Shown piece by piece: positions 1-64,000 of a stretch of DNA of 64,000 bases (position 1 is its first letter; every line of letters starts with the position of its first letter). Source of the stretch: Armatimonadota bacterium (GTDB taxonomy: Bacteria > Armatimonadota > DTGP01 > JAKQQT01); contig DASXVS010000071.1 in assembly GCA_036504095.1 (NCBI GenBank), positions 186,001-250,000 on the forward strand. Reading direction: 5' to 3'. The notes under the pieces were generated by a model. That model was not told where the DNA came from, made no database searches, and worked only from the letters and a program-made list of their open reading frames with translations. Made by a program: the position numbers and the translations under genes.

Positions 1-1000
1 ATCTTCCAACGTCGGCCAGGCTGCATGTTGCCATCGTCTCCAAGCCCAGTCCATCAGGGCCGTGTGCCAGCAGGCGGTGGTAGCCGGCTGTGGCGATCAT
101 CGCCGCGTTGTCCGTGCACATGATCGGTGGTGGCCAGACAATTCGGATGCCGTGTTCCTCACCCGCCTCCAGCAGCCCCGCGCGAAGGGGGCCGTTCGCG
201 GCGACGCCGCCCCCGATTGCGACGGTACGCAGCCCTGTTCGGTCTGCGGCGCGAATGGTCTTCGTCACCAGAACGTCCACCACGGCGGCCTGAAACGAGG
301 CGGCAACATCCGCCAGATTAGCGTTCGGCTCCTGCTGAAGCAGGCGCAATACCGCAGTCTTCAGCCCGGAGAACGAGGTGTCAAGTGAGCCGTCGAGGTC
401 TGCGCGCGGAAGGCGGTACGCCTTCGAGTCTCCATCGGCGGCCAGTTTCTGGACGTTCGGCCCGCCGGGATAAGGCAGTTTCAACAAACGCGCCACTTTG
501 TCGAACGCTTCGCCGGCGGCGTCATCGCGTGTCCGCCCGAGCATTTCGTACCGACCATACTCGTGCGCGAGGACGAAATCCGTGTGCCCGCCCGATACAA
601 CGAGGCATAGAAGCGGCATCTCCAGGTCAGGGTGCGCCAGGAAGTTGGCGTAGATGTGGCCTTCAAGGTGGTGAACGCCGGCAAGCGGGATGTGGCGGCA
701 GAGAGCGATGCTCTTCGCGGCGGCGACACCGACCAGCAAAGCCCCCACCAGGCCCGGGCGATGGGTCACTGCAACCGCATCGATATCGCTCCAACCGACT
801 CCGGCGATGGCCAGGGCCTGCTCCAGCGCGGGGTTGATGACCTCCACATGGCGGCGGCTGGCGATTTCCGGAACCACGCCGCCGTAAAGCGCGTGCAGAT
901 CGGCCTGCGACGAGATGACGTTGCTCAGCGCCTCGCGCCCATCGCGAACCACGGCGGCCGAAGTCTCGTCACAGCTTGTTTCAATCCCCAGAATCAGCAT
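1..1000 (-). CDS. tsaD: tRNA N6-adenosine threonylcarbamoyltransferase TsaD (3' end outside window)
   Basis: Transfers the threonylcarbamoyl group from TC-AMP to A37 of ANN-decoding tRNAs (t6A synthesis, cytoplasm). Translation from the ATG at 1000 begins MLILGIETSCDETSAAVV, the classic Kae1/TsaD start. The iron-binding histidines of the HHLEGH motif fall at H111 and H115, and an SGGHT nucleotide-binding motif and GGGVAANGPLR follow. The frame is open to base 1, giving 333 residues of a family that is usually about 335-345 long, so only the last few residues are missing. It lies 64 bp downstream of rimI on the same strand, behind tsaC. TsaB and TsaE are not in this window. Confidence 0.96.
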   Translation of the reverse strand, partial: MLILGIETSCDETSAAVVRDGREALSNVISSQADLHALYGGVVPEIASRRHVEVINPALEQALAIAGVGWSDIDAVAVTHRPGLVGALLVGVAAAKSIALCRHIPLAGVHHLEGHIYANFLAHPDLEMPLLCLVVSGGHTDFVLAHEYGRYEMLGRTRDDAAGEAFDKVARLLKLPYPGGPNVQKLAADGDSKAYRLPRADLDGSLDTSFSGLKTAVLRLLQQEPNANLADVAASFQAAVVDVLVTKTIRAADRTGLRTVAIGGGVAANGPLRAGLLEAGEEHGIRIVWPPPIMCTDNAAMIATAGYHRLLAHGPDGLGLETMATCSLADVGR

Positions 1001-1064
1001 CCGGTACCCATCTCCCCCATCTCCCGGCTTTCAAGCTCACCGGTTTCCCGCTTTTCGCGCCCGC

Positions 1065-1634
1065 TCATTTTCCCTCGACCGTGAACTCCTGTTCCAAAAG
1101 CCAGGAGATGCCGGGTTCGTAAAGGTCATTGGACCACATGATCAGCGCATCTTCATCGGTGTCCTGGTAGTATTTGCGCCGGATCGCCACCGTCTCAAAC
1201 CCGTACTTGGCGTACAATCGCAGCGCGACATTGTTGCTCATCCGGACTTCAAGGGTCGCCCTCCGGGCGCCGCGATCCCGGGCTTCCCGTAGAAGCGCGA
1301 TCAGCAGCCGTTCCCCAAAGCGCTTGCCTTGGTGAGCGGGGTCAACCGCGATGGTCGTGATGTGCGCTTCGTCCATGATGATCCACTCGCCTGCGTATCC
1401 GACGACGCACCCCTCGGCGACTCCGACCGCATAATAGGCGCACTGGTTCCCCAGTTCGTTCATCAGCGCCTCGCGGCTCCAATTGGTGGTGAAGCAGACC
1501 TCCTCGATCTTCATCACAAGATCGATGTCTGCCTCGCGCAGCGGGCGAAGTGCCATCGGAGGGGCGTCCCCGGCGGACGGGCGCTCATCCTCGCTGCTGA
1601 CGGGCGGGGGTTTCGCAAAAATGGACATGGTCAT
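1065..1634 (-). CDS. rimI: Ribosomal protein S18-alanine N-acetyltransferase (GNAT family)
   Basis: GNAT acetyltransferase of RimI type, expected to acetylate the N-terminal alanine of ribosomal protein S18. Visible family features are the acetyl-CoA loop around QGKRFGERLL, then LEVRMSNNVALRLYAKYGF and a tyrosine-rich C-terminal part (RKYYQ). The open frame runs further upstream, but the start chosen here is the ATG at 1634, which overlaps the tsaC stop as ATGA and gives 189 aa. A proline-rich stretch of about 30 residues precedes the GNAT domain. The tsaC-rimI-tsaD order is a common t6A neighbourhood, which supports the RimI rather than a generic GNAT call. Confidence 0.88.
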   Translation of the reverse strand: MTMSIFAKPPPVSSEDERPSAGDAPPMALRPLREADIDLVMKIEEVCFTTNWSREALMNELGNQCAYYAVGVAEGCVVGYAGEWIIMDEAHITTIAVDPAHQGKRFGERLLIALLREARDRGARRATLEVRMSNNVALRLYAKYGFETVAIRRKYYQDTDEDALIMWSNDLYEPGISWLLEQEFTVEGK

Positions 1635-2293
1635 CAGATGGTCGCAGCTCGAAGGTCGTCGGCGCTGATCGCGCCTGCACGAAGGACAGTCGGTGGTATT
1701 GTTGTCAGGTCCAGGACGGTTGATGGTTCGCCCAACGCACATGGCCCCGCATCCAGATAGAGGTCTACGCGGTCCCCCAGGGCTTCAAAGGCCTCCTGGG
1801 CGGTCGTCGCCGGCGCCGCTCCCGAACGGTTGGCGCTTGTGAGAACCAGGGCCACGCCGGCTTCGGCCAGCACGCCCTGGGCTACGCGATCGTTGGGCGC
1901 TCTAAGCCCGACTTTGCCGGTGCCTGCGTGAACGAACTCCCCCACCCCGCTGGCCGCGACCAAGACAAGCGTCAGTGGGCCGGGCCAGAATCGCCGCGCC
2001 AGTTCCCGTGCAAGGGGCGGTACGGCGGCGGCAAGCGCGTCCATATCGGAAGCGCCGCTTACCATCACCGGCAGCGGCTTCGTTTCGGGCCGCGATTTCG
2101 CCGCGCGCAGCCTCGAAACCGCCGACGACGAAAGGGCGGACGCGGCGATGCCGTAAACAGTCTCCGTGGGGATGACCACCAGGCCGCCGCCGGCCAGGAT
2201 GCGCCCGGCCTCCCGAAGTACGGACTCGTCCGGGCTCGCGGGATCAACCGTCACCATCCGGGGAGAATTGGACTCAGATATATGCATCTTCAA
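1634..2293 (-). CDS. tsaC: L-threonylcarbamoyladenylate synthase (TsaC/Sua5/YrdC family)
   Basis: Makes TC-AMP from threonine, bicarbonate and ATP, the first step of t6A formation. The YrdC fold is evident from VIPTETVYGIAASAL near residue 40, then KSRPETKPLPVMV, VGLRAPND and LTSANRSGAAPATT. At 219 aa it is the short TsaC form without the Sua5 C-terminal domain. Three in-frame ATGs exist near the start; the third (MVTVDPASPDES) is also plausible because the conserved region begins soon after. Its stop overlaps the rimI start as ATGA, indicating translational coupling. Confidence 0.93.
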   Translation of the reverse strand: MKMHISESNSPRMVTVDPASPDESVLREAGRILAGGGLVVIPTETVYGIAASALSSSAVSRLRAAKSRPETKPLPVMVSGASDMDALAAAVPPLARELARRFWPGPLTLVLVAASGVGEFVHAGTGKVGLRAPNDRVAQGVLAEAGVALVLTSANRSGAAPATTAQEAFEALGDRVDLYLDAGPCALGEPSTVLDLTTIPPTVLRAGAISADDLRAATI

Positions 2294-2340
2294 TGCATAT
2301 CATAAGCCCTCGATAGGCCGCAAAGCCAAAGTCGCGGCCG

Positions 2341-3021
2341 TTACGATGCGCCCGGTTGCTCGCCCTTAGCGACGCTGTATCGATATCCCACCTGATGGAC
2401 CGTCTCGATGCGGCTGGCGGTCGCGGCCGGGAGTTTGCTGCGGATGCGCCGGATATGGACGTCGATTGTCCGGCTGCCACCCCAGTAGTCGTACCCCCAG
2501 ACCTGTTCCAGCAGTGACTCGCGTGAGAATACCCGGCCGGAGTGGGTCACGAGGAACTTCAGGAGTTCATATTCCTTGAATGTGAGCGCAACGCGCTCGC
2601 CATGCGCCTCAACGCTGTAGTTGCTGACGTCGATGACAAGGTCGCCGCTGCGGATGACCTCGGAGTCGTTGGCTTTCTGGCGGTTGCTGTGAAGCGCCAA
2701 CCGGGCCGCCACCTCCGCGGCGCGGTGCGGAGCAACCACGAAGTCCGTGAACGGGCTCCCGGCCGCGAGAGACCCCAGTTCTTCGGGTGTAATAAGCGCC
2801 AACGTGCACCGTTGCGGATCCATCTCGCTGTACCGTTGAATTTCCGGTGGGCAGTATGCGCTCGCGACTATCACGGCCTGCATTTCCGCTATGTCCAGTG
2901 GACCGTCGATGGCGCCGGGCAAGAGCCTCAGCACATGACCTGCAGCGCGCAGGCCATCCGCCAGCGCCATATACTCATCCGGTTGTTCAGCCACGAATCC
3001 TATCAGCATTGGTTGCACCAA
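2341..3021 (-). CDS. OmpR-family DNA-binding protein with degenerate receiver
   Basis: The C-terminal 100 residues form an OmpR/PhoB winged helix: LTFKEYELLKFLVTHSGRVF, then SRESLLEQVWGYDY and RTIDVHIRRIRSKL with a terminal HQVGYRY. The N-terminal 110 residues are about the size of a receiver domain but lack the acidic pair after the first strand (GFVAEQP) and the phosphoacceptor Asp after the third (AVIVASAYC). No histidine kinase gene is adjacent. It is therefore probably an atypical, phosphorylation-independent regulator, as is known for some OmpR-like proteins; the target is not evident. Either ATG (residue 1 or 5) could be the start. Confidence 0.85.
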   Translation of the reverse strand: MVQPMLIGFVAEQPDEYMALADGLRAAGHVLRLLPGAIDGPLDIAEMQAVIVASAYCPPEIQRYSEMDPQRCTLALITPEELGSLAAGSPFTDFVVAPHRAAEVAARLALHSNRQKANDSEVIRSGDLVIDVSNYSVEAHGERVALTFKEYELLKFLVTHSGRVFSRESLLEQVWGYDYWGGSRTIDVHIRRIRSKLPAATASRIETVHQVGYRYSVAKGEQPGAS

Positions 3022-3187
3022 GGTGATCCTTCCCGAAGTGCTTCTATCCTAGCAGTGCATTGTTACGCTCGTATTTCCTGACAGTTACCTCCCGATGAAC
3101 TACGCGCCGCGGGATTCGCGCGCGGTCCAATGCTTCCCGAGAGGGTTATTTCGGGCACAATCCGGACGCGCATCCCGTGCACGCGAA

Positions 3188-3239
3188 GAGGCCTCCAATG
3201 CGGTGGAGCTGTTCCATTTGCACCCACCGCAGGAGGCCC
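3188..3239 (-). terminator. Hairpin downstream of the secreted metallopeptidase gene
   Basis: Long inverted repeat: GAGGCCTCC..TGCGGTGG at 3188-3206 pairs with CCACCGC.GGAGGCCCC at 3224-3239 around a loop of about 17 nt. It lies about 70 nt past the stop of the minus-strand gene that ends at 3307. There is no clear U tract, so intrinsic termination is an inference. Nothing else was recognised in the gap 3022-3306. Confidence 0.55.
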
Positions 3240-3306
3240 CTTCCGGTTCAGCCCACCCGGGACTGCCCGGGCGGCATCATCTTGTCGTCACGGCGCGGTT
3301 ACGCCG

Positions 3307-6159
3307 CTACGGATTCGGATCCAGTCCCGCTGCCTTTCTGGCGATTTCAGCTGCATCCGCGAGGGTCACCTGGCCGACGGACGCGTCCTGCACCACATCC
3401 CATCGGGCCGCTTCGGCCGCGGTTGCTGCGTGCAGTCCGGCCGCCGTTTGAAGTGCGCCTATGGCGTCGGCCACGGAATAGATGGGAGTTGTTGTGAACG
3501 TTTGATCCACTCCGTAGGTAATTCCGCCGGCGTAGTTCGATCCTTCGATGCGGTAGTGGTATGTCGTGTTGGGGGTGAGGCTCTCGATGTTGATGGACCG
3601 CGTGCTGTCACCCGCCGTACCGAGCGTGCCGATGAACATCTGCTGGCCGTAGGAGGTGGTGGTGCCCAGGTCGAAGCCCACGAGCGAGGGATGCCCGTTG
3701 ATATTGACAATGGAGTTCAGCGTGGCGGTTGTGATCCCCACGTTTGTGGCCGGTAGCGTTATGCAAACGGGATACCCGATCGGCGCCGTGGAGGCTACCC
3801 ACAAGGGGTTGTTCTGGAGGGAGCCCGGCACGTTCGAAGGGCTGGAGTCAACCGCCGTGATACCGGCGCCGTCGTCGAAATGGAACAGCCGCAGCAAGCC
3901 CGTTTCGGTTCCGGTCGAGCGGACGTACATGTCGTGGAAAATCTCGGTCGCTGTCCTGGCGCGATTCCAGATGCGGAACTCATCGAGCTGCCCGGCGAAG
4001 TTGGTCCCGAGGATCATGTCCTGCGGAACGAGCGGCGGAACAAAGATACCAAAGCCCGTCTTTGAGGCGACCTCGATGCCGTTGCGGTAGATCTTCATGT
4101 AGTTGCCTGCCGCGCTGTTGACGAATGCCCAGTGCTCCCAGTGCCCCGTCACCGGCTGATCGGCCGGCGGCGTATAGACGAGGCGGCCAGTCGCGTTGAG
4201 GTTGCCGAAGTCCCAGTAGACGTTGCCGTCGTCCCATGGGACCGCGGCGCTGAGGCGGTTACTCTGGTCGTCCGGCGTGATCATGAATTGGAACTGCTGC
4301 CTGAGAGAGGGGACGTTCTGCCAGAACTCGACCGTGATCTCGTCGGGCCGCGCACTGGCCGTGAAGGCGGGCAGCTGGAGGTAGGAGGCGCCGCCGTCGA
4401 ATTGCAGCGCCGTTCCGCCATCCGGTTGCATCGTGACGAAATACGAGTCACCGAACGTAACCGTCCCGGCGCCATTGGTGGCCGACGCGCGGTAATGGTA
4501 GACCGTCCCCGGCACCAGGCTGGCGATGGGGAGGGACGCGTCCACGGCCGCGCTGCCGCTGCCGATGCTCACGTCCGTACCGAGAGTGCCGTACGACGTG
4601 GTCGGCCCCCACTCGAAGTGGACAGTGGTGCTCTGGCTCGATGGGTTTATGTTCGCGTGGAGCGTGGCGCTGGTGTCTGTTACGCTCGTAGCGTACGTGG
4701 TTGAGCCCGTTGCCGGACCAGACACGATGAAGTCATTGGCCGAAGTGGTGCTGCCTCCCGATGCGGTGACGGTGATCTTGCCGGTCGTCGCCCCGGCCGG
4801 CACCGTGCAGGTGATCTGCGGGTCGCTCAACTGCGTCACCAGCGCCTGTACTCCGTTGAAATTCACGAACGCGATCAGACTGCCGAAGTTCTGCCCTGTG
4901 ATCGTAACGGCGGTGCCCACGGGGCCGCTGGTCGGAGTGAAACTCGTGATGACGGGCGCCGGCGGAAGCACTGCGATAGAAACCGTGGCAACGTTGCTGT
5001 CCCAGTGCCCGTCGTTGACCCTGAACGTGAATGAGTCCGTGCCGGTGTAGCCGGCTGCCGGCGTGTAGGTGCGCTGAGCGCCGGTTCCCGCCGACAGGAC
5101 GCCGTGGCTCGGCCCGCTTAAGACCTGGTAGGTAAGAGGGTCGTTCTCCGAATCAGATGCGCTCATGGTGATGCTCGTCGGCGTGTTGTACAATACGCTG
5201 GCGGAGCTGTTGGCGGCTGCCGGCGGCTGGTTGGTCGTGAAGGGCCAGCCCATATCCTTCAGCACCGCATATCCCACCGGACCCGCTTCGTGGATGTCGA
5301 TGCTGTAGACCGGGCACATCAGGGCGTTGGGGCCATTCTGGTAGGTCGCCTGGTCGAGATGGGATGTGCTGGAGCCTAACTGGTAAGTGGTTGGCGCGTA
5401 GATGCGGGCGTTCGGCCCGCCATTGGCCGCCCGCGCGTTATTGCCGTCGAAGTAGAGGGATCCACTAAGCAAGGCTGCGGCGCGCTGCGCCTGGGTCAGT
5501 ACTACAAGACGATCCGACGCCAACCCTTGCCCCGTTGCCAGGAACTGGTCATAGATCGACGGAAGGTTGTTCGGCGCGGCATTCTGATAACTCCCGTCCG
5601 ACTGAATCTGGCTGAAGAACCCGAGCCCGTGACATAGTTCGTGGAGCACCACTTCGTAGAAGTCCACGTTGGACCCCGCGTTTCCGTCGGTCCCGTAGTA
5701 CCAGTTCTCGGAGCCGAGCACCGTCGAGTTATCCACGTCGGAGTTGAACTGGGCGATGATCATGGGGGTGCCCGGAGCGATGTCCGAGCCCACAAGTTCT
5801 GAAATGAGTGATCCCGTGTACCAGGTGCCGGAGTAGTACCCGGCGGGAGGCGAGTTAAGCTGCACAACGTAGTTGGTATGCGCCTGTCCGAGAATCGCGG
5901 AGGTGGCCGTACCGCCAAGCGAGTCCATTGAGGCGTTCACTGTGATGGGCACGTTGCCCTCCAGCTTGCCGCCCCAGTTGAGAAGGGCTGCCTGGAACGC
6001 CGCGCGTCGTGCGGGACCCAGGACGGGGTCATTAAACCCCACGTTAGCGGCATTCGTATACGTGACGGCGAAGGGTACGGCCCAGGCGGTGAGCTGGGCA
6101 AGTGAAAGGATGGCCATCGCCGAAACGAGGCGCAAGGTGGTCGATTGAAACTGCCTCAT
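3307..6159 (-). CDS. Secreted multidomain zinc metallopeptidase-like protein with Ig/IPT/LamG domains and C-terminal dockerin-like module
   Basis: 950 aa with an N-terminal signal peptide (about residues 1-28, ending TAWAVPF). A metallopeptidase-type HELCHGLGFF motif sits at residues 173-182. Then come a cadherin/Ig-like domain (ASDSENDPLTYQVL.., about 310-400), an IPT/TIG domain (PVITSFTPTSGPVGTAVTI), a fibronectin-like region, a LamG/concanavalin-like domain (ALQFDGGASYLQLPAF.., about 580-740), and another fibronectin-like stretch. The last 55 residues are a dockerin-like double helix-loop unit ending GLDPNP, with the calcium-binding Asp residues largely lost. Likely extracellular; the substrate is unknown. 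Its ATG overlaps the stop of the small secreted protein upstream (ATGA), so the two are coupled. Confidence 0.8.
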   Translation of the reverse strand: MRQFQSTTLRLVSAMAILSLAQLTAWAVPFAVTYTNAANVGFNDPVLGPARRAAFQAALLNWGGKLEGNVPITVNASMDSLGGTATSAILGQAHTNYVVQLNSPPAGYYSGTWYTGSLISELVGSDIAPGTPMIIAQFNSDVDNSTVLGSENWYYGTDGNAGSNVDFYEVVLHELCHGLGFFSQIQSDGSYQNAAPNNLPSIYDQFLATGQGLASDRLVVLTQAQRAAALLSGSLYFDGNNARAANGGPNARIYAPTTYQLGSSTSHLDQATYQNGPNALMCPVYSIDIHEAGPVGYAVLKDMGWPFTTNQPPAAANSSASVLYNTPTSITMSASDSENDPLTYQVLSGPSHGVLSAGTGAQRTYTPAAGYTGTDSFTFRVNDGHWDSNVATVSIAVLPPAPVITSFTPTSGPVGTAVTITGQNFGSLIAFVNFNGVQALVTQLSDPQITCTVPAGATTGKITVTASGGSTTSANDFIVSGPATGSTTYATSVTDTSATLHANINPSSQSTTVHFEWGPTTSYGTLGTDVSIGSGSAAVDASLPIASLVPGTVYHYRASATNGAGTVTFGDSYFVTMQPDGGTALQFDGGASYLQLPAFTASARPDEITVEFWQNVPSLRQQFQFMITPDDQSNRLSAAVPWDDGNVYWDFGNLNATGRLVYTPPADQPVTGHWEHWAFVNSAAGNYMKIYRNGIEVASKTGFGIFVPPLVPQDMILGTNFAGQLDEFRIWNRARTATEIFHDMYVRSTGTETGLLRLFHFDDGAGITAVDSSPSNVPGSLQNNPLWVASTAPIGYPVCITLPATNVGITTATLNSIVNINGHPSLVGFDLGTTTSYGQQMFIGTLGTAGDSTRSINIESLTPNTTYHYRIEGSNYAGGITYGVDQTFTTTPIYSVADAIGALQTAAGLHAATAAEAARWDVVQDASVGQVTLADAAEIARKAAGLDPNP

Positions 6160-6617
6160 CGCACGCCCTCCCTGGTCTTCGCGATCGAATGATGAGTGCG
6201 GGAGGCCATGGCTTTGGCATGCCCCGTGGACAACCTGCCGGCCGCCTTCTTCGCGTCGGCCTTCGGAGAGACGCGCGCGGTCTCATAAACGACCAGGGCC
6301 GGATCGACCATGAGGATGGTCGTGTTGAACGGGCCGGGGAATGACTGCGTGTACTTCTGGTCTACGGACTTGGTGCGCGTCGACGGTAGCGCCGAGGAAA
6401 TGGACCCACCGGGCTTCAGGTATATCTGGCGGGCCGCTCCGGCACTCGGTGCGGATGGTACGAATCGGACAGAAATACCCGGCATGCCGGTTGAAGTGTA
6501 GGGGACGGGGGCGGAAGCCGTTTTGGGCTTGGTATCGCCGGCCGTCACTGGTGCGAAAGCAGTCGTCGTGAATATGAGGCACAACGCGCCGAAGCGTTGG
6601 AACTGCAAAACGTTCAT
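6156..6617 (-). CDS. Small secreted protein of unknown function
   Basis: 153 aa with a clear signal peptide (GALCLIFTTTAFAPVTAGD). The mature part has a short region rich in Pro, Ser and Ala, a β-rich stretch (ISVRFVPSAP.., QIYLKPGG) and a basic tail. I do not recognise the family. It is the first gene of a two-gene transcription unit, and its stop overlaps the start of the metallopeptidase by four bases. A role as a partner, inhibitor or chaperone of that enzyme is possible but only inferred from position. The ATG at 6617 has a purine-rich GGAGACGAAG stretch 4 nt upstream. Confidence 0.6.
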   Translation of the reverse strand: MNVLQFQRFGALCLIFTTTAFAPVTAGDTKPKTASAPVPYTSTGMPGISVRFVPSAPSAGAARQIYLKPGGSISSALPSTRTKSVDQKYTQSFPGPFNTTILMVDPALVVYETARVSPKADAKKAAGRLSTGHAKAMASRTHHSIAKTREGVR

Positions 6618-6782
6618 CTTCGTCTCCTTTGTGTGATCTGACGCGACGCAAACAGCGCCGGGGGTGGAGCACCACAGAGACTATCGAAGGAGACAATGGT
6701 CCATTGCGCCGGCGATTCGCCGCGTGACGCCGATTCAACACTGGAGTTTTCAAGAAGGTTCGCCCTTCGTTATGTTTTTTTC

Positions 6783-6821
6783 GGGGCGCTGGATTGCGGG
6801 GAGAACGGAATCCAGCGCCCC
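6783..6821. other. Strong hairpin preceded by a T7 tract in the divergent gap 6618-6935
   Basis: GGGGCGCTGGATT (6783-6795) and AATCCAGCGCCCC (6809-6821) form a perfect 13-bp stem with a 13-nt loop. On the plus strand a run of seven T lies directly before the stem, not after it, so it is not a standard terminator on either strand. A second small hairpin (CACCTT/AAGGTG, 6866-6880) and GGCGC/GCGCC pairings follow before the zinc-ribbon gene at 6936. The 318-bp gap holds no other recognisable gene. It may be a structured leader of that small gene. Confidence 0.4.
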
Positions 6822-6935
6822 GGCCTCACAACAATTTGTTCAGGCGCCGGGGCTTTCGGACGATACACCTTCTGAAGGTGCGTGGCAGCGCGAAGACGGG
6901 CGCGGAAGCGCCGATCTCAATGAGGGATCACACAG

Positions 6936-7127
6936 ATGAAGTGCATTGACTGCGGCAAAATCGTTGGCAACTGGCCCCAATGGCTTGAGGATTCGCGCGT
7001 TACGGTGCGGTGCAACCGTTGCTCAAACGCCTCCGCAACACCGGTAAACGTGCCGAAAGACCGGAGCATCCTGGCGCCCCTCACGGATCTGGCGCACAAG
7101 ATGGATGACCTCGCCGAAGCCGCCTGA
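6936..7127 (+). CDS. Zinc-ribbon miniprotein
   Basis: 63 aa, beginning MKCIDCGKIVGNWPQW and containing a second CNRC knuckle near residue 25. The two CxxC pairs form a likely structural zinc site. The rest is a polar tail with a short amphipathic helix. The gene is small, but it is supported by a GAGGGA purine tract upstream of the ATG and by a textbook intrinsic terminator at 7164-7200 on the same strand. It is isolated between minus-strand genes. Function unknown; such ribbons often bind RNA, DNA or partner proteins. Confidence 0.7.
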   Translation: MKCIDCGKIVGNWPQWLEDSRVTVRCNRCSNASATPVNVPKDRSILAPLTDLAHKMDDLAEAA

Positions 7128-7163
7128 ACAGTCTACTCCGCACAGCCACATCCACTGGGCCAT

Positions 7164-7200
7164 CGGGAGCGAGGGAGGAATCCCCCGCTCCCGTTTTTTT
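7164..7200 (+). terminator. Rho-independent terminator of the zinc-ribbon gene
   Basis: CGGGAGCG (7164-7171) pairs with CGCTCCCG (7186-7193); inner GGGA/TCCC pairing extends the stem, and seven T follow immediately. It starts 36 nt after the stop of the plus-strand miniprotein gene. Confidence 0.9.
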
Positions 7201-7310
7201 GCGATTCCTTGATCTCCGGGGCCAACTCCCGCGAAAACACTCAGGCGCTCTCTAGGTCCTGACTGACGGCGCGACGCCTCGAATGAACCGAACATCGAGC
7301 GCCCTTTTTA

Positions 7311-7577
7311 TCAGGCGGCACCTGTCCTTCGCAGCAGGTCTTCCCCGCTCAGGCCCTCGATCTCCAGCACCTTGTCCCGGCTCTTCTGGCCGCTGACCAA
7401 GTGCACTTCCGCGCGTTTCACGCCCAGCGTTTCGGAGATGAAATCGATCAGTGCCTTGTTGGCGGCGCCCTCAACCGGCGGGGCTGTCAGGCGCACGCGG
7501 AGCGCGCCATCCTGCCATCCCAGCACCTCGTTCTTCGAGGCGCGCGGCTGAAGCCTCACTTTCAGGCGAGGGCTCAC
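7311..7577 (-). CDS. DUF167/YggU family protein
   Basis: Small conserved α/β protein of the YggU/DUF167 family: RLKVRLQPRASKNEV, LRVRLTAPPVEGAANKALI, and LVSGQKSRDKVLEIEG. The biochemical role is not established. The open frame extends upstream to 7712, but that part overlaps the CPBP gene in another frame. The likely start is the GTG at 7577, which overlaps the CPBP stop as GTGA and gives 88 aa, the usual family length. Confidence 0.85.
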   Translation of the reverse strand: MSPRLKVRLQPRASKNEVLGWQDGALRVRLTAPPVEGAANKALIDFISETLGVKRAEVHLVSGQKSRDKVLEIEGLSGEDLLRRTGAA

Positions 7578-8998
7578 CACAGCGGACCCAGGTGGCCGAA
7601 AGTGGCGACCGAGAAGACCAGCGCGACCGTGTTGTTGATGCCGTGGAGGATCCAGCACGCAGTCAGCGAGCCGGAGCGGCGGTACAGCACGCAGAGGCCG
7701 ATTCCGATGCACCAGATCGGCAGAAACCCGAGGGGGAGCTGGGGATGGAGCGCCGCGAATGCCGCCGAACTCAAGATGGCGCCGCCCCAGAATCCGAACG
7801 ATGATTGAAGCGCCCGGAACAGCAGCCCGCGGAAAAGGAGTTCCTCAACCCACGGTCCTACAACGCAAACCGTCAGGAAAAGCGGGACCAGGCTCCAACC
7901 GTGCGCGCCGGCGGCCATCCACTCCGCTGAGTTCATCGGCGTTTCGACGTTCGGGAATAGTCGTGCGCCCTGTGTTGAAACGACTCCGGCAAGAGCCAGA
8001 ACGGGCAGGAGGGCCAGGTAGCCGCTGATCGCATGGCCAACCGCTCCGCGGGGCGCCCAGCCGAGCGCGCTCAGCGCCGATCCATTCCGCTTAAGGGTCA
8101 AGTGGGCGAGGCCGGCTGCCACCGCTGCCCCAAGCGTGTAGACGGCCAGCAGCGCCGCGAAGGCAGCGCCTTCCCCGCCGGAATCGAGGTGCTTGCCCAT
8201 CAAGGACCGCATCGGATATCCCACCGCGTTCTGAGCGGCGATGCCGAGAAGGAACGCGGCGCCGAAGGACCATGCCGGCACATTCAGCCTCGGAAGGCGA
8301 TCGCACTGGGGCTGGGCGATAAAGAAGCCCAGGAAGACCAGCCCCACCATGAAGCCCAGCAGCGCCATCAACCCGAGGACGAGGTAGGTCGTTCGCATCG
8401 GCCGCGAAGACTCTTGCATTTCTCTGCCGACGCGCTGCGATTCGGCCGCGGTGGACGCCAGCGCCTGCAACGCGACGAATCGGGACCATCCCAGGTCTTT
8501 GGACCGTAACGCCGATTTGAACTGGATCAAGGTCTTCGCATCGGCCGGCCGCGGGATCGCCCCGTAGGCGGCCTGGGTGGCGAGCCATACATCGCGCCTG
8601 CCCGGCGGGATGTCAACGGGCGCCTGCATCACTTCCGCGGCACGCTTGCGGTCTCCGCGCAGCCATGCAACCGCCGCCAGGCTGCGCCGCGCCCGGGCCA
8701 TTCGGGGACTGCTCTTTACCGCGGCGCGGTAACACGCTTCGGCCTCGCGCCACTGCGATCCCTTTCCCGGTCGGCTCACAGTCGGGACCCCCAGCGCGCT
8801 GCGGGCGAGCAAGTCCCCCTTGAACACGGACGAAAGACCGCTGTCGCTTTTGTTGCTGCTTTGCCCAACCGAGCGGTAGGCAAGCGCACCGCCTATGAGG
8901 AAGATGGCGGCCAAAACGAACGCCAGCGCCGTCCTTCCCCGATGGGGATCGGACGGCGCTGCGAATACCACGGGTTCCGGCGGCTGCTCAGCGGTCAT
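7574..8998 (-). CDS. Membrane-embedded CPBP (Abi) family protease with N-terminal helical-repeat domain
   Basis: 474 aa. One membrane segment near residue 28-45 is followed by a soluble region of about 130 residues with TPR-like helix pairs (ACYRAAVKSSPRMARARRSL). The rest is a polytopic membrane domain. The CPBP (Rce1/Abi) motifs are present: VEELLFRGLLF near residue 390, AALHPQLPLGF, and HGINNT near the C terminus, giving the Glu-Glu/His/His/Asn catalytic set. It is probably an intramembrane protease; the substrate is unknown. Position next to YggT and SepF suggests an envelope or division context, by neighbourhood only. Confidence 0.85.
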   Translation of the reverse strand: MTAEQPPEPVVFAAPSDPHRGRTALAFVLAAIFLIGGALAYRSVGQSSNKSDSGLSSVFKGDLLARSALGVPTVSRPGKGSQWREAEACYRAAVKSSPRMARARRSLAAVAWLRGDRKRAAEVMQAPVDIPPGRRDVWLATQAAYGAIPRPADAKTLIQFKSALRSKDLGWSRFVALQALASTAAESQRVGREMQESSRPMRTTYLVLGLMALLGFMVGLVFLGFFIAQPQCDRLPRLNVPAWSFGAAFLLGIAAQNAVGYPMRSLMGKHLDSGGEGAAFAALLAVYTLGAAVAAGLAHLTLKRNGSALSALGWAPRGAVGHAISGYLALLPVLALAGVVSTQGARLFPNVETPMNSAEWMAAGAHGWSLVPLFLTVCVVGPWVEELLFRGLLFRALQSSFGFWGGAILSSAAFAALHPQLPLGFLPIWCIGIGLCVLYRRSGSLTACWILHGINNTVALVFSVATFGHLGPLW

Positions 8999-9031
8999 CG
9001 TAATGAGATTGTGTGATCGCGCCGCGCGCGA

Positions 9032-9331
9032 TCAGAACGGCAGTCTCTGAACCCACCCCTGCACCAGCCCCAGGATGAGGAAGGCGATGATGGCGGAAAA
9101 ATCGATACCGGTATTCCGTTGATATGGGTCGATCACCCCGCGGATGGGATGAAGGATGGTGTAGGCTACGCTCTCAATCCATCGCACCACCGGGTTGTCG
9201 AGGTCGAATCGCGGCGCCGATCTGGACGATTGCTGCCAGAAGCGCAGCCAACTCAAGATAATGTACACAAACAGGATGAGTTGCAGGGCCCCAAGCGCCC
9301 AACCCAGTACAAACGCAACAGGATGCATCAA
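9032..9331 (-). CDS. YggT family membrane protein
   Basis: 99 aa with two hydrophobic segments and the family motif VVRWIESVAYTILHPIRGVIDP. YggT/YlmG proteins are small inner-membrane proteins usually encoded beside sepF and linked to division or osmotic tolerance. It lies 6 nt downstream of sepF on the same strand. Confidence 0.9.
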   Translation of the reverse strand: MMHPVAFVLGWALGALQLILFVYIILSWLRFWQQSSRSAPRFDLDNPVVRWIESVAYTILHPIRGVIDPYQRNTGIDFSAIIAFLILGLVQGWVQRLPF

Positions 9332-9337
9332 CCCTCC

Positions 9338-9793
9338 CTATCGGCCTTCGTATGCCCCGTAGGCCGACGCAGGCTCTGAATCATCTACCACAATGGCGGT
9401 ATTGGCCGGCGTAAACAGGAAGACCTTCTCGCCCACCTTCTCATAGAACCCGTCGAGAGCGTAAGTGACTCCACTGATAAAATCGATGCCCCGACGGGCA
9501 ACGTCCTCGTCGGTCCGCTCGAAGTTCACCACAACGGCGCGGCGTTCCTTCAATCGGTCGGCTGCCGCCTGCGCATCCTGCATTGAGCGGAACGAAAGCC
9601 GGGTGTAAATGGCATTGGCGCGACCGTGATCCATGCGCAGCACGGGCGCCTGTCGCGGCGCGGTGCGCGTCGCCACTCCGGCATCCGCCTCTTCCTCGTC
9701 CTCAAACTCGTCGTGAGAGAACATGCTCTTGAATTTTTCAATCCAGCCGCGGCGCTCGTATTCCTCTTCCTCAAGCATTTCCGTTCGATCCAT
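9338..9793 (-). CDS. sepF: Cell division protein SepF
   Basis: FtsZ-associated membrane anchor that also shapes FtsZ bundles. 151 aa. The short N-terminal helix (RRGWIEKFKSMF) is followed by an acidic linker and the SepF core: AIYTRLSFRSMQDAQAAAD, VVVNFERTDEDVARRGIDFISG, then TYALDGFYEKVGEKVFLFTP. The N-terminal amphipathic helix is preceded by a short acidic extension (MDRTEMLEEEEYE), so membrane binding may differ from that of B. subtilis SepF. It lies between YggS and YggT, the usual order. Confidence 0.93.
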   Translation of the reverse strand: MDRTEMLEEEEYERRGWIEKFKSMFSHDEFEDEEEADAGVATRTAPRQAPVLRMDHGRANAIYTRLSFRSMQDAQAAADRLKERRAVVVNFERTDEDVARRGIDFISGVTYALDGFYEKVGEKVFLFTPANTAIVVDDSEPASAYGAYEGR

Positions 9794-9838
9794 GATTGCC
9801 GTTTCCCCGGCCGTGGAGGCCGGTCCCTTCTGCGAGAT

Positions 9839-10516
9839 TTATGTATACCGCGAGCCGAAAATCGCGGTGCCGATTCTAACCATCGTCGAGCCTTCTTCGA
9901 TGGCTACCGCGAAGTCATTTGTCATCCCCATGCTGAGGGTCCTGACACTGTCATTATGTAGTGTTAGAATGTGTTTCCTCAGGTTTGCAAATGAATCTCG
10001 CACAGCTTTTTCATCAGATGTAAATGGCGCCATTCCCATTAGCCCACGCACGCTCAAATGCGCCATCTCACCGATCTCGCCAACGGCCTCCTGAACCCCA
10101 TCCGGGTTAAAACCTGTCTTCTCTTCTTCGTCGCAGAGTTTCACTTCCACCAGGACCGGCACTATGATTCCCCGGTCGCTGGCCACCGTATTCAGTTTTC
10201 TGGCCAGTCTCAGGCTGTCCACGCTCTGGATAAGGTCGAACGTCCCTATCGCCCTAGCCGCCTTGTTTCCCTGCAAATGGCCGATCAGGTGGCGCGTCAC
10301 GCCGTCCGGCCACTGGATATGAGGGAATTTGCCCTCCGCTTCGGGTACGTAGTTTTCGCCGATATGCCGCACGCCTGCGTCCAACGCCTCCTGGACTGCG
10401 GCGGCCGGCTGAAGTTTTGTCACGGCAACCAGCGTCACATCATCCGCGGAGCGCCCGCTCCGCTCCGCAGCGGCGGCTATTTGCTCTCGAATTCGTTTCA
10501 CGTTATCGGCAATCAA
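9839..10516 (-). CDS. Pyridoxal phosphate homeostasis protein (YggS/PLPBP family)
   Basis: 225 aa PLP-binding α/β-barrel protein with no known enzyme activity; it keeps free PLP low. Motifs: VTLVAVTKLQPA (PLP lysine), GVRHIGENYVPEA, HLIGHLQGNKA, IQSVDSLRLA, then LSMGMTNDFAVAIEEGSTMVRIGTAIFG. Length is typical. Gene order YggS-SepF-YggT matches the division-cluster arrangement of many bacteria. Start is the ATG at 10516. Confidence 0.93.
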   Translation of the reverse strand: MIADNVKRIREQIAAAAERSGRSADDVTLVAVTKLQPAAAVQEALDAGVRHIGENYVPEAEGKFPHIQWPDGVTRHLIGHLQGNKAARAIGTFDLIQSVDSLRLARKLNTVASDRGIIVPVLVEVKLCDEEEKTGFNPDGVQEAVGEIGEMAHLSVRGLMGMAPFTSDEKAVRDSFANLRKHILTLHNDSVRTLSMGMTNDFAVAIEEGSTMVRIGTAIFGSRYT

Positions 10517-10536
10517 ACCCGGCTCCCCACAGAAAA

Positions 10537-10612
10537 GGAAATGAGGAAGCGGGGTAACGAGGTAATGACCGGCCCCGTGAGTTTCCTCATTTCCTCATTT
10601 CGTCGTTTCCCA
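10537..10612. repeat. Inverted arms of octameric purine/pyrimidine repeats
   Basis: GGAAATGAGGAA (10537-10548) is the exact reverse complement of TTCCTCATTTCC (10583-10594), separated by 34 nt. The right arm is a tandem of 8-mers of TTTCCTCA type (10582 to about 10612). It fills the gap between the YggS start and the stop of the YqgF-like gene. It belongs to the same architectural class as the heptad elements elsewhere in the window. Confidence 0.65.
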
Positions 10613-10613
10613 G

Positions 10614-11045
10614 TCACCCCGTTCCCTGGGTTCCTGTCCGTTTTCCGGCCCAATACCGTTCGCCCAGAATAACCGCCGCGTAGTCATCCAGCGCCCTTGG
10701 CGGGGTGAACAATCCCTCGGGCAGGAATCTTGCCAGCCCTCGACGCGGGTGGTCTCGATAATAGCGCGCCCGAGAAAGCATCGTGGTCTCGTGTTCTTCC
10801 ACGAGCACCAGTAGGTGTTGGAGCGCCTTCTCCAGTTCCAGGCGGGCGTCACGCGAGCCCGTTCGATCCCCGATCACCACGGCGACCGGGCAATGGCGCG
10901 CCACGGTGTTCAGAACGGACGCTACGAGATCGCAGCGCGGTACGATGCATTGGTCCAGCACGGCGCCGGACTCGCAGACGGTCGCGACACCGCATTTGCT
11001 GAGGCCCGGATCCACCGCGACAACACACCCATCATTCATTTTCAC
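10614..11045 (-). CDS. RuvX/YqgF-like RNase H-fold protein
   Basis: 143 aa. It opens with VVAVDPGLSKCGVATV, the DPG nucleotide/metal site of the RNase H-like YqgF/RuvX fold, and ends with DDYAAVILGERY, matching the late acidic motif. A central GDRTGS also fits. The family includes Holliday-junction-resolvase-like and pre-rRNA nucleases, but this member is divergent, so the exact activity is uncertain. The start overlaps the 3' end of pgeF by 14 bp, implying co-transcription. Confidence 0.7.
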   Translation of the reverse strand: MKMNDGCVVAVDPGLSKCGVATVCESGAVLDQCIVPRCDLVASVLNTVARHCPVAVVIGDRTGSRDARLELEKALQHLLVLVEEHETTMLSRARYYRDHPRRGLARFLPEGLFTPPRALDDYAAVILGERYWAGKRTGTQGTG

Positions 11046-11844
11046 GGTCCGCCAGTCCTACTATGGCCGCGAAGCGCCCCGTGACGCCTTCGGCCCTAAG
11101 GGAGAAATACGCATCAACGAAACAGCTTGTACACGGCGCCGAGATGCTTACGTATTCGGGGTCCAGTCCCGCCGACGACAGGTCGGCGCGCGCGACCCGT
11201 GCGAGATTCAGGTAGCGCCGGCCCTCCTTATCCTCGCGGATCGCCCGTGGAATCGATGCAAATCCAGCCGCAACATCCGCGCCAACTTCGTAACAGCAGA
11301 CTCCGATGTGCGGTCCGATCGCTGCCTGTAGTGTCGCCGGGTCGGTGCCGTATTCGCGTCGCATGGCCTCAACAGTGTTTCTTAGTACGCCTGCTGCGAG
11401 GCCGCGCCACCCCCCGTGCGCCACTCCAACCGCCCGCCGAACAGGATCCAGGAATAGAACCGGCACGCAATCCGCCACGGTTACGGCGATGAAGATATCG
11501 GTGCGGTCGGTGATGAGGGCATCGGCTTCCGGCGGCGGGTCTCCCCGGCCTGGGAGGTCCCGCACGGTGACAACCGTGGCCCCGTGAACCTGCTTTGGGA
11601 AAACGCGGGGCCGGCTCATGTCGCCCAATGCCGCGCCCAACTTCGCGCGATTGGCAATCACCGCACCCGGAACGTCGCCGACGTTGTCGCCGAGGTTGAG
11701 ACTGTTGTACGGAGCGCGCGAGACACCGCCATCGCGCGTCGTGATGCCGTGGGGAACGCCCTCCCGCAGCCAGGATGCCCACTGCAGGAGCGAGACACCC
11801 GCCTTCTCCTGCACAGCGCAACCAAATGACAGTTCCAGGGCCAC
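11032..11844 (-). CDS. pgeF: Purine nucleoside phosphorylase / polyphenol oxidase family protein (YfiH/PgeF)
   Basis: 270 aa. Motifs of the COG1496 family: GVPHGITTRDGGVS, YNSLNLGDNVGD, VFPKQVHGATVV, EADALITDRTDI, VADCVPVLFLDP, VAHGGWRGLAAGVL and IGPHIGVCCYEVG. The conserved Cys and His zinc ligands are present (VADC, AHGGW, GVCCYE). Members are described as multicopper-oxidase-like and as broad purine nucleoside phosphorylases; cell-wall editing is reported in E. coli. It lies directly after the DUF3084 gene. Confidence 0.9.
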   Translation of the reverse strand: MALELSFGCAVQEKAGVSLLQWASWLREGVPHGITTRDGGVSRAPYNSLNLGDNVGDVPGAVIANRAKLGAALGDMSRPRVFPKQVHGATVVTVRDLPGRGDPPPEADALITDRTDIFIAVTVADCVPVLFLDPVRRAVGVAHGGWRGLAAGVLRNTVEAMRREYGTDPATLQAAIGPHIGVCCYEVGADVAAGFASIPRAIREDKEGRRYLNLARVARADLSSAGLDPEYVSISAPCTSCFVDAYFSLRAEGVTGRFAAIVGLADRENE

Positions 11845-11845
11845 G

Positions 11846-13198
11846 CTACCCGCCTCTCGTGTAACGCTGCACCTCGAACTTGAGCTCCAGTTCGTCCGAT
11901 GTCCAGGTCTCCTTGGCGGCCATGACTCGTACCGCGATCAATTGCTGCCCCTCGCGGCGCGCACGCATGATCTCGCTGAACACGTCCGGAAGCTGATAGG
12001 CGGGCAGCGAGCCGACGGACCCGTCCGCGGCCGGGATGAGACCGCTTTCAAGCGCCTTCGCCCGAACGTCTTTGAGCGCGCCGGTGAGCGCATTCATCAC
12101 GGCGGGCTTGCCGTCGGACGCTTTGATCTCCAGGGAGCCTATCACCTGGTTCCTGTCGAAGATGACGTGGTTTTCAAACAGCTCGAAGTCGACCGGGACC
12201 GTATCGCCGCCCATCGCGTTGGCCTTCGCCACAACCCGGACCACCGTCCCGCCGGGGGGCACGTTGGCGCCCGCGAGGCCCGCCGCTGCGAGGTCCATAC
12301 TCTTCTGGCCGCTGAGCCACACCTGCTTCGGACGCCCGTTCACGGCCTGGTATACCATCTTGGGGCGAACCGCCACAAACGGGTTGCCTTCATACTTCGA
12401 AGACTTGGCGCGCTGCTGCACCAGGCGGCCCGCATCGTTCAACAAGCGCCGGAGCGCCTCCCGCGCCTGGGTCAAGCTAACCCCGCGCGGAACCACGATT
12501 CGGCCCAGTTCATCCCCCTTGCGGGCCGCCACTTCCCCTTGAAGGGTGCGTGCAACGGCGGCGTTCGCCTGCTCTCCGGCCTGGTACATTCGGCTCAAGA
12601 CTCTGTAACCGTTCTTGAGCTGTTCCTGCTGAGCCCTCAGGGTCACTCTTGTCTGCTTCAGGCGATTGCTGGTCGTGGCCAGTTCCGTGGCAATCTGTTT
12701 CAGTGAAGCCTGGACGCTGGCCAACTGCGTTTTCGAGTCTGCGAGCTGCTTTTGCGCCGCGGTGCGTTCGGCCTGAGTTGCAGCGAGGTCCTTTTGCACT
12801 GAGGCAAGGCGTCGTGTTGCTTCCTTCACTCTGCCTTCGGCGGATGCGATGAGGGCCGTATTCCTGTTTACCTGGTCCTGCTTCGCCGCAATTTGCGCTT
12901 CCAGGTCGGTCTTCTGCTGCGCAAGCTGGGTCTCCAGGGCGCGCTTCTCCGCAACCGTCTGGTCCCAGTTCAGCAGCGCGCGCCGGATGCCGGCGTCGGC
13001 AGTCAGCAGAATGACGAACGACAACAACGCGATTACCGCGCCGGCCGATGTGATGATGACAATGGCCGTGTGCTTAGGGCGGAGACGCCCGATCGTCTTG
13101 CGCTTTTTGCCGAGCCGCCGGCCCCAGATGTCGGCGTAGTAAGCCGTAACCGCCGAGATGAACATCCAGGTTATGCAGATAATCGCAAGTCGTGTCAT
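11846..13198 (-). CDS. DUF3084 domain protein (membrane-anchored coiled coil)
   Basis: 450 aa with two N-terminal membrane helices (about residues 4-22 and 45-67), then a coiled coil of about 130 residues (EKRALETQLAQQKTDLEAQI and onward to about residue 205), then a globular C-terminal DUF3084 region with FAVRPKMVYQAV. The family is known from cyanobacteria, Deinococcus and relatives; its function is not established. Placement upstream of pgeF and downstream of the Lpt genes suggests an envelope role, which is inference. Confidence 0.8.
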   Translation of the reverse strand: MTRLAIICITWMFISAVTAYYADIWGRRLGKKRKTIGRLRPKHTAIVIITSAGAVIALLSFVILLTADAGIRRALLNWDQTVAEKRALETQLAQQKTDLEAQIAAKQDQVNRNTALIASAEGRVKEATRRLASVQKDLAATQAERTAAQKQLADSKTQLASVQASLKQIATELATTSNRLKQTRVTLRAQQEQLKNGYRVLSRMYQAGEQANAAVARTLQGEVAARKGDELGRIVVPRGVSLTQAREALRRLLNDAGRLVQQRAKSSKYEGNPFVAVRPKMVYQAVNGRPKQVWLSGQKSMDLAAAGLAGANVPPGGTVVRVVAKANAMGGDTVPVDFELFENHVIFDRNQVIGSLEIKASDGKPAVMNALTGALKDVRAKALESGLIPAADGSVGSLPAYQLPDVFSEIMRARREGQQLIAVRVMAAKETWTSDELELKFEVQRYTRGG

Positions 13199-13205
13199 AG
13201 TTGCG

Positions 13206-13330
13206 TGTTCCGAGTTCCGGGTTTCGAGTTCCGGGTTTCGAGTTCCGAGTTCCGGGTTTCGGGTTTCGAGTTCCGGGTTTCGAGTTCCTAGCCTTTGCCA
13301 GGTCGAAACTCGATACCGGGAACCCGGTGC
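13206..13330. repeat. Heptanucleotide tandem repeat (AGTTCCG/GGTTTCG) with inverted partner
   Basis: Twelve consecutive 7-mers run from 13206 to 13289, alternating AGTTCCG and GGTTTCG with small variants. A shorter arm at about 13301-13330 (CGAAACTCGAT, CCGGGAACCCGG) is their reverse complement. It occupies the gap between the DUF3084 start and the LptF stop. Open frames here on the plus strand only reflect the period. Confidence 0.9.
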
Positions 13331-13337
13331 TAACCTC

Positions 13338-14429
13338 TCACTTCGGCGCCCTCACAAGCAGCGCCGTGCCGATTCCAATGCCCAGGAAATTCGCAAACCA
13401 GCTGGCAACGAACGGTGGCACCACACCCTTTGCCCCCAGGTTTCCGGTGTAATACCACACCACCCAGTACAGGAAAATGATCACGATGCTGAGGCCCAGT
13501 CCCAGCCCGCCGCTCGTACGATGCGGCCGCAGTCCCAGCGGCAAGCCAACCAGCGCGAAAACCACGCTGGCAAACGGCATCGCAAGCCTGTTCCACCACG
13601 CGACTTCGTATTCCGGCGTCTCCGCCCCCCGGCCGTCCCGATTCAGGCTGGCGATCTTTCTGATCAGCTGTGCCATGCTCATTTCGGCGGGCTTTTTGCC
13701 TTCCGCTTCAATCTCGGCGGCCGACTGCTGAATCGTGAGGTCCCACTCGGCGAATTCGGCCAGCGGTGAGCCTTTCGCATTCGGACCGACGTTCTGATAC
13801 CATCCGTCGATCAACTTCCAGTGGTTGTCCGTCTTGTGAACGGCCTTTTTCGCCCAGAGAACGCGTGTGGGCACTCCATTGCGATACTCATGGGCCGTCA
13901 CGTTTTCCAGAATGCCGGTTCGCGGAGTGAAAACGTCCGCCAGCACCATGCCAGAAACCTGATTGCCGGCATACTGCGGCAATTTCAGCGCTACGTGAGT
14001 CTGCTGGCTCACCTGCCCTTCGATCTGGTCCCGCAGCCTGTCCGACTGATCGATCGACCATGGGGCAACCTTCTCGTTCACCGCGATGGTCAGCGCCATG
14101 ACTGCCAGCGCGAGAACCACCACGGGTATCGCGAGGCGGTACAGGCTCACGCCGCCTGCATACATCGCCACGGTTTCACTGTCCCCGCTGAGCCGGCCGA
14201 ACCCCATGAGAGTCGCGAGCAGCATGCTCATCGGGAGCGTCATCACGACGATCGGCGGAAGCAGGAGGAGGAACAGCCTCACCAGCAGCGCAGGCTCCAC
14301 GCCCTGGAACGCCAGCTTCATGATGTCCTGAAGCGGCCGCCCGGCCACCAGGATGGTGACGAACGCCGCGACCCCGAAGACCATCGGCCCCAGCAGTTCC
14401 CGGAATATGTAGCGGTATGCGAGTTTCAT
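13338..14429 (-). CDS. lptF: LPS export permease of the LptF/LptG (YjgP/YjgQ) family
   Basis: 363 aa. Family features: MKLAYRYIFRELLGP, about six membrane segments, a periplasmic β-jellyroll-like domain (about residues 130-260, EYRNGVPTRVLWAKKA), and a C-terminal ARAF-like LPFASVVFALVGLPLGLRP. It forms the inner-membrane permease that, with LptB, extracts LPS. Only one such permease is seen in this window, so LptF versus LptG is not decided. Adjacent genes are LptB, LptA and LptC. Confidence 0.87.
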   Translation of the reverse strand: MKLAYRYIFRELLGPMVFGVAAFVTILVAGRPLQDIMKLAFQGVEPALLVRLFLLLLPPIVVMTLPMSMLLATLMGFGRLSGDSETVAMYAGGVSLYRLAIPVVVLALAVMALTIAVNEKVAPWSIDQSDRLRDQIEGQVSQQTHVALKLPQYAGNQVSGMVLADVFTPRTGILENVTAHEYRNGVPTRVLWAKKAVHKTDNHWKLIDGWYQNVGPNAKGSPLAEFAEWDLTIQQSAAEIEAEGKKPAEMSMAQLIRKIASLNRDGRGAETPEYEVAWWNRLAMPFASVVFALVGLPLGLRPHRTSGGLGLGLSIVIIFLYWVVWYYTGNLGAKGVVPPFVASWFANFLGIGIGTALLVRAPK

Positions 14430-14433
14430 TGGC

Positions 14434-14507
14434 AGGGCTGAGGGCTGAGGGCCGGGCTATTCATCGGCCGATCCCTCAGCCCACAGCCCTTGCACCTCAG
14501 CCCTACT
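14434..14507. repeat. Heptad repeat element with inverted arms (AGGGCTG / CCCTCAG)
   Basis: Left arm: AGGGCTG, AGGGCTG, AGGGCCG (14434-14454). Right arm: CCCTCAG, CCCACAG, CCCTTGC, ACCTCAG, CCCTACT (14473-14507). The arms are reverse complements around an 18-nt spacer. The element lies between the lptF start and the lptB stop. Confidence 0.8.
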
Positions 14508-14509
14508 CA

Positions 14510-15229
14510 TCACATTTCAAACTGGTCTCCAAGGTAGAACTTCCTGGCGATGGGGTCGTTGACCAGATCGTCCGACGACCCGGAGGTCACGATCTTGCCG
14601 GTCGACATGATATAGCTGCGGTCCGTGATCGCCAGCGTCTCGCGGACGTTGTGATCCGTTATCAGGACGCCGATGCCGCGGTCCTTCAGCGTGCGCACGT
14701 GTTCTTGAATGCTTTGAATGGCAAGCGGGTCGACGCCCGTGAACGGCTCATCCAGCAGGATGAACTTCGGGTCCGTCGCCAGTGAGCGCGCGATTTCCAG
14801 TCGCCGCCGCTCCCCTCCGGAAAGCGACTGGGCGGACTGATGCGCCTTCGTGGCTATCTCGAACTCCTCCATCAGATCCACAAGCCGCTTCCGCCGAACG
14901 GCGGCCGTCAGCGGCATCATTTCCAGAACAAGATTGATGTTCTGCTCCACAGTCAACTTGCGGAACACGCTTGGTTCCTGTGCCAGGTAGCCGATCCCCA
15001 TCCGCGCTCGCCTGTACATGGGCAGTCGCGTGATCTCCATATCGTCCAGCATCACCGTGCCGGTCTGCGGCTTCACGAGCCCCACGACCATATAGAACGA
15101 CGTCGTCTTGCCGGCGCCGTTCGGCCCGAGCAAACCCACTACCTCGCCCTGCTTCACGTGGAAGGAAACGCCATCCACAACGTTGCGGCCGTGATACGCC
15201 TTCACCAGGTTGTCGGTGGTTATCTCCAC
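14510..15229 (-). CDS. lptB: LPS export ABC transporter ATP-binding protein LptB
   Basis: 239 aa ABC ATPase powering LPS extraction from the inner membrane. Walker A GLLGPNGAGKTTSF (about residue 33), signature QSLSGGERRRLEIARSL, Walker B FILLDEPFTGVDPLA and switch His in LITDHNVRETL are all intact. Length and motifs fit LptB rather than a generic ABC protein. Its ATG overlaps the LptA stop by one base. Confidence 0.93.
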   Translation of the reverse strand: MEITTDNLVKAYHGRNVVDGVSFHVKQGEVVGLLGPNGAGKTTSFYMVVGLVKPQTGTVMLDDMEITRLPMYRRARMGIGYLAQEPSVFRKLTVEQNINLVLEMMPLTAAVRRKRLVDLMEEFEIATKAHQSAQSLSGGERRRLEIARSLATDPKFILLDEPFTGVDPLAIQSIQEHVRTLKDRGIGVLITDHNVRETLAITDRSYIMSTGKIVTSGSSDDLVNDPIARKFYLGDQFEM

Positions 15230-15831
15230 TACTTCGTTGTCTTCTTCGCAGCGGGCGCGGCCTTGGAGCTTGCCTCAATCGTCATCTGCGGGCCATTTGG
15301 GGCCCGATCCGCCACAATCTTCCCGGCCAACAGATCGATGGTCGCCGATCCCGCGTCGCGCCACGTCATTTTCCGGACAGGATCATCGGACGACACGGTC
15401 ACATGTCCGGTCAGCACCGCCTTGCCCTCGTAGCGGTCCCACGTGATCTTGTCCGAAGAGCCCTGGATCGTGCGTTTTTGCGCCGGGGCATTCGTCGCGC
15501 TGATGGCCTGTTTGGCGATAAACACCACGTGCCCCTCGGCTACGGCAGACGACAGATCATCTTTCCCCGTCGCCGGGTTGGGGCCCATCGTCAAGCGCAT
15601 CGTATCGGACGATATCTTCTGTCCATCCGGTGTCACAACGTTCACACCGCCGGACAGGAGGATGCTCTTCCCGCTGATGTCAACTTCGGAATGGTCCGCC
15701 AGAGCGGTGGCCGATCCGAGGTGCATGCCCTGGGCTTTGGCCTGCTTTGCCCCGTATACGCTCACCGCGCCGCAGGCGCCGAACACGAGCATCGAAGCGA
15801 CCAGCCGGCCGGCAATTGTCTTTTTCGTCAT
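15229..15831 (-). CDS. lptA: LptA/OstA-like periplasmic LPS transport protein
   Basis: About 200 aa with a signal peptide (MTKKTIAGRLVASMLVFGACG) and an OstA-type β-jellyroll: SEVDISGKSILLSGGVNVV, GQKISSDTMRL, ITWDRYEGKAVLTGHVTV. LptA bridges inner and outer membranes. The frame also has an upstream ATG at 15873 that overlaps the lptC stop (ATGA); the 15831 ATG is preferred because it begins the signal peptide and has GGAG upstream. Substrate assignment rests mainly on context with LptB and LptC. Confidence 0.8.
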   Translation of the reverse strand: MTKKTIAGRLVASMLVFGACGAVSVYGAKQAKAQGMHLGSATALADHSEVDISGKSILLSGGVNVVTPDGQKISSDTMRLTMGPNPATGKDDLSSAVAEGHVVFIAKQAISATNAPAQKRTIQGSSDKITWDRYEGKAVLTGHVTVSSDDPVRKMTWRDAGSATIDLLAGKIVADRAPNGPQMTIEASSKAAPAAKKTTK

Positions 15832-15869
15832 CTTTCGTGCCACTCCATACCCTGCGTGTCCGCCCTGGT

Positions 15870-16397
15870 TCATTCGGGCTTAACGGCCAAATGCACGTTG
15901 CCGTCCAGGTTAACCTTTGTTAACGGGGTCTTGCCCGTCACGCGGTCGGACGTCATGTACACCGGTTTGCGCTCATACCGCACCGATCCGGTCCCCTTAA
16001 ACGCCTTGGTGCCGGCGTTCCATGTCATACGGTCCACGCGAAACGAAGCCTTCGTCCGTACGGCGCGGGCGGTCAGTCCGCCCCACATGATCAAATCTTT
16101 CGCTTTCACATCCACGCGGGCATTCGGCGCCTCGATCACCACGTCGGGCGTCCCCTCATGATAGAGCGTCACGCGCGTGTGCGTTAGGGTCGCGTCTGCC
16201 GTTGCGGCGCTTTGGGTCGATTTCAGCGTTCGGATGGAGTAGAGTTTGCGCCCCTTTGCGTCGCTGCCGATCAGTTCCAGGCCTTTCGCCAGTCCGGTGA
16301 CCGTTGGCAGGACCTCAGGCTTGAGGGTTGGTCTTGGGGCGGTCTTCGGCCCGCCGCACCCGCACATGCCGGCACAGCTCGCCAAAGCGATCCGCAT
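15870..16397 (-). CDS. lptC: LptC-like LPS export lipoprotein
   Basis: About 175 aa with a short hydrophobic N terminus ending in Cys-rich GMCGCGG, suggesting a lipobox, and an OstA/LptC-like β-rich body: TRVTLYHEGTPDVVIEAPNA, VDVKAKDLIMWGG, and MTSDRVTGKTPLTKVN. LptC hands LPS from LptB2FG to LptA. An upstream ATG at 16433 would overlap the glycosyltransferase gene; 16397 fits the signal better. The sequence is divergent, so the call rests on fold hints plus position in the lpt run. Confidence 0.7.
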   Translation of the reverse strand: MRIALASCAGMCGCGGPKTAPRPTLKPEVLPTVTGLAKGLELIGSDAKGRKLYSIRTLKSTQSAATADATLTHTRVTLYHEGTPDVVIEAPNARVDVKAKDLIMWGGLTARAVRTKASFRVDRMTWNAGTKAFKGTGSVRYERKPVYMTSDRVTGKTPLTKVNLDGNVHLAVKPE

Positions 16398-16410
16398 CGC
16401 CCAACCCCGG

Positions 16411-18408
16411 TTATTGTGATGGCCCAACCGCATACACCGCGAACCCCTTTTCCCGGATCGTTTCCCGCCATGCGCCGGAGTCGATTGCCTGCTTCGCCAG
16501 ATCCGGCCATCGTTCGTTCGGCGACGGCGCGGGGCCCCAGTTGATTAGAACGTGCGTGACCCCCTGCTCCTTCAAAACCCGGTTCATATCCTCGGCGGAC
16601 CGCAGCGTTTCCCAGGGGATGACTGTGCTCTGTGCGCCATCTCCCCACTCGTATGGGCGGTCCAGATAGAATCCACGCACTTCGTTCAGCAGCAACAACC
16701 TGGTGTTCGCGGGCAATTGCGCGTTGACGGCCTTGCATACATTGTAGGTCGGTTCGGTCCGTGATAGATACGCGTCCTGTGATTCACCGCCCCACGCAAC
16801 CGCCCAGCATGGCTCGACCAGCGCATTCAGAGGAGCGAGCCCCCAGAGAATGGCCAGCGCACAGAACGCTCCAATCCCGGCCCGCCACAGCCGACCCTCG
16901 TGCCAGAATGCGCGCGCCCCCGCCACCGCCGGGATCAACAGAATCGGGAGGATTGGGATCAGATACCGCGTCTGGTGCGTCAGCGCGAACCATACCAGAA
17001 CAAACGCGCCACCGTAGGCCGCGAACCATCCCGGCGCACGGCTTGACGTGCCCTTTGGACGCGCCAATAACCATAACGGCAGGAAGCCGATCACCCCGAT
17101 ACCCAACGTTCCGAAGACCGCCGCGAAGACGTTGTTTCCGGACGCCGTTTCCAGCGCTCCCCGGAACGCCGCCGGCGGGTTTGCGTAATACTGCGACTGA
17201 AACGCCGTGCTCCAGGGCGCCACCCACAGCGCATACAGGGTCTTGCCGATGCCGAAACGCCCCTGCTCCGCCGCGTACTGCGCCGCCTGCGCCGCGCCCC
17301 ACCACCGCCCTCCAAAGAGACTGTACGCGAACGGGTAGAAAGGGTTTCCGGTCCAGATCCACGTCTTGATGTACCATGGCGCGCCGATGGCGAGCATCAG
17401 CCCCGTGAGCAGCCCCACCTGCTTCCACGCCGCGCGACGTTTGAGCGCCAGCCCGGCAGCCCACAGCACCAGAAGCCCGGAGGTGGCAATCATCGTCATC
17501 TTTACGCCGCAAGCCAGGCCGCCGCATATGCCCGCCAGCACCAGCCAGCCCGAGGAGGGGGTCAGGGGGTGAGGGGGTGAGGGGGAGGCGGATTCGCCCC
17601 CTCTCTCCCTCCCCCCGTCTCCCGCTCCCTGACTCTCAATCCATCGCGCGAACGCGAAGACGCCGAGGCTCACATAAAGCGCCGCCGCCAGGTCGATATA
17701 GGCCGTCGTCGCTTCCCAGCCGACCGCCGGGACGGCCAGGAATAACGCCGCCGCCAGCAGCCCCGCCTTGCGGCTCACCCAGCGCCGCGCGGCCCAGTAG
17801 CAGGTCAGCGCGCAAAGCATGCCGTAGAACCAGTGGACGAGTTTCGCCGCTCCGAGATTCCCCACCGACAAGCCAACGGAGTACAGCATCTCGGTCAGCA
17901 TCGGGAAGCCCGCGTGGTTGTCGTACGGCAACATATGAATCCGGCCGTCGTGGAGCCACACTTTGGGAACCGCGAAATGGTAGGCCAGCGTGTCCCATTC
18001 GTTGGAGGTCGGGGGCGCGAGAGCCCCCGTCAACGTCAAGAGGGCGAAGAGTGCGGTGACGAAAGTTAGCGCACCCGTGAGCGCGTCCGGTCGCCAGGCC
18101 TTCGACGACGCCAACAGTCTCGGCAGTCTCTCCAGTAGTGGATGCGGGAGTTGCCTGATCGGAGATGCGAGCAGGCCCAGAATCAGCACCCATAGCAGGT
18201 CCTTTCCGGGCGAAAAGCGATACGCCCACCCCATGAGCCCAATCCCATAGCCGAGCAACCCCAAGCCCAATGCCGTTGTGATAACGACATAAGCTAACCC
18301 CTCCGGACGCAGGGCCGGCACCCTGCGTGTCAGGAGGATGCCGCCGACCCAAAACCCGGAAAGCACGACGACGAAGAGGAGACCGAAACTCAAGATCGCT
18401 TCCGGCAT
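16411..18408 (-). CDS. Polytopic membrane glycosyltransferase (GT39/ArnT/PMT-like)
   Basis: 665 aa with about a dozen hydrophobic segments and an early extracytoplasmic motif NEWDTLAYHFAVPKVW containing an acidic residue typical of lipid-phospho-sugar-dependent GT-C enzymes. The C-terminal soluble tail ends FAVYAVGPSQ. Probably transfers a sugar from a polyprenyl phosphate donor to an envelope glycan; acceptor unknown. Start: the ATG at 18408 has GGGAGGAGG 7 nt upstream; a GTG at 18414 overlapping the previous stop is the alternative. Residues of about 258-286 (GGRERGGESASPSPPHP region) are encoded by a repeat element lying within a loop. Confidence 0.75.
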   Translation of the reverse strand: MPEAILSFGLLFVVVLSGFWVGGILLTRRVPALRPEGLAYVVITTALGLGLLGYGIGLMGWAYRFSPGKDLLWVLILGLLASPIRQLPHPLLERLPRLLASSKAWRPDALTGALTFVTALFALLTLTGALAPPTSNEWDTLAYHFAVPKVWLHDGRIHMLPYDNHAGFPMLTEMLYSVGLSVGNLGAAKLVHWFYGMLCALTCYWAARRWVSRKAGLLAAALFLAVPAVGWEATTAYIDLAAALYVSLGVFAFARWIESQGAGDGGRERGGESASPSPPHPLTPSSGWLVLAGICGGLACGVKMTMIATSGLLVLWAAGLALKRRAAWKQVGLLTGLMLAIGAPWYIKTWIWTGNPFYPFAYSLFGGRWWGAAQAAQYAAEQGRFGIGKTLYALWVAPWSTAFQSQYYANPPAAFRGALETASGNNVFAAVFGTLGIGVIGFLPLWLLARPKGTSSRAPGWFAAYGGAFVLVWFALTHQTRYLIPILPILLIPAVAGARAFWHEGRLWRAGIGAFCALAILWGLAPLNALVEPCWAVAWGGESQDAYLSRTEPTYNVCKAVNAQLPANTRLLLLNEVRGFYLDRPYEWGDGAQSTVIPWETLRSAEDMNRVLKEQGVTHVLINWGPAPSPNERWPDLAKQAIDSGAWRETIREKGFAVYAVGPSQ
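17552..17637. repeat. G/C-rich inverted octamer/heptamer repeat inside the glycosyltransferase gene
   Basis: Left arm is tandem AGGGGGTC/AGGGGGTG/AGGGGGAG (17552-17591). Right arm is a C-rich tandem (CCCCCTC, TCTCCCT, CCCCCCG and similar, 17597-17637) complementary to it around a 5-nt loop. It keeps the reading frame and encodes a Gly/Arg/Ser/Pro-rich loop. Same architecture as the intergenic heptad elements. Confidence 0.75.
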
Positions 18409-18410
18409 GG

Positions 18411-19139
18411 TCACGCCTCCTCCCGCAGCGAGTGTAACTGGCCGATCACTTTCCAGCCGTTGCTACCCCGCTCCACCGTCCACACGCCCGCATAGCGCGC
18501 ATGACTGCCTGTGTGGCAGAGCCAGGTCCCGCCGATGCGTTCCGGTTCCGGCATTACTGTGTGGGAGTGGCCGCCCAGCACGATGTCGTACAGGCCTTCC
18601 TCGGCGATCCGGCGATCGTCTTTGATGCCTACGTGTGACAGGCAGACGAGAAGGTCAACGCGCGGCCGGAGCTCCGCCGCGGCGTCTCGAGCGGCTTCGA
18701 GAGGGTTCGTAAACAACAGGTCGCAAAGGTGGTGTGTCCACATCGCTTTGGTGATCATCGGAACGGTCACACCCACAACCCCGACCCGGATGCCGGCAAC
18801 ATCGAGCTCGACAAACGGCTCCACCCCGGAGATAGGTTGACCCGCCGTGATGTTGGCGCTCAGTACAGGGTAACCGGCCGATTTGATCTTCATCTCCACG
18901 ATGCTGCGCCAGAGGTGGGCTTCCCGGTTTCCCAGGGCCATCGCGGCGTAACCAAGAGAGCTCATGCGCTCCAGTATCGGCTCCCCGGCCGGCCGGAATC
19001 CCAGGTTGCCCGCGCCGACGGCATCGCCCGCATCAAGCAACAGGCACGGCCCACTGCCGTCGCGCAGAGCAGCCAGGCGCCCCGCCTCGCCATCCCCGAG
19101 CCGGTTGTGGAAATCGCCCGTATGGATTATCGTCAGCAT
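18411..19139 (-). CDS. Metallophosphoesterase (5'-nucleotidase/UshA-like)
   Basis: 242 aa. Calcineurin-like motifs: IIHTGDFHNRL (D-x-H), LLLDAGDAV, ALGNREAHLW in the GN(H/D) position, LVCLSHVGIKDD and LGGHSHTVMP. The GN-R substitution for the usual GNH is unusual. No signal peptide, so cytoplasmic. Substrate unknown; family members hydrolyse nucleotides or sugar phosphates. The stop is coupled to the glycosyltransferase start. Confidence 0.82.
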   Translation of the reverse strand: MLTIIHTGDFHNRLGDGEAGRLAALRDGSGPCLLLDAGDAVGAGNLGFRPAGEPILERMSSLGYAAMALGNREAHLWRSIVEMKIKSAGYPVLSANITAGQPISGVEPFVELDVAGIRVGVVGVTVPMITKAMWTHHLCDLLFTNPLEAARDAAAELRPRVDLLVCLSHVGIKDDRRIAEEGLYDIVLGGHSHTVMPEPERIGGTWLCHTGSHARYAGVWTVERGSNGWKVIGQLHSLREEA

Positions 19140-19342
19140 CAGGAGTCAGGAGTCGGGAGTCAGCATCCAGCATTCGGCATTCGGCATCCAGGCCGATTTG
19201 AAGCGCGCTCCGAATTCACAGTCCGTAAAGGCGGACTTTGTGCTCATTGTGGCCGCGAATACGTTCGCTGCGGTCTGAAGTCGCCGGAATCAGGTTGCGG
19301 GCATTTTGATATTTGCATTTGGCAATTTTCATTTTGCATTGC
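19134..19342. repeat. Two heptad repeat blocks in the gap before the phosphoesterase gene
   Basis: Block 1 (19134-19189): CAGCATC, AGGAGTC, AGGAGTC, GGGAGTC, AGCATCC, AGCATTC, GGCATTC, GGCATCC. Block 2 (19301-19342): GCATTTT, GATATTT, GCATTTG, GCAATTT, TCATTTT, GCATTGC. Block 2 words recur at 26301-26328. Between them a small hairpin AGTCCG/CGGACT (about 19220-19236) is seen, and no gene. The gap 19140-19358 is otherwise empty. Confidence 0.85.
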
Positions 19343-19358
19343 CCGTCCGCTGCCGCAA

Positions 19359-19919
19359 TCACTGCCGGGCTTCGCCATTGGCCTCCAGCGTCTCCACCCA
19401 GCGTTCCGCCGCATTGGCCCAGCCGCCCTGCGCGTCCAGAAGCCACTCCAGGAACTCCCGCACCGCGCCGTGCCCACCCTTCATCGACGCCACGAAATCG
19501 CATCGCCGACGGATGTCGAACGGGGCGTCCGCGGGGGCCGCCGTCAGACCCGCGATGCGGAGCGCCGGAAGGTCGTTCCAATCGTCCCCCACAAACGCGA
19601 TCTCATCGACGTCCAAGCCGTGATCCGCCGCAATCCGCCGCAGCGCATCGCCCTTGTTGCGGCAACCCTGCAACAGAACCTCGATCCGTAATTCCTCGGC
19701 GCGAGTGCGCACCGCCACCGAATCGCGTCCCGTCACAATCGCGAAACTCAGCCCGGCGCGGCGAGCCACACTCACGCCCAGGCCATCCCGCGCGTGGAAC
19801 ACCTTCGACTCTCCGCCGTCGCCAAGCACGAGGGCGCCGTCCGTCAAAACGCCATCCACGTCCATCGCTACCATTTTGATCCGGCGCGCCCGCGCCAGAA
19901 CGTCATCGGAAGTTTGCAT
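19359..19919 (-). CDS. kdsC: KdsC-type 3-deoxy-manno-octulosonate-8-phosphate phosphatase
   Basis: 186 aa HAD-superfamily phosphatase of the C0/KdsC type: catalytic MVAMDVDGVLTDGAL, KVFHARDGLGVSVARRAGL, IVTGRDSVAVRTRAEEL, KGDALRRI and FVGDDWNDLPAL. These match KdsC/YrbI, which makes Kdo for lipid A-linked LPS. The C-terminal 30 residues extend past the usual core. Presence beside the lpt genes supports LPS synthesis in this organism. Confidence 0.9.
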   Translation of the reverse strand: MQTSDDVLARARRIKMVAMDVDGVLTDGALVLGDGGESKVFHARDGLGVSVARRAGLSFAIVTGRDSVAVRTRAEELRIEVLLQGCRNKGDALRRIAADHGLDVDEIAFVGDDWNDLPALRIAGLTAAPADAPFDIRRRCDFVASMKGGHGAVREFLEWLLDAQGGWANAAERWVETLEANGEARQ

Positions 19920-19946
19920 ACGCTCTTAGCATAGCAAAGCCCGCGA

Positions 19947-20045
19947 AGAGGGCTGAGATCCGGGATTTATGCTACAAGACTTGAGATATCTCCGCGCTGA
20001 CTCCGGATTCATCGTTCATCATTCATCGCTTCCGCCTCAGCCCTA
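19947..20045. repeat. Weak heptad element between kdsC and the methyltransferase
   Basis: Right part: ATTCATC, GTTCATC, ATTCATC, GCTTCCG, CCTCAGC (20007-20041). The left part contains AGGGCTGAG (about 19949-19957), complementary to CTCAGCCCT at the right end. It lies in the divergent kdsC/methyltransferase intergenic region. Confidence 0.55.
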
Positions 20046-20055
20046 TAATGCACTG

Positions 20056-20814
20056 ATGCAATCCCAATTCACAGACCTGGCGCCGCTGTACGACTCCCTG
20101 ATGGCGGAGATACCGTATGAGCATTGGGTGGATTACGTGCTCAAACTCGCAGCGTTGGAACACCACACCGTCCATCGAGTGCTCGATGTCGGCTGCGGCA
20201 CCGGCAGCGCCGCTTATCTCCTGGCCGATCGTGGCTGCGAGGTCGTCGGTTTCGACGCTTCGCCGCAGATGATCGAGGTGGCCCGGCGAAAGGCCGGCGG
20301 CCGACGCAACCCGTCGTTCTTCGTTTCCCGCATGGAGGAACTGAACTCCTCCTCCACTCCGTCTCCTTTCGATACGGCCATCAGCCTCTTCGATACCGTC
20401 AATTACGTCACGGACCCGACGGATCTGCAGCGCGCGTTCAAGGCGGTCTTCACGGTGCTGGAGCCCGGCGGCCTGTTCATATTCGACATGAACACACCCT
20501 TTGCGCTCGAAATGGAGATGTTCACGCAGAACAACCTGAAATCCAGGGGCGAACCCAAATACAGTTGGATCAGCAAGTATAACCCTCTGGAGCGCCTGAC
20601 GACGGTGGATATGTCCTTCTATGTCAAACAGGGCGACACCCGCGTTACCGTGAAGGAGACCCACTTTCAGAGAGCGTATGCGGTTTCCGAGATCCATAAG
20701 ATGCTGGCGATTGCCGGTTTAGACGTCCTCGACACCTTTGAGGCGTTCACACTGAAGAAGCCGCGCGCTTCAACCGACCGGGCGCACATTGTGGCCCGGC
20801 GGCCCCGAATCTGA
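20056..20814 (+). CDS. Class I SAM-dependent methyltransferase
   Basis: 252 aa. Motif I VLDVGCGTGSAAYLLADRG, motif post-I VVGFDASPQMIEVARR, then AISLFDTVNYV and LEPGGLFIFDMNTPF. Resembles the D-alanine/CapM-like or YqeM-type small-molecule methyltransferases with an inserted β-region (SFYVKQGDTRVTVKETHFQR). Substrate not evident. The frame extends upstream to 19969, but that part lies in the repeat; MQSQFTDLAPLYD fits the family start. Confidence 0.85.
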   Translation: MQSQFTDLAPLYDSLMAEIPYEHWVDYVLKLAALEHHTVHRVLDVGCGTGSAAYLLADRGCEVVGFDASPQMIEVARRKAGGRRNPSFFVSRMEELNSSSTPSPFDTAISLFDTVNYVTDPTDLQRAFKAVFTVLEPGGLFIFDMNTPFALEMEMFTQNNLKSRGEPKYSWISKYNPLERLTTVDMSFYVKQGDTRVTVKETHFQRAYAVSEIHKMLAIAGLDVLDTFEAFTLKKPRASTDRAHIVARRPRI

Positions 20815-20841
20815 CTCCTGAATTCTGAGAGGTTTCCGCTA

Positions 20842-23841
20842 GTGCTGCGAGTCCGTTCCATAGTCCTGTTATTCGCCGCGGCCGGACCGTGCGCCGCCGT
20901 CCAGACGTCACCGGTGACGCCGCCCCCGGTGACGCTGCCCCCCGGTCAGCCGGCCGTGGTGTCCGCGGCTCAGGCGCCGGCGCCCCCGCCCAACGCGGTT
21001 GTACTCGTCGAGCGCAAGGCTGCCGACTGGCTCTCTGCCGCCGGCGTCCCGGCGAAGGTGGTGACGGAGACACAACTGCCCGCGGCATTGGACGGCGCCA
21101 CCCTGGTCGTCCTGCCGGCGCAGGAGATACGACGGACGGACACGGTTGACGCGCTGAAGGCCTACACTGCCAGGGGCGGCCGCATTCTGGCGACATATTG
21201 GGGCCCTCCGGGCATCAAGACGGCTGTCGCCGCGCCGCTCTCCTCCCTGCTGAGCGTCAATGTGACCGGTTGGAGCGGCAAGGGAAACAACTATATCGCT
21301 GGGGTCGGCGCGGGCAAGCCGCTTTTCAACGGAACGGGGCGCCTTTATCTGGGTCGGGGATACACCGTTGTCGCCACCTTCATACCGCCGTCTCAGTCCG
21401 GCGCCACGACGCGGGGCCCGCAGGCCGGAAAGCCCCCCGCACAGCCAGTCGCTCCCTCTGCCCCCCTCCCCATCGCGCCCTCGCTGCCTCCGTTCGTGGC
21501 CGGGCGATGGGTTAAACAGGATGGCCGGCCGCTTCGAGACAAGGACACCGCCGTCGTCCAGACCGCTGCGACAATCTGGATTGCGGAAAACATCTTCGCA
21601 AGCGGCAACGATTCGCCGGAGGTGCGACGCTGGTTCGCCAACGCTGCTACCACGGTGGCTCCAGCGCTGCGTCTTCCCGCGAAACAGGCCCTGCTCACCG
21701 GCGCACAGTCGCGCCTCGATGCCGCCCGCGCCGCCGTCACCGCCGCCCGGGCCCAGGGAGTGGATGCGCCGTTCAACGAAGCGCAGACATCGCTGGATGC
21801 CGCCACAACCGCCCTGGCTGATGCGGGGAAGGCGATGGATCTGACCGGCGTTCAGAAAGCTCTGGACATCTTTGATCACGCTCTGGCCGATGCGTCGGCG
21901 CAATCGACCCCATCCCGCACCGTCGAAGCCCGCGCCGTTTGGATAGAGCAGAGCGCCCTCACGAAATCACGGGACGACATCCGCCGCCTCGTCGGTCGGC
22001 TGGCGGACGCCCGCTTCAACGTGATTCTGCCCGAGGTCGTGTACCGGGGGCGCACTGCCTACCCCGGCAGCGTGTACCAGCAGGATTCTCGATTCGCCGG
22101 CTTCGACCCTCTCCGCTCTTTGATCGATGAAGCCCATAAACGCGGAATGGAAGTACACCCGTGGGTCTGGACATTGTGCGTGGGCTACTCCGGCGAACAA
22201 GGGCCCATTCTGCGCTCAAACCCCGAATGGGCTGCTCGCGACAAGGCCGGACGCACGATGACGGACGGCAACCGGTCGTTCTGGCTCAGCCCCGCCGTTC
22301 CGGCTGCCCGCACCGTCATGCGAAACGTCATCCGCGAGCTCGCGGCGCGCTACGACATTGACGGCATCCACCTGGACTACCTCCGCTACAACAGCCCCTG
22401 GTTCGATTACTCGGACGATGCGCGAGCCGCCTACAAAGCGGCAACCGGCGAAGACCCATCCGGCATCTCGTCAGTCAGTCCGGCGTACGTTAAGTGGCAC
22501 TTGTGGCGCGAAGAACAGGTCAACACACTCGTTCGGGAAATCCACAGCGACCTTGCCTCCGTCAGGCCGGGTACGAAGCTGAGCGCCGCTGTGTATCAAA
22601 CGCCTGACGATGCGCGCCGCGACCGCTTGCAGGACTGGGCCTTCTGGTTGAAGAATCGCTGGCTGGATTGGGTGGCGCCGATGACGTACACCTTGGATGC
22701 TTCGGAGCTGAGCCGGTGGCTTACCGCCGATGAGGCCGCCGCGAAAGACTCCGCCCACCTCGTCCCCGGTCTCGACGCAGGCGCCGCGAGCGACCCGCTG
22801 GCCCTGAGCGCACAGATCGCCGCCGCCCGGTCCGTGCCGGCCCAGGGAATAGCGATTTTCTCTGCGAGCGGCCTGACCGATGACCAGCTTCGCAGCCTGC
22901 GTATCGGGGCGTTCCGATCCGCGGCGATGACACCTTGGAAGGATCCGGGCAGAGCCGCCACCGCCCTTGCCACGGCATCCGCCCAGATGTTCGGCGCACA
23001 GGCGGCGCCCGACGATGCCACCGCCACGGCCGCCCGGAACGCAGCCAGCGCCATCACAGCTTGGTCCGCCGGGACCGCTGGACAAAAGGCCGCGGCGTCG
23101 CCGCCGGAGGCTCGGGACAAGGCGCTGTCCGACGCCCGTTACAGCCCCGCTCGGAACCTGCTGGAGGACGCGCGGCGGATCGTGGCGGCATCACTCCTCC
23201 TCGCGCCCGAAGCGGGGCTCAAGCCCTCCCCGCCGCCCATCACCACCGTCGCGAATCCCAACCCTCTGCCGGCCGTTTACGTGCCGATGACCACCGCAAT
23301 GATCACGGTTGACGGAAAACTCGACGAGCCCGCCTGGCAAAGCGCCGCGACCGCCGACCTGACGCATACGAGCGATGGACCTCGCGCGAAGGTCGGCGCC
23401 GTCGTCAAGCTCCTCAGGGATGCGACGACACTCTATATCGGGTTCACGTGCCCGGAACCGAATATGGCGGCGCTGACCGCGGGTGTCACAGACCGGGACG
23501 GCGCGGTCTACAACGACGATTCCGTGGAAGTATTCCTCGCGCCCAATGCCGTCGGGCTGCCGTACTATCATTTCGTCGTCGGCGCCGGTGGCGGAACTTG
23601 GGACGACAGAACCGGGGACAGGGCCTGGAACGCGCGATGGACGTCGATGGTAACCAGGGACGCATCAGCATGGACCGTCGAGATCGCCATCCCGTTCAGC
23701 TCGCTGAACGCCTCGCCGGCCGGGCCGTGGCGCGCCAACTTTGCCCGCAATCGCCGCCCGGACGGCCCGTCGTTCATCACCTGGTCGACGCCCTACGGCA
23801 GCTACCACAACCCAGACCGCTTCGGCAATCTGACGTTCTGA
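20842..23841 (+). CDS. Secreted GHL10 (glycoside-hydrolase-like 10) protein with C-terminal CBM9-type domain
   Basis: 999 aa from a GTG start with GAGAGG upstream. Signal peptide about residues 1-20. N-terminal α/β part (about 50-270) resembles a glutamine-amidotransferase-like/ThuA-like flavodoxin fold (LVVLPAQEIRR). A helical linker follows. The GHL10/DUF187 barrel (about 365-700) includes EARAVWIEQSALTKS, GMEVHPWVWTL, IDGIHLDYLRYNSPW and WVAPMTYTLD. The C-terminal domain DGKLDEPAWQSA...DDSVEVFLAP is CBM9-like. Likely an extracellular polysaccharide hydrolase; substrate unknown. Confidence 0.85.
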   Translation: MLRVRSIVLLFAAAGPCAAVQTSPVTPPPVTLPPGQPAVVSAAQAPAPPPNAVVLVERKAADWLSAAGVPAKVVTETQLPAALDGATLVVLPAQEIRRTDTVDALKAYTARGGRILATYWGPPGIKTAVAAPLSSLLSVNVTGWSGKGNNYIAGVGAGKPLFNGTGRLYLGRGYTVVATFIPPSQSGATTRGPQAGKPPAQPVAPSAPLPIAPSLPPFVAGRWVKQDGRPLRDKDTAVVQTAATIWIAENIFASGNDSPEVRRWFANAATTVAPALRLPAKQALLTGAQSRLDAARAAVTAARAQGVDAPFNEAQTSLDAATTALADAGKAMDLTGVQKALDIFDHALADASAQSTPSRTVEARAVWIEQSALTKSRDDIRRLVGRLADARFNVILPEVVYRGRTAYPGSVYQQDSRFAGFDPLRSLIDEAHKRGMEVHPWVWTLCVGYSGEQGPILRSNPEWAARDKAGRTMTDGNRSFWLSPAVPAARTVMRNVIRELAARYDIDGIHLDYLRYNSPWFDYSDDARAAYKAATGEDPSGISSVSPAYVKWHLWREEQVNTLVREIHSDLASVRPGTKLSAAVYQTPDDARRDRLQDWAFWLKNRWLDWVAPMTYTLDASELSRWLTADEAAAKDSAHLVPGLDAGAASDPLALSAQIAAARSVPAQGIAIFSASGLTDDQLRSLRIGAFRSAAMTPWKDPGRAATALATASAQMFGAQAAPDDATATAARNAASAITAWSAGTAGQKAAASPPEARDKALSDARYSPARNLLEDARRIVAASLLLAPEAGLKPSPPPITTVANPNPLPAVYVPMTTAMITVDGKLDEPAWQSAATADLTHTSDGPRAKVGAVVKLLRDATTLYIGFTCPEPNMAALTAGVTDRDGAVYNDDSVEVFLAPNAVGLPYYHFVVGAGGGTWDDRTGDRAWNARWTSMVTRDASAWTVEIAIPFSSLNASPAGPWRANFARNRRPDGPSFITWSTPYGSYHNPDRFGNLTF

Positions 23842-23861
23842 CACGCCGCGCCCGGCGATCG

Positions 23862-25358
23862 CTACCCGGTGGGCGGGTTGTGGACCCATGACCGCAGCGG
23901 TTCGTACGGGCCCGTGAACGGCCCACGGGCGCTCGCGATCACGGACAGCGGATCGTCGAGGGCCATCCAGTGGTCGCGGTACCAGGTGCAGGGCCTGAAA
24001 TCGTCGCCGAGGCTCCGCATCTTCTCCGCCATCGATGTCCGCAGCGACTCCAGGATAGGGGCGGATCCGGGCTCACCCGCGAGGTTGCGCAACTGGTACG
24101 GATCCTCCGTGTTGTCGAAGAGCAGCTCAAATCCGTCCTTCAGGTAGCGGGCATACGTATATCGCTTTGTGCGGACGGCGCGCCACTCGTGGCCATCTTC
24201 CCAGAGATACGTATGTCCGGTGCCTTGAAGCATGGCGAAGTCCGGTTCGGGCCCGGGTAGCCCCATTGCCCGCGCGCTCAGATCCAGTCCTTCCATCTCC
24301 TCCGGGACCGGCAATCCCAGCAGTCCCAGCAGCGTCGGGGCGATGTCCGGCGTATTGAGGCACGCGTCACAGTTCGCTCCCGCCGGGATGCGTCCCGGCC
24401 AGCGGACCAGGAATGGGATGCGGGCCGCCTCGTCGTAGAACGTCGTTTTCTGGATCCGGCCTTGTGCGCCGAGCATCTCGCCATGGTCCGACGAGTAGAC
24501 GAAGACCGTGTCCCGATCTATGCCGGCGTCGCGAATCGCCGCCGTCAGGCGTGCCAGCTCGTCGTCCAGCAGATGCACCATGGCGTAGTAGCAGCGGCGC
24601 CATTCCTCCATCTGGGGCGCCGCTTCGTCCCAGAAAGCCTGAGTATTCAGGCGATCGGCGTACGGATCCGGGACCTCGCGGAAATTGGGCGGATGCGGAA
24701 AAGCCACATTTCGGAACTCCTCGTAATACTCCGGAGGCACGTTTTCCTGCGTCCAATCGTCGTGCGGCGGCGAATACGAGAGGAACAGAGCGAACGGCCG
24801 GTCCTGGTTTGAGGACGACTTAATGAACTCGATCGCCATATCCGTCCAGGCGAACGTCTGGTAGCCATCAATGTCGTGCTTGCAGGGAACCCCGTCGGCG
24901 TCGTCTTCCCAGTAGAATCCGTGGTAATTCCGATGGTTGAAGCTGTACGCGCGAAAGAGGTCGGCGTGCTGAAAGCCGAGCCGCCCGGGCCCCGACGGCA
25001 GCGCACGCGTGGATCCGTCGACCAAGTGCCACTTGCCGAGGTATCCCATCCGGTACCCGGCGTCATGCAGAACGTAGGCGATCGCCCGGTGATTGGGGTT
25101 GATGCAGCACTGATTGATCACCATCCCGGTGGAGGTTGTGTACTTCCCCGTCAGCAGTGAAGCCCGGCTGGCGGCGCACACCGGTGTCGCGCAAACGGCG
25201 TGCCGGAACGAAGTGGCTTCCGACGCGAGGGCATCGAAATTCGGTGTGATCGCTCTCGTGTCTCCACGGAACCCAAAGACATCGTGGCGGAGCTGGTCTG
25301 CGAAGACATAGATGAGATTGGGTGGCCGTCCGGCCCCGTTTGGTGGCCCCGAGTTCAT
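23862..25358 (-). CDS. Type I sulfatase (arylsulfatase/choline-sulfatase-like)
   Basis: 498 aa. The start is the ATG at 25358 because GGGAGA lies 5 nt upstream; the open frame extends further but without family residues. Metal-binding DQ of FADQLRHD is at residues 21-22. The modifiable CxAxR motif is C61-A-A-S-R65, so activity needs conversion of Cys61 to formylglycine. GYLGKWHL, YSPPHDDW, VYSSDHGEM and RIPFLVRWPG follow. No signal peptide is apparent, which is unusual for a polysaccharide sulfatase. It converges on the GHL10 gene; a shared role in glycan use is inference. Confidence 0.9.
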   Translation of the reverse strand: MNSGPPNGAGRPPNLIYVFADQLRHDVFGFRGDTRAITPNFDALASEATSFRHAVCATPVCAASRASLLTGKYTTSTGMVINQCCINPNHRAIAYVLHDAGYRMGYLGKWHLVDGSTRALPSGPGRLGFQHADLFRAYSFNHRNYHGFYWEDDADGVPCKHDIDGYQTFAWTDMAIEFIKSSSNQDRPFALFLSYSPPHDDWTQENVPPEYYEEFRNVAFPHPPNFREVPDPYADRLNTQAFWDEAAPQMEEWRRCYYAMVHLLDDELARLTAAIRDAGIDRDTVFVYSSDHGEMLGAQGRIQKTTFYDEAARIPFLVRWPGRIPAGANCDACLNTPDIAPTLLGLLGLPVPEEMEGLDLSARAMGLPGPEPDFAMLQGTGHTYLWEDGHEWRAVRTKRYTYARYLKDGFELLFDNTEDPYQLRNLAGEPGSAPILESLRTSMAEKMRSLGDDFRPCTWYRDHWMALDDPLSVIASARGPFTGPYEPLRSWVHNPPTG

Positions 25359-25512
25359 GCTGATCTCCCTGAAGGGACGGGCCGCCCGCCGTTTCGCCGC
25401 GGCCCTTGTGGTGCATCCTATACCATAGTACCACCCGTCCAGGCATCCTGGACCGCGGTCAGGGCGAATAACACCTAACCTCTCCACGCCGAGCGCCGAT
25501 AATACCTATGAA

Positions 25513-25713
25513 ATGTCCTTCAGACGCCAACACAACCGTCCGTTGCCGCGAGGCCGCCGGCAGTGGCACGCGGCCATCGCCGTGCTTCTACTGTGCCTCG
25601 CGGTGGCGATCGTCACCGTCCGCGCCGCGCGCCGCCCGCTTTATGAAACCGGTATCCTCCAGCCCACCGACCCGGGCATCATCACGCACGACGTCGGATC
25701 ACCCGGCCGATGA
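25513..25713 (+). CDS. Small single-pass membrane protein upstream of maf
   Basis: 66 aa: a basic N terminus (about 10 Arg, Lys or His residues in the first 20), one hydrophobic segment (AAIAVLLLCLAVAIVTV) and a short polar tail. Its stop overlaps the maf start as ATGA, which argues that it is translated. No family recognised. Confidence 0.55.
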   Translation: MSFRRQHNRPLPRGRRQWHAAIAVLLLCLAVAIVTVRAARRPLYETGILQPTDPGIITHDVGSPGR

Positions 25714-26291
25714 CGCCTCTGCCACTCATTCTGGCTTCCGCGTCTCCGCGCCGCTTCGAACTCATGCGCCAGATCGGCCTGGACTTCGAGGTCCGCGTTA
25801 GCCTCATCGAGGAGGACATCACGCCTCCCGAGCACCATCCCGAGACTTACGCGCGAACGCTGGCTGAGCACAAGGCTGTGGATATCGGCCGAGGGATATC
25901 CGACGGCATCGTCATCGGCGCCGACACCATCGTCGTGCTGGACGAGCAGATCTTGAACAAGCCGGCCGATGAAGCCGATGCGCTGCGGATGCTGAGCATG
26001 CTGCAGGGCCGGACCCACCAGGTCATTACCGGCCTGGCCGTTCTGGAAGTCAGAAATGGGCAGACGGTCCGGAATGTGGTCGAGCACGTTGCCACCGACG
26101 TCACGATGCGAGAAGCATCGGAAGACGAGTTACGCGCCTACGTAGCCACCGGCGAACCCCTGGACAAAGCCGGAGCCTACGCCATCCAGGGCCGCGGCAG
26201 CGTCTTTATCGAGGGTATCGTGGGCGACTACTTCAACGTCGTCGGCCTCCCTCTCTTCACGCTTGCCAAAATACTCGCACGAATCCCCTGA
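25710..26291 (+). CDS. maf: Maf family nucleotide pyrophosphatase
   Basis: 193 aa. LILASASPRRFELMRQIGL, the signature of Maf (dTTP/UTP or modified-nucleotide pyrophosphatase), then ARTLAEHKA, VIGADTIVVLDEQILNKP, MLQGRTHQVITGL, and GAYAIQGRGSVFIEGIVGDYFNVVGLPL. Length and motifs match the YhdE (dTTP/UTP) branch. Hydrolyses non-canonical nucleotides to keep them from nucleic acids. Confidence 0.95.
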   Translation: MTPLPLILASASPRRFELMRQIGLDFEVRVSLIEEDITPPEHHPETYARTLAEHKAVDIGRGISDGIVIGADTIVVLDEQILNKPADEADALRMLSMLQGRTHQVITGLAVLEVRNGQTVRNVVEHVATDVTMREASEDELRAYVATGEPLDKAGAYAIQGRGSVFIEGIVGDYFNVVGLPLFTLAKILARIP

Positions 26292-26300
26292 GCCCCGCCG

Positions 26301-26480
26301 CCAATTTGATATCTGCATTTTGCATTGCCGGGTCCGCTCCCCCCGGCTGGCCGCCGCGCCGGTCGCGGCGGATCCAACTGACGGAAGTCGTTGGCAGCAT
26401 GGAGATATGTCGGCTGAAACCGACGTACGAGCCTCCGGAGGCGGCTTTGGGCGTTTACAGCCACCGGCCTCGGTCGGTGG
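26301..26480. repeat. Heptad block followed by a run of palindromes after maf
   Basis: CCAATTT, GATATCT, GCATTTT, GCATTGC (26301-26328) repeat the words at 19301-19342. Then GTCGG..CCGAC (26409-26424), the perfect 12-bp palindrome GCCTCCGGAGGC (26431-26442) and CCACCG..CGGTGG (26461-26480). No gene is seen in 26292-26513; the set may act as a terminator or be a small mobile element remnant. Confidence 0.6.
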
Positions 26481-26513
26481 GCGGCCCTATCGCCCCCTCG
26501 CCCCGTCGCCGCG

Positions 26514-26870
26514 TCATTCCAACCCCAACTGGACCGGTTCCTTCTTCCTCCGGCCGCCGCCGCGCTTCTTCACCGGCGGAGCGGGCATCACCTTGCGCTC
26601 CGCCTCCATACGGGCCTGGCTGATAACGGTGTTGATCTCGGCGTTCGTCTGACCCGCATCCACGAGGAAAGCCGTCAGCGCGTCCTCGGCCAACAGCAGC
26701 TTGCCATATAGATTTCCAACCGCTTTCACCAATTGCGCGTACTTCTTCTTGTCGAACCGCGGTTTTTCCGCCTCCTCGGTCAGCAAGAGCGCCAGTTGCA
26801 CCATCTCCTCCGGAGTCAGCGCTTTGGATAACTCCCGTAGTTTCGCCGTAACAGCACGTTTACCCGCCAT
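26514..26870 (-). CDS. Hypothetical helical basic protein
   Basis: 118 aa, mostly helical by pattern (KLRELSKALTPEEMVQLALLLTEEAEK) with a Lys/Arg-rich C-terminal tail (KKRGGGRRKKEP). The ATG at 26870 has GAGGTG 8 nt upstream. No family recognised. Basic tail suggests nucleic acid or acidic-partner binding, but that is inference. Confidence 0.6.
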   Translation of the reverse strand: MAGKRAVTAKLRELSKALTPEEMVQLALLLTEEAEKPRFDKKKYAQLVKAVGNLYGKLLLAEDALTAFLVDAGQTNAEINTVISQARMEAERKVMPAPPVKKRGGGRRKKEPVQLGLE

Positions 26871-26947
26871 GGTCGTTCACCTCGCTGAATTGGACTCTTA
26901 ACCACCAGAATAGCGCAAATCGCCCACGCGCTTCTGTCTCCTGACTG

Positions 26948-28099
26948 CTAGCCCCCATACCCCGTCAACTCCACATACGCCTTGCCGCTCATCGCCTGTC
27001 CGTTAGCCTGTCCGCTGACCCTCGCGCTGCCCTCGTAATACGTCACACCGGTCGAATGCAGAGTGCGCAACTCCTGGTCCGCTACGGTCGGCTCCACCGT
27101 CACGTCCCAGCGGGCTTTCGGGATTGTGATGCGCCATTTGGAGGGGTAGTTCGCTCCGCTCGCGGCGCTATCCCAGTGCGCCAGGTTGTCCACGCGAAAA
27201 TCGTCAGCCGGCAGGTATGTGGTCTTCCCGGATACGTCCACAAGCGTACCGCTTGAGTATCTGCCCGGTTTGCCGTTCGCGCTCCGCATCAGGTACAGCA
27301 TCGCTTCGGTTCCGTCGTCCATCTGCAGGCTGAACCAGTCCCAGCCGACCTGCCCCGCGCTCAACGATGCGCTGCCGAACTCGTGGTCGAACCACGACTC
27401 GCCCCGTACGCCCGCCCACTTGCCGGCCAGGCAGATGCGTCCGGTCGTCTTCATCCGTGTCAGCGAATAGTAGTGGCTGGCCTGCCCGACGCCCGGTCCC
27501 TTCCGGCTGATTCCGCCCTGGCCATGGATCGCCGGCGGCTTCGTTGGCAAGGCCGACAACTCCACCCCGTAGCCGTTCTTCACGCCCTTCAGGAGGATCG
27601 AGCCATCCTTCTCCCGAGCGCTCCACGTGCCGAGATGCACGGCGAGCCGCCCAACAGCGGCGCTGGCATCGCCAAGGCTGCCGCGGCTGATCTCATCGAA
27701 GTATGTGAATGTGCCAGCGGTCTCATCGGTCACCGCCAGGTGCGCCATGTATATGTCTCGCACAGCCCACGCCGATTTGCGGTGAGCCCCGTGCGGCGAG
27801 ACACCCACACGGAAGAACGTCAGTTCGTATCCAAACGTATGGTTGGAGTTGTCCCTCAAGTGGCCCGTGTAGTACCACCACTCCGTCGCGAACGGCGGGT
27901 GCGATCCGTGATCGCGCGGAAAATCGTACTTCCACCCCGCCACAGCCGGAAGGTATCCCGCAGACGCGGTCAGGGTTACCGGCTCCGGCCTCGCCGCCTC
28001 CTTCTTCCCGCAACTCGCAGTCGACAAGACAGCGATGGCTACCACTGGCCACCCGAAACCCGGAACCCGAAACCCGGAACCTGTTACCAACTTCCTCAC
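26948..28099 (-). CDS. AttH/CrtC-like secreted lipoprotein
   Basis: 383 aa from the GTG at 28099, which overlaps the FtsX-permease stop as GTGA. Signal and lipobox: GWPVVAIAVLSTASC, with Cys as lipid site. The body carries the COG5621/AttH signature: YDFPRDHGSHPPFATEWWYY, TGHLRDN, FGYELTFFRVGV, WFDHEFGSASL and VGWDWFSLQMDDG. AttH proteins usually follow an ABC ATPase and an FtsX-like permease, as here; the trio likely moves or processes a lipidic compound. Residues 7-16 are encoded by a heptad repeat. Confidence 0.85.
   Translation of the reverse strand: MRKLVTGSGFRVPGFGWPVVAIAVLSTASCGKKEAARPEPVTLTASAGYLPAVAGWKYDFPRDHGSHPPFATEWWYYTGHLRDNSNHTFGYELTFFRVGVSPHGAHRKSAWAVRDIYMAHLAVTDETAGTFTYFDEISRGSLGDASAAVGRLAVHLGTWSAREKDGSILLKGVKNGYGVELSALPTKPPAIHGQGGISRKGPGVGQASHYYSLTRMKTTGRICLAGKWAGVRGESWFDHEFGSASLSAGQVGWDWFSLQMDDGTEAMLYLMRSANGKPGRYSSGTLVDVSGKTTYLPADDFRVDNLAHWDSAASGANYPSKWRITIPKARWDVTVEPTVADQELRTLHSTGVTYYEGSARVSGQANGQAMSGKAYVELTGYGG
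28052..28079. repeat. Heptad repeat inside the AttH signal-peptide codons
   Basis: CCCGAAA, CCCGGAA, CCCGAAA, CCCGGAA (28052-28079), the reverse complement of the word family at 13206-13289. In the AttH frame it encodes GSGFRVPGFG between the start codon and the hydrophobic core. Confidence 0.85.
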
Positions 28100-30651
28100 T
28101 CCGCTCTCACCGCCTCGATAACGCGGCGGTTGCCTGCCTGACGAGCCGGCAGCCACCCGGCCAGAATCGACGTTGCGATCATGATCGCCGCGCCCTGGAC
28201 GAATACGTCCGGCGTCCAGTGAACCTGCACCGTCCACCCGAAGAACTGCTTGTTGATGACATAGATCAACAGCAATCCGAGCGCGCTTCCACAAGCGGCG
28301 CCGATGACGTAGCCGATTCCGCCGATCAGTGCGGATTCCAGCAGGATGATCCGCTGCAACTGCCGGCGGGTGGCCCCGACGGCGCGCAGGATGCCCAGCT
28401 CGCGCCCGCGTTGAAGGATCAGCGCCGTCATCGTATTGATGATCCCCAGCACCGCCACCAGCACCGAGATGAATTCCAGCGCGTAGGTTACACTGAACGT
28501 CTGGTCGAAGATGCGAAGCACCAGGTCATGCAGTTCGCGGTTGGCGGTGATGTCCAGCCTGTCCTTCGCGAATCGACGCTCGATCTGCGTCCTGACCGCA
28601 AGCGGATCCATCCCCGGCTTCAGGTAGATCGCCATGCTGTCGACGGTATCGTCCCGCCATACCTTGCGGTACAGGCCGCGGTCCACGGAGATCATTGGGC
28701 CGCCCGTTTCGTAGTCGTAGAAGACCCCAGCAATCCGGAACGTGTGCCGGCCGGTTGGCGTCTCCAGCGTGATGGCGTCACCCTCATTCACCCGGAACTT
28801 GAGGGCGAACCCCTCTGTAACGATCGCCTCGCCGGCCTGTTTCGCGTGCGCGATGACCTCGCGGCTTTCGCCGCGACGGAACAACTGCCGGCCTTCCCGC
28901 GCCAGAACGTCAAACGTGGCGGCGAACAGCACTGTCTGCCGCCCCCGGTAAGTCTGATCAACTGAACGGTATTCGTCGATCGCCCGGATCGTCGGCAGAT
29001 TCTTCAGGCCTTCGAGCACGCGAGGAGGCACCGTTGCGTCTGCGCCGCTGACGTCGCGGGTGCTCGATTGAAGGAACAGGTCCGCACGAATCGTCTGATC
29101 GACCCAGGCCTCCACGGTTCTCCGGAACGAACCGACCATCACGCTCACTCCCACGAACATCGCAAGGCTGACCATAAGCGCGGCGACGACGATGGACGTC
29201 CGATCCAGAGACGCGGACAGATACCCGGCCGCCAGAAGGCCTTCCGCGCCGAACAACCGGTCCCATACAGGACGTGCGATACGGCTGAGCCCGGTAGTTA
29301 TTGCAGGCGTGAGGAGGCAGAATCCGCTCATGATCGCAAACGCCGCCGCCATTCCCGCATATGGCTGTCTGTACACCGTCGCCGCCCAACTCAACGTTCC
29401 CGCGATAGCCAGCATGAGGGCGCCTGCCAGAGAAACCAGAGCGATTGTACGCGCGGACGTGCCGGAGCGACTGCCTTCCCGCGCCGTCTGCCCGGGGGGA
29501 GTCCCCGCCGCCTCAATCGCCGGCGCGACGCTCGCGATCACGGCTGTCACCAATCCCACCGCCACCGCCTGTGCCACTATCGCCGCGCTGATGGCAAGAT
29601 GCTCGGCTTCAACGCGGATGTAAAGCGCTGTGACCGTGGCGGATACCGTTCCCAGCGCCGCCTTTGCGAGTGCGATTCCAAGCGCCACGCCAACGGCCGA
29701 TCCCGCGACGCCGTACGCCGCCCCCTCAACGAGGAACATACCTGCAATCTGCCGCCGCGTCACCCCCAGTTCTCGCAGGATGCCGATCTCCCGGCGGCGC
29801 CTAACGACCGCGATGCTCATCGCGTTGTAGATGAGGAACATGCCCACGAACACGGCGATCGCGCTCAGCGCCGTCAGGTTCAACTGAAACGCGGCCAGGA
29901 GGCTTTCGACCTGCTCGCTGCGCGCCCGCGGCCGCTCCACCGACACCCCGCCACCAAGAGTCCGCTGGAGAGTCGCTCGCACCTCACCTACCGAAGCATC
30001 CGGTGCTGTAAGCACGTCGATCCGCGAGAGGCGCCCCAGCCTGCCAAACGCCTCCTGTGCGGCGGCGATGTCGACCACCGCGATCCGCCCGGCATAAGCC
30101 TGCCCGAGTTCGTCCGATTTGAGGATCGCAACGACGTGCCACTCGCGACTTTCAGTACCGTACGCGAGTCGCAGATGGCTGCCGAGATGCAGCCCGCGTT
30201 CCTTTGCCAGGCGTTCGCCGACCGCGATTGCGTGTGGATCTCCCAGGAAGTCCGCCGCCGCGCGTCCGCCTTTACCACCCTCCAGTGTGTAGCTGCGAAA
30301 TGCTGGCTCGCTGAATAGATCCACGCCGAGCACGGTCACCGGCATGTTGTGCCAATCAGGCGCCACAACCGCCGCCTCAACGATCGGGGCAACCGCCGCG
30401 ACTTCACGCGCGCCGCGAACCTTCAGATACGCGCCGTCCGCCAGACCCTGCGGCCCGCCGTAGACCCGCAACTGGGCCTTTCCGCTCACGGCATCGACCG
30501 TCGACCGGAACGCCGCCAGCACGCTTCCGTTCGCGAGCCGGATTGCCAGGAATACGGCGATGCCCAAAGCTACACCCAGTACGGCGACCGCTGTCTTGAA
30601 GCGCTCGCCGGCCAGGTGCCGCCACGAAATGAAGCGGAAGAGCGTCAGCAA
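28096..30651 (-). CDS. ABC transporter permease with two FtsX-like domains
   Basis: 851 aa. Eight to ten hydrophobic segments with two MacB/FtsX-type modules; each carries the RRREIGILRELGVTRRQ or RGRELGILRAVGATRRQ coupling motif. Large extracytoplasmic loops lie in between. The open frame runs to 30726, but the likely start is the TTG at 30651: AGGAGG lies 7 nt upstream and it overlaps the stop of the ATPase gene. With the neighbouring LolD-like ATPase and AttH it forms a three-gene export/lipid-handling operon. Confidence 0.87.
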   Translation of the reverse strand: MLTLFRFISWRHLAGERFKTAVAVLGVALGIAVFLAIRLANGSVLAAFRSTVDAVSGKAQLRVYGGPQGLADGAYLKVRGAREVAAVAPIVEAAVVAPDWHNMPVTVLGVDLFSEPAFRSYTLEGGKGGRAAADFLGDPHAIAVGERLAKERGLHLGSHLRLAYGTESREWHVVAILKSDELGQAYAGRIAVVDIAAAQEAFGRLGRLSRIDVLTAPDASVGEVRATLQRTLGGGVSVERPRARSEQVESLLAAFQLNLTALSAIAVFVGMFLIYNAMSIAVVRRRREIGILRELGVTRRQIAGMFLVEGAAYGVAGSAVGVALGIALAKAALGTVSATVTALYIRVEAEHLAISAAIVAQAVAVGLVTAVIASVAPAIEAAGTPPGQTAREGSRSGTSARTIALVSLAGALMLAIAGTLSWAATVYRQPYAGMAAAFAIMSGFCLLTPAITTGLSRIARPVWDRLFGAEGLLAAGYLSASLDRTSIVVAALMVSLAMFVGVSVMVGSFRRTVEAWVDQTIRADLFLQSSTRDVSGADATVPPRVLEGLKNLPTIRAIDEYRSVDQTYRGRQTVLFAATFDVLAREGRQLFRRGESREVIAHAKQAGEAIVTEGFALKFRVNEGDAITLETPTGRHTFRIAGVFYDYETGGPMISVDRGLYRKVWRDDTVDSMAIYLKPGMDPLAVRTQIERRFAKDRLDITANRELHDLVLRIFDQTFSVTYALEFISVLVAVLGIINTMTALILQRGRELGILRAVGATRRQLQRIILLESALIGGIGYVIGAACGSALGLLLIYVINKQFFGWTVQVHWTPDVFVQGAAIMIATSILAGWLPARQAGNRRVIEAVRAE

Positions 30652-31352
30652 GCCGCTGCCTCCTCGTGCGGCAAGGCCTGCTCGTAGGGTGTGTTGCCGA
30701 GGCTGCCGTCGTGCATCCAGTAGCAACGGTCCGCGAACTGGGACGCATCCGCCGAGTGCGTGACGAGCACCACGGTACAGCCTCGCTCATCGGCCGTCGC
30801 CCGCAGGTCTTCCAGCACTTCGGTGGCGAGACGCGTATCGAGGTTGCCGGTCGGCTCGTCGGCTAGAAGCAGGCTCGGCTCGTTGACCAGGGCCCGGGCG
30901 ATGGCCGCGCGTTGCATCTCTCCACCGCTCAGCTTGTGCGGTCGGAAATGCGCCCGGTCCGTCAAGCCAACCCGATCGAGGAGTTCGGCGACACGCGTCG
31001 ATAATCCGTTCTTTCTCCCGGCCAGTCTGGCCGGCAGCGCTACATTCTCCGCGACGGTCAGCGTAGGCAGCAGGTTGAAGAACTGGAATATAATACCGAT
31101 CTCCTCGCGGCGGAATTCGGTGAGTGCGGTGTCGCCGAGTTGGTCCAGCCGCTTACCCGCCACCTGCACCACTCCCGATGTCGGCTTTTCGAGCCCGCCG
31201 ATAAGGTTCAATAGCGTGCTCTTGCCGCTCCCACTGCGGCCCATCACCGCCACGAACTCTCCAGCGGCAACGTGCAGGCTTACGTCCCGCACGGCAAACA
31301 CATCGTCGCCTTCGCCCAGATACTCCTTCGTTACACCCTGTAAACGGATCAA
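30645..31352 (-). CDS. LolD/MacB-type ABC ATP-binding protein
   Basis: 235 aa. Walker A VMGRSGSGKSTLLNLIGG, Q-loop FFNLLPTLTV, signature KLSGGEMQRAAIARAL, Walker B LLLADEPTGNLD and H-switch VLVTHSAD. This MacB/LolD subtype works with FtsX-like permeases, and the adjacent gene is one. First gene of the unit. The C terminus is slightly extended with Ala/Glu. Confidence 0.93.
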   Translation of the reverse strand: MIRLQGVTKEYLGEGDDVFAVRDVSLHVAAGEFVAVMGRSGSGKSTLLNLIGGLEKPTSGVVQVAGKRLDQLGDTALTEFRREEIGIIFQFFNLLPTLTVAENVALPARLAGRKNGLSTRVAELLDRVGLTDRAHFRPHKLSGGEMQRAAIARALVNEPSLLLADEPTGNLDTRLATEVLEDLRATADERGCTVVLVTHSADASQFADRCYWMHDGSLGNTPYEQALPHEEAAAC

Positions 31353-31416
31353 ACCTTGCCTCCCTGCCGGCCATCACGATCAACGAACGGTATCGCTTCC
31401 CCTGTTATAACGCACT

Positions 31417-31448
31417 AAAGGCACGAAGAGTCTCTCCTTCGTGCCTTT
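31417..31448 (-). terminator. Hairpin terminator between two minus-strand units
   Basis: AAAGGCACGAAG (31417-31428) and CTTCGTGCCTTT (31437-31448) form a perfect 12-bp stem with an 8-nt loop. It lies just past the stop of the small gene ending at 31479 and before the ABC ATPase gene. Confidence 0.75.
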
Positions 31449-31478
31449 CGTGCGTCAGATTCCTTGTCCGGGCTCTTG

Positions 31479-31745
31479 TCAGTCGGCGTCCTGTCCACCT
31501 GACGATAGCAGCCAACGTGGCCGATTGATGAACTCGCCGCCGTGGAACGTCTGCTCTATTCTGCCCTTCTTCTCCAGGTAGTTGAAACAGCTTCGCATGC
31601 AGCCCGCGGAGCCCTCGATGCCGTAGCTCCCGCCGTCGCCCCAGCGCATCAGTTGAGCGTGGCCTTCAATGATGCACTCGGTCGGGAATTCCTCGGGGCG
31701 CGCTTCCGGCAGGGAGTCTCGAACGAGCCGCTCAAGGCGCTTCAT
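31479..31745 (-). CDS. Small conserved-looking protein with Cys pair
   Basis: 88 aa if it begins at the in-frame ATG at 31745 (MKRLERLVRDSLPEARPEEF). Contains EFPTECIIEGHAQLMRW, then GCMRSCFNYLEKKGRI and IEQTFHGGEFINRPRW. Three Cys residues, two in a CMRSC spacing. The frame could extend to 31829, but that part overlaps the divergent promoter region. Family not recognised. Confidence 0.5.
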   Translation of the reverse strand: MKRLERLVRDSLPEARPEEFPTECIIEGHAQLMRWGDGGSYGIEGSAGCMRSCFNYLEKKGRIEQTFHGGEFINRPRWLLSSGGQDAD

Positions 31746-31894
31746 TCTCAAGTTTGACCGTAACGGTGCATGTGCGGAGAGAGGCGCAGCGGCCCGGCTT
31801 TCCCAGGCACAGTTGGACCGATTCCGCATCTCCGGGCTAAAATCGGGATCGTCCTCGGATTCCCAACCAGGGCTGCTTCTCTCGGAGGCTGGCC

Positions 31895-32821
31895 ATGAAG
31901 CACTTTATCGCGGTGGCATGGGGGTTGTTCCTGACTGGCGGCATGACACTCGCCGCAACGGTATACGGCGACGTTACCGGCGATGGACAGGTTACGCCCG
32001 CGGACGTAACACTCCTGGCGCGCGTTGCGGGCGGGCTGGCCCCGATCACCGACGGAATACGTCGCAACGGCGACGTCGCTCCCCTGAACGATTACGAAGC
32101 CGGTAGTTTCGGCGACGGACAGATCACGGTGCTGGACGCTATCCGCGTGGCGCGGTATCTGCATGCGCTGGAACCGCCTGAATGGCCGGCCCGTCCGACG
32201 TACTTCCCGCTGGAAATAGGCAATTCGTCCACTTTCCGCGCCTACAGCTCCGCCGGAACTCCCATCACAGGGCCGGGAACGGGCAATCCCGATATTACGT
32301 TCACCGCGAGCAGCCATTCACCGGAGGTGGTCGCCGGGATCACTTATGACGCATTTACTCTTTTCTCCCCCATCGAGCAGTTGAGGGTCGCGCCCACCAT
32401 GGATCCGCAGAACAGCAGACGCGCGGTGGCGAGGCTCGGCGCCTCGTACTCGGATGGCTCGACGGAATCGTATTCGCCACCCGAACTCGTGCTTGAATAT
32501 CCAGTCCAGAACGGGATCCAATGGGGGCCTGATGCGATGCGCGCCACGTTTGACGGGGTCGGGATTGACCTCACGTACACGGGCAGGACCGAAGGTCCGA
32601 TGTCGGTCAACCTTCCCACGGGGCTTGCTTTCGACAACGCCTACAAAATCACCGTCTCGGGCGTGGGGACCGGTTACTCGTATACCGCGGTCTACTGGCA
32701 CGTTGCGTTTGTGGGGCTGGTGATGACCGGCTTCTCGGAGACACAGGGGGGCACGACGACCTCCTTCATGCCGGAACTCGCCCTGGTTTCGGCCAACAAC
32801 CACTGCGTCCTGTACCCCTGA
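31895..32821 (+). CDS. Secreted protein with N-terminal dockerin type I module
   Basis: 308 aa. Signal peptide ends GMTLAATVY. Directly after it come two dockerin repeats: GDVTGDGQVTPADVTLLARV and, after a 30-residue spacer, GDGQITVLDAIRVARYL, with the Asp/Asn calcium-loop residues intact. The remaining 220 residues are β-rich (TFTASSHSPEVVAGITYDAF..) and of unknown function. The ATG has GGAGG 6 nt upstream. An N-terminal dockerin is unusual; the partner cohesin is not in this window. Confidence 0.8.
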   Translation: MKHFIAVAWGLFLTGGMTLAATVYGDVTGDGQVTPADVTLLARVAGGLAPITDGIRRNGDVAPLNDYEAGSFGDGQITVLDAIRVARYLHALEPPEWPARPTYFPLEIGNSSTFRAYSSAGTPITGPGTGNPDITFTASSHSPEVVAGITYDAFTLFSPIEQLRVAPTMDPQNSRRAVARLGASYSDGSTESYSPPELVLEYPVQNGIQWGPDAMRATFDGVGIDLTYTGRTEGPMSVNLPTGLAFDNAYKITVSGVGTGYSYTAVYWHVAFVGLVMTGFSETQGGTTTSFMPELALVSANNHCVLYP

Positions 32822-32929
32822 TCGCGGGGCGCCGCGGTGAACGATTCGCCGATCGAAGGCCGGCGAAACGGCCGGAACCGGCGCCAGCGAACAGATGTTC
32901 CGTGTTCGTCCAGGCGCCGCGGGAGGTGA

Positions 32930-32935
32930 TATAAT
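32930..32935 (+). promoter_or_regulatory. Possible -10 element for the DinB-like gene
   Basis: TATAAT matches the sigma-70 -10 consensus, 62 nt upstream of the ATG. No convincing -35 box was found at 16-18 bp, so the call is weak. Confidence 0.35.
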
Positions 32936-32996
32936 CGCCCTGACGCAATCTTGCGAGCTCGCCGGATCGAACCCACACCTGACCTGAGGAGGAAAG

Positions 32997-33470
32997 ATGA
33001 GATACCAGGACCAACTGATCAACGACACCCAGGCTGCCATTGACTCGCTGTTCAAGGCGGCCCACGCAATGCCCGAGGATAAGCTCACCTGGAAGGTGGA
33101 TGACAAGGGCCGGACGGCCCTCAGCCTGTGCGCGGAATGTGCACAAATGATCCCGATGACCACTGAGATGCTGAAGGCGAAGGCTATGCCCCCGATGGAC
33201 GAAAGCGCCATGGAGGAGATGGGCAAACAGAGCGCCGCCTGGACGCTCGCCGACTGCGAGAAGATCTGCCGCGACGAATCCCAAAAGCTGTTCGCCGTCC
33301 TCCGGGACTACTCCGACGAGGACCTGAAGAAGCCTATCGCGCTCCCGTTTGGCGACAGAGATTGGCGGATGACCGACGTGGCCAGTTACCCGCTCTGGAA
33401 TATGACCTACCACCTCGGCCAGATCAGTTTCATCCAGACGCTCTACGGCGACAACGAGATGTATTTCTAG
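32997..33470 (+). CDS. DinB-like four-helix-bundle protein
   Basis: 157 aa. DinB/YfiT superfamily pattern: long helices, VASYPLWNMTYHLGQISFIQ with the conserved His, and preceding DRDWRMTDV. Such proteins are metal-dependent thiol-transferase-like enzymes or of unknown role. A typical DinB has three His ligands; only the C-terminal one is clear. GAGGAGG lies 5 nt before the ATG. Confidence 0.72.
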   Translation: MRYQDQLINDTQAAIDSLFKAAHAMPEDKLTWKVDDKGRTALSLCAECAQMIPMTTEMLKAKAMPPMDESAMEEMGKQSAAWTLADCEKICRDESQKLFAVLRDYSDEDLKKPIALPFGDRDWRMTDVASYPLWNMTYHLGQISFIQTLYGDNEMYF

Positions 33471-33505
33471 CGGGATCTGCGGGATTCCGTCGGACGCTTG
33501 GTCGA

Positions 33506-33544
33506 AAGGGGCATCGTTCGCGCAGTGCGCAAACGATGCCCCTT
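33506..33544. terminator. Bidirectional terminator hairpin
   Basis: AAGGGGCATCGTT (33506-33518) and AACGATGCCCCTT (33532-33544) form a perfect 13-bp stem, loop 13 nt, with a GCGC pair inside. It separates the convergent DinB-like and DEAD-box genes. Confidence 0.85.
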
Positions 33545-33567
33545 CCTCACTGACCTGTCCCGCGGGC

Positions 33568-34815
33568 TTAGCGTCCCGAGCGGGTTCGGCGCGACTGCGA
33601 CCACGGAGACACGCCTGCCGCCGCGGGCTTGCTCCGCTGGCTTGTGGGGCGCGGAGGGCGAGGCGCGCGGTTGAACTCGCCCTTCGGAGCGGAAGCCGTG
33701 TACTCAAACCCCTTCACGTGGCGACGCTCCAACCGGCAGCCCATCACGCGCTCAATGGACCGGACCATAGCCTCGTCGTCCGGCGACACCATCGTGTACG
33801 CGTCCCCGGTCTTCGCGGCGCGGCCGGTGCGTCCGATGCGGTGGGTGTAGTCGTCCGCTGTGTTCGGCATGTCATAGTTGACCACGTGGGAGATGGTGGA
33901 CACATCGATGCCGCGCGCCGCGATGTCTGTAGCGACCAGAATTTGGAACGTGCCGTCGCGGAAGCCATTCAGCGCCGTCTGTCTCGCGTTCTGCGACAGG
34001 TTGCCCTGAAGGCAGGTTGCCCCGTGGCCCGCGGCGCTGAGTTGCTGCGCAACTCTTTTGGCGCGGTGTTTGGTGCGCGTGAACACTAGCACGGATTCGG
34101 TGTCGGTGTTGCGCAACAGCTCCATCAGCAGGCCGGTCTTGAGCCCCTGCTCCACCGGATAGAGGGCGTGCGATACCGCTTCCAGCGGCGCCGTGAGGCC
34201 GATTTCCACCGTCACCGGATCGTGGAGGATCTCCTTGGCCAGGCGGCGGATGTCATCCGGCATGGTGGCGGAAAACAGGAGGGTCTGGCGACGGGCCGGC
34301 AGGCTCTTGATGACCTGCCGGATCGAGGGCAGGAAGCCCATATCGAACATGCGGTCCGCTTCGTCGAGTACCAGGACTTCCACGCCGGTCAGGTTGATCG
34401 AGCCTCGCTGAATGTGGTCGAGCAGGCGCCCCGGGCAGGCGACGACGATTTCGGCGCCGTCACGGAGTCCACGAAGCTGCGGCCCCATGCCGACTCCGCC
34501 GTAAACGGTCATCGCGCGCAGGCCGGTCTTCTGTCCGAGTTCGGTAAACGACTCGCAAATCTGCTCGGCAAGCTCGCGGGTTGGGGCGATGACGAGCGCG
34601 CGGAGTTTTCGGCGCGGTCCGTTCATCAGGCGCTGGAGGATAGGAAGGGCGAACGCGGCTGTTTTGCCGGTGCCGGTTTGCGCAAGGCCCATCACATCTT
34701 TGTTCTGCAGGATGGGGGGGATAGTCTGGGTCTGGATCGGGGTCGGCGTGGTGTAGCCGACCGCCTTCACGCCCGCCACGATGTGGGGGTGGAAATCAAA
34801 CGATTCGAATGTCAC
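33568..34815 (-). CDS. DEAD-box ATP-dependent RNA helicase
   Basis: 415 aa from the GTG at 34815 (AGGA 7 nt upstream). Q motif and TPTPIQTQTIPP, motif I AQTGTGKTAAFALP, Ia PTRELAEQI, motif II VLDEADRMFD, motif III LLFSATMP, and motif VI HRIGRTGRAAKTG. The C terminus is basic (SQRSKPAAAGV..). Related to RhlE/CsdA/SrmB-type RNA remodellers. A leader of about 130 nt between the candidate promoter and the start would fit a cold-shock-type regulated helicase. Confidence 0.95.
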   Translation of the reverse strand: MTFESFDFHPHIVAGVKAVGYTTPTPIQTQTIPPILQNKDVMGLAQTGTGKTAAFALPILQRLMNGPRRKLRALVIAPTRELAEQICESFTELGQKTGLRAMTVYGGVGMGPQLRGLRDGAEIVVACPGRLLDHIQRGSINLTGVEVLVLDEADRMFDMGFLPSIRQVIKSLPARRQTLLFSATMPDDIRRLAKEILHDPVTVEIGLTAPLEAVSHALYPVEQGLKTGLLMELLRNTDTESVLVFTRTKHRAKRVAQQLSAAGHGATCLQGNLSQNARQTALNGFRDGTFQILVATDIAARGIDVSTISHVVNYDMPNTADDYTHRIGRTGRAAKTGDAYTMVSPDDEAMVRSIERVMGCRLERRHVKGFEYTASAPKGEFNRAPRPPRPTSQRSKPAAAGVSPWSQSRRTRSGR

Positions 34816-34945
34816 TGAGAGTCCTTTAGCTTTGTCCAAGCCAAGTCGCACTCTCAGCCCGTCCGGGAAATGGTAAAGTGCGGGCCGTACCTGAAGCGCT
34901 TCCGGAATGGAGCGCGGCTGCGACGGCAGGACCGCTTACATAGGT

Positions 34946-34951
34946 ATTATA
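34946..34951 (-). promoter_or_regulatory. Possible -10 element for the DEAD-box gene
   Basis: Reads TATAAT on the minus strand, about 130 nt upstream of the GTG start. No strong -35 box is visible. Confidence 0.4.
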
Positions 34952-35018
34952 ACACAAATCGCGAAGTTGCGCACAGCGGCGTCGTGAATCGGTCCGCCTC
35001 GTAGTAATGGGGCTTCTA

Positions 35019-35402
35019 TTACCCGAGCTCCCCCGCATCCGTCAGCCCTGCCACCTCACGCATGTACGTCTCGAACGGATCGTGCATGTGGATGGCGCGC
35101 TCGCGGCTGAGGTAAACGCCATCCCAATCGATGATGTACTCCGCCGTTCCGCGCGCCTGCAGGGCCCTGATCGCCGCTCCGCGCCCCTTGGCCCGTGTGT
35201 TCTGTGGCGGCGTCTCCAACGCGGACGTGACGTCGGAATCGGCGACCACCCGGCGCATCGCGCCTTCCTGCTCAAGACCGTAGTAAAGGCCGCTCTCAGG
35301 TTCGATGTTGTGATACTCCATGTCGAGACTGTGCAGAGTGTCGTCGTTCCGATCTGTATGCTGGAGCGTGACATCGACCCCTTCAAATCCAATGGCAAGC
35401 AC
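35019..35402 (-). pseudogene. Partial duplicate of the pafA 3' end
   Basis: The frame encodes a copy of the PafA C-terminal segment from NDDTLHSLDMEYHNI to DPFETYMR, then a different tail. Bases 35068-35350 match 36422-36704 with 7 mismatches in 283 and no gaps. The catalytic N-terminal domain is absent, and the ORF would have to start at a GTG (35402) with poor Shine-Dalgarno spacing. It is separated from the upstream genes by a terminator, so it is most likely a remnant of a recent duplication. Confidence 0.85.
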
Positions 35403-35472
35403 ATCTCCAAAGGACGCAGGTGGTTGTGGGTGTGCGGCGTCCCGGTCGGGTGCGTTCTGCAGGATCAGTGGA

Positions 35473-35505
35473 CGAAGGGCCTCTCAGATTCTGAGAGGCC
35501 CTTCG
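35473..35505 (-). terminator. Terminator hairpin after the acidic repeat gene
   Basis: CGAAGGGCCTCTCAG (35473-35487) and CTGAGAGGCCCTTCG (35491-35505): a perfect 15-bp stem with a 3-nt loop. It ends the pafA-lipoprotein-repeat-protein run. Confidence 0.85.
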
Positions 35506-35537
35506 GATGTAACAGGTGATCTTGAGTGACGGTGCGG

Positions 35538-35750
35538 TTAACGACTGCCCGGATCGCCACGGGGATCGTTGTCGGACGACTCGATGTCGGCGCCGGGATC
35601 GCCACGGGGATCCTGGTCCGAAGAAAGTATCTCCTGGCCGGCATCGCCGCGAGAATCACGGTCGGACGACTCGACCTCCTGCTGAGGCTCCTCTTCATCC
35701 TTCTTGCCCAGCAGGTCCGTCACGGTTTTCAGAATATCTTCCAAAGCCAT
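35538..35750 (-). CDS. Acidic disordered 15-residue-repeat protein downstream of pafA
   Basis: 70 aa. An amphipathic N-terminal helix (MALEDILKTVTDLLGKK) is followed by an acidic region and three 15-residue repeats (residues 26-40, 41-55, 56-70) of the form hxSSDxDxRGDxGxx. Ends GSR, so it is not a Pup/UBact with a C-terminal Glu/Gln. AGGAGG lies 8 nt before the ATG, so it is probably translated. No family recognised. It lies 15 bp after the lipoprotein gene in the UBact ligase segment; function unknown. Confidence 0.7.
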   Translation of the reverse strand: MALEDILKTVTDLLGKKDEEEPQQEVESSDRDSRGDAGQEILSSDQDPRGDPGADIESSDNDPRGDPGSR

Positions 35751-35764
35751 TGTTCCGCCTCCTA

Positions 35765-36244
35765 CTATTGAGCTGACTGTCCCTGTTCATCCGGGGAAAG
35801 CGCTAGAGGTTGGTAATTGTCCTTGAACTTGGTGCGGGAAATCTCGTCCCGATACCGCGTCTGGAACGACTGCGCTTCCTGTTGAGGTACCTGGATGCCG
35901 CCTTTTGGCGGCGAAACCCAATGCGCATTGCCCTGGGCGTCCCGGTAATAGATGCCACCCGTGGCTTCCGAACGGTACAACTGGCCTGTTGCACCAGCGG
36001 TTTTGGCCGTCTCCGGAGCCTTCTGGCGGTGCTGGTAGACATAGTACAGCGCAGCCGCTCCGACGAGGAGCGCCGTTTTCTGGCCGCGAGTCAATCCCTG
36101 CCTTGTAGATGGTCCCGAGCCGGGCGCGTTGCCCGATTGGTTCGATTCGTCTTTCCGCCCGCCGCAGCCTGCCAACATGGGCGAAAGGATGCCAAGCGTG
36201 ACGACGGTGGCGACCGTCCTTCTCCAACCGTAACCCATCTCCAT
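35765..36244 (-). CDS. Lipoprotein with second hydrophobic segment
   Basis: 159 aa. Signal peptide with lipobox SPMLAGCGG. A second hydrophobic stretch (KTALLVGAAALYYVYQH) could be a membrane helix near residue 60-75, and the C-terminal 80 residues are polar. A YYRDAQGNAHWV segment suggests a small β-domain. Not a recognised family. Sits 140 bp downstream of pafA and 15 bp upstream of the acidic repeat protein; a link to the tagging system is by position only. GAGGAG precedes the ATG. Confidence 0.65.
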   Translation of the reverse strand: MEMGYGWRRTVATVVTLGILSPMLAGCGGRKDESNQSGNAPGSGPSTRQGLTRGQKTALLVGAAALYYVYQHRQKAPETAKTAGATGQLYRSEATGGIYYRDAQGNAHWVSPPKGGIQVPQQEAQSFQTRYRDEISRTKFKDNYQPLALSPDEQGQSAQ

Positions 36245-36384
36245 TTTTCTTTGTCTCCTCGCAGAAACCTAAAGATGTCTTCGGCGGCGTTTCAGGCAGA
36301 GTGAATGAAGACTGACGCTATTGTACACGGCGAGGTTGCTTTCTTTCCACTACCCGGAGCGCGCTCAGTCTTCCGGTCGCCCGC

Positions 36385-37854
36385 TCACTCCTCGCTTAGG
36401 CTTTCGACGTCCCGCATATAGGTCTCGAACGGATCGTGCATGTGGATCGCGCGCTCGCGGCTGAGGTAAACGCCATCCCAGTCGATGATGTACTCCGCCG
36501 TTCCGCGCGCCTGCAGGGCCCTGATCGCCGCTCCGCGCCCCTTGGCCCGTGTGTTCTGTGGCGGCGTCTCCAACGCGGCCGTGACGTCGGAATCGGCGAC
36601 CACCCGGCGCATCGCGCCTTCCTGCTCCAAACCGTAGTAAAGGCCGCTCTCCGGGTCGATGTTGTGATACTCCATGTCGAGACTGTGCAGAGTGTCGTCG
36701 TTCCATCCGATGTGCTGGTCCGCCATATATGCTTCCAACATCGATCGCTTGGCCACCCAGTCCAACCGGTCGGCCAGAATCATGGGGTCCCGCTCCAGCG
36801 CGTCCAGGGTTTCCTCCCATTCGCGCAAGACCCAATCTGTTTGCTCGTCCCGCCCGCTGAAGTACGTTCGCGCTGCCTCCAGGTAGAGCCGCTGAAGGTC
36901 CACCGCGCCGATCGAGCCGCCTTCGCTGCGCTCTACCGGCCATTTCCACGTCTGGTCCCGGCTGACAGATTTTAGCGTTCCGAGCGCATCCGGTATTCTG
37001 ACCTCCGGCGGCACGGCGCCCATTTCCACCAGGTCCAGAACCAGCCAGGTCGTCCCTACCTTCAACGCCAGCGCGTATTCGCTCATATTCGCCTCTCCGT
37101 AGAGCAGGTGGAGGCGCTGATGATCGCTGAAATCGTAGAATGACTCGCGTTTGGGATTGATGATCGCCCTGTTGAAGCGGACGCGGCTGGAAACGGCGCG
37201 CAGGATGTGATCCGCGCGCTGGCTCAACTGATACGGAACGGAGTCGTCGAGCTCAACGCCGTAGATGTTGTCCACCCAGACGTAATCGACCTCGTATTCG
37301 CCGACGCTCATCACGTTCTTGTTGCTGCGCTGCCTCGTCAGCCGATGACCGCCCACGCGCCCAACACCGGCGAAGATCTGACGGGTGACGAGAAACGGAA
37401 GGAGATCGTTCAGGCCCTCGCGGAAGAAACGATCCTCCCCGGTAACGAGGTAGTTCTCGTGGCAGCCGAACGTGTGGCCGCCGAAGTGGTCGATGCTGTT
37501 GTTGTGAAAAGAGACGACCCCCTGCCAGCCCAACGCGTTGACAACGCTCTGGAGCAATGCCCGGCCGGCTCGGTCGTGGGCCACGAGGTCGAAGAGGTTC
37601 CGGCATTCCGGCGTGGCGTATTCCTCATGGCTCCCGACTTCATCAACGTAAAGCCGCGCGCCATTGGCGAGGAAACCGCCGCTGCGGGCGGGCTCGAAGG
37701 CGTAATTGCGGGCGTGGACGTCGATCAGCCCCAGCCCCATTTCGTAGAAGGCGTGGTCTTTGACGGCCTCGACGACCATCTCCGGCCGCCCGATAGAGCG
37801 GTCGTGCACCAGGCAGCCGAATTCCGTCTCTATCCCCACAATCCGGTCTGCCAT
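36385..37854 (-). CDS. pafA: Pup/UBact ligase PafA
   Basis: 489 aa carboxylate-amine ligase that couples the C-terminal Glu of the modifier to target lysines. Starts MADRIVGIETEFGCLV with GGAGGT 4 nt upstream. The catalytic region is NGARLYVDEVGSHEEYATPE with D71 as the likely base, one residue longer than the classic VDVGSHPEYATPE. FHNNSIDHFGGHTFGCHENY and PFLVTRQIFAGVGRVGG follow. The Dop-specific loop is absent, which separates it from the Dop gene at 41191. Its 3' end is duplicated at 35068-35350. It is split from the proteasome operon by fabI and the YbjQ gene. Confidence 0.92.
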   Translation of the reverse strand: MADRIVGIETEFGCLVHDRSIGRPEMVVEAVKDHAFYEMGLGLIDVHARNYAFEPARSGGFLANGARLYVDEVGSHEEYATPECRNLFDLVAHDRAGRALLQSVVNALGWQGVVSFHNNSIDHFGGHTFGCHENYLVTGEDRFFREGLNDLLPFLVTRQIFAGVGRVGGHRLTRQRSNKNVMSVGEYEVDYVWVDNIYGVELDDSVPYQLSQRADHILRAVSSRVRFNRAIINPKRESFYDFSDHQRLHLLYGEANMSEYALALKVGTTWLVLDLVEMGAVPPEVRIPDALGTLKSVSRDQTWKWPVERSEGGSIGAVDLQRLYLEAARTYFSGRDEQTDWVLREWEETLDALERDPMILADRLDWVAKRSMLEAYMADQHIGWNDDTLHSLDMEYHNIDPESGLYYGLEQEGAMRRVVADSDVTAALETPPQNTRAKGRGAAIRALQARGTAEYIIDWDGVYLSRERAIHMHDPFETYMRDVESLSEE

Positions 37855-37868
37855 ATCTACCTCCGAGA

Positions 37869-37889
37869 GCATTCAGCATCCAGTTCGGA
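37869..37889. repeat. Short heptad block upstream of pafA
   Basis: GCATTCA, GCATCCA, GTTCGGA (37869-37889), of the same GCATCCA/GCATTC word family as 19134 and 42680. Confidence 0.55.
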
Positions 37890-37912
37890 ACTCGAATGCC
37901 GGACGCCGCCAC

Positions 37913-38227
37913 TCAACTCAGTTTTACGGCGGTCCCGTAGGCGAGGACCTCCGTCGCGCCGGTGGTGTATTCGGTGGCGTCGTATCTCATCGCGATAATG
38001 CCGTCGGCGCCCATCGCCTGTGCATGCTGGACCATCAGGTCAAACGCGTGCTGCCTGGCTTCCTCGCAGACCTGTGTGTAGACTTCGATGTTCCCGCCGA
38101 AGATCTGGTTGATGCTGCCGACAAAGCCCTGCGCCACGTTTTGTGATCGCACCACGATTCCGCGAACGACTCCAATGTAACTCGAAATCGTGTGTCCCGC
38201 TACGTCGTTTCCAGTCGTTACAATCAC
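37913..38227 (-). CDS. YbjQ (UPF0145/heavy-metal-binding-like) family protein
   Basis: 104 aa, usual family length, from the GTG at 38227 with AAGGAG 7 nt upstream. VIVTTGNDVAGHTISSYIGVV, VRGIVVRSQ, and GADGIIAMRYDATEY are typical YbjQ motifs. The pentameric fold is known for relatives; the function is not. It lies between fabI and pafA; co-transcription is likely given small gaps. Confidence 0.9.
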   Translation of the reverse strand: MIVTTGNDVAGHTISSYIGVVRGIVVRSQNVAQGFVGSINQIFGGNIEVYTQVCEEARQHAFDLMVQHAQAMGADGIIAMRYDATEYTTGATEVLAYGTAVKLS

Positions 38228-38319
38228 GTTTTTCTCCTTTGGAAGTCGCCTGCATCCCAGTTCCAGGCGCTCTGTTCCTGTTAGCCTGGGTCCCACCCCC
38301 AACCCCTATCAGCGCTCAT

Positions 38320-39090
38320 TTACAGTGCTGTGATGTGATACCCGCAGTCCACGTGGAATGTTTCGCCCGTAACCGCGGACGCCAGGTCACTGGCCAGGAA
38401 AACGCTCGCATTGGCGACCTCCTGCTGCGTCACGTTTCGGCGAAGCGGTGAGCGTTCTTCCACGGCGTGTAGCATAATGTCGAAATCGGAAATCCCGCGC
38501 GCGGCCATCGTCTTGATGGGTCCCGCGCTGAGCGCGTTCACCCGAATGTTTTTCGGGCCGAGATCCGCCGCGAGGTAGCGAACGCTCGCTTGCAGGGCTG
38601 CCTTGGCCACGCCCATCACGTTATAATTCGGGACGACGCGTTCCCCGCCAAGGTAAGTGAGCGTCTGGATGCTGCCGCCATCCGTCATGAGTGCTGCCGC
38701 ATGCTTGGCCGTTTCGACGAGAGAGTATACGCTCACATCCATCGCTAGCAGGAATCCATCGCGGGAAGTATCCAGAAACGTTCCGGTCAGGTCCTCGCGC
38801 TTTGCGTAAGCGATGGCGTGAACCATCGCGTCCAGCCTGCCGTATTCCGATCGGATCTGCGCGAACACCGCCTCCACCTGGGCGGAATCAGTAACGTCGC
38901 AATTCATAACCAGCGCACCGCCGAGAGACTCGGCGAGTTCATTCACCGGCTTCTCTTCGCGATCTCCCTGGTACGTCAGCGCCAGTTTCGCCCCCTGCGC
39001 GGAATAGGCCTGCGCAATGGCCCACGCGATGCTCCATTTGTTCCTGGCGCCCATCACAAGCGCCGTTTTGCCCGCCAAAAGTCCTGACAT
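38320..39090 (-). CDS. fabI: Enoyl-ACP reductase (FabI type)
   Basis: 256 aa SDR-like enzyme reducing enoyl-ACP in fatty-acid elongation. LAGKTALVMGARNKWSIAWA, the FabI variant of the Gly-rich NAD(P) site, then LALTYQGDREEKPVNEL, MVHAIAYAKREDL, and the catalytic Y-x6-K in NYNVMGVAKAALQ. NIRVNALSAGPIKTMAARGI is diagnostic. The ATG at 39090 has GAGGAG 3 nt upstream. Located between the terminator after prcA and the YbjQ gene. Confidence 0.95.
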   Translation of the reverse strand: MSGLLAGKTALVMGARNKWSIAWAIAQAYSAQGAKLALTYQGDREEKPVNELAESLGGALVMNCDVTDSAQVEAVFAQIRSEYGRLDAMVHAIAYAKREDLTGTFLDTSRDGFLLAMDVSVYSLVETAKHAAALMTDGGSIQTLTYLGGERVVPNYNVMGVAKAALQASVRYLAADLGPKNIRVNALSAGPIKTMAARGISDFDIMLHAVEERSPLRRNVTQQEVANASVFLASDLASAVTGETFHVDCGYHITAL

Positions 39091-39140
39091 AAACTCCTCG
39101 TTCTTCCCCACGCCTTTCCGCTGTCTTCCCGGGCAAAGCA

Positions 39141-39169
39141 AAGGATCTCGACGTCACGTTGAGATCCTT
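39141..39169 (-). terminator. Terminator between prcA and fabI
   Basis: AAGGATCTC (39141-39149) and GAGATCCTT (39161-39169), extended inside by a G/T and ACG/CGT pairs. Marks the end of the arc-prcA transcription unit. Confidence 0.75.
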
Positions 39170-39255
39170 CCTCAAACTCAGAATGACTCCGCTCATCGCG
39201 ATTACAGTGGTGTGGAGACTTCTACATCTCTGCGCTCAGTGTGATGGATAACGGG

Positions 39256-40011
39256 CTAACGTTTCAACTCGTCCGGGGCCAGCAGGCGGAACTTACCCTC
39301 CATCGGGAGGGTGCGATCGAGTACGCCGGCCTCCAGTGTCATGGTGGACAACTGCTCTTTCGTGTACGCCTCTACGTCGGGCTGGGTCGCAGTTTCCTCC
39401 GCGTCAGCGTCCGCGGGCCGATCCGGCTGGCCTGCCTGCATGTGGCCAACCGCCCAGGTCTCCGTCGCCACGTCGATCGCCTCAACCAGAGACAGCCCCG
39501 GCCCCGCCCGACGCAGTCGTTCCAACATCGCTTCCTCTGCCGCCGCTGTGCCGGCCGCGACTGCGAAATCCTCAAAGAAGGCGAAATCGCCGTCGAAATT
39601 CAGCGTCGCAAACCGATCGTTCTCCGGCGAGATTCCCATTTCCGCGAAAACCCCGCGGAAGGCCAGGGGCGCGTTCCACGAATCGCCGAACGCTTTTTTC
39701 AGGCCGGGGCTCAACGCGAAGCCCACAATGCGATTCACGGTCACATCGTCCGGGCTGCGCCCGAATCCTTCCTGGTGCGAGAAATCCAGCGCGGCGATGC
39801 GGATGGCCTCTATATCCGCCTGGTTGCCCAGCGCGGACATCATCAGCCGGTCGTATATCTCAAAGACCTTTCGCTGGGTCCGCCGGGCGCTCAGCAGCAA
39901 CAGGCCGTCGCGATACCGCAGGCCCACAACCGGGCTGCCCGCCCGGAGCCTTTCCTCCACGAACTCGCTTCGCTGCTGAACCGCCTCGTTAAAATCGTAA
40001 GGTGTAACCAT
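39256..40011 (-). CDS. prcA: 20S proteasome α-subunit
   Basis: 251 aa. N-terminal PYDFNEAVQQRSEFVEERLR helix, then SPVVGLRYRDGLLLLSARR, and IAALDFSHQEGFGRSPDDVTVNRIVG, as in bacterial PrcA; no catalytic Thr. The ring formed by α-subunits gates the β-chamber. Its C terminus is longer than the actinobacterial average, with an acidic DADAEETATQPDVE segment. Starts 43 bp after the prcB stop; GGAG lies 4 nt before the ATG. Confidence 0.88.
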   Translation of the reverse strand: MVTPYDFNEAVQQRSEFVEERLRAGSPVVGLRYRDGLLLLSARRTQRKVFEIYDRLMMSALGNQADIEAIRIAALDFSHQEGFGRSPDDVTVNRIVGFALSPGLKKAFGDSWNAPLAFRGVFAEMGISPENDRFATLNFDGDFAFFEDFAVAAGTAAAEEAMLERLRRAGPGLSLVEAIDVATETWAVGHMQAGQPDRPADADAEETATQPDVEAYTKEQLSTMTLEAGVLDRTLPMEGKFRLLAPDELKR

Positions 40012-40054
40012 CGCTCTCCGATCTATCCATTAACGCACAGTTGAAGGGGAGCCC

Positions 40055-40873
40055 TTACGCCCCGGTTTGGGCTTCCGAAATCCCGCCAAGCGCCGCCGTG
40101 ATTTCCTCGTCGCTGATAGCCACCACCCCGGCGCGTTCGACGACCTTCGCGATGGGCAGAATCTTGGAATAGCCGCCCGTGGCGCTGTCCAGGTCCGCTG
40201 CTATGTCCAGGAGAGTGAGGCATTCCTTCAGCGCCTGTTCCCGGCTCATTTCGTGAAACGGCCCCTTGGTCCGCACGATGTAGTCGAAGGCGCCGCGGAT
40301 GGGACCGCTGCCGCTGCCTGCGGCGCCGAACTCCCGCGTTTCGAATCGGGCGCCCATACCGTCGTAGAAGTAGATCCGCCCTTCATCATTCGTGGCGTCC
40401 CACGCGCTCAGCACCGGCAGAAACGCGCCGATGCCCTGCATGGCATTCGGCAGATTCTGGGCGATCATCCGTCCCAATTCGCTCAGTTTTCCGTCCAGGC
40501 TCATCTCCTGCAGTTGCGTGCGCGCGAAGTACTTGAAGGAGTGCTGGAGGTACCGGATGATATTCGTGGCGGTGGCGTAGGATCCGCTGATCGCGATGAG
40601 GGTGTGCGTGTCCAGGGGCACGATCTTCTCCGCGCGGTCGTACAGAATCGCCGTGCCGCCTGTGGCGCGGCGGTCCCCGACGTTCAGGACGCCATCCTTG
40701 TACTTCACCGCGATGACGGTGGTTCCGTGGATCTCCGTCACATCGCCGGGTCCGGATATAGCCCCCGGCCTCGCGATCGGGTGGCCGGTTCTCTCCAGCA
40801 CCGCCAGAAAATCCCCTGCCCTGCCGGCGCCGTCAAATGGTTGCTGCTGTCGCTCTTCGATCTGGTTCCGCAT
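40055..40873 (-). CDS. prcB: 20S proteasome β-subunit (catalytic)
   Basis: 272 aa if begun at the ATG at 40873 (GGAAGG upstream; a GTG two codons earlier is the alternative). A propeptide of about 50 residues ends HG, and the mature chain starts TTVIAVKYKDG with Thr51 as the nucleophile. Asp67 (GDRRATGG) and Lys83 (YDRAEKIV) fit the D17 and K33 active-site positions. IAISGSYATATNII and GSGPIRGAFDY follow. It lies 26 bp after the modifier gene, in one operon with dop and prcA. Confidence 0.93.
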   Translation of the reverse strand: MRNQIEERQQQPFDGAGRAGDFLAVLERTGHPIARPGAISGPGDVTEIHGTTVIAVKYKDGVLNVGDRRATGGTAILYDRAEKIVPLDTHTLIAISGSYATATNIIRYLQHSFKYFARTQLQEMSLDGKLSELGRMIAQNLPNAMQGIGAFLPVLSAWDATNDEGRIYFYDGMGARFETREFGAAGSGSGPIRGAFDYIVRTKGPFHEMSREQALKECLTLLDIAADLDSATGGYSKILPIAKVVERAGVVAISDEEITAALGGISEAQTGA

Positions 40874-40899
40874 AAGCACCTTCCGCCTTCGTCGTACCG

Positions 40900-41085
40900 C
40901 TACTCTCCGCTCCGCTGCCGGTATCGTTTCGCCTGGTCGGGGTCCACGCGTTTCATGCGTTCCATGAGGCGGCGTGTGTCCGGACGTTTCACATCCGGAC
41001 GGCCCGGTCCTCCACCGCCATCTCCCAGCTTCCGGGCGGGCTCCGGACCAGGAAGCACGCGTCGCTCCTCAAATTGCACTGCCAT
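40900..41085 (-). CDS. ubact: UBact-type ubiquitin-like modifier (Pup homologue)
   Basis: 61 aa, mostly disordered by composition, with the family C-terminal half VKRPDTRRLMERMKRVDP, then DQAKRYRQRSGE. It ends in Glu61, so it should be ready for ligation by PafA without the Gln-to-Glu deamidation used by many Pups. The start is the ATG at 41085, set by GGAGGT 5 nt upstream; the longer frame to 41163 lacks such a site. N-terminal half is Gly/Pro-rich. Directly upstream of prcB and downstream of dop, as expected for a proteasome-targeting tag. Confidence 0.9.
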   Translation of the reverse strand: MAVQFEERRVLPGPEPARKLGDGGGGPGRPDVKRPDTRRLMERMKRVDPDQAKRYRQRSGE

Positions 41086-41190
41086 CTCAGACCTCCCAGG
41101 CGCCTGCCTCATAGCAGACCGAATCAAGAAATCGCCATCCTGATGGATGCGCCGAGTTTCCATGTAACAAAGGGTGTTTCGGACTCTCGC

Positions 41191-42672
41191 TCAGGAAGCC
41201 AGCGCAGCCACTGCCTCTTCTTCCGTCGCCGCCCCCAGAACGGCCTCGGCGCAGCGGGCGCTTGTCCGCGGTCCGGACACCCCCAACTCTACGACTACCC
41301 GTTCCGCTCCCAGGTTCAGTACCACTCCACCCCACGAGACGCTCTCGATGCTCTCCGCGAACCGCTGCACAAAGGCTCCACGTACCGCCGCGCGGGTATC
41401 CGCGGGCGGTTCGAGCATAGCGCGTGACACTCGGCCATCATCAATTAAACGCGTCACGTGGCCATCCTGTTCCAACCCCTGGTACAATCCGTTTTCCGGA
41501 TCCACATCGCTGTAGGCAAGATCCAGGCTGCGCATCAGCGGGTCGTCCCAATCCAGGCCTTCCGATTCCCGAAACTCCTCCAGGAGGCGAAGCTTGGCAA
41601 CCCAGTCCAGGCGGTCCGCCAGACCCATAGGGTCGCGCTCCAGTTCGTCGAGCGTGCGCAGCCATTCACGCCCCACCCAGCAAAGGTCGTCCGGCAGTTC
41701 GGTGAGCGCCTTGAGCGCCTCCTCGCAGTAGACCCTCTGGATATTGACCGCGCTCATCGTGCGCTTTCCATCCAGTTCGACGAGCCACTTGTGCGAGGGG
41801 TCTCTGGAAACATCGCGGATGGCCTTCACCGGGTCCCGGAGAGTTATCGCCGGGCGCCACCCCGTCTCCAGCAGACGCAGGACCAGCGCCATGCTGCCCA
41901 CCTTCAGCGCTGTGGAGGTTTCGCACATATTAGCGTCACCAACGATAACGTGCAACCGCCTGTACCTGGCGGCGTCCGCGTGCGGTTCATCCCGCGTGTT
42001 GACGATGGGCCGTTTCGCCAACGTATCGACGCTGGCCTCCTCGGTGACAAAATCCGCCCGCTGGCTCAACTGGTACACGCAATCGCTGCGCGACGCGGGT
42101 TCCAGCCCGACTTTGCCCGCGCCGGCGAATATCTGTCGCGTAACCAGAAACGGTATCAGCGCGCGTTCCATCTCCAGATACGGGACGGAACGCGAGAGAA
42201 GATAGCTTTCGTGGCACCCGTAGGATGCGCCGTGAAAATCGGTGTTGTTCTTGTAGATCGTTACCGGTTCGCCGGTCTCCGCGTGGGTCTGTGCGCACTC
42301 CCACACGATGCGTTCCCCTGCCCTATCGTGCGCGACGAGGTCGAAGAGATTACGGCATTCCGGGGTCGCATACTCGGGGTGCCCGTGGTCGTTGTAGAAT
42401 CGGGCGCCGTTAGCCAGCACGCGGTCCGATCGCTCGTCACTCTGGTTCCTGAAATGCGCGCTGCTCTTGTCGAACTGAGCGTCCGTCGCGTCGCGCGTCA
42501 GATGGCTGACATCGAATCCGCGCATATCCCGCCGCGGATTCTCCGCGCCGTAGTTCCACGGTGAAGCGTACCGCCCTTTGTACGCGCGAACAACTCCCCG
42601 CGCTTCCGCCAGCATATCGGAAGCGCCCTTACCGTCAACGTGAATACCGTACTCGGTTTCGATGCCGTACAT
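41191..42672 (-). CDS. dop: Depupylase/deamidase Dop
   Basis: 493 aa from the ATG at 42672 (MYGIETEYGIHVDG). The long open frame upstream is repeat sequence. Catalytic NGARFYNDHGHPEYATPE has Asp at residue 95. The Dop-loop region absent from PafA is present (about 40-85: WNYGAENPRRDMRGFDVSHL). YKNNTDFHGASYGCHESYL and PFLVTRQIFAGAGKVG follow. Removes the modifier from targets by isopeptide hydrolysis; the deamidase role may be unused because the modifier ends in Glu. It is preceded by the repeat element at 42680. Confidence 0.92.
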   Translation of the reverse strand: MYGIETEYGIHVDGKGASDMLAEARGVVRAYKGRYASPWNYGAENPRRDMRGFDVSHLTRDATDAQFDKSSAHFRNQSDERSDRVLANGARFYNDHGHPEYATPECRNLFDLVAHDRAGERIVWECAQTHAETGEPVTIYKNNTDFHGASYGCHESYLLSRSVPYLEMERALIPFLVTRQIFAGAGKVGLEPASRSDCVYQLSQRADFVTEEASVDTLAKRPIVNTRDEPHADAARYRRLHVIVGDANMCETSTALKVGSMALVLRLLETGWRPAITLRDPVKAIRDVSRDPSHKWLVELDGKRTMSAVNIQRVYCEEALKALTELPDDLCWVGREWLRTLDELERDPMGLADRLDWVAKLRLLEEFRESEGLDWDDPLMRSLDLAYSDVDPENGLYQGLEQDGHVTRLIDDGRVSRAMLEPPADTRAAVRGAFVQRFAESIESVSWGGVVLNLGAERVVVELGVSGPRTSARCAEAVLGAATEEEAVAALAS

Positions 42673-42679
42673 AGTGAGA

Positions 42680-42756
42680 GCATCCAGCATTCGGCATCCA
42701 GCATTCAGTCCCCGGTCCGGCGTCTGGCCTGGATGCTGAATCCTGGATGCCGGATG
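42680..42756. repeat. Heptad element with inverted arms between the nitrilase gene and dop
   Basis: Left arm GCATCCA, GCATTCG, GCATCCA, GCATTCA (42680-42707); right arm CTGGATG, CTGAATC, CTGGATG, CCGGATG (42729-42756), its reverse complement, around 21 nt of GTCC-type heptads. It extends the dop open frame artificially. Confidence 0.85.
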
Positions 42757-42758
42757 CT

Positions 42759-43574
42759 TCAGCCGTATATCTCCGGTCGTCTGTCCCCGAACAGATCCAT
42801 TTCGAATTCGCCGGGGCGGATGATTACCCGCTTGTCCCGCGAACGCGATACGTCCACGTCGGCGTAGAGAATAGTCTCGCTTGAACCGTCCGCCTCGGCG
42901 ACCTTCGCGCCGCCGGGATCGCAGATCTGGCTCCGGCCGATGAACGTGAAGCCTCTCTCCGTCCCTACCCGGTTGCACGCGACCAGCCAGGCCCGGTTTT
43001 CATATGCCCGCGTTCGCGCCACGAAATCCGGCGAAGACTCTGCCCCTTCCGGCCAGTTGGTCGGCACGCAGATGATGTCTGCGCCCTTCAGGCCCAGCGT
43101 GCGTGCCGCCTCCGGGAAGCGTAGGTCGTAGCAGATGATCGTGCCCACTCTCCCGACCGGTGTGTCCACGACCTCCAGGCAGCCGCCCTTTGCGGTATGC
43201 TTGTCGATACCGAGGAACGGCAGGTGCGTCTTCCTGTAAACGGAAGGCTCGGCGGCGTCCGGCGTTACGGTAAGGGCCGCGTTGTACAGTGCGTCACCGT
43301 CGGGCAGCAGTGTGCCGACAACGGCCGTCACGTCGTACGCACGGCACGCGTCAACAAGGTCCGGGATGACTGCTTGCGCTTCGTAAGCGGCCGGCATCGC
43401 CTCGTCCTTCGACGTAAAGCAATACCCCGTCAGCGCGCACTCCGGGAACACGATGAGCCGTGCCCCCCGCGACGCTGCCTTGTGCAGGAAACTACGGACG
43501 CGGTCCAGATTGCAGTCCACGTCCGAGAATGCCACGTCCATCTGAACCGCCGCAACCTTTGTCGTTTCAGCCAT
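42759..43574 (-). CDS. Carbon-nitrogen hydrolase (nitrilase superfamily)
   Basis: 271 aa. Catalytic triad Glu45 (IVFPECALTGY), Lys115 (VYRKTHLPFLG) and Cys148 (TIICYDLRFPE), with the branch signature NWPEGAE. Amidase or ω-amidase/N-carbamoylase-like; substrate not evident. Its place between arc and dop in the proteasome operon is notable, and a role in handling released peptides or the tag is conceivable but only inferred. Confidence 0.88.
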   Translation of the reverse strand: MAETTKVAAVQMDVAFSDVDCNLDRVRSFLHKAASRGARLIVFPECALTGYCFTSKDEAMPAAYEAQAVIPDLVDACRAYDVTAVVGTLLPDGDALYNAALTVTPDAAEPSVYRKTHLPFLGIDKHTAKGGCLEVVDTPVGRVGTIICYDLRFPEAARTLGLKGADIICVPTNWPEGAESSPDFVARTRAYENRAWLVACNRVGTERGFTFIGRSQICDPGGAKVAEADGSSETILYADVDVSRSRDKRVIIRPGEFEMDLFGDRRPEIYG

Positions 43575-43585
43575 CGAAGCCCCCC

Positions 43586-43666
43586 AGTATCGAGTATTGA
43601 GAATTGAGGGATCGCTCCGTCCGGTCTCAATTCCCGAGTCTCAAGTCTCAGTTCTCGCCTCTCAGA
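43586..43666. repeat. Heptad element with inverted arms between the arc and nitrilase genes
   Basis: Left arm AGTATCG, AGTATTG, AGAATTG, AGGGATC (43586-43613); right arm TCTCAAT, TCCCGAG, TCTCAAG, TCTCAGT, TCTCGCC, TCTCAGA (43625-43666). The arms are approximately complementary around 11 nt; the right arm slightly overlaps the arc stop region. Confidence 0.85.
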
Positions 43667-45365
43667 TCACGTTCCGGCGCCCTCGCCCGCCGCCGCCATC
43701 CGTCCGGATCGGACGCACGTTCACCACGTTCTCCGGCTCGTAATCCAGGAGCTTCAACCAGTCCTCCTGGGTGTCGCTCTTCGGGAAGATCTCGTTCTCC
43801 TTGAACTCCGTCTTCACCGCGCGCTCCAGGTCCTCCTGCGTCAGGCCGGTGTCCGGGTTGCCGCTCTCGATGGCCCGCTTGATGGCGTAGTCCTTAGCCC
43901 GCTCCACAACGCTCATCAGGAGCGCCCCGCTGAGCAGGTCGCGCCAGTAGAGGGTTTCCGAGCTCCCGTTGCGGAAAAATACCTCCAGGAACCGCGTCTC
44001 ATCCTCCCGCCGGAAGATATACGCCAGCGTGCCGTCCACCAGCGCCTTGCGCGCCTTCTCCTTGTCGCAATCGTTCGCCTCAAGCGCGCTGATGTCCAGC
44101 GGGATGGTCGGGTGCAGGTAAATGCCCAGGATGTCCTTGGCGGCGCGCTTGTCCGGCCGGTTGATCTTCACCTTCCGGTCGATGCGTTCCGGCCGCAGGA
44201 TGGCGGGGTCGATGTAGTCCGGCCGGTTGCTCGTCAGCAGAACCACCACGTTTTCCAGCTTTACCAGGCCGTCCATCTCCGCGGAAAACTGCGGCACAAC
44301 CGTATTCGAGATGTTCAGATACCGCCCGCTCGACCGCGTGCGCAGAATACTCTCCGCCTCGTCGATGAAGATGAACACCAGGTGTCCGGTCGATGCCTTT
44401 TCGCGGGCAGTGCTGAAGATCTCGCGGACCATCCGCTCGGTCTCGCCCAGCCACATGTTCAGAATCTTTGGGCCGTTGATGTACATGAAGTACTCTTTCA
44501 TGTTCTTGCCCGTCTGCTTGTTGTACTCCCGTGTCAGGTTGTACGCGGTGGCCTTGCCGATGAGCGTCTTGCCGCACCCCGGAGGTCCGAATAGCAGGAT
44601 GCCCTTCAGAGGCTTCTTTTCAAAACGTTCGTAAATCTCCGGGTGCAGCAGCGGACCCTCGATGGTATCGCGGATCAGACGGATCGCCTCGTCTTGGCCG
44701 CCGATGGCGATCCACGGGATTTCCGGCACCGTCTCCAGGAAATAGTCCTGCGATTCGGTCTGCTCGAAGTGCTCCAGCGCCACCCGCATGGATGGCTCCA
44801 GCCGGACTTCGTCACCCTTCTTCAGCCCAACGTCCGTGAGCGTCGCGCCGCGCTGAACGATGCGGCCCGACTGGCCCTGGGGGTCTGTTGCCACGCGAAG
44901 GCGGTCACCTTCCAGCACGTCGGAGACTTTCACGATCGGTCCGGCGGTATGCGGCCCCATGTCGCCCACGACCGCGTAGGCCTCGTTTACCCGTACGCGT
45001 GTACCCACGCGAAGGTGAGGGTCCTGCATTTTGGGATCGACCTTGGACACGAATTCCGTGTCTCCGACACTGATCAAAACGTTTCCCTCATCATCGGCCA
45101 CACCCAGATAGGTTCCCAGGCGGTTCGCCGGCTGCGTCAGCTTCTCATACGCTTCCTCATACTCCGAGAGCACGCCCTGAGCCTCGTCCAACTGCTTTTC
45201 GTCAACTTCCACCTGGTGCCGCAGCATCAGCAATTGGCGCAGCATGCGCGGGTCTTCCATCGCAGAGGGTGACGACAGAATCTCGTCCATGAGCGCGCTT
45301 GCCCGCAATTGAGTCTCCGGAATCTCGAAATCATCGTCCATCTCAAACTTGTCACGCTTCGCCAT
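43662..45365 (-). CDS. arc: Proteasome-associated AAA ATPase ARC/Mpa
   Basis: 567 aa. N-terminal coiled coil (about residues 25-85, RMLRQLLMLRHQVEVDEKQL) captures the modifier; then two OB-fold-like domains (LGTYLGVADDEGNVLISVGD, GPHTAGPIVKVSDVLEGDRL), and the AAA domain: Walker A FGPPGCGKTLIGKA, Walker B VFIFIDEAES, then TSNRPDYIDPAILRPERID. Unfolds tagged proteins into the 20S core. The tail ends GRRNVI, without the GQYL/HbYX-type docking motif. Start: ATG at 45365 behind AAAGGCGGGGG; an ATG one codon before is an alternative. Confidence 0.94.
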   Translation of the reverse strand: MAKRDKFEMDDDFEIPETQLRASALMDEILSSPSAMEDPRMLRQLLMLRHQVEVDEKQLDEAQGVLSEYEEAYEKLTQPANRLGTYLGVADDEGNVLISVGDTEFVSKVDPKMQDPHLRVGTRVRVNEAYAVVGDMGPHTAGPIVKVSDVLEGDRLRVATDPQGQSGRIVQRGATLTDVGLKKGDEVRLEPSMRVALEHFEQTESQDYFLETVPEIPWIAIGGQDEAIRLIRDTIEGPLLHPEIYERFEKKPLKGILLFGPPGCGKTLIGKATAYNLTREYNKQTGKNMKEYFMYINGPKILNMWLGETERMVREIFSTAREKASTGHLVFIFIDEAESILRTRSSGRYLNISNTVVPQFSAEMDGLVKLENVVVLLTSNRPDYIDPAILRPERIDRKVKINRPDKRAAKDILGIYLHPTIPLDISALEANDCDKEKARKALVDGTLAYIFRREDETRFLEVFFRNGSSETLYWRDLLSGALLMSVVERAKDYAIKRAIESGNPDTGLTQEDLERAVKTEFKENEIFPKSDTQEDWLKLLDYEPENVVNVRPIRTDGGGGRGRRNVI

Positions 45366-45433
45366 CATCCCCCGCCTTTCCGCACGCCCGAACTCGACCA
45401 CAAAGACACGCCTGTAATACCCGCCCGCGTCGC

Positions 45434-45531
45434 GGTAGTGTCGGCGTCCGCGCCGACAACGGGCGCGCAGCGTCCGCCTGCGTTGGCCGGCCCGTTGGGT
45501 CGGCTGTCGGCGAGGACGCCGACACTACCGG
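45434..45531. mobile_element. Palindromic MITE-like element
   Basis: CGGTAGTGTCGGCG..CCGACA (45434-45459) and TGTCGGCG..CACTACCG (45506-45531) are 26-nt inverted repeats with one mismatch, around a 46-nt GC-rich loop. No coding sequence inside. In the 317-bp gap upstream of arc; whether it is mobile cannot be told from one copy. Confidence 0.6.
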
Positions 45532-45566
45532 TCAAACCTACATTAGTGGTGCATAAACACCGCATC

Positions 45567-45644
45567 TCACTTCCAACTTCCCACTTCCCACATCCCACTT
45601 CCCACATCCAAAAGCGGGACCCCTCTTGAAGAGAGGCCCCGCTT
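45567..45644. repeat. Pyrimidine heptads plus terminator hairpin after the prepilin gene
   Basis: TCACTTC, CAACTTC, CCACTTC, CCACATC, CCACTTC, CCACATC (45567-45608). Next, AAGCGGG..CCTCTT (45612-45627) pairs with AAGAG..CCCGCTT (45629-45644) as a stem with two mismatches; it lies downstream of the prepilin stop at 45683 and probably acts as its terminator. Confidence 0.75.
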
Positions 45645-45682
45645 AGGATGACACCCGCGCCGGAATACGGGTTCCGAAACCG

Positions 45683-46447
45683 TTAGTGCCGGTTCTTGCG
45701 CGCGTACCAGCGGTTCTTTTCATCCCAGCCCGGGAATCCGGACGAGAACTCGGAACGCTTCTCCGGCTTCATCGATGAAACGTGCCCGTCGCACCACAGA
45801 TACTCGTTCATGCCGTTGTGCCAGCCCTCGGACCAGGCTTTCTCATCGTCGCTCGCCGGGTTGTCGTAATAGCCCATGACCTGGTTGATGGAACCGGCGC
45901 GCCCAACGTAACCGGTGGCGCGGTTGTAGATTCCCTCGTAGAGAAGAACCGTGCCGGCGGAGGTCTTGAGCTGCGTGATGACTATACCGCCGTCGATGTT
46001 GTTACACGCGGGGTATTCCACGTCCGGTGTGCTTCGCAAGTACGAGTTCATGCCGTAACTGCGAGGCGCGAAGCCGTTCGCGGCGTTGGCCTGCTTTGTC
46101 GAAAGCCCCTTCGCTTCGTAACCGGGGCAGGTCCAGATACCCGCCGCTGATTTCTGAGCCCTGGCGCCCCGCGAAACGTAGGCGTTCAACGTGGCTCCGT
46201 TGTTCTGATCCCAAACATCGTTCCAACTGGCCTGACCGCCTGGGCTGGGCAAGCGCTGCTCGTAATCGTCGGCGTACATCATGAACGCCGTGCCGAACTG
46301 CTTCAGGTTCGATGCGCACGTTGTCGCCTGTGCCCTTTGCCGGGCCTTCGCGAATACCGGGAAGAGGATCGCGGCCAGAATCGCAATGATGGCAATCACA
46401 ACCAGCAACTCAATCAGCGTGAAGCCCGCCGAGTGGTGTTTCTTCAA
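45683..46447 (-). CDS. Type IV prepilin-like ([10 protein letters not shown]) protein
   Basis: 254 aa from a TTG start with AAGGAG 9 nt upstream. [19 protein letters not shown] with the prepilin peptidase G/F cut site, then [20 protein letters not shown], typical of the DUF1559-type pseudopilins abundant in Armatimonadota and Planctomycetes. The C-terminal part ends near [12 protein letters not shown], the H-x-DG-like motif. Probably a minor pilin or a type II-like secretion pseudopilin. The gap 46448-46710 holds only the repeat at 46629. Confidence 0.88.
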
Positions 46448-46628
46448 GTCAGTGTTCTCCTTATCAACTCAAGCAACGGGGAGACGGTGCTCCCGCTCCT
46501 CAAGTCCAACCCCCGGACTACGGCCCTCGCCGCAAGCCCGCGTGGTTCCGGAAATGTCCATCGGTCCCCCGTGATTATACCGAAATCCTTCGCTCTCCCG
46601 CAAGCATGCTAGCGAAGCGATCAACCGT

Positions 46629-46706
46629 CGGGAGCCGGGAGCCGGTGGACCGAACTGGGACGCCATATGCGAACCCTCCTCCGGTCTTCCGGCTCCCGAT
46701 TCCCGT
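46629..46706. repeat. Heptad element with inverted arms (GGGAGCC / CGGCTCC)
   Basis: CGGGAGCCGGGAGCCGG (about 46629-46645) and CCGGCTCCCGATTCCCG (about 46688-46704) are complementary heptad arms. Just past the stop of the LTD-protein gene. Confidence 0.7.
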
Positions 46707-46710
46707 CTGG

Positions 46711-49700
46711 TTATTGCAGCGTGTCGAGGTGATTGACCGTCCGGATGATTCGCATCACGTCCAGCAGGTCGATTTTGCCGTCGGGCGTCGTAGTCGTCGG
46801 GAACACGTCGCCGTTCACAATGCTCACGGTTGGGTCGTTGCCCGGCACGAGGCCGGCGTAGACCTTCAGCGCGAGGACGGCGTCCGCTTCGGTCACCGCA
46901 CCGCTCTTGTCAATATCGCCGTACAGAACGGTCTGCCCAATGGTGAACGCTGTGCTGTTGGCCGGTGTCAACAGGCTTGCGCCCTTGCCGGTGCTCGTCG
47001 CGGTCAGCACGTAGCCGGTGCCGGCCAGGTCTATCGAGAGCCCGCTGAACGTGGCCACGCCATTGACTGCGTTTACGCTGGCGGCGCCGCTCAGAACGGC
47101 GCCGGCCGTGCCGGTCCCGCTCTTGATGACCAGGTTGACCGGGCCGGTGAAGGCGCTAGCCGTCGCGCCGGCGGATGTCTGAACGGTTACGGCCAGAGGC
47201 GTCGCGAATGTGACGCCCGGCGGGGTTCCCACCGGTTGTGCCGTGAATGCCAGCTTCACGGGGATGGCCGCCGGAGCCGTGCCGGCCTCAACGAGGTCGC
47301 TCTGCATCCGAACCTTTAGCTGCCACGCATCGGCGGAGGCGGTCTTGTAGTAGTCGGAGATTCCCGTAACGCTGTACGTATGGCCGGCCACCGGGTAGGT
47401 GGTGAGCTTGGCGTTGGTATGGACGAACAACTGGCCTACCGATGTTCCGTCGCTTACCGTAAAGGACGCAGTGCCGGACGTTGCGGTGCCGGAGATGACG
47501 TAGAGGCCGGTGTTCACAACCAACTGGCCTACCTTGGAAGGCCAACCGGCGGTGGTCACCGTCGCGGGCGTCAACGGCGTTCCGTTTCCGGTGGAAGCCG
47601 CGGAGGCCCCAGTGTAGGACCAGTCCACCTCGACGCTGCCGCTGAACGTCACTTTGAAGCCCGTCGCATCGATCGGGTCGCCGATGTTGGCTGCCAGCGG
47701 AGCCAAGTTATTGAACAGGTAGAGGCCGCCCGACGAATCCTGGATGTAGGACTGGCCGGCGCCGGTTGTCCCGACCGCCGTGGCCACGCCGGTGATGATA
47801 TGTACCTGCGTGTAGTCCGCCACCGCGCGGGCCTGGGCGATATTGGTCACCTCAACCACGGGCGTTACGACCGTGAGGCTGATCACGGCATTGCCAACCT
47901 TCGTGCCGTTGGTGGCGGTAACGTTCAGTTTGGCCGGTCCAAGGGGCGCGCTTCCCGAGACCAGGAGGTCATAGGTGAAGTTTCCGGTCCCGTCGTTGGT
48001 CAGAGGCTGAGTGGCGGAACCGCCGAGCGGCGTCAGGTCCACGGTCACGGTCGGACCGACAGGCACGCTGGTGGTTACACCCAGTGTGGTGATGGACCCG
48101 CGCGCTACCACGGGCGGAGTCGCTGATGTCGCGGAGATAAGGCCAACGCCCGTGCGGATGAAGTCATTCGCATCGCGCGGGCGGAAGTTGATCGAGGGCG
48201 TGAAGTCCGTGATCGCCGCGGGGCCGGTCACCGAATAGATGTCCCCGACCTTGATGCCATCAAACGTTACGACGCTGGTTGTCCCTGTTCCCACTACGGT
48301 GGCAGGGATCGGATTCGCGGGAACGCCAGGATATGGAATTGCCGCGCCCGCGGTTGCGTTGCGGTGCAGATAGACGGTCGCCTGCTTACCGCTCGCGTCG
48401 GCGACGGTAATCAACGCGCTGTTGCCTCCCCCGCTGATTTTGGCCGGGGCTCCCGTTGTAGAGATGGATACAACCGTCAACTCATCGACCTTCACCAGGT
48501 CGCTGCTCAGCGATGGCGTTGCCAACAGGTCGGCCAGCGTAACGGTTTTGACCGCGGGAAGGGCCACGCCGGAGGCGTTGATAGTGAGCCCGGACATCGT
48601 GGTGATCTCGTTTTCGGCGTGATAGACGTCCATCGTTCCCATGAACGTAATGTCCTGGCCAAGCTGGAGACCGGTGGCATCGATGGAAGTGCCATCGATC
48701 GTCAATCCGTCGAACAGCGTGGCCGCCCGGGCGCCGGGGGTTCCGTCGGGGTCCTGAATGTAGGCGTTTCCGTTGCTGATCGCGGTGACGATGCCGCGTA
48801 CCTTCGCTACGGTCAGCCGCGGGAGCGCTACCGCGGCGCCGACGGTGATCGGGGCGTTCGGGTCGATAACTGTGAATGTGGTGGTCCCGGCGCCGGTCTT
48901 GGCGGGGCTACCGCTGTCCGTGGCGGTTACCACGATGGAAGCCTGGCCGAACGGAGCGGCGGCCGGAACGGTGAAGGTGCCGGCGTATGAATTGCCGGTG
49001 GTATTGGTGAGCGTGGCGGTCGTTCCGCCGATCGGTGTCAGGTCGGCGGTTACGGTTGCCACGGCGCCATTAGTGCCGGCGACCGCGGTCGCGGTGATGG
49101 CGATTCCCGTGGCGCCCGGGACGCCACTCGCGGGATTGATGACGACGTCCGAAACCGTCGGGCCGGTAAGGACGACGCCGCATATAACGAGCGGGCTGCT
49201 GCTGTTCCGCGGCGCGGGCGGTCCGGTAATGAAATCGGCGCTGTTGTTGTCTGTATCCTGGCACCCGTCTGATTTGCGCAAAGCAGCGGTCGTATTGCTC
49301 AGCACCGGGGCTGCTGCGGTTTCGGAGCAGGTGGCCGAGCCGACCCCCAACATGTCAACGATGCTGCTTCCAGTAGGACAAGCCACGGCCCCCAGGGGGT
49401 TGGCGTCGCTCACGAGAGCGATCTTGAAGTTGCTGCCGCTCATCGCGATGGCGCCAGTGGCATCCGGCGTTGGCAGGTTTGTCGTACCGCCCGCGCCGGC
49501 AGCCTCCTGAACTAGGTAGTAGCCCCCGCCGGGTATGGTCCCAGACAGCAGGGTTGCGTTCGTCGACGGATTCGTTCCGGAGTAGACCAACGCTGCTGGG
49601 AAATTCCCCGTTGCAGAAGAGTACTGGATCGTCCACCCCGTAACATCTACCGAAGCGGTGCCGACGTTATGCAACTCGATGAAGTCGTTCTTCAGCGTTG

Positions 49701-49845
49701 CGCCGCTGTTTCCGCCGCCGCCGTATGCCTGGCTGATCACAATCGTGGTGCTCACGGCGTTTGCCGGCCGCAGCCCCATCAAGGAAATGGCGGTTGCAGC
49801 GAAGGCCCATACTGCGGCCCGCCTCAACCATCTCTCGGAAATCAT
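46711..49845 (-). CDS. Secreted LTD/Ig-like protein with C-terminal dockerin module
   Basis: 1044 aa from the ATG at 49845 (GGGAG upstream). Signal peptide AISLMGLRPANA. Lamin-tail domain at about 30-200 (IVISQAYGGGGNSGATLKND, FIELHNVG), then Ig/Big-like domains and OB-fold-like DUF5689-type stretches (AKVRGIVTAISNGNAYIQDP, ITFMGTMDVYHAENE), further Ig-like repeats, and a C-terminal dockerin: GDIDKSGAVTEADAVLALKV and DGKIDLLDVMRIIRTVNHL. Resembles the non-catalytic parts of ExeM-like nucleases, but no nuclease domain is seen. Likely cell-surface or extracellular. Confidence 0.8.
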   Translation of the reverse strand: MISERWLRRAAVWAFAATAISLMGLRPANAVSTTIVISQAYGGGGNSGATLKNDFIELHNVGTASVDVTGWTIQYSSATGNFPAALVYSGTNPSTNATLLSGTIPGGGYYLVQEAAGAGGTTNLPTPDATGAIAMSGSNFKIALVSDANPLGAVACPTGSSIVDMLGVGSATCSETAAAPVLSNTTAALRKSDGCQDTDNNSADFITGPPAPRNSSSPLVICGVVLTGPTVSDVVINPASGVPGATGIAITATAVAGTNGAVATVTADLTPIGGTTATLTNTTGNSYAGTFTVPAAAPFGQASIVVTATDSGSPAKTGAGTTTFTVIDPNAPITVGAAVALPRLTVAKVRGIVTAISNGNAYIQDPDGTPGARAATLFDGLTIDGTSIDATGLQLGQDITFMGTMDVYHAENEITTMSGLTINASGVALPAVKTVTLADLLATPSLSSDLVKVDELTVVSISTTGAPAKISGGGNSALITVADASGKQATVYLHRNATAGAAIPYPGVPANPIPATVVGTGTTSVVTFDGIKVGDIYSVTGPAAITDFTPSINFRPRDANDFIRTGVGLISATSATPPVVARGSITTLGVTTSVPVGPTVTVDLTPLGGSATQPLTNDGTGNFTYDLLVSGSAPLGPAKLNVTATNGTKVGNAVISLTVVTPVVEVTNIAQARAVADYTQVHIITGVATAVGTTGAGQSYIQDSSGGLYLFNNLAPLAANIGDPIDATGFKVTFSGSVEVDWSYTGASAASTGNGTPLTPATVTTAGWPSKVGQLVVNTGLYVISGTATSGTASFTVSDGTSVGQLFVHTNAKLTTYPVAGHTYSVTGISDYYKTASADAWQLKVRMQSDLVEAGTAPAAIPVKLAFTAQPVGTPPGVTFATPLAVTVQTSAGATASAFTGPVNLVIKSGTGTAGAVLSGAASVNAVNGVATFSGLSIDLAGTGYVLTATSTGKGASLLTPANSTAFTIGQTVLYGDIDKSGAVTEADAVLALKVYAGLVPGNDPTVSIVNGDVFPTTTTPDGKIDLLDVMRIIRTVNHLDTLQ

Positions 49846-50421
49846 AGCTGATGTCTCCCGTGGGTCGTTGGCCCGGACGGGCCATGTTGGGGCCCCAGGA
49901 CGGCCCGAAAAGTCGCTCTCGCGGCACGAGACGCCGCCGGTTGACCTGCCACCGGTCGGTCCGATCGCCGCGACCATGCTAGTCTATCGCTCCCCGGTGA
50001 AGCTAAGGAGAACGGCGCCTTAAGGTTGCCCCATTTTGCCCTTAGGCTGGCGTGCCGGGAGCGCGGAGGACCGCGTCCGGGGAGCGTCCACTTCACCTCA
50101 ATTCGGCGTTGCAGCGCGAATCATTGTGGGAGCGGAGCGCGGCGCCATCCTGAAGCCAGGTCCGAAGTCCAAATGCGGCACAAAATACACAATATCTGGG
50201 GGCAAGTTCGCCCACAGACACTATATCTTGTGCAACGTGGTGTGTCAACTTTTCCTGTGCCCCGCCGATTCGTCACCCGGACCCACGCCTGCTTTCTCCC
50301 GCGCATTGACGTTTGCGCCGCTATACCTGAACCGCTCGCCGTGACGCGGAGTCCTAATCCATGAACGACCCGTGCACTGGGCGATGACACAGTCTTGGCG
50401 CTCAGTGGAAAGGACAGGAGA
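49846..50421. other. 576-bp gap with hairpins and the NrdR-like box pair
   Basis: Between the divergent LTD-protein and Spy-like genes. Contains a GC-rich hairpin region near 50055-50085 (GGAGCGCGGAGGACC, GCGTCCGGGG) and the NrdR-like sites listed separately. No convincing gene in either direction. The open frames here show no family features. Confidence 0.6.
50187..50233. promoter_or_regulatory. Pair of NrdR-box-like sites, 31 bp apart
   Basis: ACACTATATCTTGTGC (50218-50233) closely fits the NrdR consensus (acaCwAtATaTwGtgt); ACACAATATCTGGGGG (50187-50202) matches well in its left half. The start-to-start distance of 31 bp equals the three-helical-turn spacing known for tandem NrdR boxes. 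No nrd gene is in the window. Confidence 0.55.
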
Positions 50422-50901
50422 ATGAAAACCTTAACAGTGCTGCTTGGCGCCGCGGTCGCACTCTCAATTCCGGCATCCGCCCGGCCGAGCCGGGACCTCG
50501 GGCCACTGGGCAATATCACATGGACCGCCGAGACCGTGCGTATTGTGCTTACGCGCCTCGATCTTGGGCGCTCTCAGCGCGACAAAGTCTACGAAGTTAT
50601 TGGCAGTGCCAGGAACGAGGCCAGGGATATCGAACGCAACCGGCATCTCAATCTGTTCGAGCGGCAGGAGCGCCTGGCCGACGTTAGCACCGAACTTCGA
50701 GGCCGCGTAATCCACGTGCTGACCGGTGACCAAAAAGACCGCCTCCGCGAAATTCTCGGCGGCGATCGCAACCGAGGACCGCGTTACCGCCCCAACGGTA
50801 ATCGCCGCGACAACAACAGCGGCTACGACGACCGGGATTACTCACCGTTCGGACGCGCCCCGAACGACCGCCAGGATCGGAACGATTGGCCCTGGCAGTA
50901 A
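50422..50901 (+). CDS. Periplasmic Spy/CpxP-like protein
   Basis: 159 aa from the ATG at 50422 (AGGAG 1-2 nt upstream, a longer purine tract before). Signal peptide LTVLLGAAVALSIPASARP. The helical core RLDLGRSQRDKVYEVIGSAR and LTGDQKDRLREIL resembles the helical LTxxQ-type Spy/CpxP fold, and the C-terminal part is a disordered Asn/Arg/Asp-rich tail. Possibly a periplasmic chaperone or stress sensor; the similarity is weak. Confidence 0.55.
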   Translation: MKTLTVLLGAAVALSIPASARPSRDLGPLGNITWTAETVRIVLTRLDLGRSQRDKVYEVIGSARNEARDIERNRHLNLFERQERLADVSTELRGRVIHVLTGDQKDRLREILGGDRNRGPRYRPNGNRRDNNSGYDDRDYSPFGRAPNDRQDRNDWPWQ

Positions 50902-50915
50902 CCCGTGAAGACAGC

Positions 50916-50950
50916 GCCGGGTGACAGGCTTATAAGGCCTGCCACCCGGC
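50916..50950 (+). terminator. Terminator hairpin after the Spy-like gene
   Basis: GCCGGGTG.CAGGC (50916-50929) pairs with GCCTG.CACCCGGC (50937-50950) with one A/C mismatch and a 7-nt loop. It is 15 nt beyond the stop. Confidence 0.8.
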
Positions 50951-50962
50951 CTCCGCGTGTGA

Positions 50963-50968
50963 TACAAT
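50963..50968 (+). promoter_or_regulatory. Possible -10 element of the prepilin gene
   Basis: TACAAT with an extended TG one base before, 39 nt upstream of the prepilin ATG. No clear -35. Confidence 0.35.
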
Positions 50969-51006
50969 AGATCGGGGCCGCCTGGTTGCGGCCAAAGGAT
51001 CACACC

Positions 51007-51645
51007 ATGTTGTCACCGCGCGGAAGGACGGCGCCCTGCCGTGGTTTCACACTGATTGAACTGCTCGTGGTCATAGCGATCATCGCGATCCTGGCCGCGA
51101 TCCTCTTCCCGGTTTTCGCCAAAGCCCGCGAACGCGCCAAACAGACGGAATGCCTCAACAACCTGAAGCAGTTCGGGGTTGCGTTTCGCACCTATGCCGA
51201 CGACTCAGACGGCTATATGCCTCATGACTGGCGCGGCGTTCCGGAGCCGGGTTCCCGCCTTTCCCGCGCAGGCAGCACGGACGGAGGGCCGATATGGCCT
51301 TACGTCAACTCCACCGGCATCTATTACTGCCCCAGCGACCCCCGCCCCGGCCGCGACCAGAAGTACAGCTACGGCTACGACTGGAACCTGTTCTCATGGT
51401 CGGGCCAGAAGCCGTACAAACTCGACAGGGTCCCGGGTACGCCGATCATTGGCGACCCGAAATGGGGAACGGTCAAGGGGATCTACGTACTGGACGAATG
51501 GGCCGGACACGGCCAGGACCGTAACCATAACGGGGTTGACGACGATTACGAGCGCCACGGGAAGGGCTGCAACGTCCTTCTTTCGGACGGCCACGTGAAG
51601 TTCATCAAAGGTTACAACTACGCCACCGGCGCTGGAACGCACTAG
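51007..51645 (+). CDS. Prepilin-like protein ([10 protein letters not shown])
   Basis: 212 aa from the ATG at 51007 (AAGGA 8 nt upstream; the in-frame start at 50986 has no such site). [40 protein letters not shown], then a β-domain with [13 protein letters not shown] and the C-terminal [13 protein letters not shown] (H-x-DG region). Same family as the protein at 45683. An internal Ca-binding-like segment ([15 protein letters not shown]) appears. Confidence 0.88.
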
Positions 51646-51657
51646 AGCCCGGACGGC

Positions 51658-51692
51658 AATGGGGCCGCGCGAGTTCGTCGCGCAGCCCCATT
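51658..51692. terminator. Strong hairpin between prepilin gene and korB
   Basis: AATGGGGC (51658-51665) and GCCCCATT (51685-51692), inner GCGCGA/TCGCGC; one mismatch between. Serves the plus-strand prepilin gene; korB converges. Confidence 0.8.
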
Positions 51693-51700
51693 CTTCAGCC

Positions 51701-51798
51701 TTGAGAATTGAGACTTGAGGACCATTCGCCGCCGCCTCAATCCTCGAATCTCAACCCTCAATTCTCACGGCTCAATTCTCAACCCTCACCACTCCCCT
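51701..51798. repeat. Heptad element with inverted arms (TTGAGAA / CTCAATT)
   Basis: Left arm TTGAGAA, TTGAGAC, TTGAGGA (51701-51721); loop of 14 nt; right arm CTCAATC, CTCGAAT, CTCAACC, CTCAATT, CTCACGG, CTCAATT, CTCAACC, CTCACCA, CTCCCCT (51736-51798). The end touches the korB stop. Confidence 0.9.
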
Positions 51799-52681
51799 AG
51801 CCCACCGATTCGAGGATCGATTGTATCGCCGCCAACCGGCTCGGCGACTTGGAGCGCTCCGCAATCGAACGGGTCAGGTCGCCCAGAGTCGGGCGGTCCT
51901 CCTCGACGAACACTCCGCAGTGGAAAAGCTCCTCGGTCATGGCCAACTGGATGGCCGAGAATCGGTCAGTGGAGTCGTAGCCCTCGGGCATCGGTCCGAC
52001 CAGCGTCTTCCAGTCCTGATAGGTGTCGTAGAAGGTGACGCAGGGGCTCATTGCCTGCACGAAGCTGAATCCCTTGTGGGTCAGCGCCTTCACGTAGAGC
52101 TCGCTGAGATCGTTCGGCTTGCCGGAGAACCCGCGCGCCGCAAACGAAACGCCGTACGTCAGCACCATGCCCATGATGTTCAGCGGAGTGTCCATGATGC
52201 CCCATGGCGCCATTTTGGGCATGCTGGACGAGTTCTGTACAGCCTTCATTCCGGCGGGCGTGGTCGGACTGGGCTGGCCCTTTGTGAGTCCGTAGACCTC
52301 GTTGTCCATGACGATGTAGGTGATGTCCACGTTGCGGCGTACGGCATGTGGGACATGGCCGCCGCCAATGGCAAATCCGTCACCGTCGCCGCCCACGGCG
52401 ATCACCGTGAGTTCCGGGTTCGCAACCTTAACTCCCAGCGCCGTCGGAAGCGCGCGGCCGTGGACCACGTGCATCCCGTACGTGCTCACAAACTCCGGAA
52501 GCCGCCCGCTGCAACCGATGCCGCTGACGACTACCACGTCCTTCGGATCCAGGTTCAACGTTACGAACGCCTTGTACAGCGCGTTCAACACGGCGAAATC
52601 GCCGCATCCCGGGCACCAGGTCGGCTTGACCTCGCTCCGATAGTCCTTCACCGCCCGCTTTATTTCCAAAACTTCCGTCAT
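51797..52681 (-). CDS. korB: 2-oxoacid:ferredoxin oxidoreductase β subunit (KorB type)
   Basis: 294 aa from the ATG at 52681 (GGAGGT 4 nt upstream). TPP-binding subunit: TWCPGCGDFAVLNAL, VVSGIGCSGRLPEFV, VIAVGGDGDGFAIGGGH and VMDNEVYGLTKGQ. The Cys set CPGCG...GCSGR supports a [4Fe-4S] cluster of the OGOR β type. With korA it forms a 2-oxoglutarate (or related)-oxidising enzyme that reduces ferredoxin, in the TCA cycle. Confidence 0.93.
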   Translation of the reverse strand: MTEVLEIKRAVKDYRSEVKPTWCPGCGDFAVLNALYKAFVTLNLDPKDVVVVSGIGCSGRLPEFVSTYGMHVVHGRALPTALGVKVANPELTVIAVGGDGDGFAIGGGHVPHAVRRNVDITYIVMDNEVYGLTKGQPSPTTPAGMKAVQNSSSMPKMAPWGIMDTPLNIMGMVLTYGVSFAARGFSGKPNDLSELYVKALTHKGFSFVQAMSPCVTFYDTYQDWKTLVGPMPEGYDSTDRFSAIQLAMTEELFHCGVFVEEDRPTLGDLTRSIAERSKSPSRLAAIQSILESVG

Positions 52682-52706
52682 ATCAACCTCCAGGGCTTTT
52701 AAGCCG

Positions 52707-54509
52707 TCACGATTCGGAATGCAGCATCGTGGCCGAGACCTGCATGCTGGATGCTTTGTACTGGACGCTGACTTCTTCGACGAAGTCGGCGATTTCGTGC
52801 GCGCCAAACGGCAGGCCTGTCACCTTGTTATATCGCACGATCGGGACATTAGAGGTGCCGTAAAGGCGTGAACGCACCAACTGCGCATACTGGCCGCTGC
52901 CGTTCAACTCCGGCAGAACAATGGCGCGACAGCCTGTTATGAACTTCCGTATCTCCGCTTCGCGCATCGGCCACAACATCCTCACGAAGAGCATCTTCGC
53001 GGAAACACCACGCTCCTGCAGTATCTCCAGGGCCTCCCTGGCAGGGCCGGCCGTGCTTCCCCAGCACAGAATTCCGATATCAGCCTTCTGGTCGCCGAGT
53101 TCCTCGGTCCAGCCCGGCTCCTGAGCCGCGGACTCGATCTTGCGCGCCCGCTTGTCGCTCATGATGGTGTGCCCTGCCGGGGTCTGGTCGATGTGGGCGT
53201 GCTCATTGTGTTCGAGGCCCGTTGCTACATACGGCAGATTGTCGCGGCCCGGAATCGCCATCGGAGAGATGTGGTCGGGCGACAGCTCATAGCGCTTGTA
53301 GTCCGGCGCTTCGTCTGTTTCGATCATGGCGGGGCGGCGGCGGGACACGATCTGAAGTTTGGTCGCATCCGGCGTCCGGAACGTCTGGGTGCGTGTTGAA
53401 AGCGTCTGGTCGGTGAGGTAAATGACCGGCGTCTGGTACTTCTCGGCGAGGTTGAGCGCATCTACCGCCGTATAGAAGCATGATTCCACGTCCTTCGGGC
53501 CGACGACGATCCGGGGCGCGTCGCCGTGAGCCGCGAGGATGGCGAGGTTGATATCGCCCTGCTCGGTCTTGGTCGGCATGCCGGTGCTTGGACCGGCGCG
53601 CATGGCGTCAAACACTACCAGTGGCAACTCTTCCATCACTGCCAGGCCAAGGCCCTCGACCATCAACGATACGCCGGGGCCGGATGAGGACGTGGCCACT
53701 TTCGCGCCCGCAAAACTCGCGCCGCAGCACGCCGTGATCGCCGCGATCTCATCCTCCGTCTGTACCACAGTGCCGCCAACCATTGGGAGGCGTTTCGCCA
53801 GCCACTCCATGATGTCCGTGGCCGGTGTGATGGGATAGCCGAAGAAACACTCAAGGCCGCCCGCCAGTGCGCCGAACGCCGCTGCGTCGTTGCCGCTCAT
53901 GATGATGCGATCCTCGGTCTTTTCGATGACCGGGAGCCGCATCTCCTCGTGCTCCGTGATGTGCTGACGAACGTATTCGTAGCCCAACGCCAGGCCCTTC
54001 AGGTTCGAATCCAGGACCTCGGCGCGGCGCTTACCCCATTTCAGGCGAACAAGCTCTTCCATGTTCGACATAGGCATTCCGGCAAACGCCGCCATCACGC
54101 CGACCGCCACCACGTTCTTCGCGCGGGCCGAACCGACCTCGTCTTTCGCGATCTGGGTGAGGGGGAGCGGGATTACCCTGCCCGCCTGCGTTACCGCGGG
54201 GGGCTCGCATTCCGCGGGGTCATACATCAGCGTGCCGCCCTCCCGCAGTGAATCGCCGTTCAGGATCCACGCCTCCTGGTTGAAGCAGAGCAGGAAGTCC
54301 GCGGCGTCTCCCTGAGATAGAACGGGACCGTCGCTCAACCGGAACTGGAACATCGCCGGCCCGCCTTTGATCTCCGGCGGATTTGTCCGGTAGGTATAGA
54401 CGTTCATGCCCAGGCGCACAAAACCGAGCGCCGTCAGTTCGCCGGCAGACATCACGCCTTCGCCGCCTTCACCGCCCACACGAATTGTTAGATCGAATTT
54501 ACCAGCCAT
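52707..54509 (-). CDS. korA: 2-oxoacid:ferredoxin oxidoreductase, fused γ-α subunit (KorA type)
   Basis: 600 aa from the ATG at 54509 (GAGGAAGG upstream). N-terminal γ domain (about 1-190: IRVGGEGGEGVMSAGEL, AMFQFRLSDGPVLSQGD) fused to the α domain (about 215-600): GNDAAAFGALAGGLECFFGY, PITPATDIMEWLAKRLP, TSSSGPGVSLMVEGLG. This fusion is common for 2-oxoglutarate:ferredoxin oxidoreductase. The stop lies 25 bp before korB. The longer open frame upstream lacks family residues. Confidence 0.93.
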   Translation of the reverse strand: MAGKFDLTIRVGGEGGEGVMSAGELTALGFVRLGMNVYTYRTNPPEIKGGPAMFQFRLSDGPVLSQGDAADFLLCFNQEAWILNGDSLREGGTLMYDPAECEPPAVTQAGRVIPLPLTQIAKDEVGSARAKNVVAVGVMAAFAGMPMSNMEELVRLKWGKRRAEVLDSNLKGLALGYEYVRQHITEHEEMRLPVIEKTEDRIIMSGNDAAAFGALAGGLECFFGYPITPATDIMEWLAKRLPMVGGTVVQTEDEIAAITACCGASFAGAKVATSSSGPGVSLMVEGLGLAVMEELPLVVFDAMRAGPSTGMPTKTEQGDINLAILAAHGDAPRIVVGPKDVESCFYTAVDALNLAEKYQTPVIYLTDQTLSTRTQTFRTPDATKLQIVSRRRPAMIETDEAPDYKRYELSPDHISPMAIPGRDNLPYVATGLEHNEHAHIDQTPAGHTIMSDKRARKIESAAQEPGWTEELGDQKADIGILCWGSTAGPAREALEILQERGVSAKMLFVRMLWPMREAEIRKFITGCRAIVLPELNGSGQYAQLVRSRLYGTSNVPIVRYNKVTGLPFGAHEIADFVEEVSVQYKASSMQVSATMLHSES

Positions 54510-55063
54510 AATCGCCTTCCTCAGCCACGTTGATGAAATCCGGTTATAGATGGGAGCCGGCATGGGCGCATTCCTTACTAATGTGCACCCATACTTGCGA
54601 CGATGCCCGCAATTTCACTGATGAAATCGCGGGCGACAATCCATTGGCACTCACCAACCGGACCAGGTTACCAGCACAGACATGACCACCTTTTGGATCC
54701 GTCGGCAGAACCCGGCGCCGGGCCCGCCCCAAGAGGATTTGAACTGTTGTACCAATTATACCACTATGAACGCATTAGCACAAATAATGTTACAGATACA
54801 TTTCAACGCGGGGGAGCTGCCGGAATCAGGCGTCGGCTGTCGTGCTTGTCGTCCATTAAGACTCAACTGCTGAGCACACACGCTGGGCCGTGGGGCCAGG
54901 GACAGCTGACCATTCCCTGTGCCGGTCACCTCCTCCATCATCGGGCTTCAACTGCAATGTGGTCCGTTTCTATGGTTCCTTGGCATGCTTGGTCTGTGTC
55001 AACTGGCAGACTGGGCGATCTCGGGCGCACGGTCGTGCGCTTAGCGCCACGAAAGGGAAATCT
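54510..55063. other. 554-bp gap with hairpin and tRNA-like fragment
   Basis: Upstream of korA and of the secreted protein at 55064 (divergent). Contains a stem GCCCGCAATTTCA/TGAAATCGCGGGC near 54604-54633 (one G·T-type mismatch) in the korA leader. A tRNA-like remnant lies at about 54727-54772 on the minus strand. No other gene recognised; the open frame of the downstream protein extends here but lacks a signal peptide. Confidence 0.5.
54727..54772 (-). pseudogene. Degenerate tRNA-like fragment
   Basis: The minus strand reads ATAGTGGTATAATTGGTA (D-arm-like) and then directly AGTTCAAATCCTCT (T-loop with the 3' T-stem). The anticodon arm and 5' T-stem are missing and no paired acceptor is seen, so it cannot be a functional tRNA. 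Possibly the remnant of a tRNA gene or a former attachment site. Confidence 0.3.
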
Positions 55064-56533
55064 ATGCGTACATATGTGTCTTTGGCGATGTTGGTATCAT
55101 TCCTGGCTCTGTGTTGCGGGTCATGCCCACCCGCGTCGGCGACGGTTCCCGGCGATGTTGATGGCGATACGCAGGTTACGCTGAACGATGTCCGGTTGGC
55201 CGTCAGCATATCGGGTGGGCTGTTCAAAGCGATGGCGTCCAACGTCGCGGCCGGCGACGTTGCATCGGCGACCGGTAATACGCCGGACGGACGCATTACC
55301 ATCCTGGATGCGGCGCGCATCCTCCGCGCCATCAATGGACTTGATAATCTCGGAGGCTCGGCTTCCGGGTCGAAGGCCCTTCCACTCAATGACCCCTCCG
55401 TCGCCATCCCGTCAAACCTGGTTCGCAATTACACGCTTCCCGGCGGATTCACGCTCAGTGGTACCGCCAAAACCACCGCCGGATTGTCGATCACGAATCA
55501 GGCCGGCCTCCCCATGACAACCGGCTCTCTCAGTTTCGTGAACGGCGGCAGCCCTTCAAGCTCCGGCGCCGCTTCGGTGGCGGGCACCACGGGCAACTAT
55601 TCCACGGTGCTCGCGGCAGGAACGTACAACGTCAAGGTCATGTCCCAGGTCATCAACTTCGACATTCAGACGGGAGCCTTTTCGAATTACACGCTGCAGC
55701 AGACTGCGACGCCCTCAACGGTTTCCATCAGCGCGGACAAGACGCAGAACTTCGTCAGGCCCGATCTGCCTGTAACCGGGATGGTTGCGGGCGCCGTCGC
55801 GGGCGCGGATGTCGTGCCCCAATCCGTCGACTTTACGCTCAGCGCCGGGGTTGGATCGGGCTCTGGGGTGGTTGACGTTGGCGCGTATACGGTTACGGCG
55901 CCGCCCGGGGCGGGCTATCTCTCCGTCCATAATGATTACGCAGCCGACTCGAATGTGTCGGTCGCCGCATATCTTTTTGCTTCACCCCTTACGGTCGTAT
56001 CCGGCAGCACACTCACACGCGACATCACTATCCCGGCGCTCGGGACGATTCACGGAACGGTCACGCCGCCCTCCGGCACGAGTATAGACAGTGTCTTCGC
56101 CGGCAACTACGTTGTCGGACAATCGGCCGCGACCGATCAGTATACCTCGACGTACCTGATCCAGACAGCCACCCCGAACGCATATCGCCTAGCGCTTCCG
56201 CCCGGCACATACCCTCTGACCGTGGTACTGGCCCCCATCGCGACATCGACGTCAAGTATGTCAGTGTACTTCATCACCCAGGCAGTCTTCACCCTGGTAG
56301 ACACGGTGAAGGACTTCACGGTGCCGGCGTTGGCGTCGACTGTGGTGTTCAGCGGTGTCGTGAAGGGACCTGGCGGGGCGGTCCTGAGTGGCGCGAATGT
56401 GACGCTTATGACGCATACCACCAGCACTCCGACGAGCGGCTTCTTCGTTGTGGCGCAAGGCAAGACCAACGCCTCGGGAGCGTTTAACATCTCCGTGCTG
56501 CCCGGCACATACGACGTGATGGTGTCACCGTAG
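55064..56533 (+). CDS. Secreted protein with N-terminal dockerin module and carboxypeptidase-regulatory-like repeats
   Basis: 489 aa from the ATG at 55064 (AAAGGGAAA upstream). Signal peptide SLAMLVSFLALCCGSCPP. Then GDVDGDTQVTLNDVRLAVSI and DGRITILDAARILRAINGL, a dockerin type I pair with intact Asp loops. The rest consists of β-sandwich repeats (about 110-489: LSGTAKTTAGLSI, VTGMVAGAVAGADVV, FSGVVKGPGGAVLSG) resembling carboxypeptidase-regulatory-like domains. Function unknown, likely surface-linked. Confidence 0.8.
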   Translation: MRTYVSLAMLVSFLALCCGSCPPASATVPGDVDGDTQVTLNDVRLAVSISGGLFKAMASNVAAGDVASATGNTPDGRITILDAARILRAINGLDNLGGSASGSKALPLNDPSVAIPSNLVRNYTLPGGFTLSGTAKTTAGLSITNQAGLPMTTGSLSFVNGGSPSSSGAASVAGTTGNYSTVLAAGTYNVKVMSQVINFDIQTGAFSNYTLQQTATPSTVSISADKTQNFVRPDLPVTGMVAGAVAGADVVPQSVDFTLSAGVGSGSGVVDVGAYTVTAPPGAGYLSVHNDYAADSNVSVAAYLFASPLTVVSGSTLTRDITIPALGTIHGTVTPPSGTSIDSVFAGNYVVGQSAATDQYTSTYLIQTATPNAYRLALPPGTYPLTVVLAPIATSTSSMSVYFITQAVFTLVDTVKDFTVPALASTVVFSGVVKGPGGAVLSGANVTLMTHTTSTPTSGFFVVAQGKTNASGAFNISVLPGTYDVMVSP

Positions 56534-56545
56534 CGAAGCCGGCCA

Positions 56546-56619
56546 GCGGGGCCGCCGGCGGCCCCGCGATTCCATCCCCCAGATGAAGGCAGGGGCGCGG
56601 ACACCAGTGCCCGCGCCCC
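56546..56619. terminator. Back-to-back terminator hairpins between convergent genes
   Basis: GCGGGGCCGCC/GGCGGCCCCGC (56546-56567) is a 22-bp perfect palindrome just after the plus-strand stop. GGGGCGCGG (56592-56600) and CCGCGCCCC (56611-56619) form a second stem serving eno on the minus strand. Confidence 0.8.
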
Positions 56620-56624
56620 CGAAT

Positions 56625-58007
<1,383 letters not shown>

Positions 58008-58094
58008 TCATGCGTGACGCGCCCTACCAACGTAGTCAATGCATTGTGACTCCGATGGAGCTTAAGGGACAAGGAAACCTCGATCGGGGCGCCG

Positions 58095-60653
58095 TCACGG
58101 GTTGCTGTCGAGCCCCGCTACAATGCGTGCGAGACGGACGGCGTCCGCGACGTCTATCCTGGCGGCCGAAACAGCGCCTTTCTCCAGATTTAGTCTTGCC
58201 AGGTCGCCTTCTGTGGCCGATGTGATCCCGGCCGCCAGGGACAGCGCCCTGAATACGTCCGGCAATGCTATCTGGATTGGCGCCGGCGTGCCATACTCGT
58301 ACGCGCCCAGATCGACGTGCGCCCCAATCACGCGGGCGTGGCCATCGAGATCCAATGCTCCCGACTGCACGAAGAAATCGTCTCCCGCGTCGATGGCCGG
58401 CGAGCCGGACTGCAAATGATAGTCGGTGCGGAGCCGATCCTGAAACAAGGGATCTGAGGAAATGTTCCCGGACTGACCCGTGGGATCTGTCAGTCCACTG
58501 AAATTCCCAGCCGAATTTGCGTACACGTCACAGTGGTTGACAACAGCCGTGGATCCCGTATAGGCGGTTACGACGCCTCCCGAGGTGTTGAACGCAATGA
58601 TCGAATTGACGATGTTGAGGGTTCCCGCCGACACGACTCCGTGCCCGGAATTGCTCACGATCGAGTTGTTACTTAGGGTTGCCGACCCGCTTCCCACATA
58701 GATTCCGCCGCATTGGCTTCCGTAATTGGCCGTGATCAGATTGCCGGAAACAAGCGCGGACACTGGGTTTGATATCAGCACGCCCCCGTTGGGTCCATTG
58801 TTTCCTATCACGGTGTTATTGGTAAACGTCAGATCGCAGTTCTTGAAGCTCGCTCCCCCTGCGCCGCCGTAGGACGCTCTATTACCAACCAGAGTGTTGT
58901 TTCGCACTGTTGCCGCTCCGTACTCAGCCAGGATGGCCCCGCCGCTGTACGCAACCTGGTTGCCGGAAATCAGGTTGTTGGCAATAACGATGGAAGCGGG
59001 TGAGGCGGCAATTCCCCCGTACCCGTTCCGAATCGTGAACCCGTCGATTGTCACGCCATAATTCGGCGCTGCGACACATAGTGCCATGGTGCCGTTAACC
59101 GGATGGCTTCCATCGATCACCGTAACGTTTGTGTTCCAGTCTCTCTGGCCTCGCTGTTCTTCAGATCCCGCAAATCCCCCGTACAGCCCCATGCCCGCTG
59201 GGATGAGGAGGTGCTCGAAGTAGGTCCCCTGGGCCACCCACACCTCGTCGCCACCCGCGGCGGCGGCGACGGCTGCCCCTATGGTCAGCTTGGCCAGTGA
59301 CCACGATGAACCGTCGTTTGAATCGTTGCCGGATGGCGAAACGTGCCAGGTCTTTGCGGTGGAAGTCCACGCAGTGCCATCGCTTTCGTCGGCACCTATG
59401 TCGATGTGATCACCAATGATCCTGGGATTGCCGTAGAAATCGCTCACCCCCGCATCGGCTGTGTCATCACCTTTGTCGATGCATAGCGAGTTTGGCTGGA
59501 GGTGAACGTCATCGTAGATGCTTGAAAGTCCCGGATCGGCAGAGATGTTGTTGGTTTGGCCCGTGGGATCGGTCAAACCGCTGAAGCTGTACGCGTCGTT
59601 GCCGTAAACGTCGCAGTAGGTCAATTGTGCTGAGCCGAATGTCCCTTGGCACACTCTGGAAGTATTGAAGGCTACAATTGTGTTGGTCAGAACGGCGGCG
59701 CCATCCGCCTGTACTCCACCTCCGGCTCGCGCGGAATTGGCGACAATCGTGTTGCCCAGGACGATCGTCGAACCCGTGGAGTGGTAGTAACCCCCTACGC
59801 AAATACCGCCTCCATTTCCGCTCCTGGCGCTGTTGCCGGTGATGACGTTCTCTGCGATAACGATCCCTCCAAGGGCGGCTGAGTATGACCCTTCGGTGCT
59901 TATGCCTCCGCCGGTCCCGGCCGAGTTCGCGTTCAATTTGTTTCGACGGATCGTTGCGGTCCCGGAGAGCACTTCAATGCCCCCTCCCTTCACCGCTGCC
60001 ACGTTACTGGCGATCACATTGTCTTCAATCACAGCGCTCACAGCTGTACAGATCCCTCCGCCGGAGGTTGCCGAATTGGACACAATCGTGTTATGGGCAA
60101 TTGTGGCGGGGCCCGACACGGAGATTCCACCGCCGCGCAGGTTGTCTCCCGCGATATTGCTGTTTCCCGTGATCTGATTCCCTGTTATTGTCACCGGACC
60201 CGTGGAACAACGGATCCCGCTGCCGGTTCCATTGCCGATGGTGAACCCGTCGATCGTGGTAGGCTCTGTTCCCGCGGATACTGTAATGACGGAGCCGGCC
60301 TGGTTCCCATCCAGCACCGAAGGGTTGTGGGCGGGGTCTCGCTGTTCGCGGGTTACCTCGGCGCCGCCAAATCCGCCGAACATGGAGATTCCCGAGGGAA
60401 GGATAATGTTCTCTACATACGTGCCATGGCTGACCCAGATCTCGTCTCCGGGGTGGGCGGCTCCAATGGCTTCCTGAACCGTCACAAAGGCGGTGAGCCA
60501 GCTTGCGCCGTCGTGTTGTGGGCCCGTTGCGCTCTGGCTCGCGCGGATCACGGATGCAATGGCAGGCTGGGGTAATACCAGGAGGGGTGTCGCGACAGTC
60601 AGTATCGCAAAACCGTGCCGCAGGATTGTAAGACCGAATACATTTCGTCGCAC
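58095..60653 (-). CDS. Secreted double right-handed β-helix protein with degenerate dockerin-like C terminus
   Basis: 852 aa from the GTG at 60653 (AGAGGG 8 nt upstream); an ATG at 60758 is an alternative. Signal peptide LLVLPQPAIAS. Two tandem modules, each beginning GASWLTAFVTVQEAIGAA or GSSWSLAKLTIGAAVAAA and continuing with PGDEIWVSHGTY or GGDEVWVAQGTY, then N-rich β-helix coils (IVSNSATSGGGI.., VIGNNGPNGGVL..). The last 55 residues (PDVFRALSLAAG..DVADAVRLARIVAGLDSNP) match the degenerate dockerin-like end of the metallopeptidase at 3307. Probably a surface or secreted polysaccharide-binding or lyase-like protein. Confidence 0.82.
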   Translation of the reverse strand: MRRNVFGLTILRHGFAILTVATPLLVLPQPAIASVIRASQSATGPQHDGASWLTAFVTVQEAIGAAHPGDEIWVSHGTYVENIILPSGISMFGGFGGAEVTREQRDPAHNPSVLDGNQAGSVITVSAGTEPTTIDGFTIGNGTGSGIRCSTGPVTITGNQITGNSNIAGDNLRGGGISVSGPATIAHNTIVSNSATSGGGICTAVSAVIEDNVIASNVAAVKGGGIEVLSGTATIRRNKLNANSAGTGGGISTEGSYSAALGGIVIAENVITGNSARSGNGGGICVGGYYHSTGSTIVLGNTIVANSARAGGGVQADGAAVLTNTIVAFNTSRVCQGTFGSAQLTYCDVYGNDAYSFSGLTDPTGQTNNISADPGLSSIYDDVHLQPNSLCIDKGDDTADAGVSDFYGNPRIIGDHIDIGADESDGTAWTSTAKTWHVSPSGNDSNDGSSWSLAKLTIGAAVAAAAGGDEVWVAQGTYFEHLLIPAGMGLYGGFAGSEEQRGQRDWNTNVTVIDGSHPVNGTMALCVAAPNYGVTIDGFTIRNGYGGIAASPASIVIANNLISGNQVAYSGGAILAEYGAATVRNNTLVGNRASYGGAGGASFKNCDLTFTNNTVIGNNGPNGGVLISNPVSALVSGNLITANYGSQCGGIYVGSGSATLSNNSIVSNSGHGVVSAGTLNIVNSIIAFNTSGGVVTAYTGSTAVVNHCDVYANSAGNFSGLTDPTGQSGNISSDPLFQDRLRTDYHLQSGSPAIDAGDDFFVQSGALDLDGHARVIGAHVDLGAYEYGTPAPIQIALPDVFRALSLAAGITSATEGDLARLNLEKGAVSAARIDVADAVRLARIVAGLDSNP

Positions 60654-60921
60654 AATAGTGGCCCTCTTTTCACAGCTATGGCTTATGGTTGTCGAACGGC
60701 GATCGCCTGGCGCCGGAGTTAACCCTGATTCGCGCTCGCGAGGCCGCTTCGCGTTCATTGTGTGCTTGATTTTCCCGGAAAAGTGCGCGAAATCGGGTCA
60801 TTCAATGCGTCCCCGCTTCGAAGCGCCTGGCCGCTCGGTACGGGAGTCGCCTGCCCCAACCTCGCCCCCGCCAGCACGCTCAGGCTATCATTCTGGAAAG
60901 AGCAAAGGAGCTTTGCATGCC

Positions 60922-61836
60922 ATGGAAATCGGATTCGTTGGATTAGGTCGGATGGGCGCAAATATGTGTACGCGGGCCATCCGCGGTGGACATTCCGTTT
61001 CGGGGTTCGATCCCAGCGTTGAGGCGAGGGAGCGATTGCGCGAACAGGGCGGCCTGTCGGCGCCGGATCTGCCCTCTCTGGCGGCTCTGCAATCCGGCTC
61101 GCCCAAGGCGATCTGGTTGATGATTCCCTCGGGGCCGATCGTGGACGATACGGTCACCCATCTCATTCCCCTGCTCGCTTCCGGCGACATCATCGTGGAC
61201 GGCGGCAACAGCAACTTCCGCGACTCCCAGGCGCGGTCGAAACGCCTCGCGGAGCACGGAATTCGCTTCCTGGACTGTGGCACCAGCGGCGGGATCTGGG
61301 GGCTGACGGAGGGCTACTGTATGATGGTCGGCGGCGACGAGGACGCGTTCCGCCACGTCGAACCGCTGCTCAAAACGCTGGCGCCCAACGATAAGGGATA
61401 TCGCTACGTCGGCGCCAGCGGCGCCGGTCATTTCAGCAAGATGGTGCACAACGGTATCGAGTACGGGCTTATGCAGGCATATGGTGAGGGCCTCGAGATT
61501 CTGGAAAAATCGGAATTCGGCTACGACCTGCATGGCCTGTGCGAACTCTGGAATCAGGGAAGCGTTGTGCGCTCCTGGCTGCTGGAACTGGCGGGGCGGG
61601 CTTTCGCGGCCGACGCGGACCTCGCTGAGATCGCCGGGTACGTGGACGATACGGGCGAGGGGCGCTGGACGGTTCAGGCGGCGATTGACGAGAACGTGCC
61701 GGCTCCGGTCATCACGCTGTCGTTGCTGGCCCGGCAGCGGTCCCGCCAGGAAGATTCCTTCAGCGCCAAGGTTGTCGCGGCCCTTCGGCGTCAGTTCGGT
61801 GGTCACGCGGTGAAATCCGCCGGGGAGGAGCGGTGA
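60922..61836 (+). CDS. gnd: 6-phosphogluconate dehydrogenase, short decarboxylating type (GndA/YqeC-like)
   Basis: 304 aa from the ATG at 60922 (AAAGGAG upstream). MEIGFVGLGRMGANMCTR Rossmann motif, IIVDGGNSNFRDS, CGTSGGIWGLTEGYCMMVGG and KMVHNGIEYGLMQAYGEGLE. The 300-residue length marks the shorter, usually NAD-preferring class. Makes ribulose 5-phosphate in the pentose phosphate pathway. Its stop (TGA) overlaps the zwf ATG by one base (TGATG), so the two are coupled. Confidence 0.94.
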   Translation: MEIGFVGLGRMGANMCTRAIRGGHSVSGFDPSVEARERLREQGGLSAPDLPSLAALQSGSPKAIWLMIPSGPIVDDTVTHLIPLLASGDIIVDGGNSNFRDSQARSKRLAEHGIRFLDCGTSGGIWGLTEGYCMMVGGDEDAFRHVEPLLKTLAPNDKGYRYVGASGAGHFSKMVHNGIEYGLMQAYGEGLEILEKSEFGYDLHGLCELWNQGSVVRSWLLELAGRAFAADADLAEIAGYVDDTGEGRWTVQAAIDENVPAPVITLSLLARQRSRQEDSFSAKVVAALRRQFGGHAVKSAGEER

Positions 61837-63374
61837 TGGATCTTCGGCAGAACCCGCTCCGCTCCGAATCGGCCGTCCGGAAGCGGGCGCAGCCCTGCGC
61901 GCTGGTGGCGTTCGGCGCCACCGGCGATCTGATGAAGCGCAAACTGATGCCGGCGATCTACTCTCTGGCGGCCGAAGGAATGCTGCCGGCAGGGTTCTCG
62001 CTAATTGGAGTCTCGCGGTCGGAATGGTCCGACGATGATTTCCGCAACGCGATGCGGGAGGCCGCGGACCGTGATTCCCGCCGCCGGCCGGTCGATGACA
62101 CGGTCTGGCGCAGCCTCGCCGAGGGGATGCGTTATCTGTCCGCCGATTTCACTGACGTTTCTTCCGAGGAGCGGCTGAGGCCGCTGCTGGAGCAGTCGGA
62201 TGCGGTTCGACATACGGAGGGAAACCGCCTCTTCTATCTTGCAGTGCCCCCCAAAGCGTTTCGCCCCATTGTTGAAAACCTCCAGAAGGAGGACCTGGTG
62301 AACGCCGACGACGGCGATGCGCACTGGTCGCGCGTGGTCATCGAGAAACCTTTCGGCCGGGACCTGGATTCCGCGATCGCCCTCAATGCCGAGATCAGCC
62401 GGCTTCTCGGTGAGCGCCAGATATACCGGATCGATCACTATCTCGGCAAGGAGACCGTTCAGAACATCCTGGTTCTTCGCTTCGGCAACAGGCTGTTCGA
62501 GCCGTTGTGGAACCAGCGCTATGTCGACCGCGTTGAGATTACCATCGCGGAGACCCTCGGCATGGAAGGCCGCGGCGCTTTCTACGACGAAACAGGCATC
62601 CTGCGGGATATCATCACCAACCATGGATTGCAGTTGCTCGCGATGATCGCCATGGAGCCCCCTATTTCGCTCGGGGCGGACGCTATCCGGGACGAGAAAC
62701 TGAAGCTGCTCCGTTCGATCCGACTGATCTCGAGCGATCAGGTTGATCGCTACGCGGTGCGGGGCCAGTACGGTTCAGGGTTTATCGGCGCCGCCGCCGT
62801 GCCCGGTTACGCTGACGAACCGGGGGTAACGGCCCCATCCAGCACGGACGTCTACGCGGCGCTGGAGCTCTATGTGGACAATTGGCGATGGGCGGGGGTG
62901 CCGTTCTTCATCCGGGCCGGCAAGCGGCTGCCGAAACGCGTAACGGAGATCGCGATCCATTTCAAGGGGGTGCCGCTGAACCTGTTCGAAGGCACGCCGG
63001 CGCCGCCCAGCCCGAACGTGCTGAGCCTTCGCATCCAGCCGAACGAGGGCGTCACGATGCTCGTCGATGCGAAATTGCCGGGAGCGGTGATGCAGATGCA
63101 GCCGGTGCGGATGGATTTTGATTACTCGTCGGCATTCGGAGCCGATCCGCCCGACGCCTATGAACGGCTGCTGCATGACGTGATGGTTGGAGATCAGACT
63201 CTGTTCACTCGCGGGGACGAGGTCGAGGCGGAATGGCGCGTGGTGACCCCAATCCTTCAGAAGTGGGCGAGTTCACCCGCGTCCGGCTTTCCGAACTACG
63301 AAGCAGGGTCCTGGGGACCGGCGGATGCGGACGCCCTGCCGGCCCACGTCGGCGCTCACTGGAGGAGGCTCTAA
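61836..63374 (+). CDS. zwf: Glucose-6-phosphate dehydrogenase
   Basis: 512 aa. LVAFGATGDLMKRKLMPAIY (NADP site), VVIEKPFGRDLDSA, RIDHYLGKETVQNILVLRF (active-site His) and PFFIRAGKRLPKR. Start: ATG 61836 with GGGGAGGAG upstream; a GTG three bases before is the alternative. First enzyme of the oxidative pentose phosphate pathway, with gnd and the OpcA-like gene in one operon. Confidence 0.97.
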   Translation: MDLRQNPLRSESAVRKRAQPCALVAFGATGDLMKRKLMPAIYSLAAEGMLPAGFSLIGVSRSEWSDDDFRNAMREAADRDSRRRPVDDTVWRSLAEGMRYLSADFTDVSSEERLRPLLEQSDAVRHTEGNRLFYLAVPPKAFRPIVENLQKEDLVNADDGDAHWSRVVIEKPFGRDLDSAIALNAEISRLLGERQIYRIDHYLGKETVQNILVLRFGNRLFEPLWNQRYVDRVEITIAETLGMEGRGAFYDETGILRDIITNHGLQLLAMIAMEPPISLGADAIRDEKLKLLRSIRLISSDQVDRYAVRGQYGSGFIGAAAVPGYADEPGVTAPSSTDVYAALELYVDNWRWAGVPFFIRAGKRLPKRVTEIAIHFKGVPLNLFEGTPAPPSPNVLSLRIQPNEGVTMLVDAKLPGAVMQMQPVRMDFDYSSAFGADPPDAYERLLHDVMVGDQTLFTRGDEVEAEWRVVTPILQKWASSPASGFPNYEAGSWGPADADALPAHVGAHWRRL

Positions 63375-63377
63375 CCG

Positions 63378-64000
63378 ATGGAGCAATCGGGAGCATCCGC
63401 CGTTCAGCGCGCCGCGCCTCTGGACCCGCTGCGGATTCAGCAGATTCTGGACGACCTTTGGCGCGAGTACCGCGCCCAGCAAGCGGGCGTGCCGGTTGCG
63501 CGAGCCCGCCTGGCCAACCTCATCTCGTTCTGCCGCACCCGCGAGGAAAGCGACGAAGCGTCCCGGGTCGTCACGCGCCTGAATGCCGTTCGGCCGGTTC
63601 GGAGCATCGTTGTCGTTGCCGACGAGGCCGGCGGGGCCGCGGATGCCGAGGCGTCTCTTCGCTGCGGCCTCACCGGTGTGAACCACGTGTGCTTTGAAGA
63701 AATCGTGATACACGCGCCCGGTGATCTTGCCCGCACCATCCCTTCGCTTGTCGAGCCCCTGACGGTGACCGATCTGCCGGTGTACCTCTGGTTTGTCGGC
63801 GACCCGCCGCTGTCGGACCCGGGGATCGAGCGTCTACTGGGGCTCGCGGACCGCGTTGTGACCGATAGCCACACCTTCACGGACCCGTTGCGGAGATTTC
63901 ACGCGCTGGCCGACCTCGTGCGCCGGCACACAGGCAGTTGTGTTTTCACCGAGATGACCTGGACGCGCATGGGTACCTGGCGTGAAGCGGTGGGTAAGCT
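63378..64000 (+). CDS. opcA: Glucose-6-phosphate dehydrogenase assembly protein OpcA (3' end outside window)
   Basis: 207 residues seen before the window ends. MEQSGASAVQRAAPLDP, LANLISFCRTREESDEASRV, then DLPVYLWFVGDPPL, a pattern of OpcA, the Zwf-assembly protein known from cyanobacteria and actinobacteria. GGAGGAGG lies 9 nt before the ATG. Gene order gnd-zwf-opcA supports the call. The C-terminal half is outside the window. Confidence 0.88.
   Translation, partial: MEQSGASAVQRAAPLDPLRIQQILDDLWREYRAQQAGVPVARARLANLISFCRTREESDEASRVVTRLNAVRPVRSIVVVADEAGGAADAEASLRCGLTGVNHVCFEEIVIHAPGDLARTIPSLVEPLTVTDLPVYLWFVGDPPLSDPGIERLLGLADRVVTDSHTFTDPLRRFHALADLVRRHTGSCVFTEMTWTRMGTWREAVGK

Follow-up and report, generated by a model that had tools for sequence, protein, structure and literature searches.

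Two adjacent genes that stand directly behind the ligase gene pafA in an Armatimonadota genome are, judging by where their homologues lie, a self-contained conserved module that is independent of pafA and the UBact system and came to lie there by chance. The first encodes a predicted lipoprotein and the second a small acidic protein that ends in repeats of a linear motif. Across two phyla the genes are conserved together, stay next to each other, occur in the same genomes and, in one case, decay jointly, and the motif itself is conserved and is used again behind a paralogue of the lipoprotein. The best explanation for this pattern, to which we assign a probability of roughly 0.55, is an independent module in which a beta-domain of the lipoprotein, placed at the cytosolic face of the membrane, putatively recruits motif-bearing proteins.

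In the window, the whole stretch of 64,000 nucleotides that was analysed, gene 1 of the pair (35765–36244, minus strand) encodes a protein of 159 amino acids with homologues in Armatimonadota and cyanobacteria. The protein begins with a signal peptide and lipobox (LAGC, Cys27; 36164–36244, minus strand), from which a short linker leads to a second hydrophobic helix (residues 53–75, the GLTRGQKTALLVGAAALYYVYQHRQK region; 36020–36088, minus strand) that is followed by a C-terminal beta-domain of about 45 residues (residues 88–135, QLYRS..GGIYYRDAQGNAHWVSPP..IQVP; 35840–35983, minus strand). This domain, the proposed receptor, is conserved in alignments A3 and A6. The basic n-region, the hydrophobic stretch and the lipobox with Cys27 agree with the sequence criteria for lipoproteins, and from its lipobox and signal peptide the protein is predicted to be a bacterial lipoprotein, with the second hydrophobic segment that an earlier note on this DNA had described. 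The lipobox Cys is retained in the family except in a few Armatimonadota; lipidation seems dispensable, since three loci (L093, L095 and L097, in genomes G072, G070 and G076, respectively) have lost this residue while keeping the signal peptide, the second helix and the C-terminal domain. Between pafA and the pair lies a weak sigma-70-like promoter (36320–36349, minus strand; score 9/12), a kind of site of which one is expected by chance.

Gene 2 (35538–35750, minus strand) follows after 14 nt on the same strand and encodes a protein of 70 amino acids with a net charge of −13, for which homologues were likewise found and in which an export signal is absent. It is preceded by the Shine-Dalgarno sequence AGGAGG, 7 nt before the ATG (35758–35763, minus strand). 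Residues 2–17 (ALEDILKTVTDLLGKK; 35700–35747, minus strand) form a predicted amphipathic helix, the helical moment of which is matched by 0.9% of shuffled sequences. The remainder is dominated by three 45-nt direct repeats on the minus strand, in register and each encoding 15 residues, with the units SSDRDSRGDAG (35637–35681), SSDQDPRGDPG (35592–35636) and SSDNDPRGDPG (35547–35591). Related units are found in dozens of homologues, which puts these repeats far beyond chance. The earlier note had reported the acidic protein, its amphipathic start, its three repeats and its strong Shine-Dalgarno sequence correctly. The terminator that it placed behind the gene did not hold up: a strong hairpin is present, formed by a perfect 16-bp inverted repeat with a 1-nt loop (35473–35505) that occurs once in the genome, but it has no U-tract on either strand and is absent from the terminator scan. 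A second long, near-perfect inverted repeat at 33506–33544 likewise lies between genes and has a 1-nt loop and no U-tract, and the two are possibly this organism's kind of terminator.

A search with the lipoprotein alignment found 40 loci in named genomes, which include Nostoc and its relatives, Planktothrix, Armatimonadota (among them Capsulimonas, Abditibacterium, Chthonomonadaceae and Fimbriimonadaceae) and one Myxococcales bin. At nearly all of these loci, the lipoprotein gene is followed directly and in the same orientation by a gene for a small protein that begins with an amphipathic segment and carries VRPASEDPYGDPAD repeats. Conversely, 60 of 63 distinct repeat proteins are encoded directly behind a lipoprotein; the script flagged 58, and L062 and L093 were added from their coordinates, as the overlap of their stop-to-stop frames is above the script's limit of 200 nt. 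Two of the other three belong to genus g42 (G051 and G077), where both proteins are present on different contigs, and the third (L145) borders an assembly gap. In a tree, the lipoproteins of each phylum cluster together, with no sign of rampant transfer. Searches of phages, plasmids and viral contigs returned no copies of the pair. No third neighbour of the pair is constant, and the flanks in Nostoc resemble ordinary chromosomal synteny, so that the neighbours give no clue to function.

The two genes also occur in the same genomes. Among 291 Armatimonadota, the lipoprotein was found in 20 and the repeat protein in 20, with both in 19. The one genome with the lipoprotein only (G037) has a weak match (44 amino acids, E 9e-4), and the one with the repeat protein only (G012) has a truncated lipoprotein side by side with a frameshifted repeat gene, which indicates that both genes decayed together. 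Among 386 sampled cyanobacteria, the lipoprotein was found in 26 and the motif in 32, with both in 25; here the motif was searched as an exact DNA pattern for DPxGDPAD, the reversed control of which gave a single match in the table. In the only cyanobacterium with the lipoprotein alone (G371), the start of the partner gene is present and then runs into the Ns of an assembly gap. Five of the seven cyanobacteria with the motif alone were inspected at the level of loci, three of which are unrelated frames (L134, L162 and L163) and two remnants (L136 and L159); G318 and G321 gave no locus. Fisher tests of co-occurrence (p of about 1e-27 in Armatimonadota and 1e-31 in cyanobacteria) ignore phylogeny, and more weight is therefore placed on the exceptions, which mostly dissolve on inspection. 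Together with the adjacency seen for 60 of 63 distinct repeat proteins, the co-occurrence in both phyla bears out the suggestion that the two genes belong together. Of 237 Myxococcota genomes, one had a match; as it is a metagenome bin, a binning error is possible.

Each repeat protein carries two to five copies of the motif. The consensus of 211 units, VRPASEDPYGDPAD, has 14 residues (V-R-P-A-S-E-D-P-Y-G-D-P-A-D). Within these units, both prolines of the DPxGDP core are present in 208, the serine in 202, the alanine in 196 and the tyrosine in 195; D7, G10 and D11 are present in 211 of 211, but this was required by the selection rule, which builds in the other positions not at all or only partly. 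Conservation this tight makes a specific partner very probable. The units of the window (SSDNDPRGDPG) and of its same-family relative G001 (SSDEDPLGDPG) are drifted versions of the consensus: the PAD ending is missing from both, and the window repeats also lack the tyrosine. The lipoproteins of these two genomes sit on a long branch of 1.5 changes per column. G001 nevertheless keeps five regular repeats and has much of its drift in common with the window.

Moreover, the motif is not confined to the small acidic protein. In two Nostoc genomes, a second carrier of 217–237 amino acids has an unrelated N-terminal region (MNLLEKIFGGG...), which looks helical, carries two or three VRPASEDPYGDPAD repeats in its C-terminal part and lies behind a paralogue of the lipoprotein in both (L130:6652–7305, minus strand; L131:5870–6583, plus strand). 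Decayed versions of this arrangement of second carrier and lipoprotein paralogue were found at L132/L218 and L219. No Pfam or NCBIfam family fits the second carrier. In the Armatimonadota genome G019, a frame of about 315–317 amino acids (L187:1444–2397, minus strand) carries SSADPYGDPAD and SSDAYGDPG copies and a similar-looking helical region; no lipoprotein adjoins it in the stretch examined. Being borne by these proteins too, the motif is portable, and the Nostoc second carrier has a lipoprotein of its own as well.

Two rival explanations bear on the place behind pafA. The first gives both proteins a part in the UBact/PafA tagging system, as accessory components or decoys, which the earlier note had considered, or as substrates; it is favoured by their place directly behind pafA (36385–37872, minus strand), on the same strand and after a gap of 140 nt. 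Upstream lies a regular UBact operon of dop, UBact, prcB, prcA, fabI, a YbjQ-like gene and pafA. Like the UBact and Pup modifiers, the 70-aa protein is small, charged, likely disordered and close to pafA. However, it differs from them in lacking a match to the UBact models PF20513 and NF033388 and in ending in GSR, without a conjugatable C-terminal Glu or Gln. A search for homologues beside pafA in relatives, the check that the earlier note had named, found none there, the outcome that the note had given as refuting a link: G001 has a dop-UBact-prcB-prcA-fabI-pafA operon without the pair, which is on another contig, and the pair is likewise away from pafA in G002, G005, G019 and G044, leaving the window as the only place, among the genomes examined, in which the two adjoin. 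Furthermore, Pup_ligase homologues are lacking from 12 cyanobacteria in which the pair is present (Corynebacterium served as a working positive control), and in Armatimonadota the lipoprotein is present in only 20 of 291 genomes, whereas Pup_ligase homologues were found in all eight searched (the window's own and seven others). A role as accessory part or tag decoy was thus rejected as hardly credible. The note's other suggestion, an unrelated surface pair, stands as far as independence from UBact is concerned; "surface" is doubtful for a repeat protein that has no export signal. By the second explanation, a recent recombination event brought the pair behind pafA and also left part of pafA as a copy, and what is left of the 70-aa protein in this genome is in decay. 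A copy of the pafA 3' end, which the earlier note did not mention, does lie at 35053–35364 (minus strand; 312 bp, 95% identical, its ends not matching pafA), so that pafA sequence lies on both sides of the pair, an arrangement to be expected after recombination, and the drifted repeats and long branch fit with decay. Both open reading frames are nevertheless intact, the ribosome-binding site is good, and the drift, being in large part common to G001 with its five regular repeats, would have begun before the move. Decay at this locus is therefore highly unlikely; the insertion itself is compatible with the independent-module explanation.

Three side observations concern the UBact genes themselves. 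The fabI gene, which encodes enoyl-ACP reductase (38320–39141), lies within the UBact/proteasome operon between prcA and pafA, as it does in G001 and does not in G005. The UBact open reading frame as listed (40900–41163) has an extension of about 40 residues ahead of the conserved UBact part, and its true start is probably further downstream. Additionally, G005 has a third divergent PafA/Dop-like gene (L115:3134–4402, on contig C34), 27–30% identical to both, in an 8-kb stretch without proteasome or UBact genes.

Comparison with known families bears out the earlier note's statement that neither protein is recognisable: the lipoprotein and the repeat protein have no Pfam or NCBIfam match, the lipoprotein has no significant match in the PDB by sequence or by fold (Foldseek), and no paper on the motif was found in the searchable literature text. 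Two AlphaFold models alike predict two helices, the signal helix and the second hydrophobic one, ahead of a small C-terminal domain with three short strands, which in the Nostoc homologue (residues 101–150) is modelled with a pLDDT of 84–91; the pTM of the whole chain is just 0.28–0.29 in both models. The C-terminal domain may resemble the WW domain (PF00397) in being a compact beta-meander with the order G-R-x-Y-Y ... W ... P (KNGRVYYRDAEHRAHWVTPP). Unlike in the WW domain, the first Trp is a Tyr, and the proposed ligand is without PPxY. A WW match by Pfam was obtained for 1 of 20 lipoprotein members (E 0.015, not significant) and for none in full-length scans. The WW domain of PRPF40A is the best PDB sequence match (E 0.49) and ranks 14th by Foldseek (E 0.68), again without significance, and no WW domain is among the 50 best structural matches of the better (Nostoc) model. 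These are weak hints, and "WW-like" is accordingly a lead and not a statement of membership. The DUF903 (YgdR/YgdI) proteins are also small lipoproteins with a beta-domain of about 50 residues, and, as a weak hint of a possibly common SH3-like small beta fold, they take Foldseek ranks 2–13 with one model (E 0.2–0.6); with the second model they do not rank among the best, and the window family has no profile match to them in Pfam or NCBIfam. DUF903 lipoproteins are not known to have a second hydrophobic helix.

How the independent module might work follows from the architecture of its two products. The second helix of the lipoprotein would act as a stop-transfer segment, leaving the beta-domain on the cytosolic side, where the small, soluble, signal-less repeat protein is expected to be. 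There, the domain would bind the VRPASEDPYGDPAD repeats, which are drifted to SSDxDPRGDPG in the window, and several repeats together with the amphipathic helix may build a multivalent array of motif-bearing proteins at the inner membrane. Topology is the weakest step, being predicted from sequence: the hydrophobic core of the second helix is short (14–17 residues) with basic residues on both sides, and if the lipoprotein were wholly periplasmic, a signal-less protein could not meet it. Also counting against this explanation are the low whole-model confidence of AlphaFold and the loss of PAD, and in the window of Tyr, from the repeats, which leaves the proposed ligand not fully conserved at the very locus where the pair was found.

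Two further readings accept that the genes belong together and differ on what joins them. The two products might act in a common pathway and never touch, the lipoprotein working in the envelope and the acidic disordered protein serving in the cytosol as a protectant, metal buffer or regulator. The lipobox and signal peptide, the strongly acidic, low-complexity tail of the repeat protein and the indirectly deduced topology of the C-terminal domain are all consistent with this, but the motif, with both prolines in 208 of the 211 units, is conserved much more strictly than the role of an acidic buffer or hydrophilin would demand, and a further protein, encoded behind a paralogue of the lipoprotein, carries it too; we consider the no-contact reading possible but rather unlikely. 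The pair might instead be a mobile selfish or defence-type unit, similar to a toxin-antitoxin system composed of a small acidic and a membrane protein. While the scattered occurrence (about 7% of the genomes in each phylum), the inconstant neighbours and the joint decay in G012 would suit such a unit, synteny within Nostoc is stable, the lipoproteins group by phylum, and phages, plasmids and viral contigs are free of copies, all of which makes a mobile unit distinctly unlikely.

The pair is undescribed among curated families, solved structures and searchable paper text, although unnamed or automatic-family database entries for it surely exist, and it fits no system of a known kind. Tentatively, and with less confidence than the module as such, it may be described as a bacterial membrane docking system in which a cytosolic, possibly WW-like beta-domain of a lipoprotein reads the short linear motif VRPASEDPYGDPAD, and in which this motif serves as a portable C-terminal address that two or more unrelated proteins bear, each having its receptor paralogue next to it. 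For the UBact system, a false lead is removed. For large-genome cyanobacteria, culturable Nostoc included, and for Armatimonadota, a conserved two-protein module is added, and if the lipoprotein is the partner of the motif, this would make it a membrane-located bacterial receptor for a peptide motif, open to direct testing with a peptide and the domain of 50 residues.
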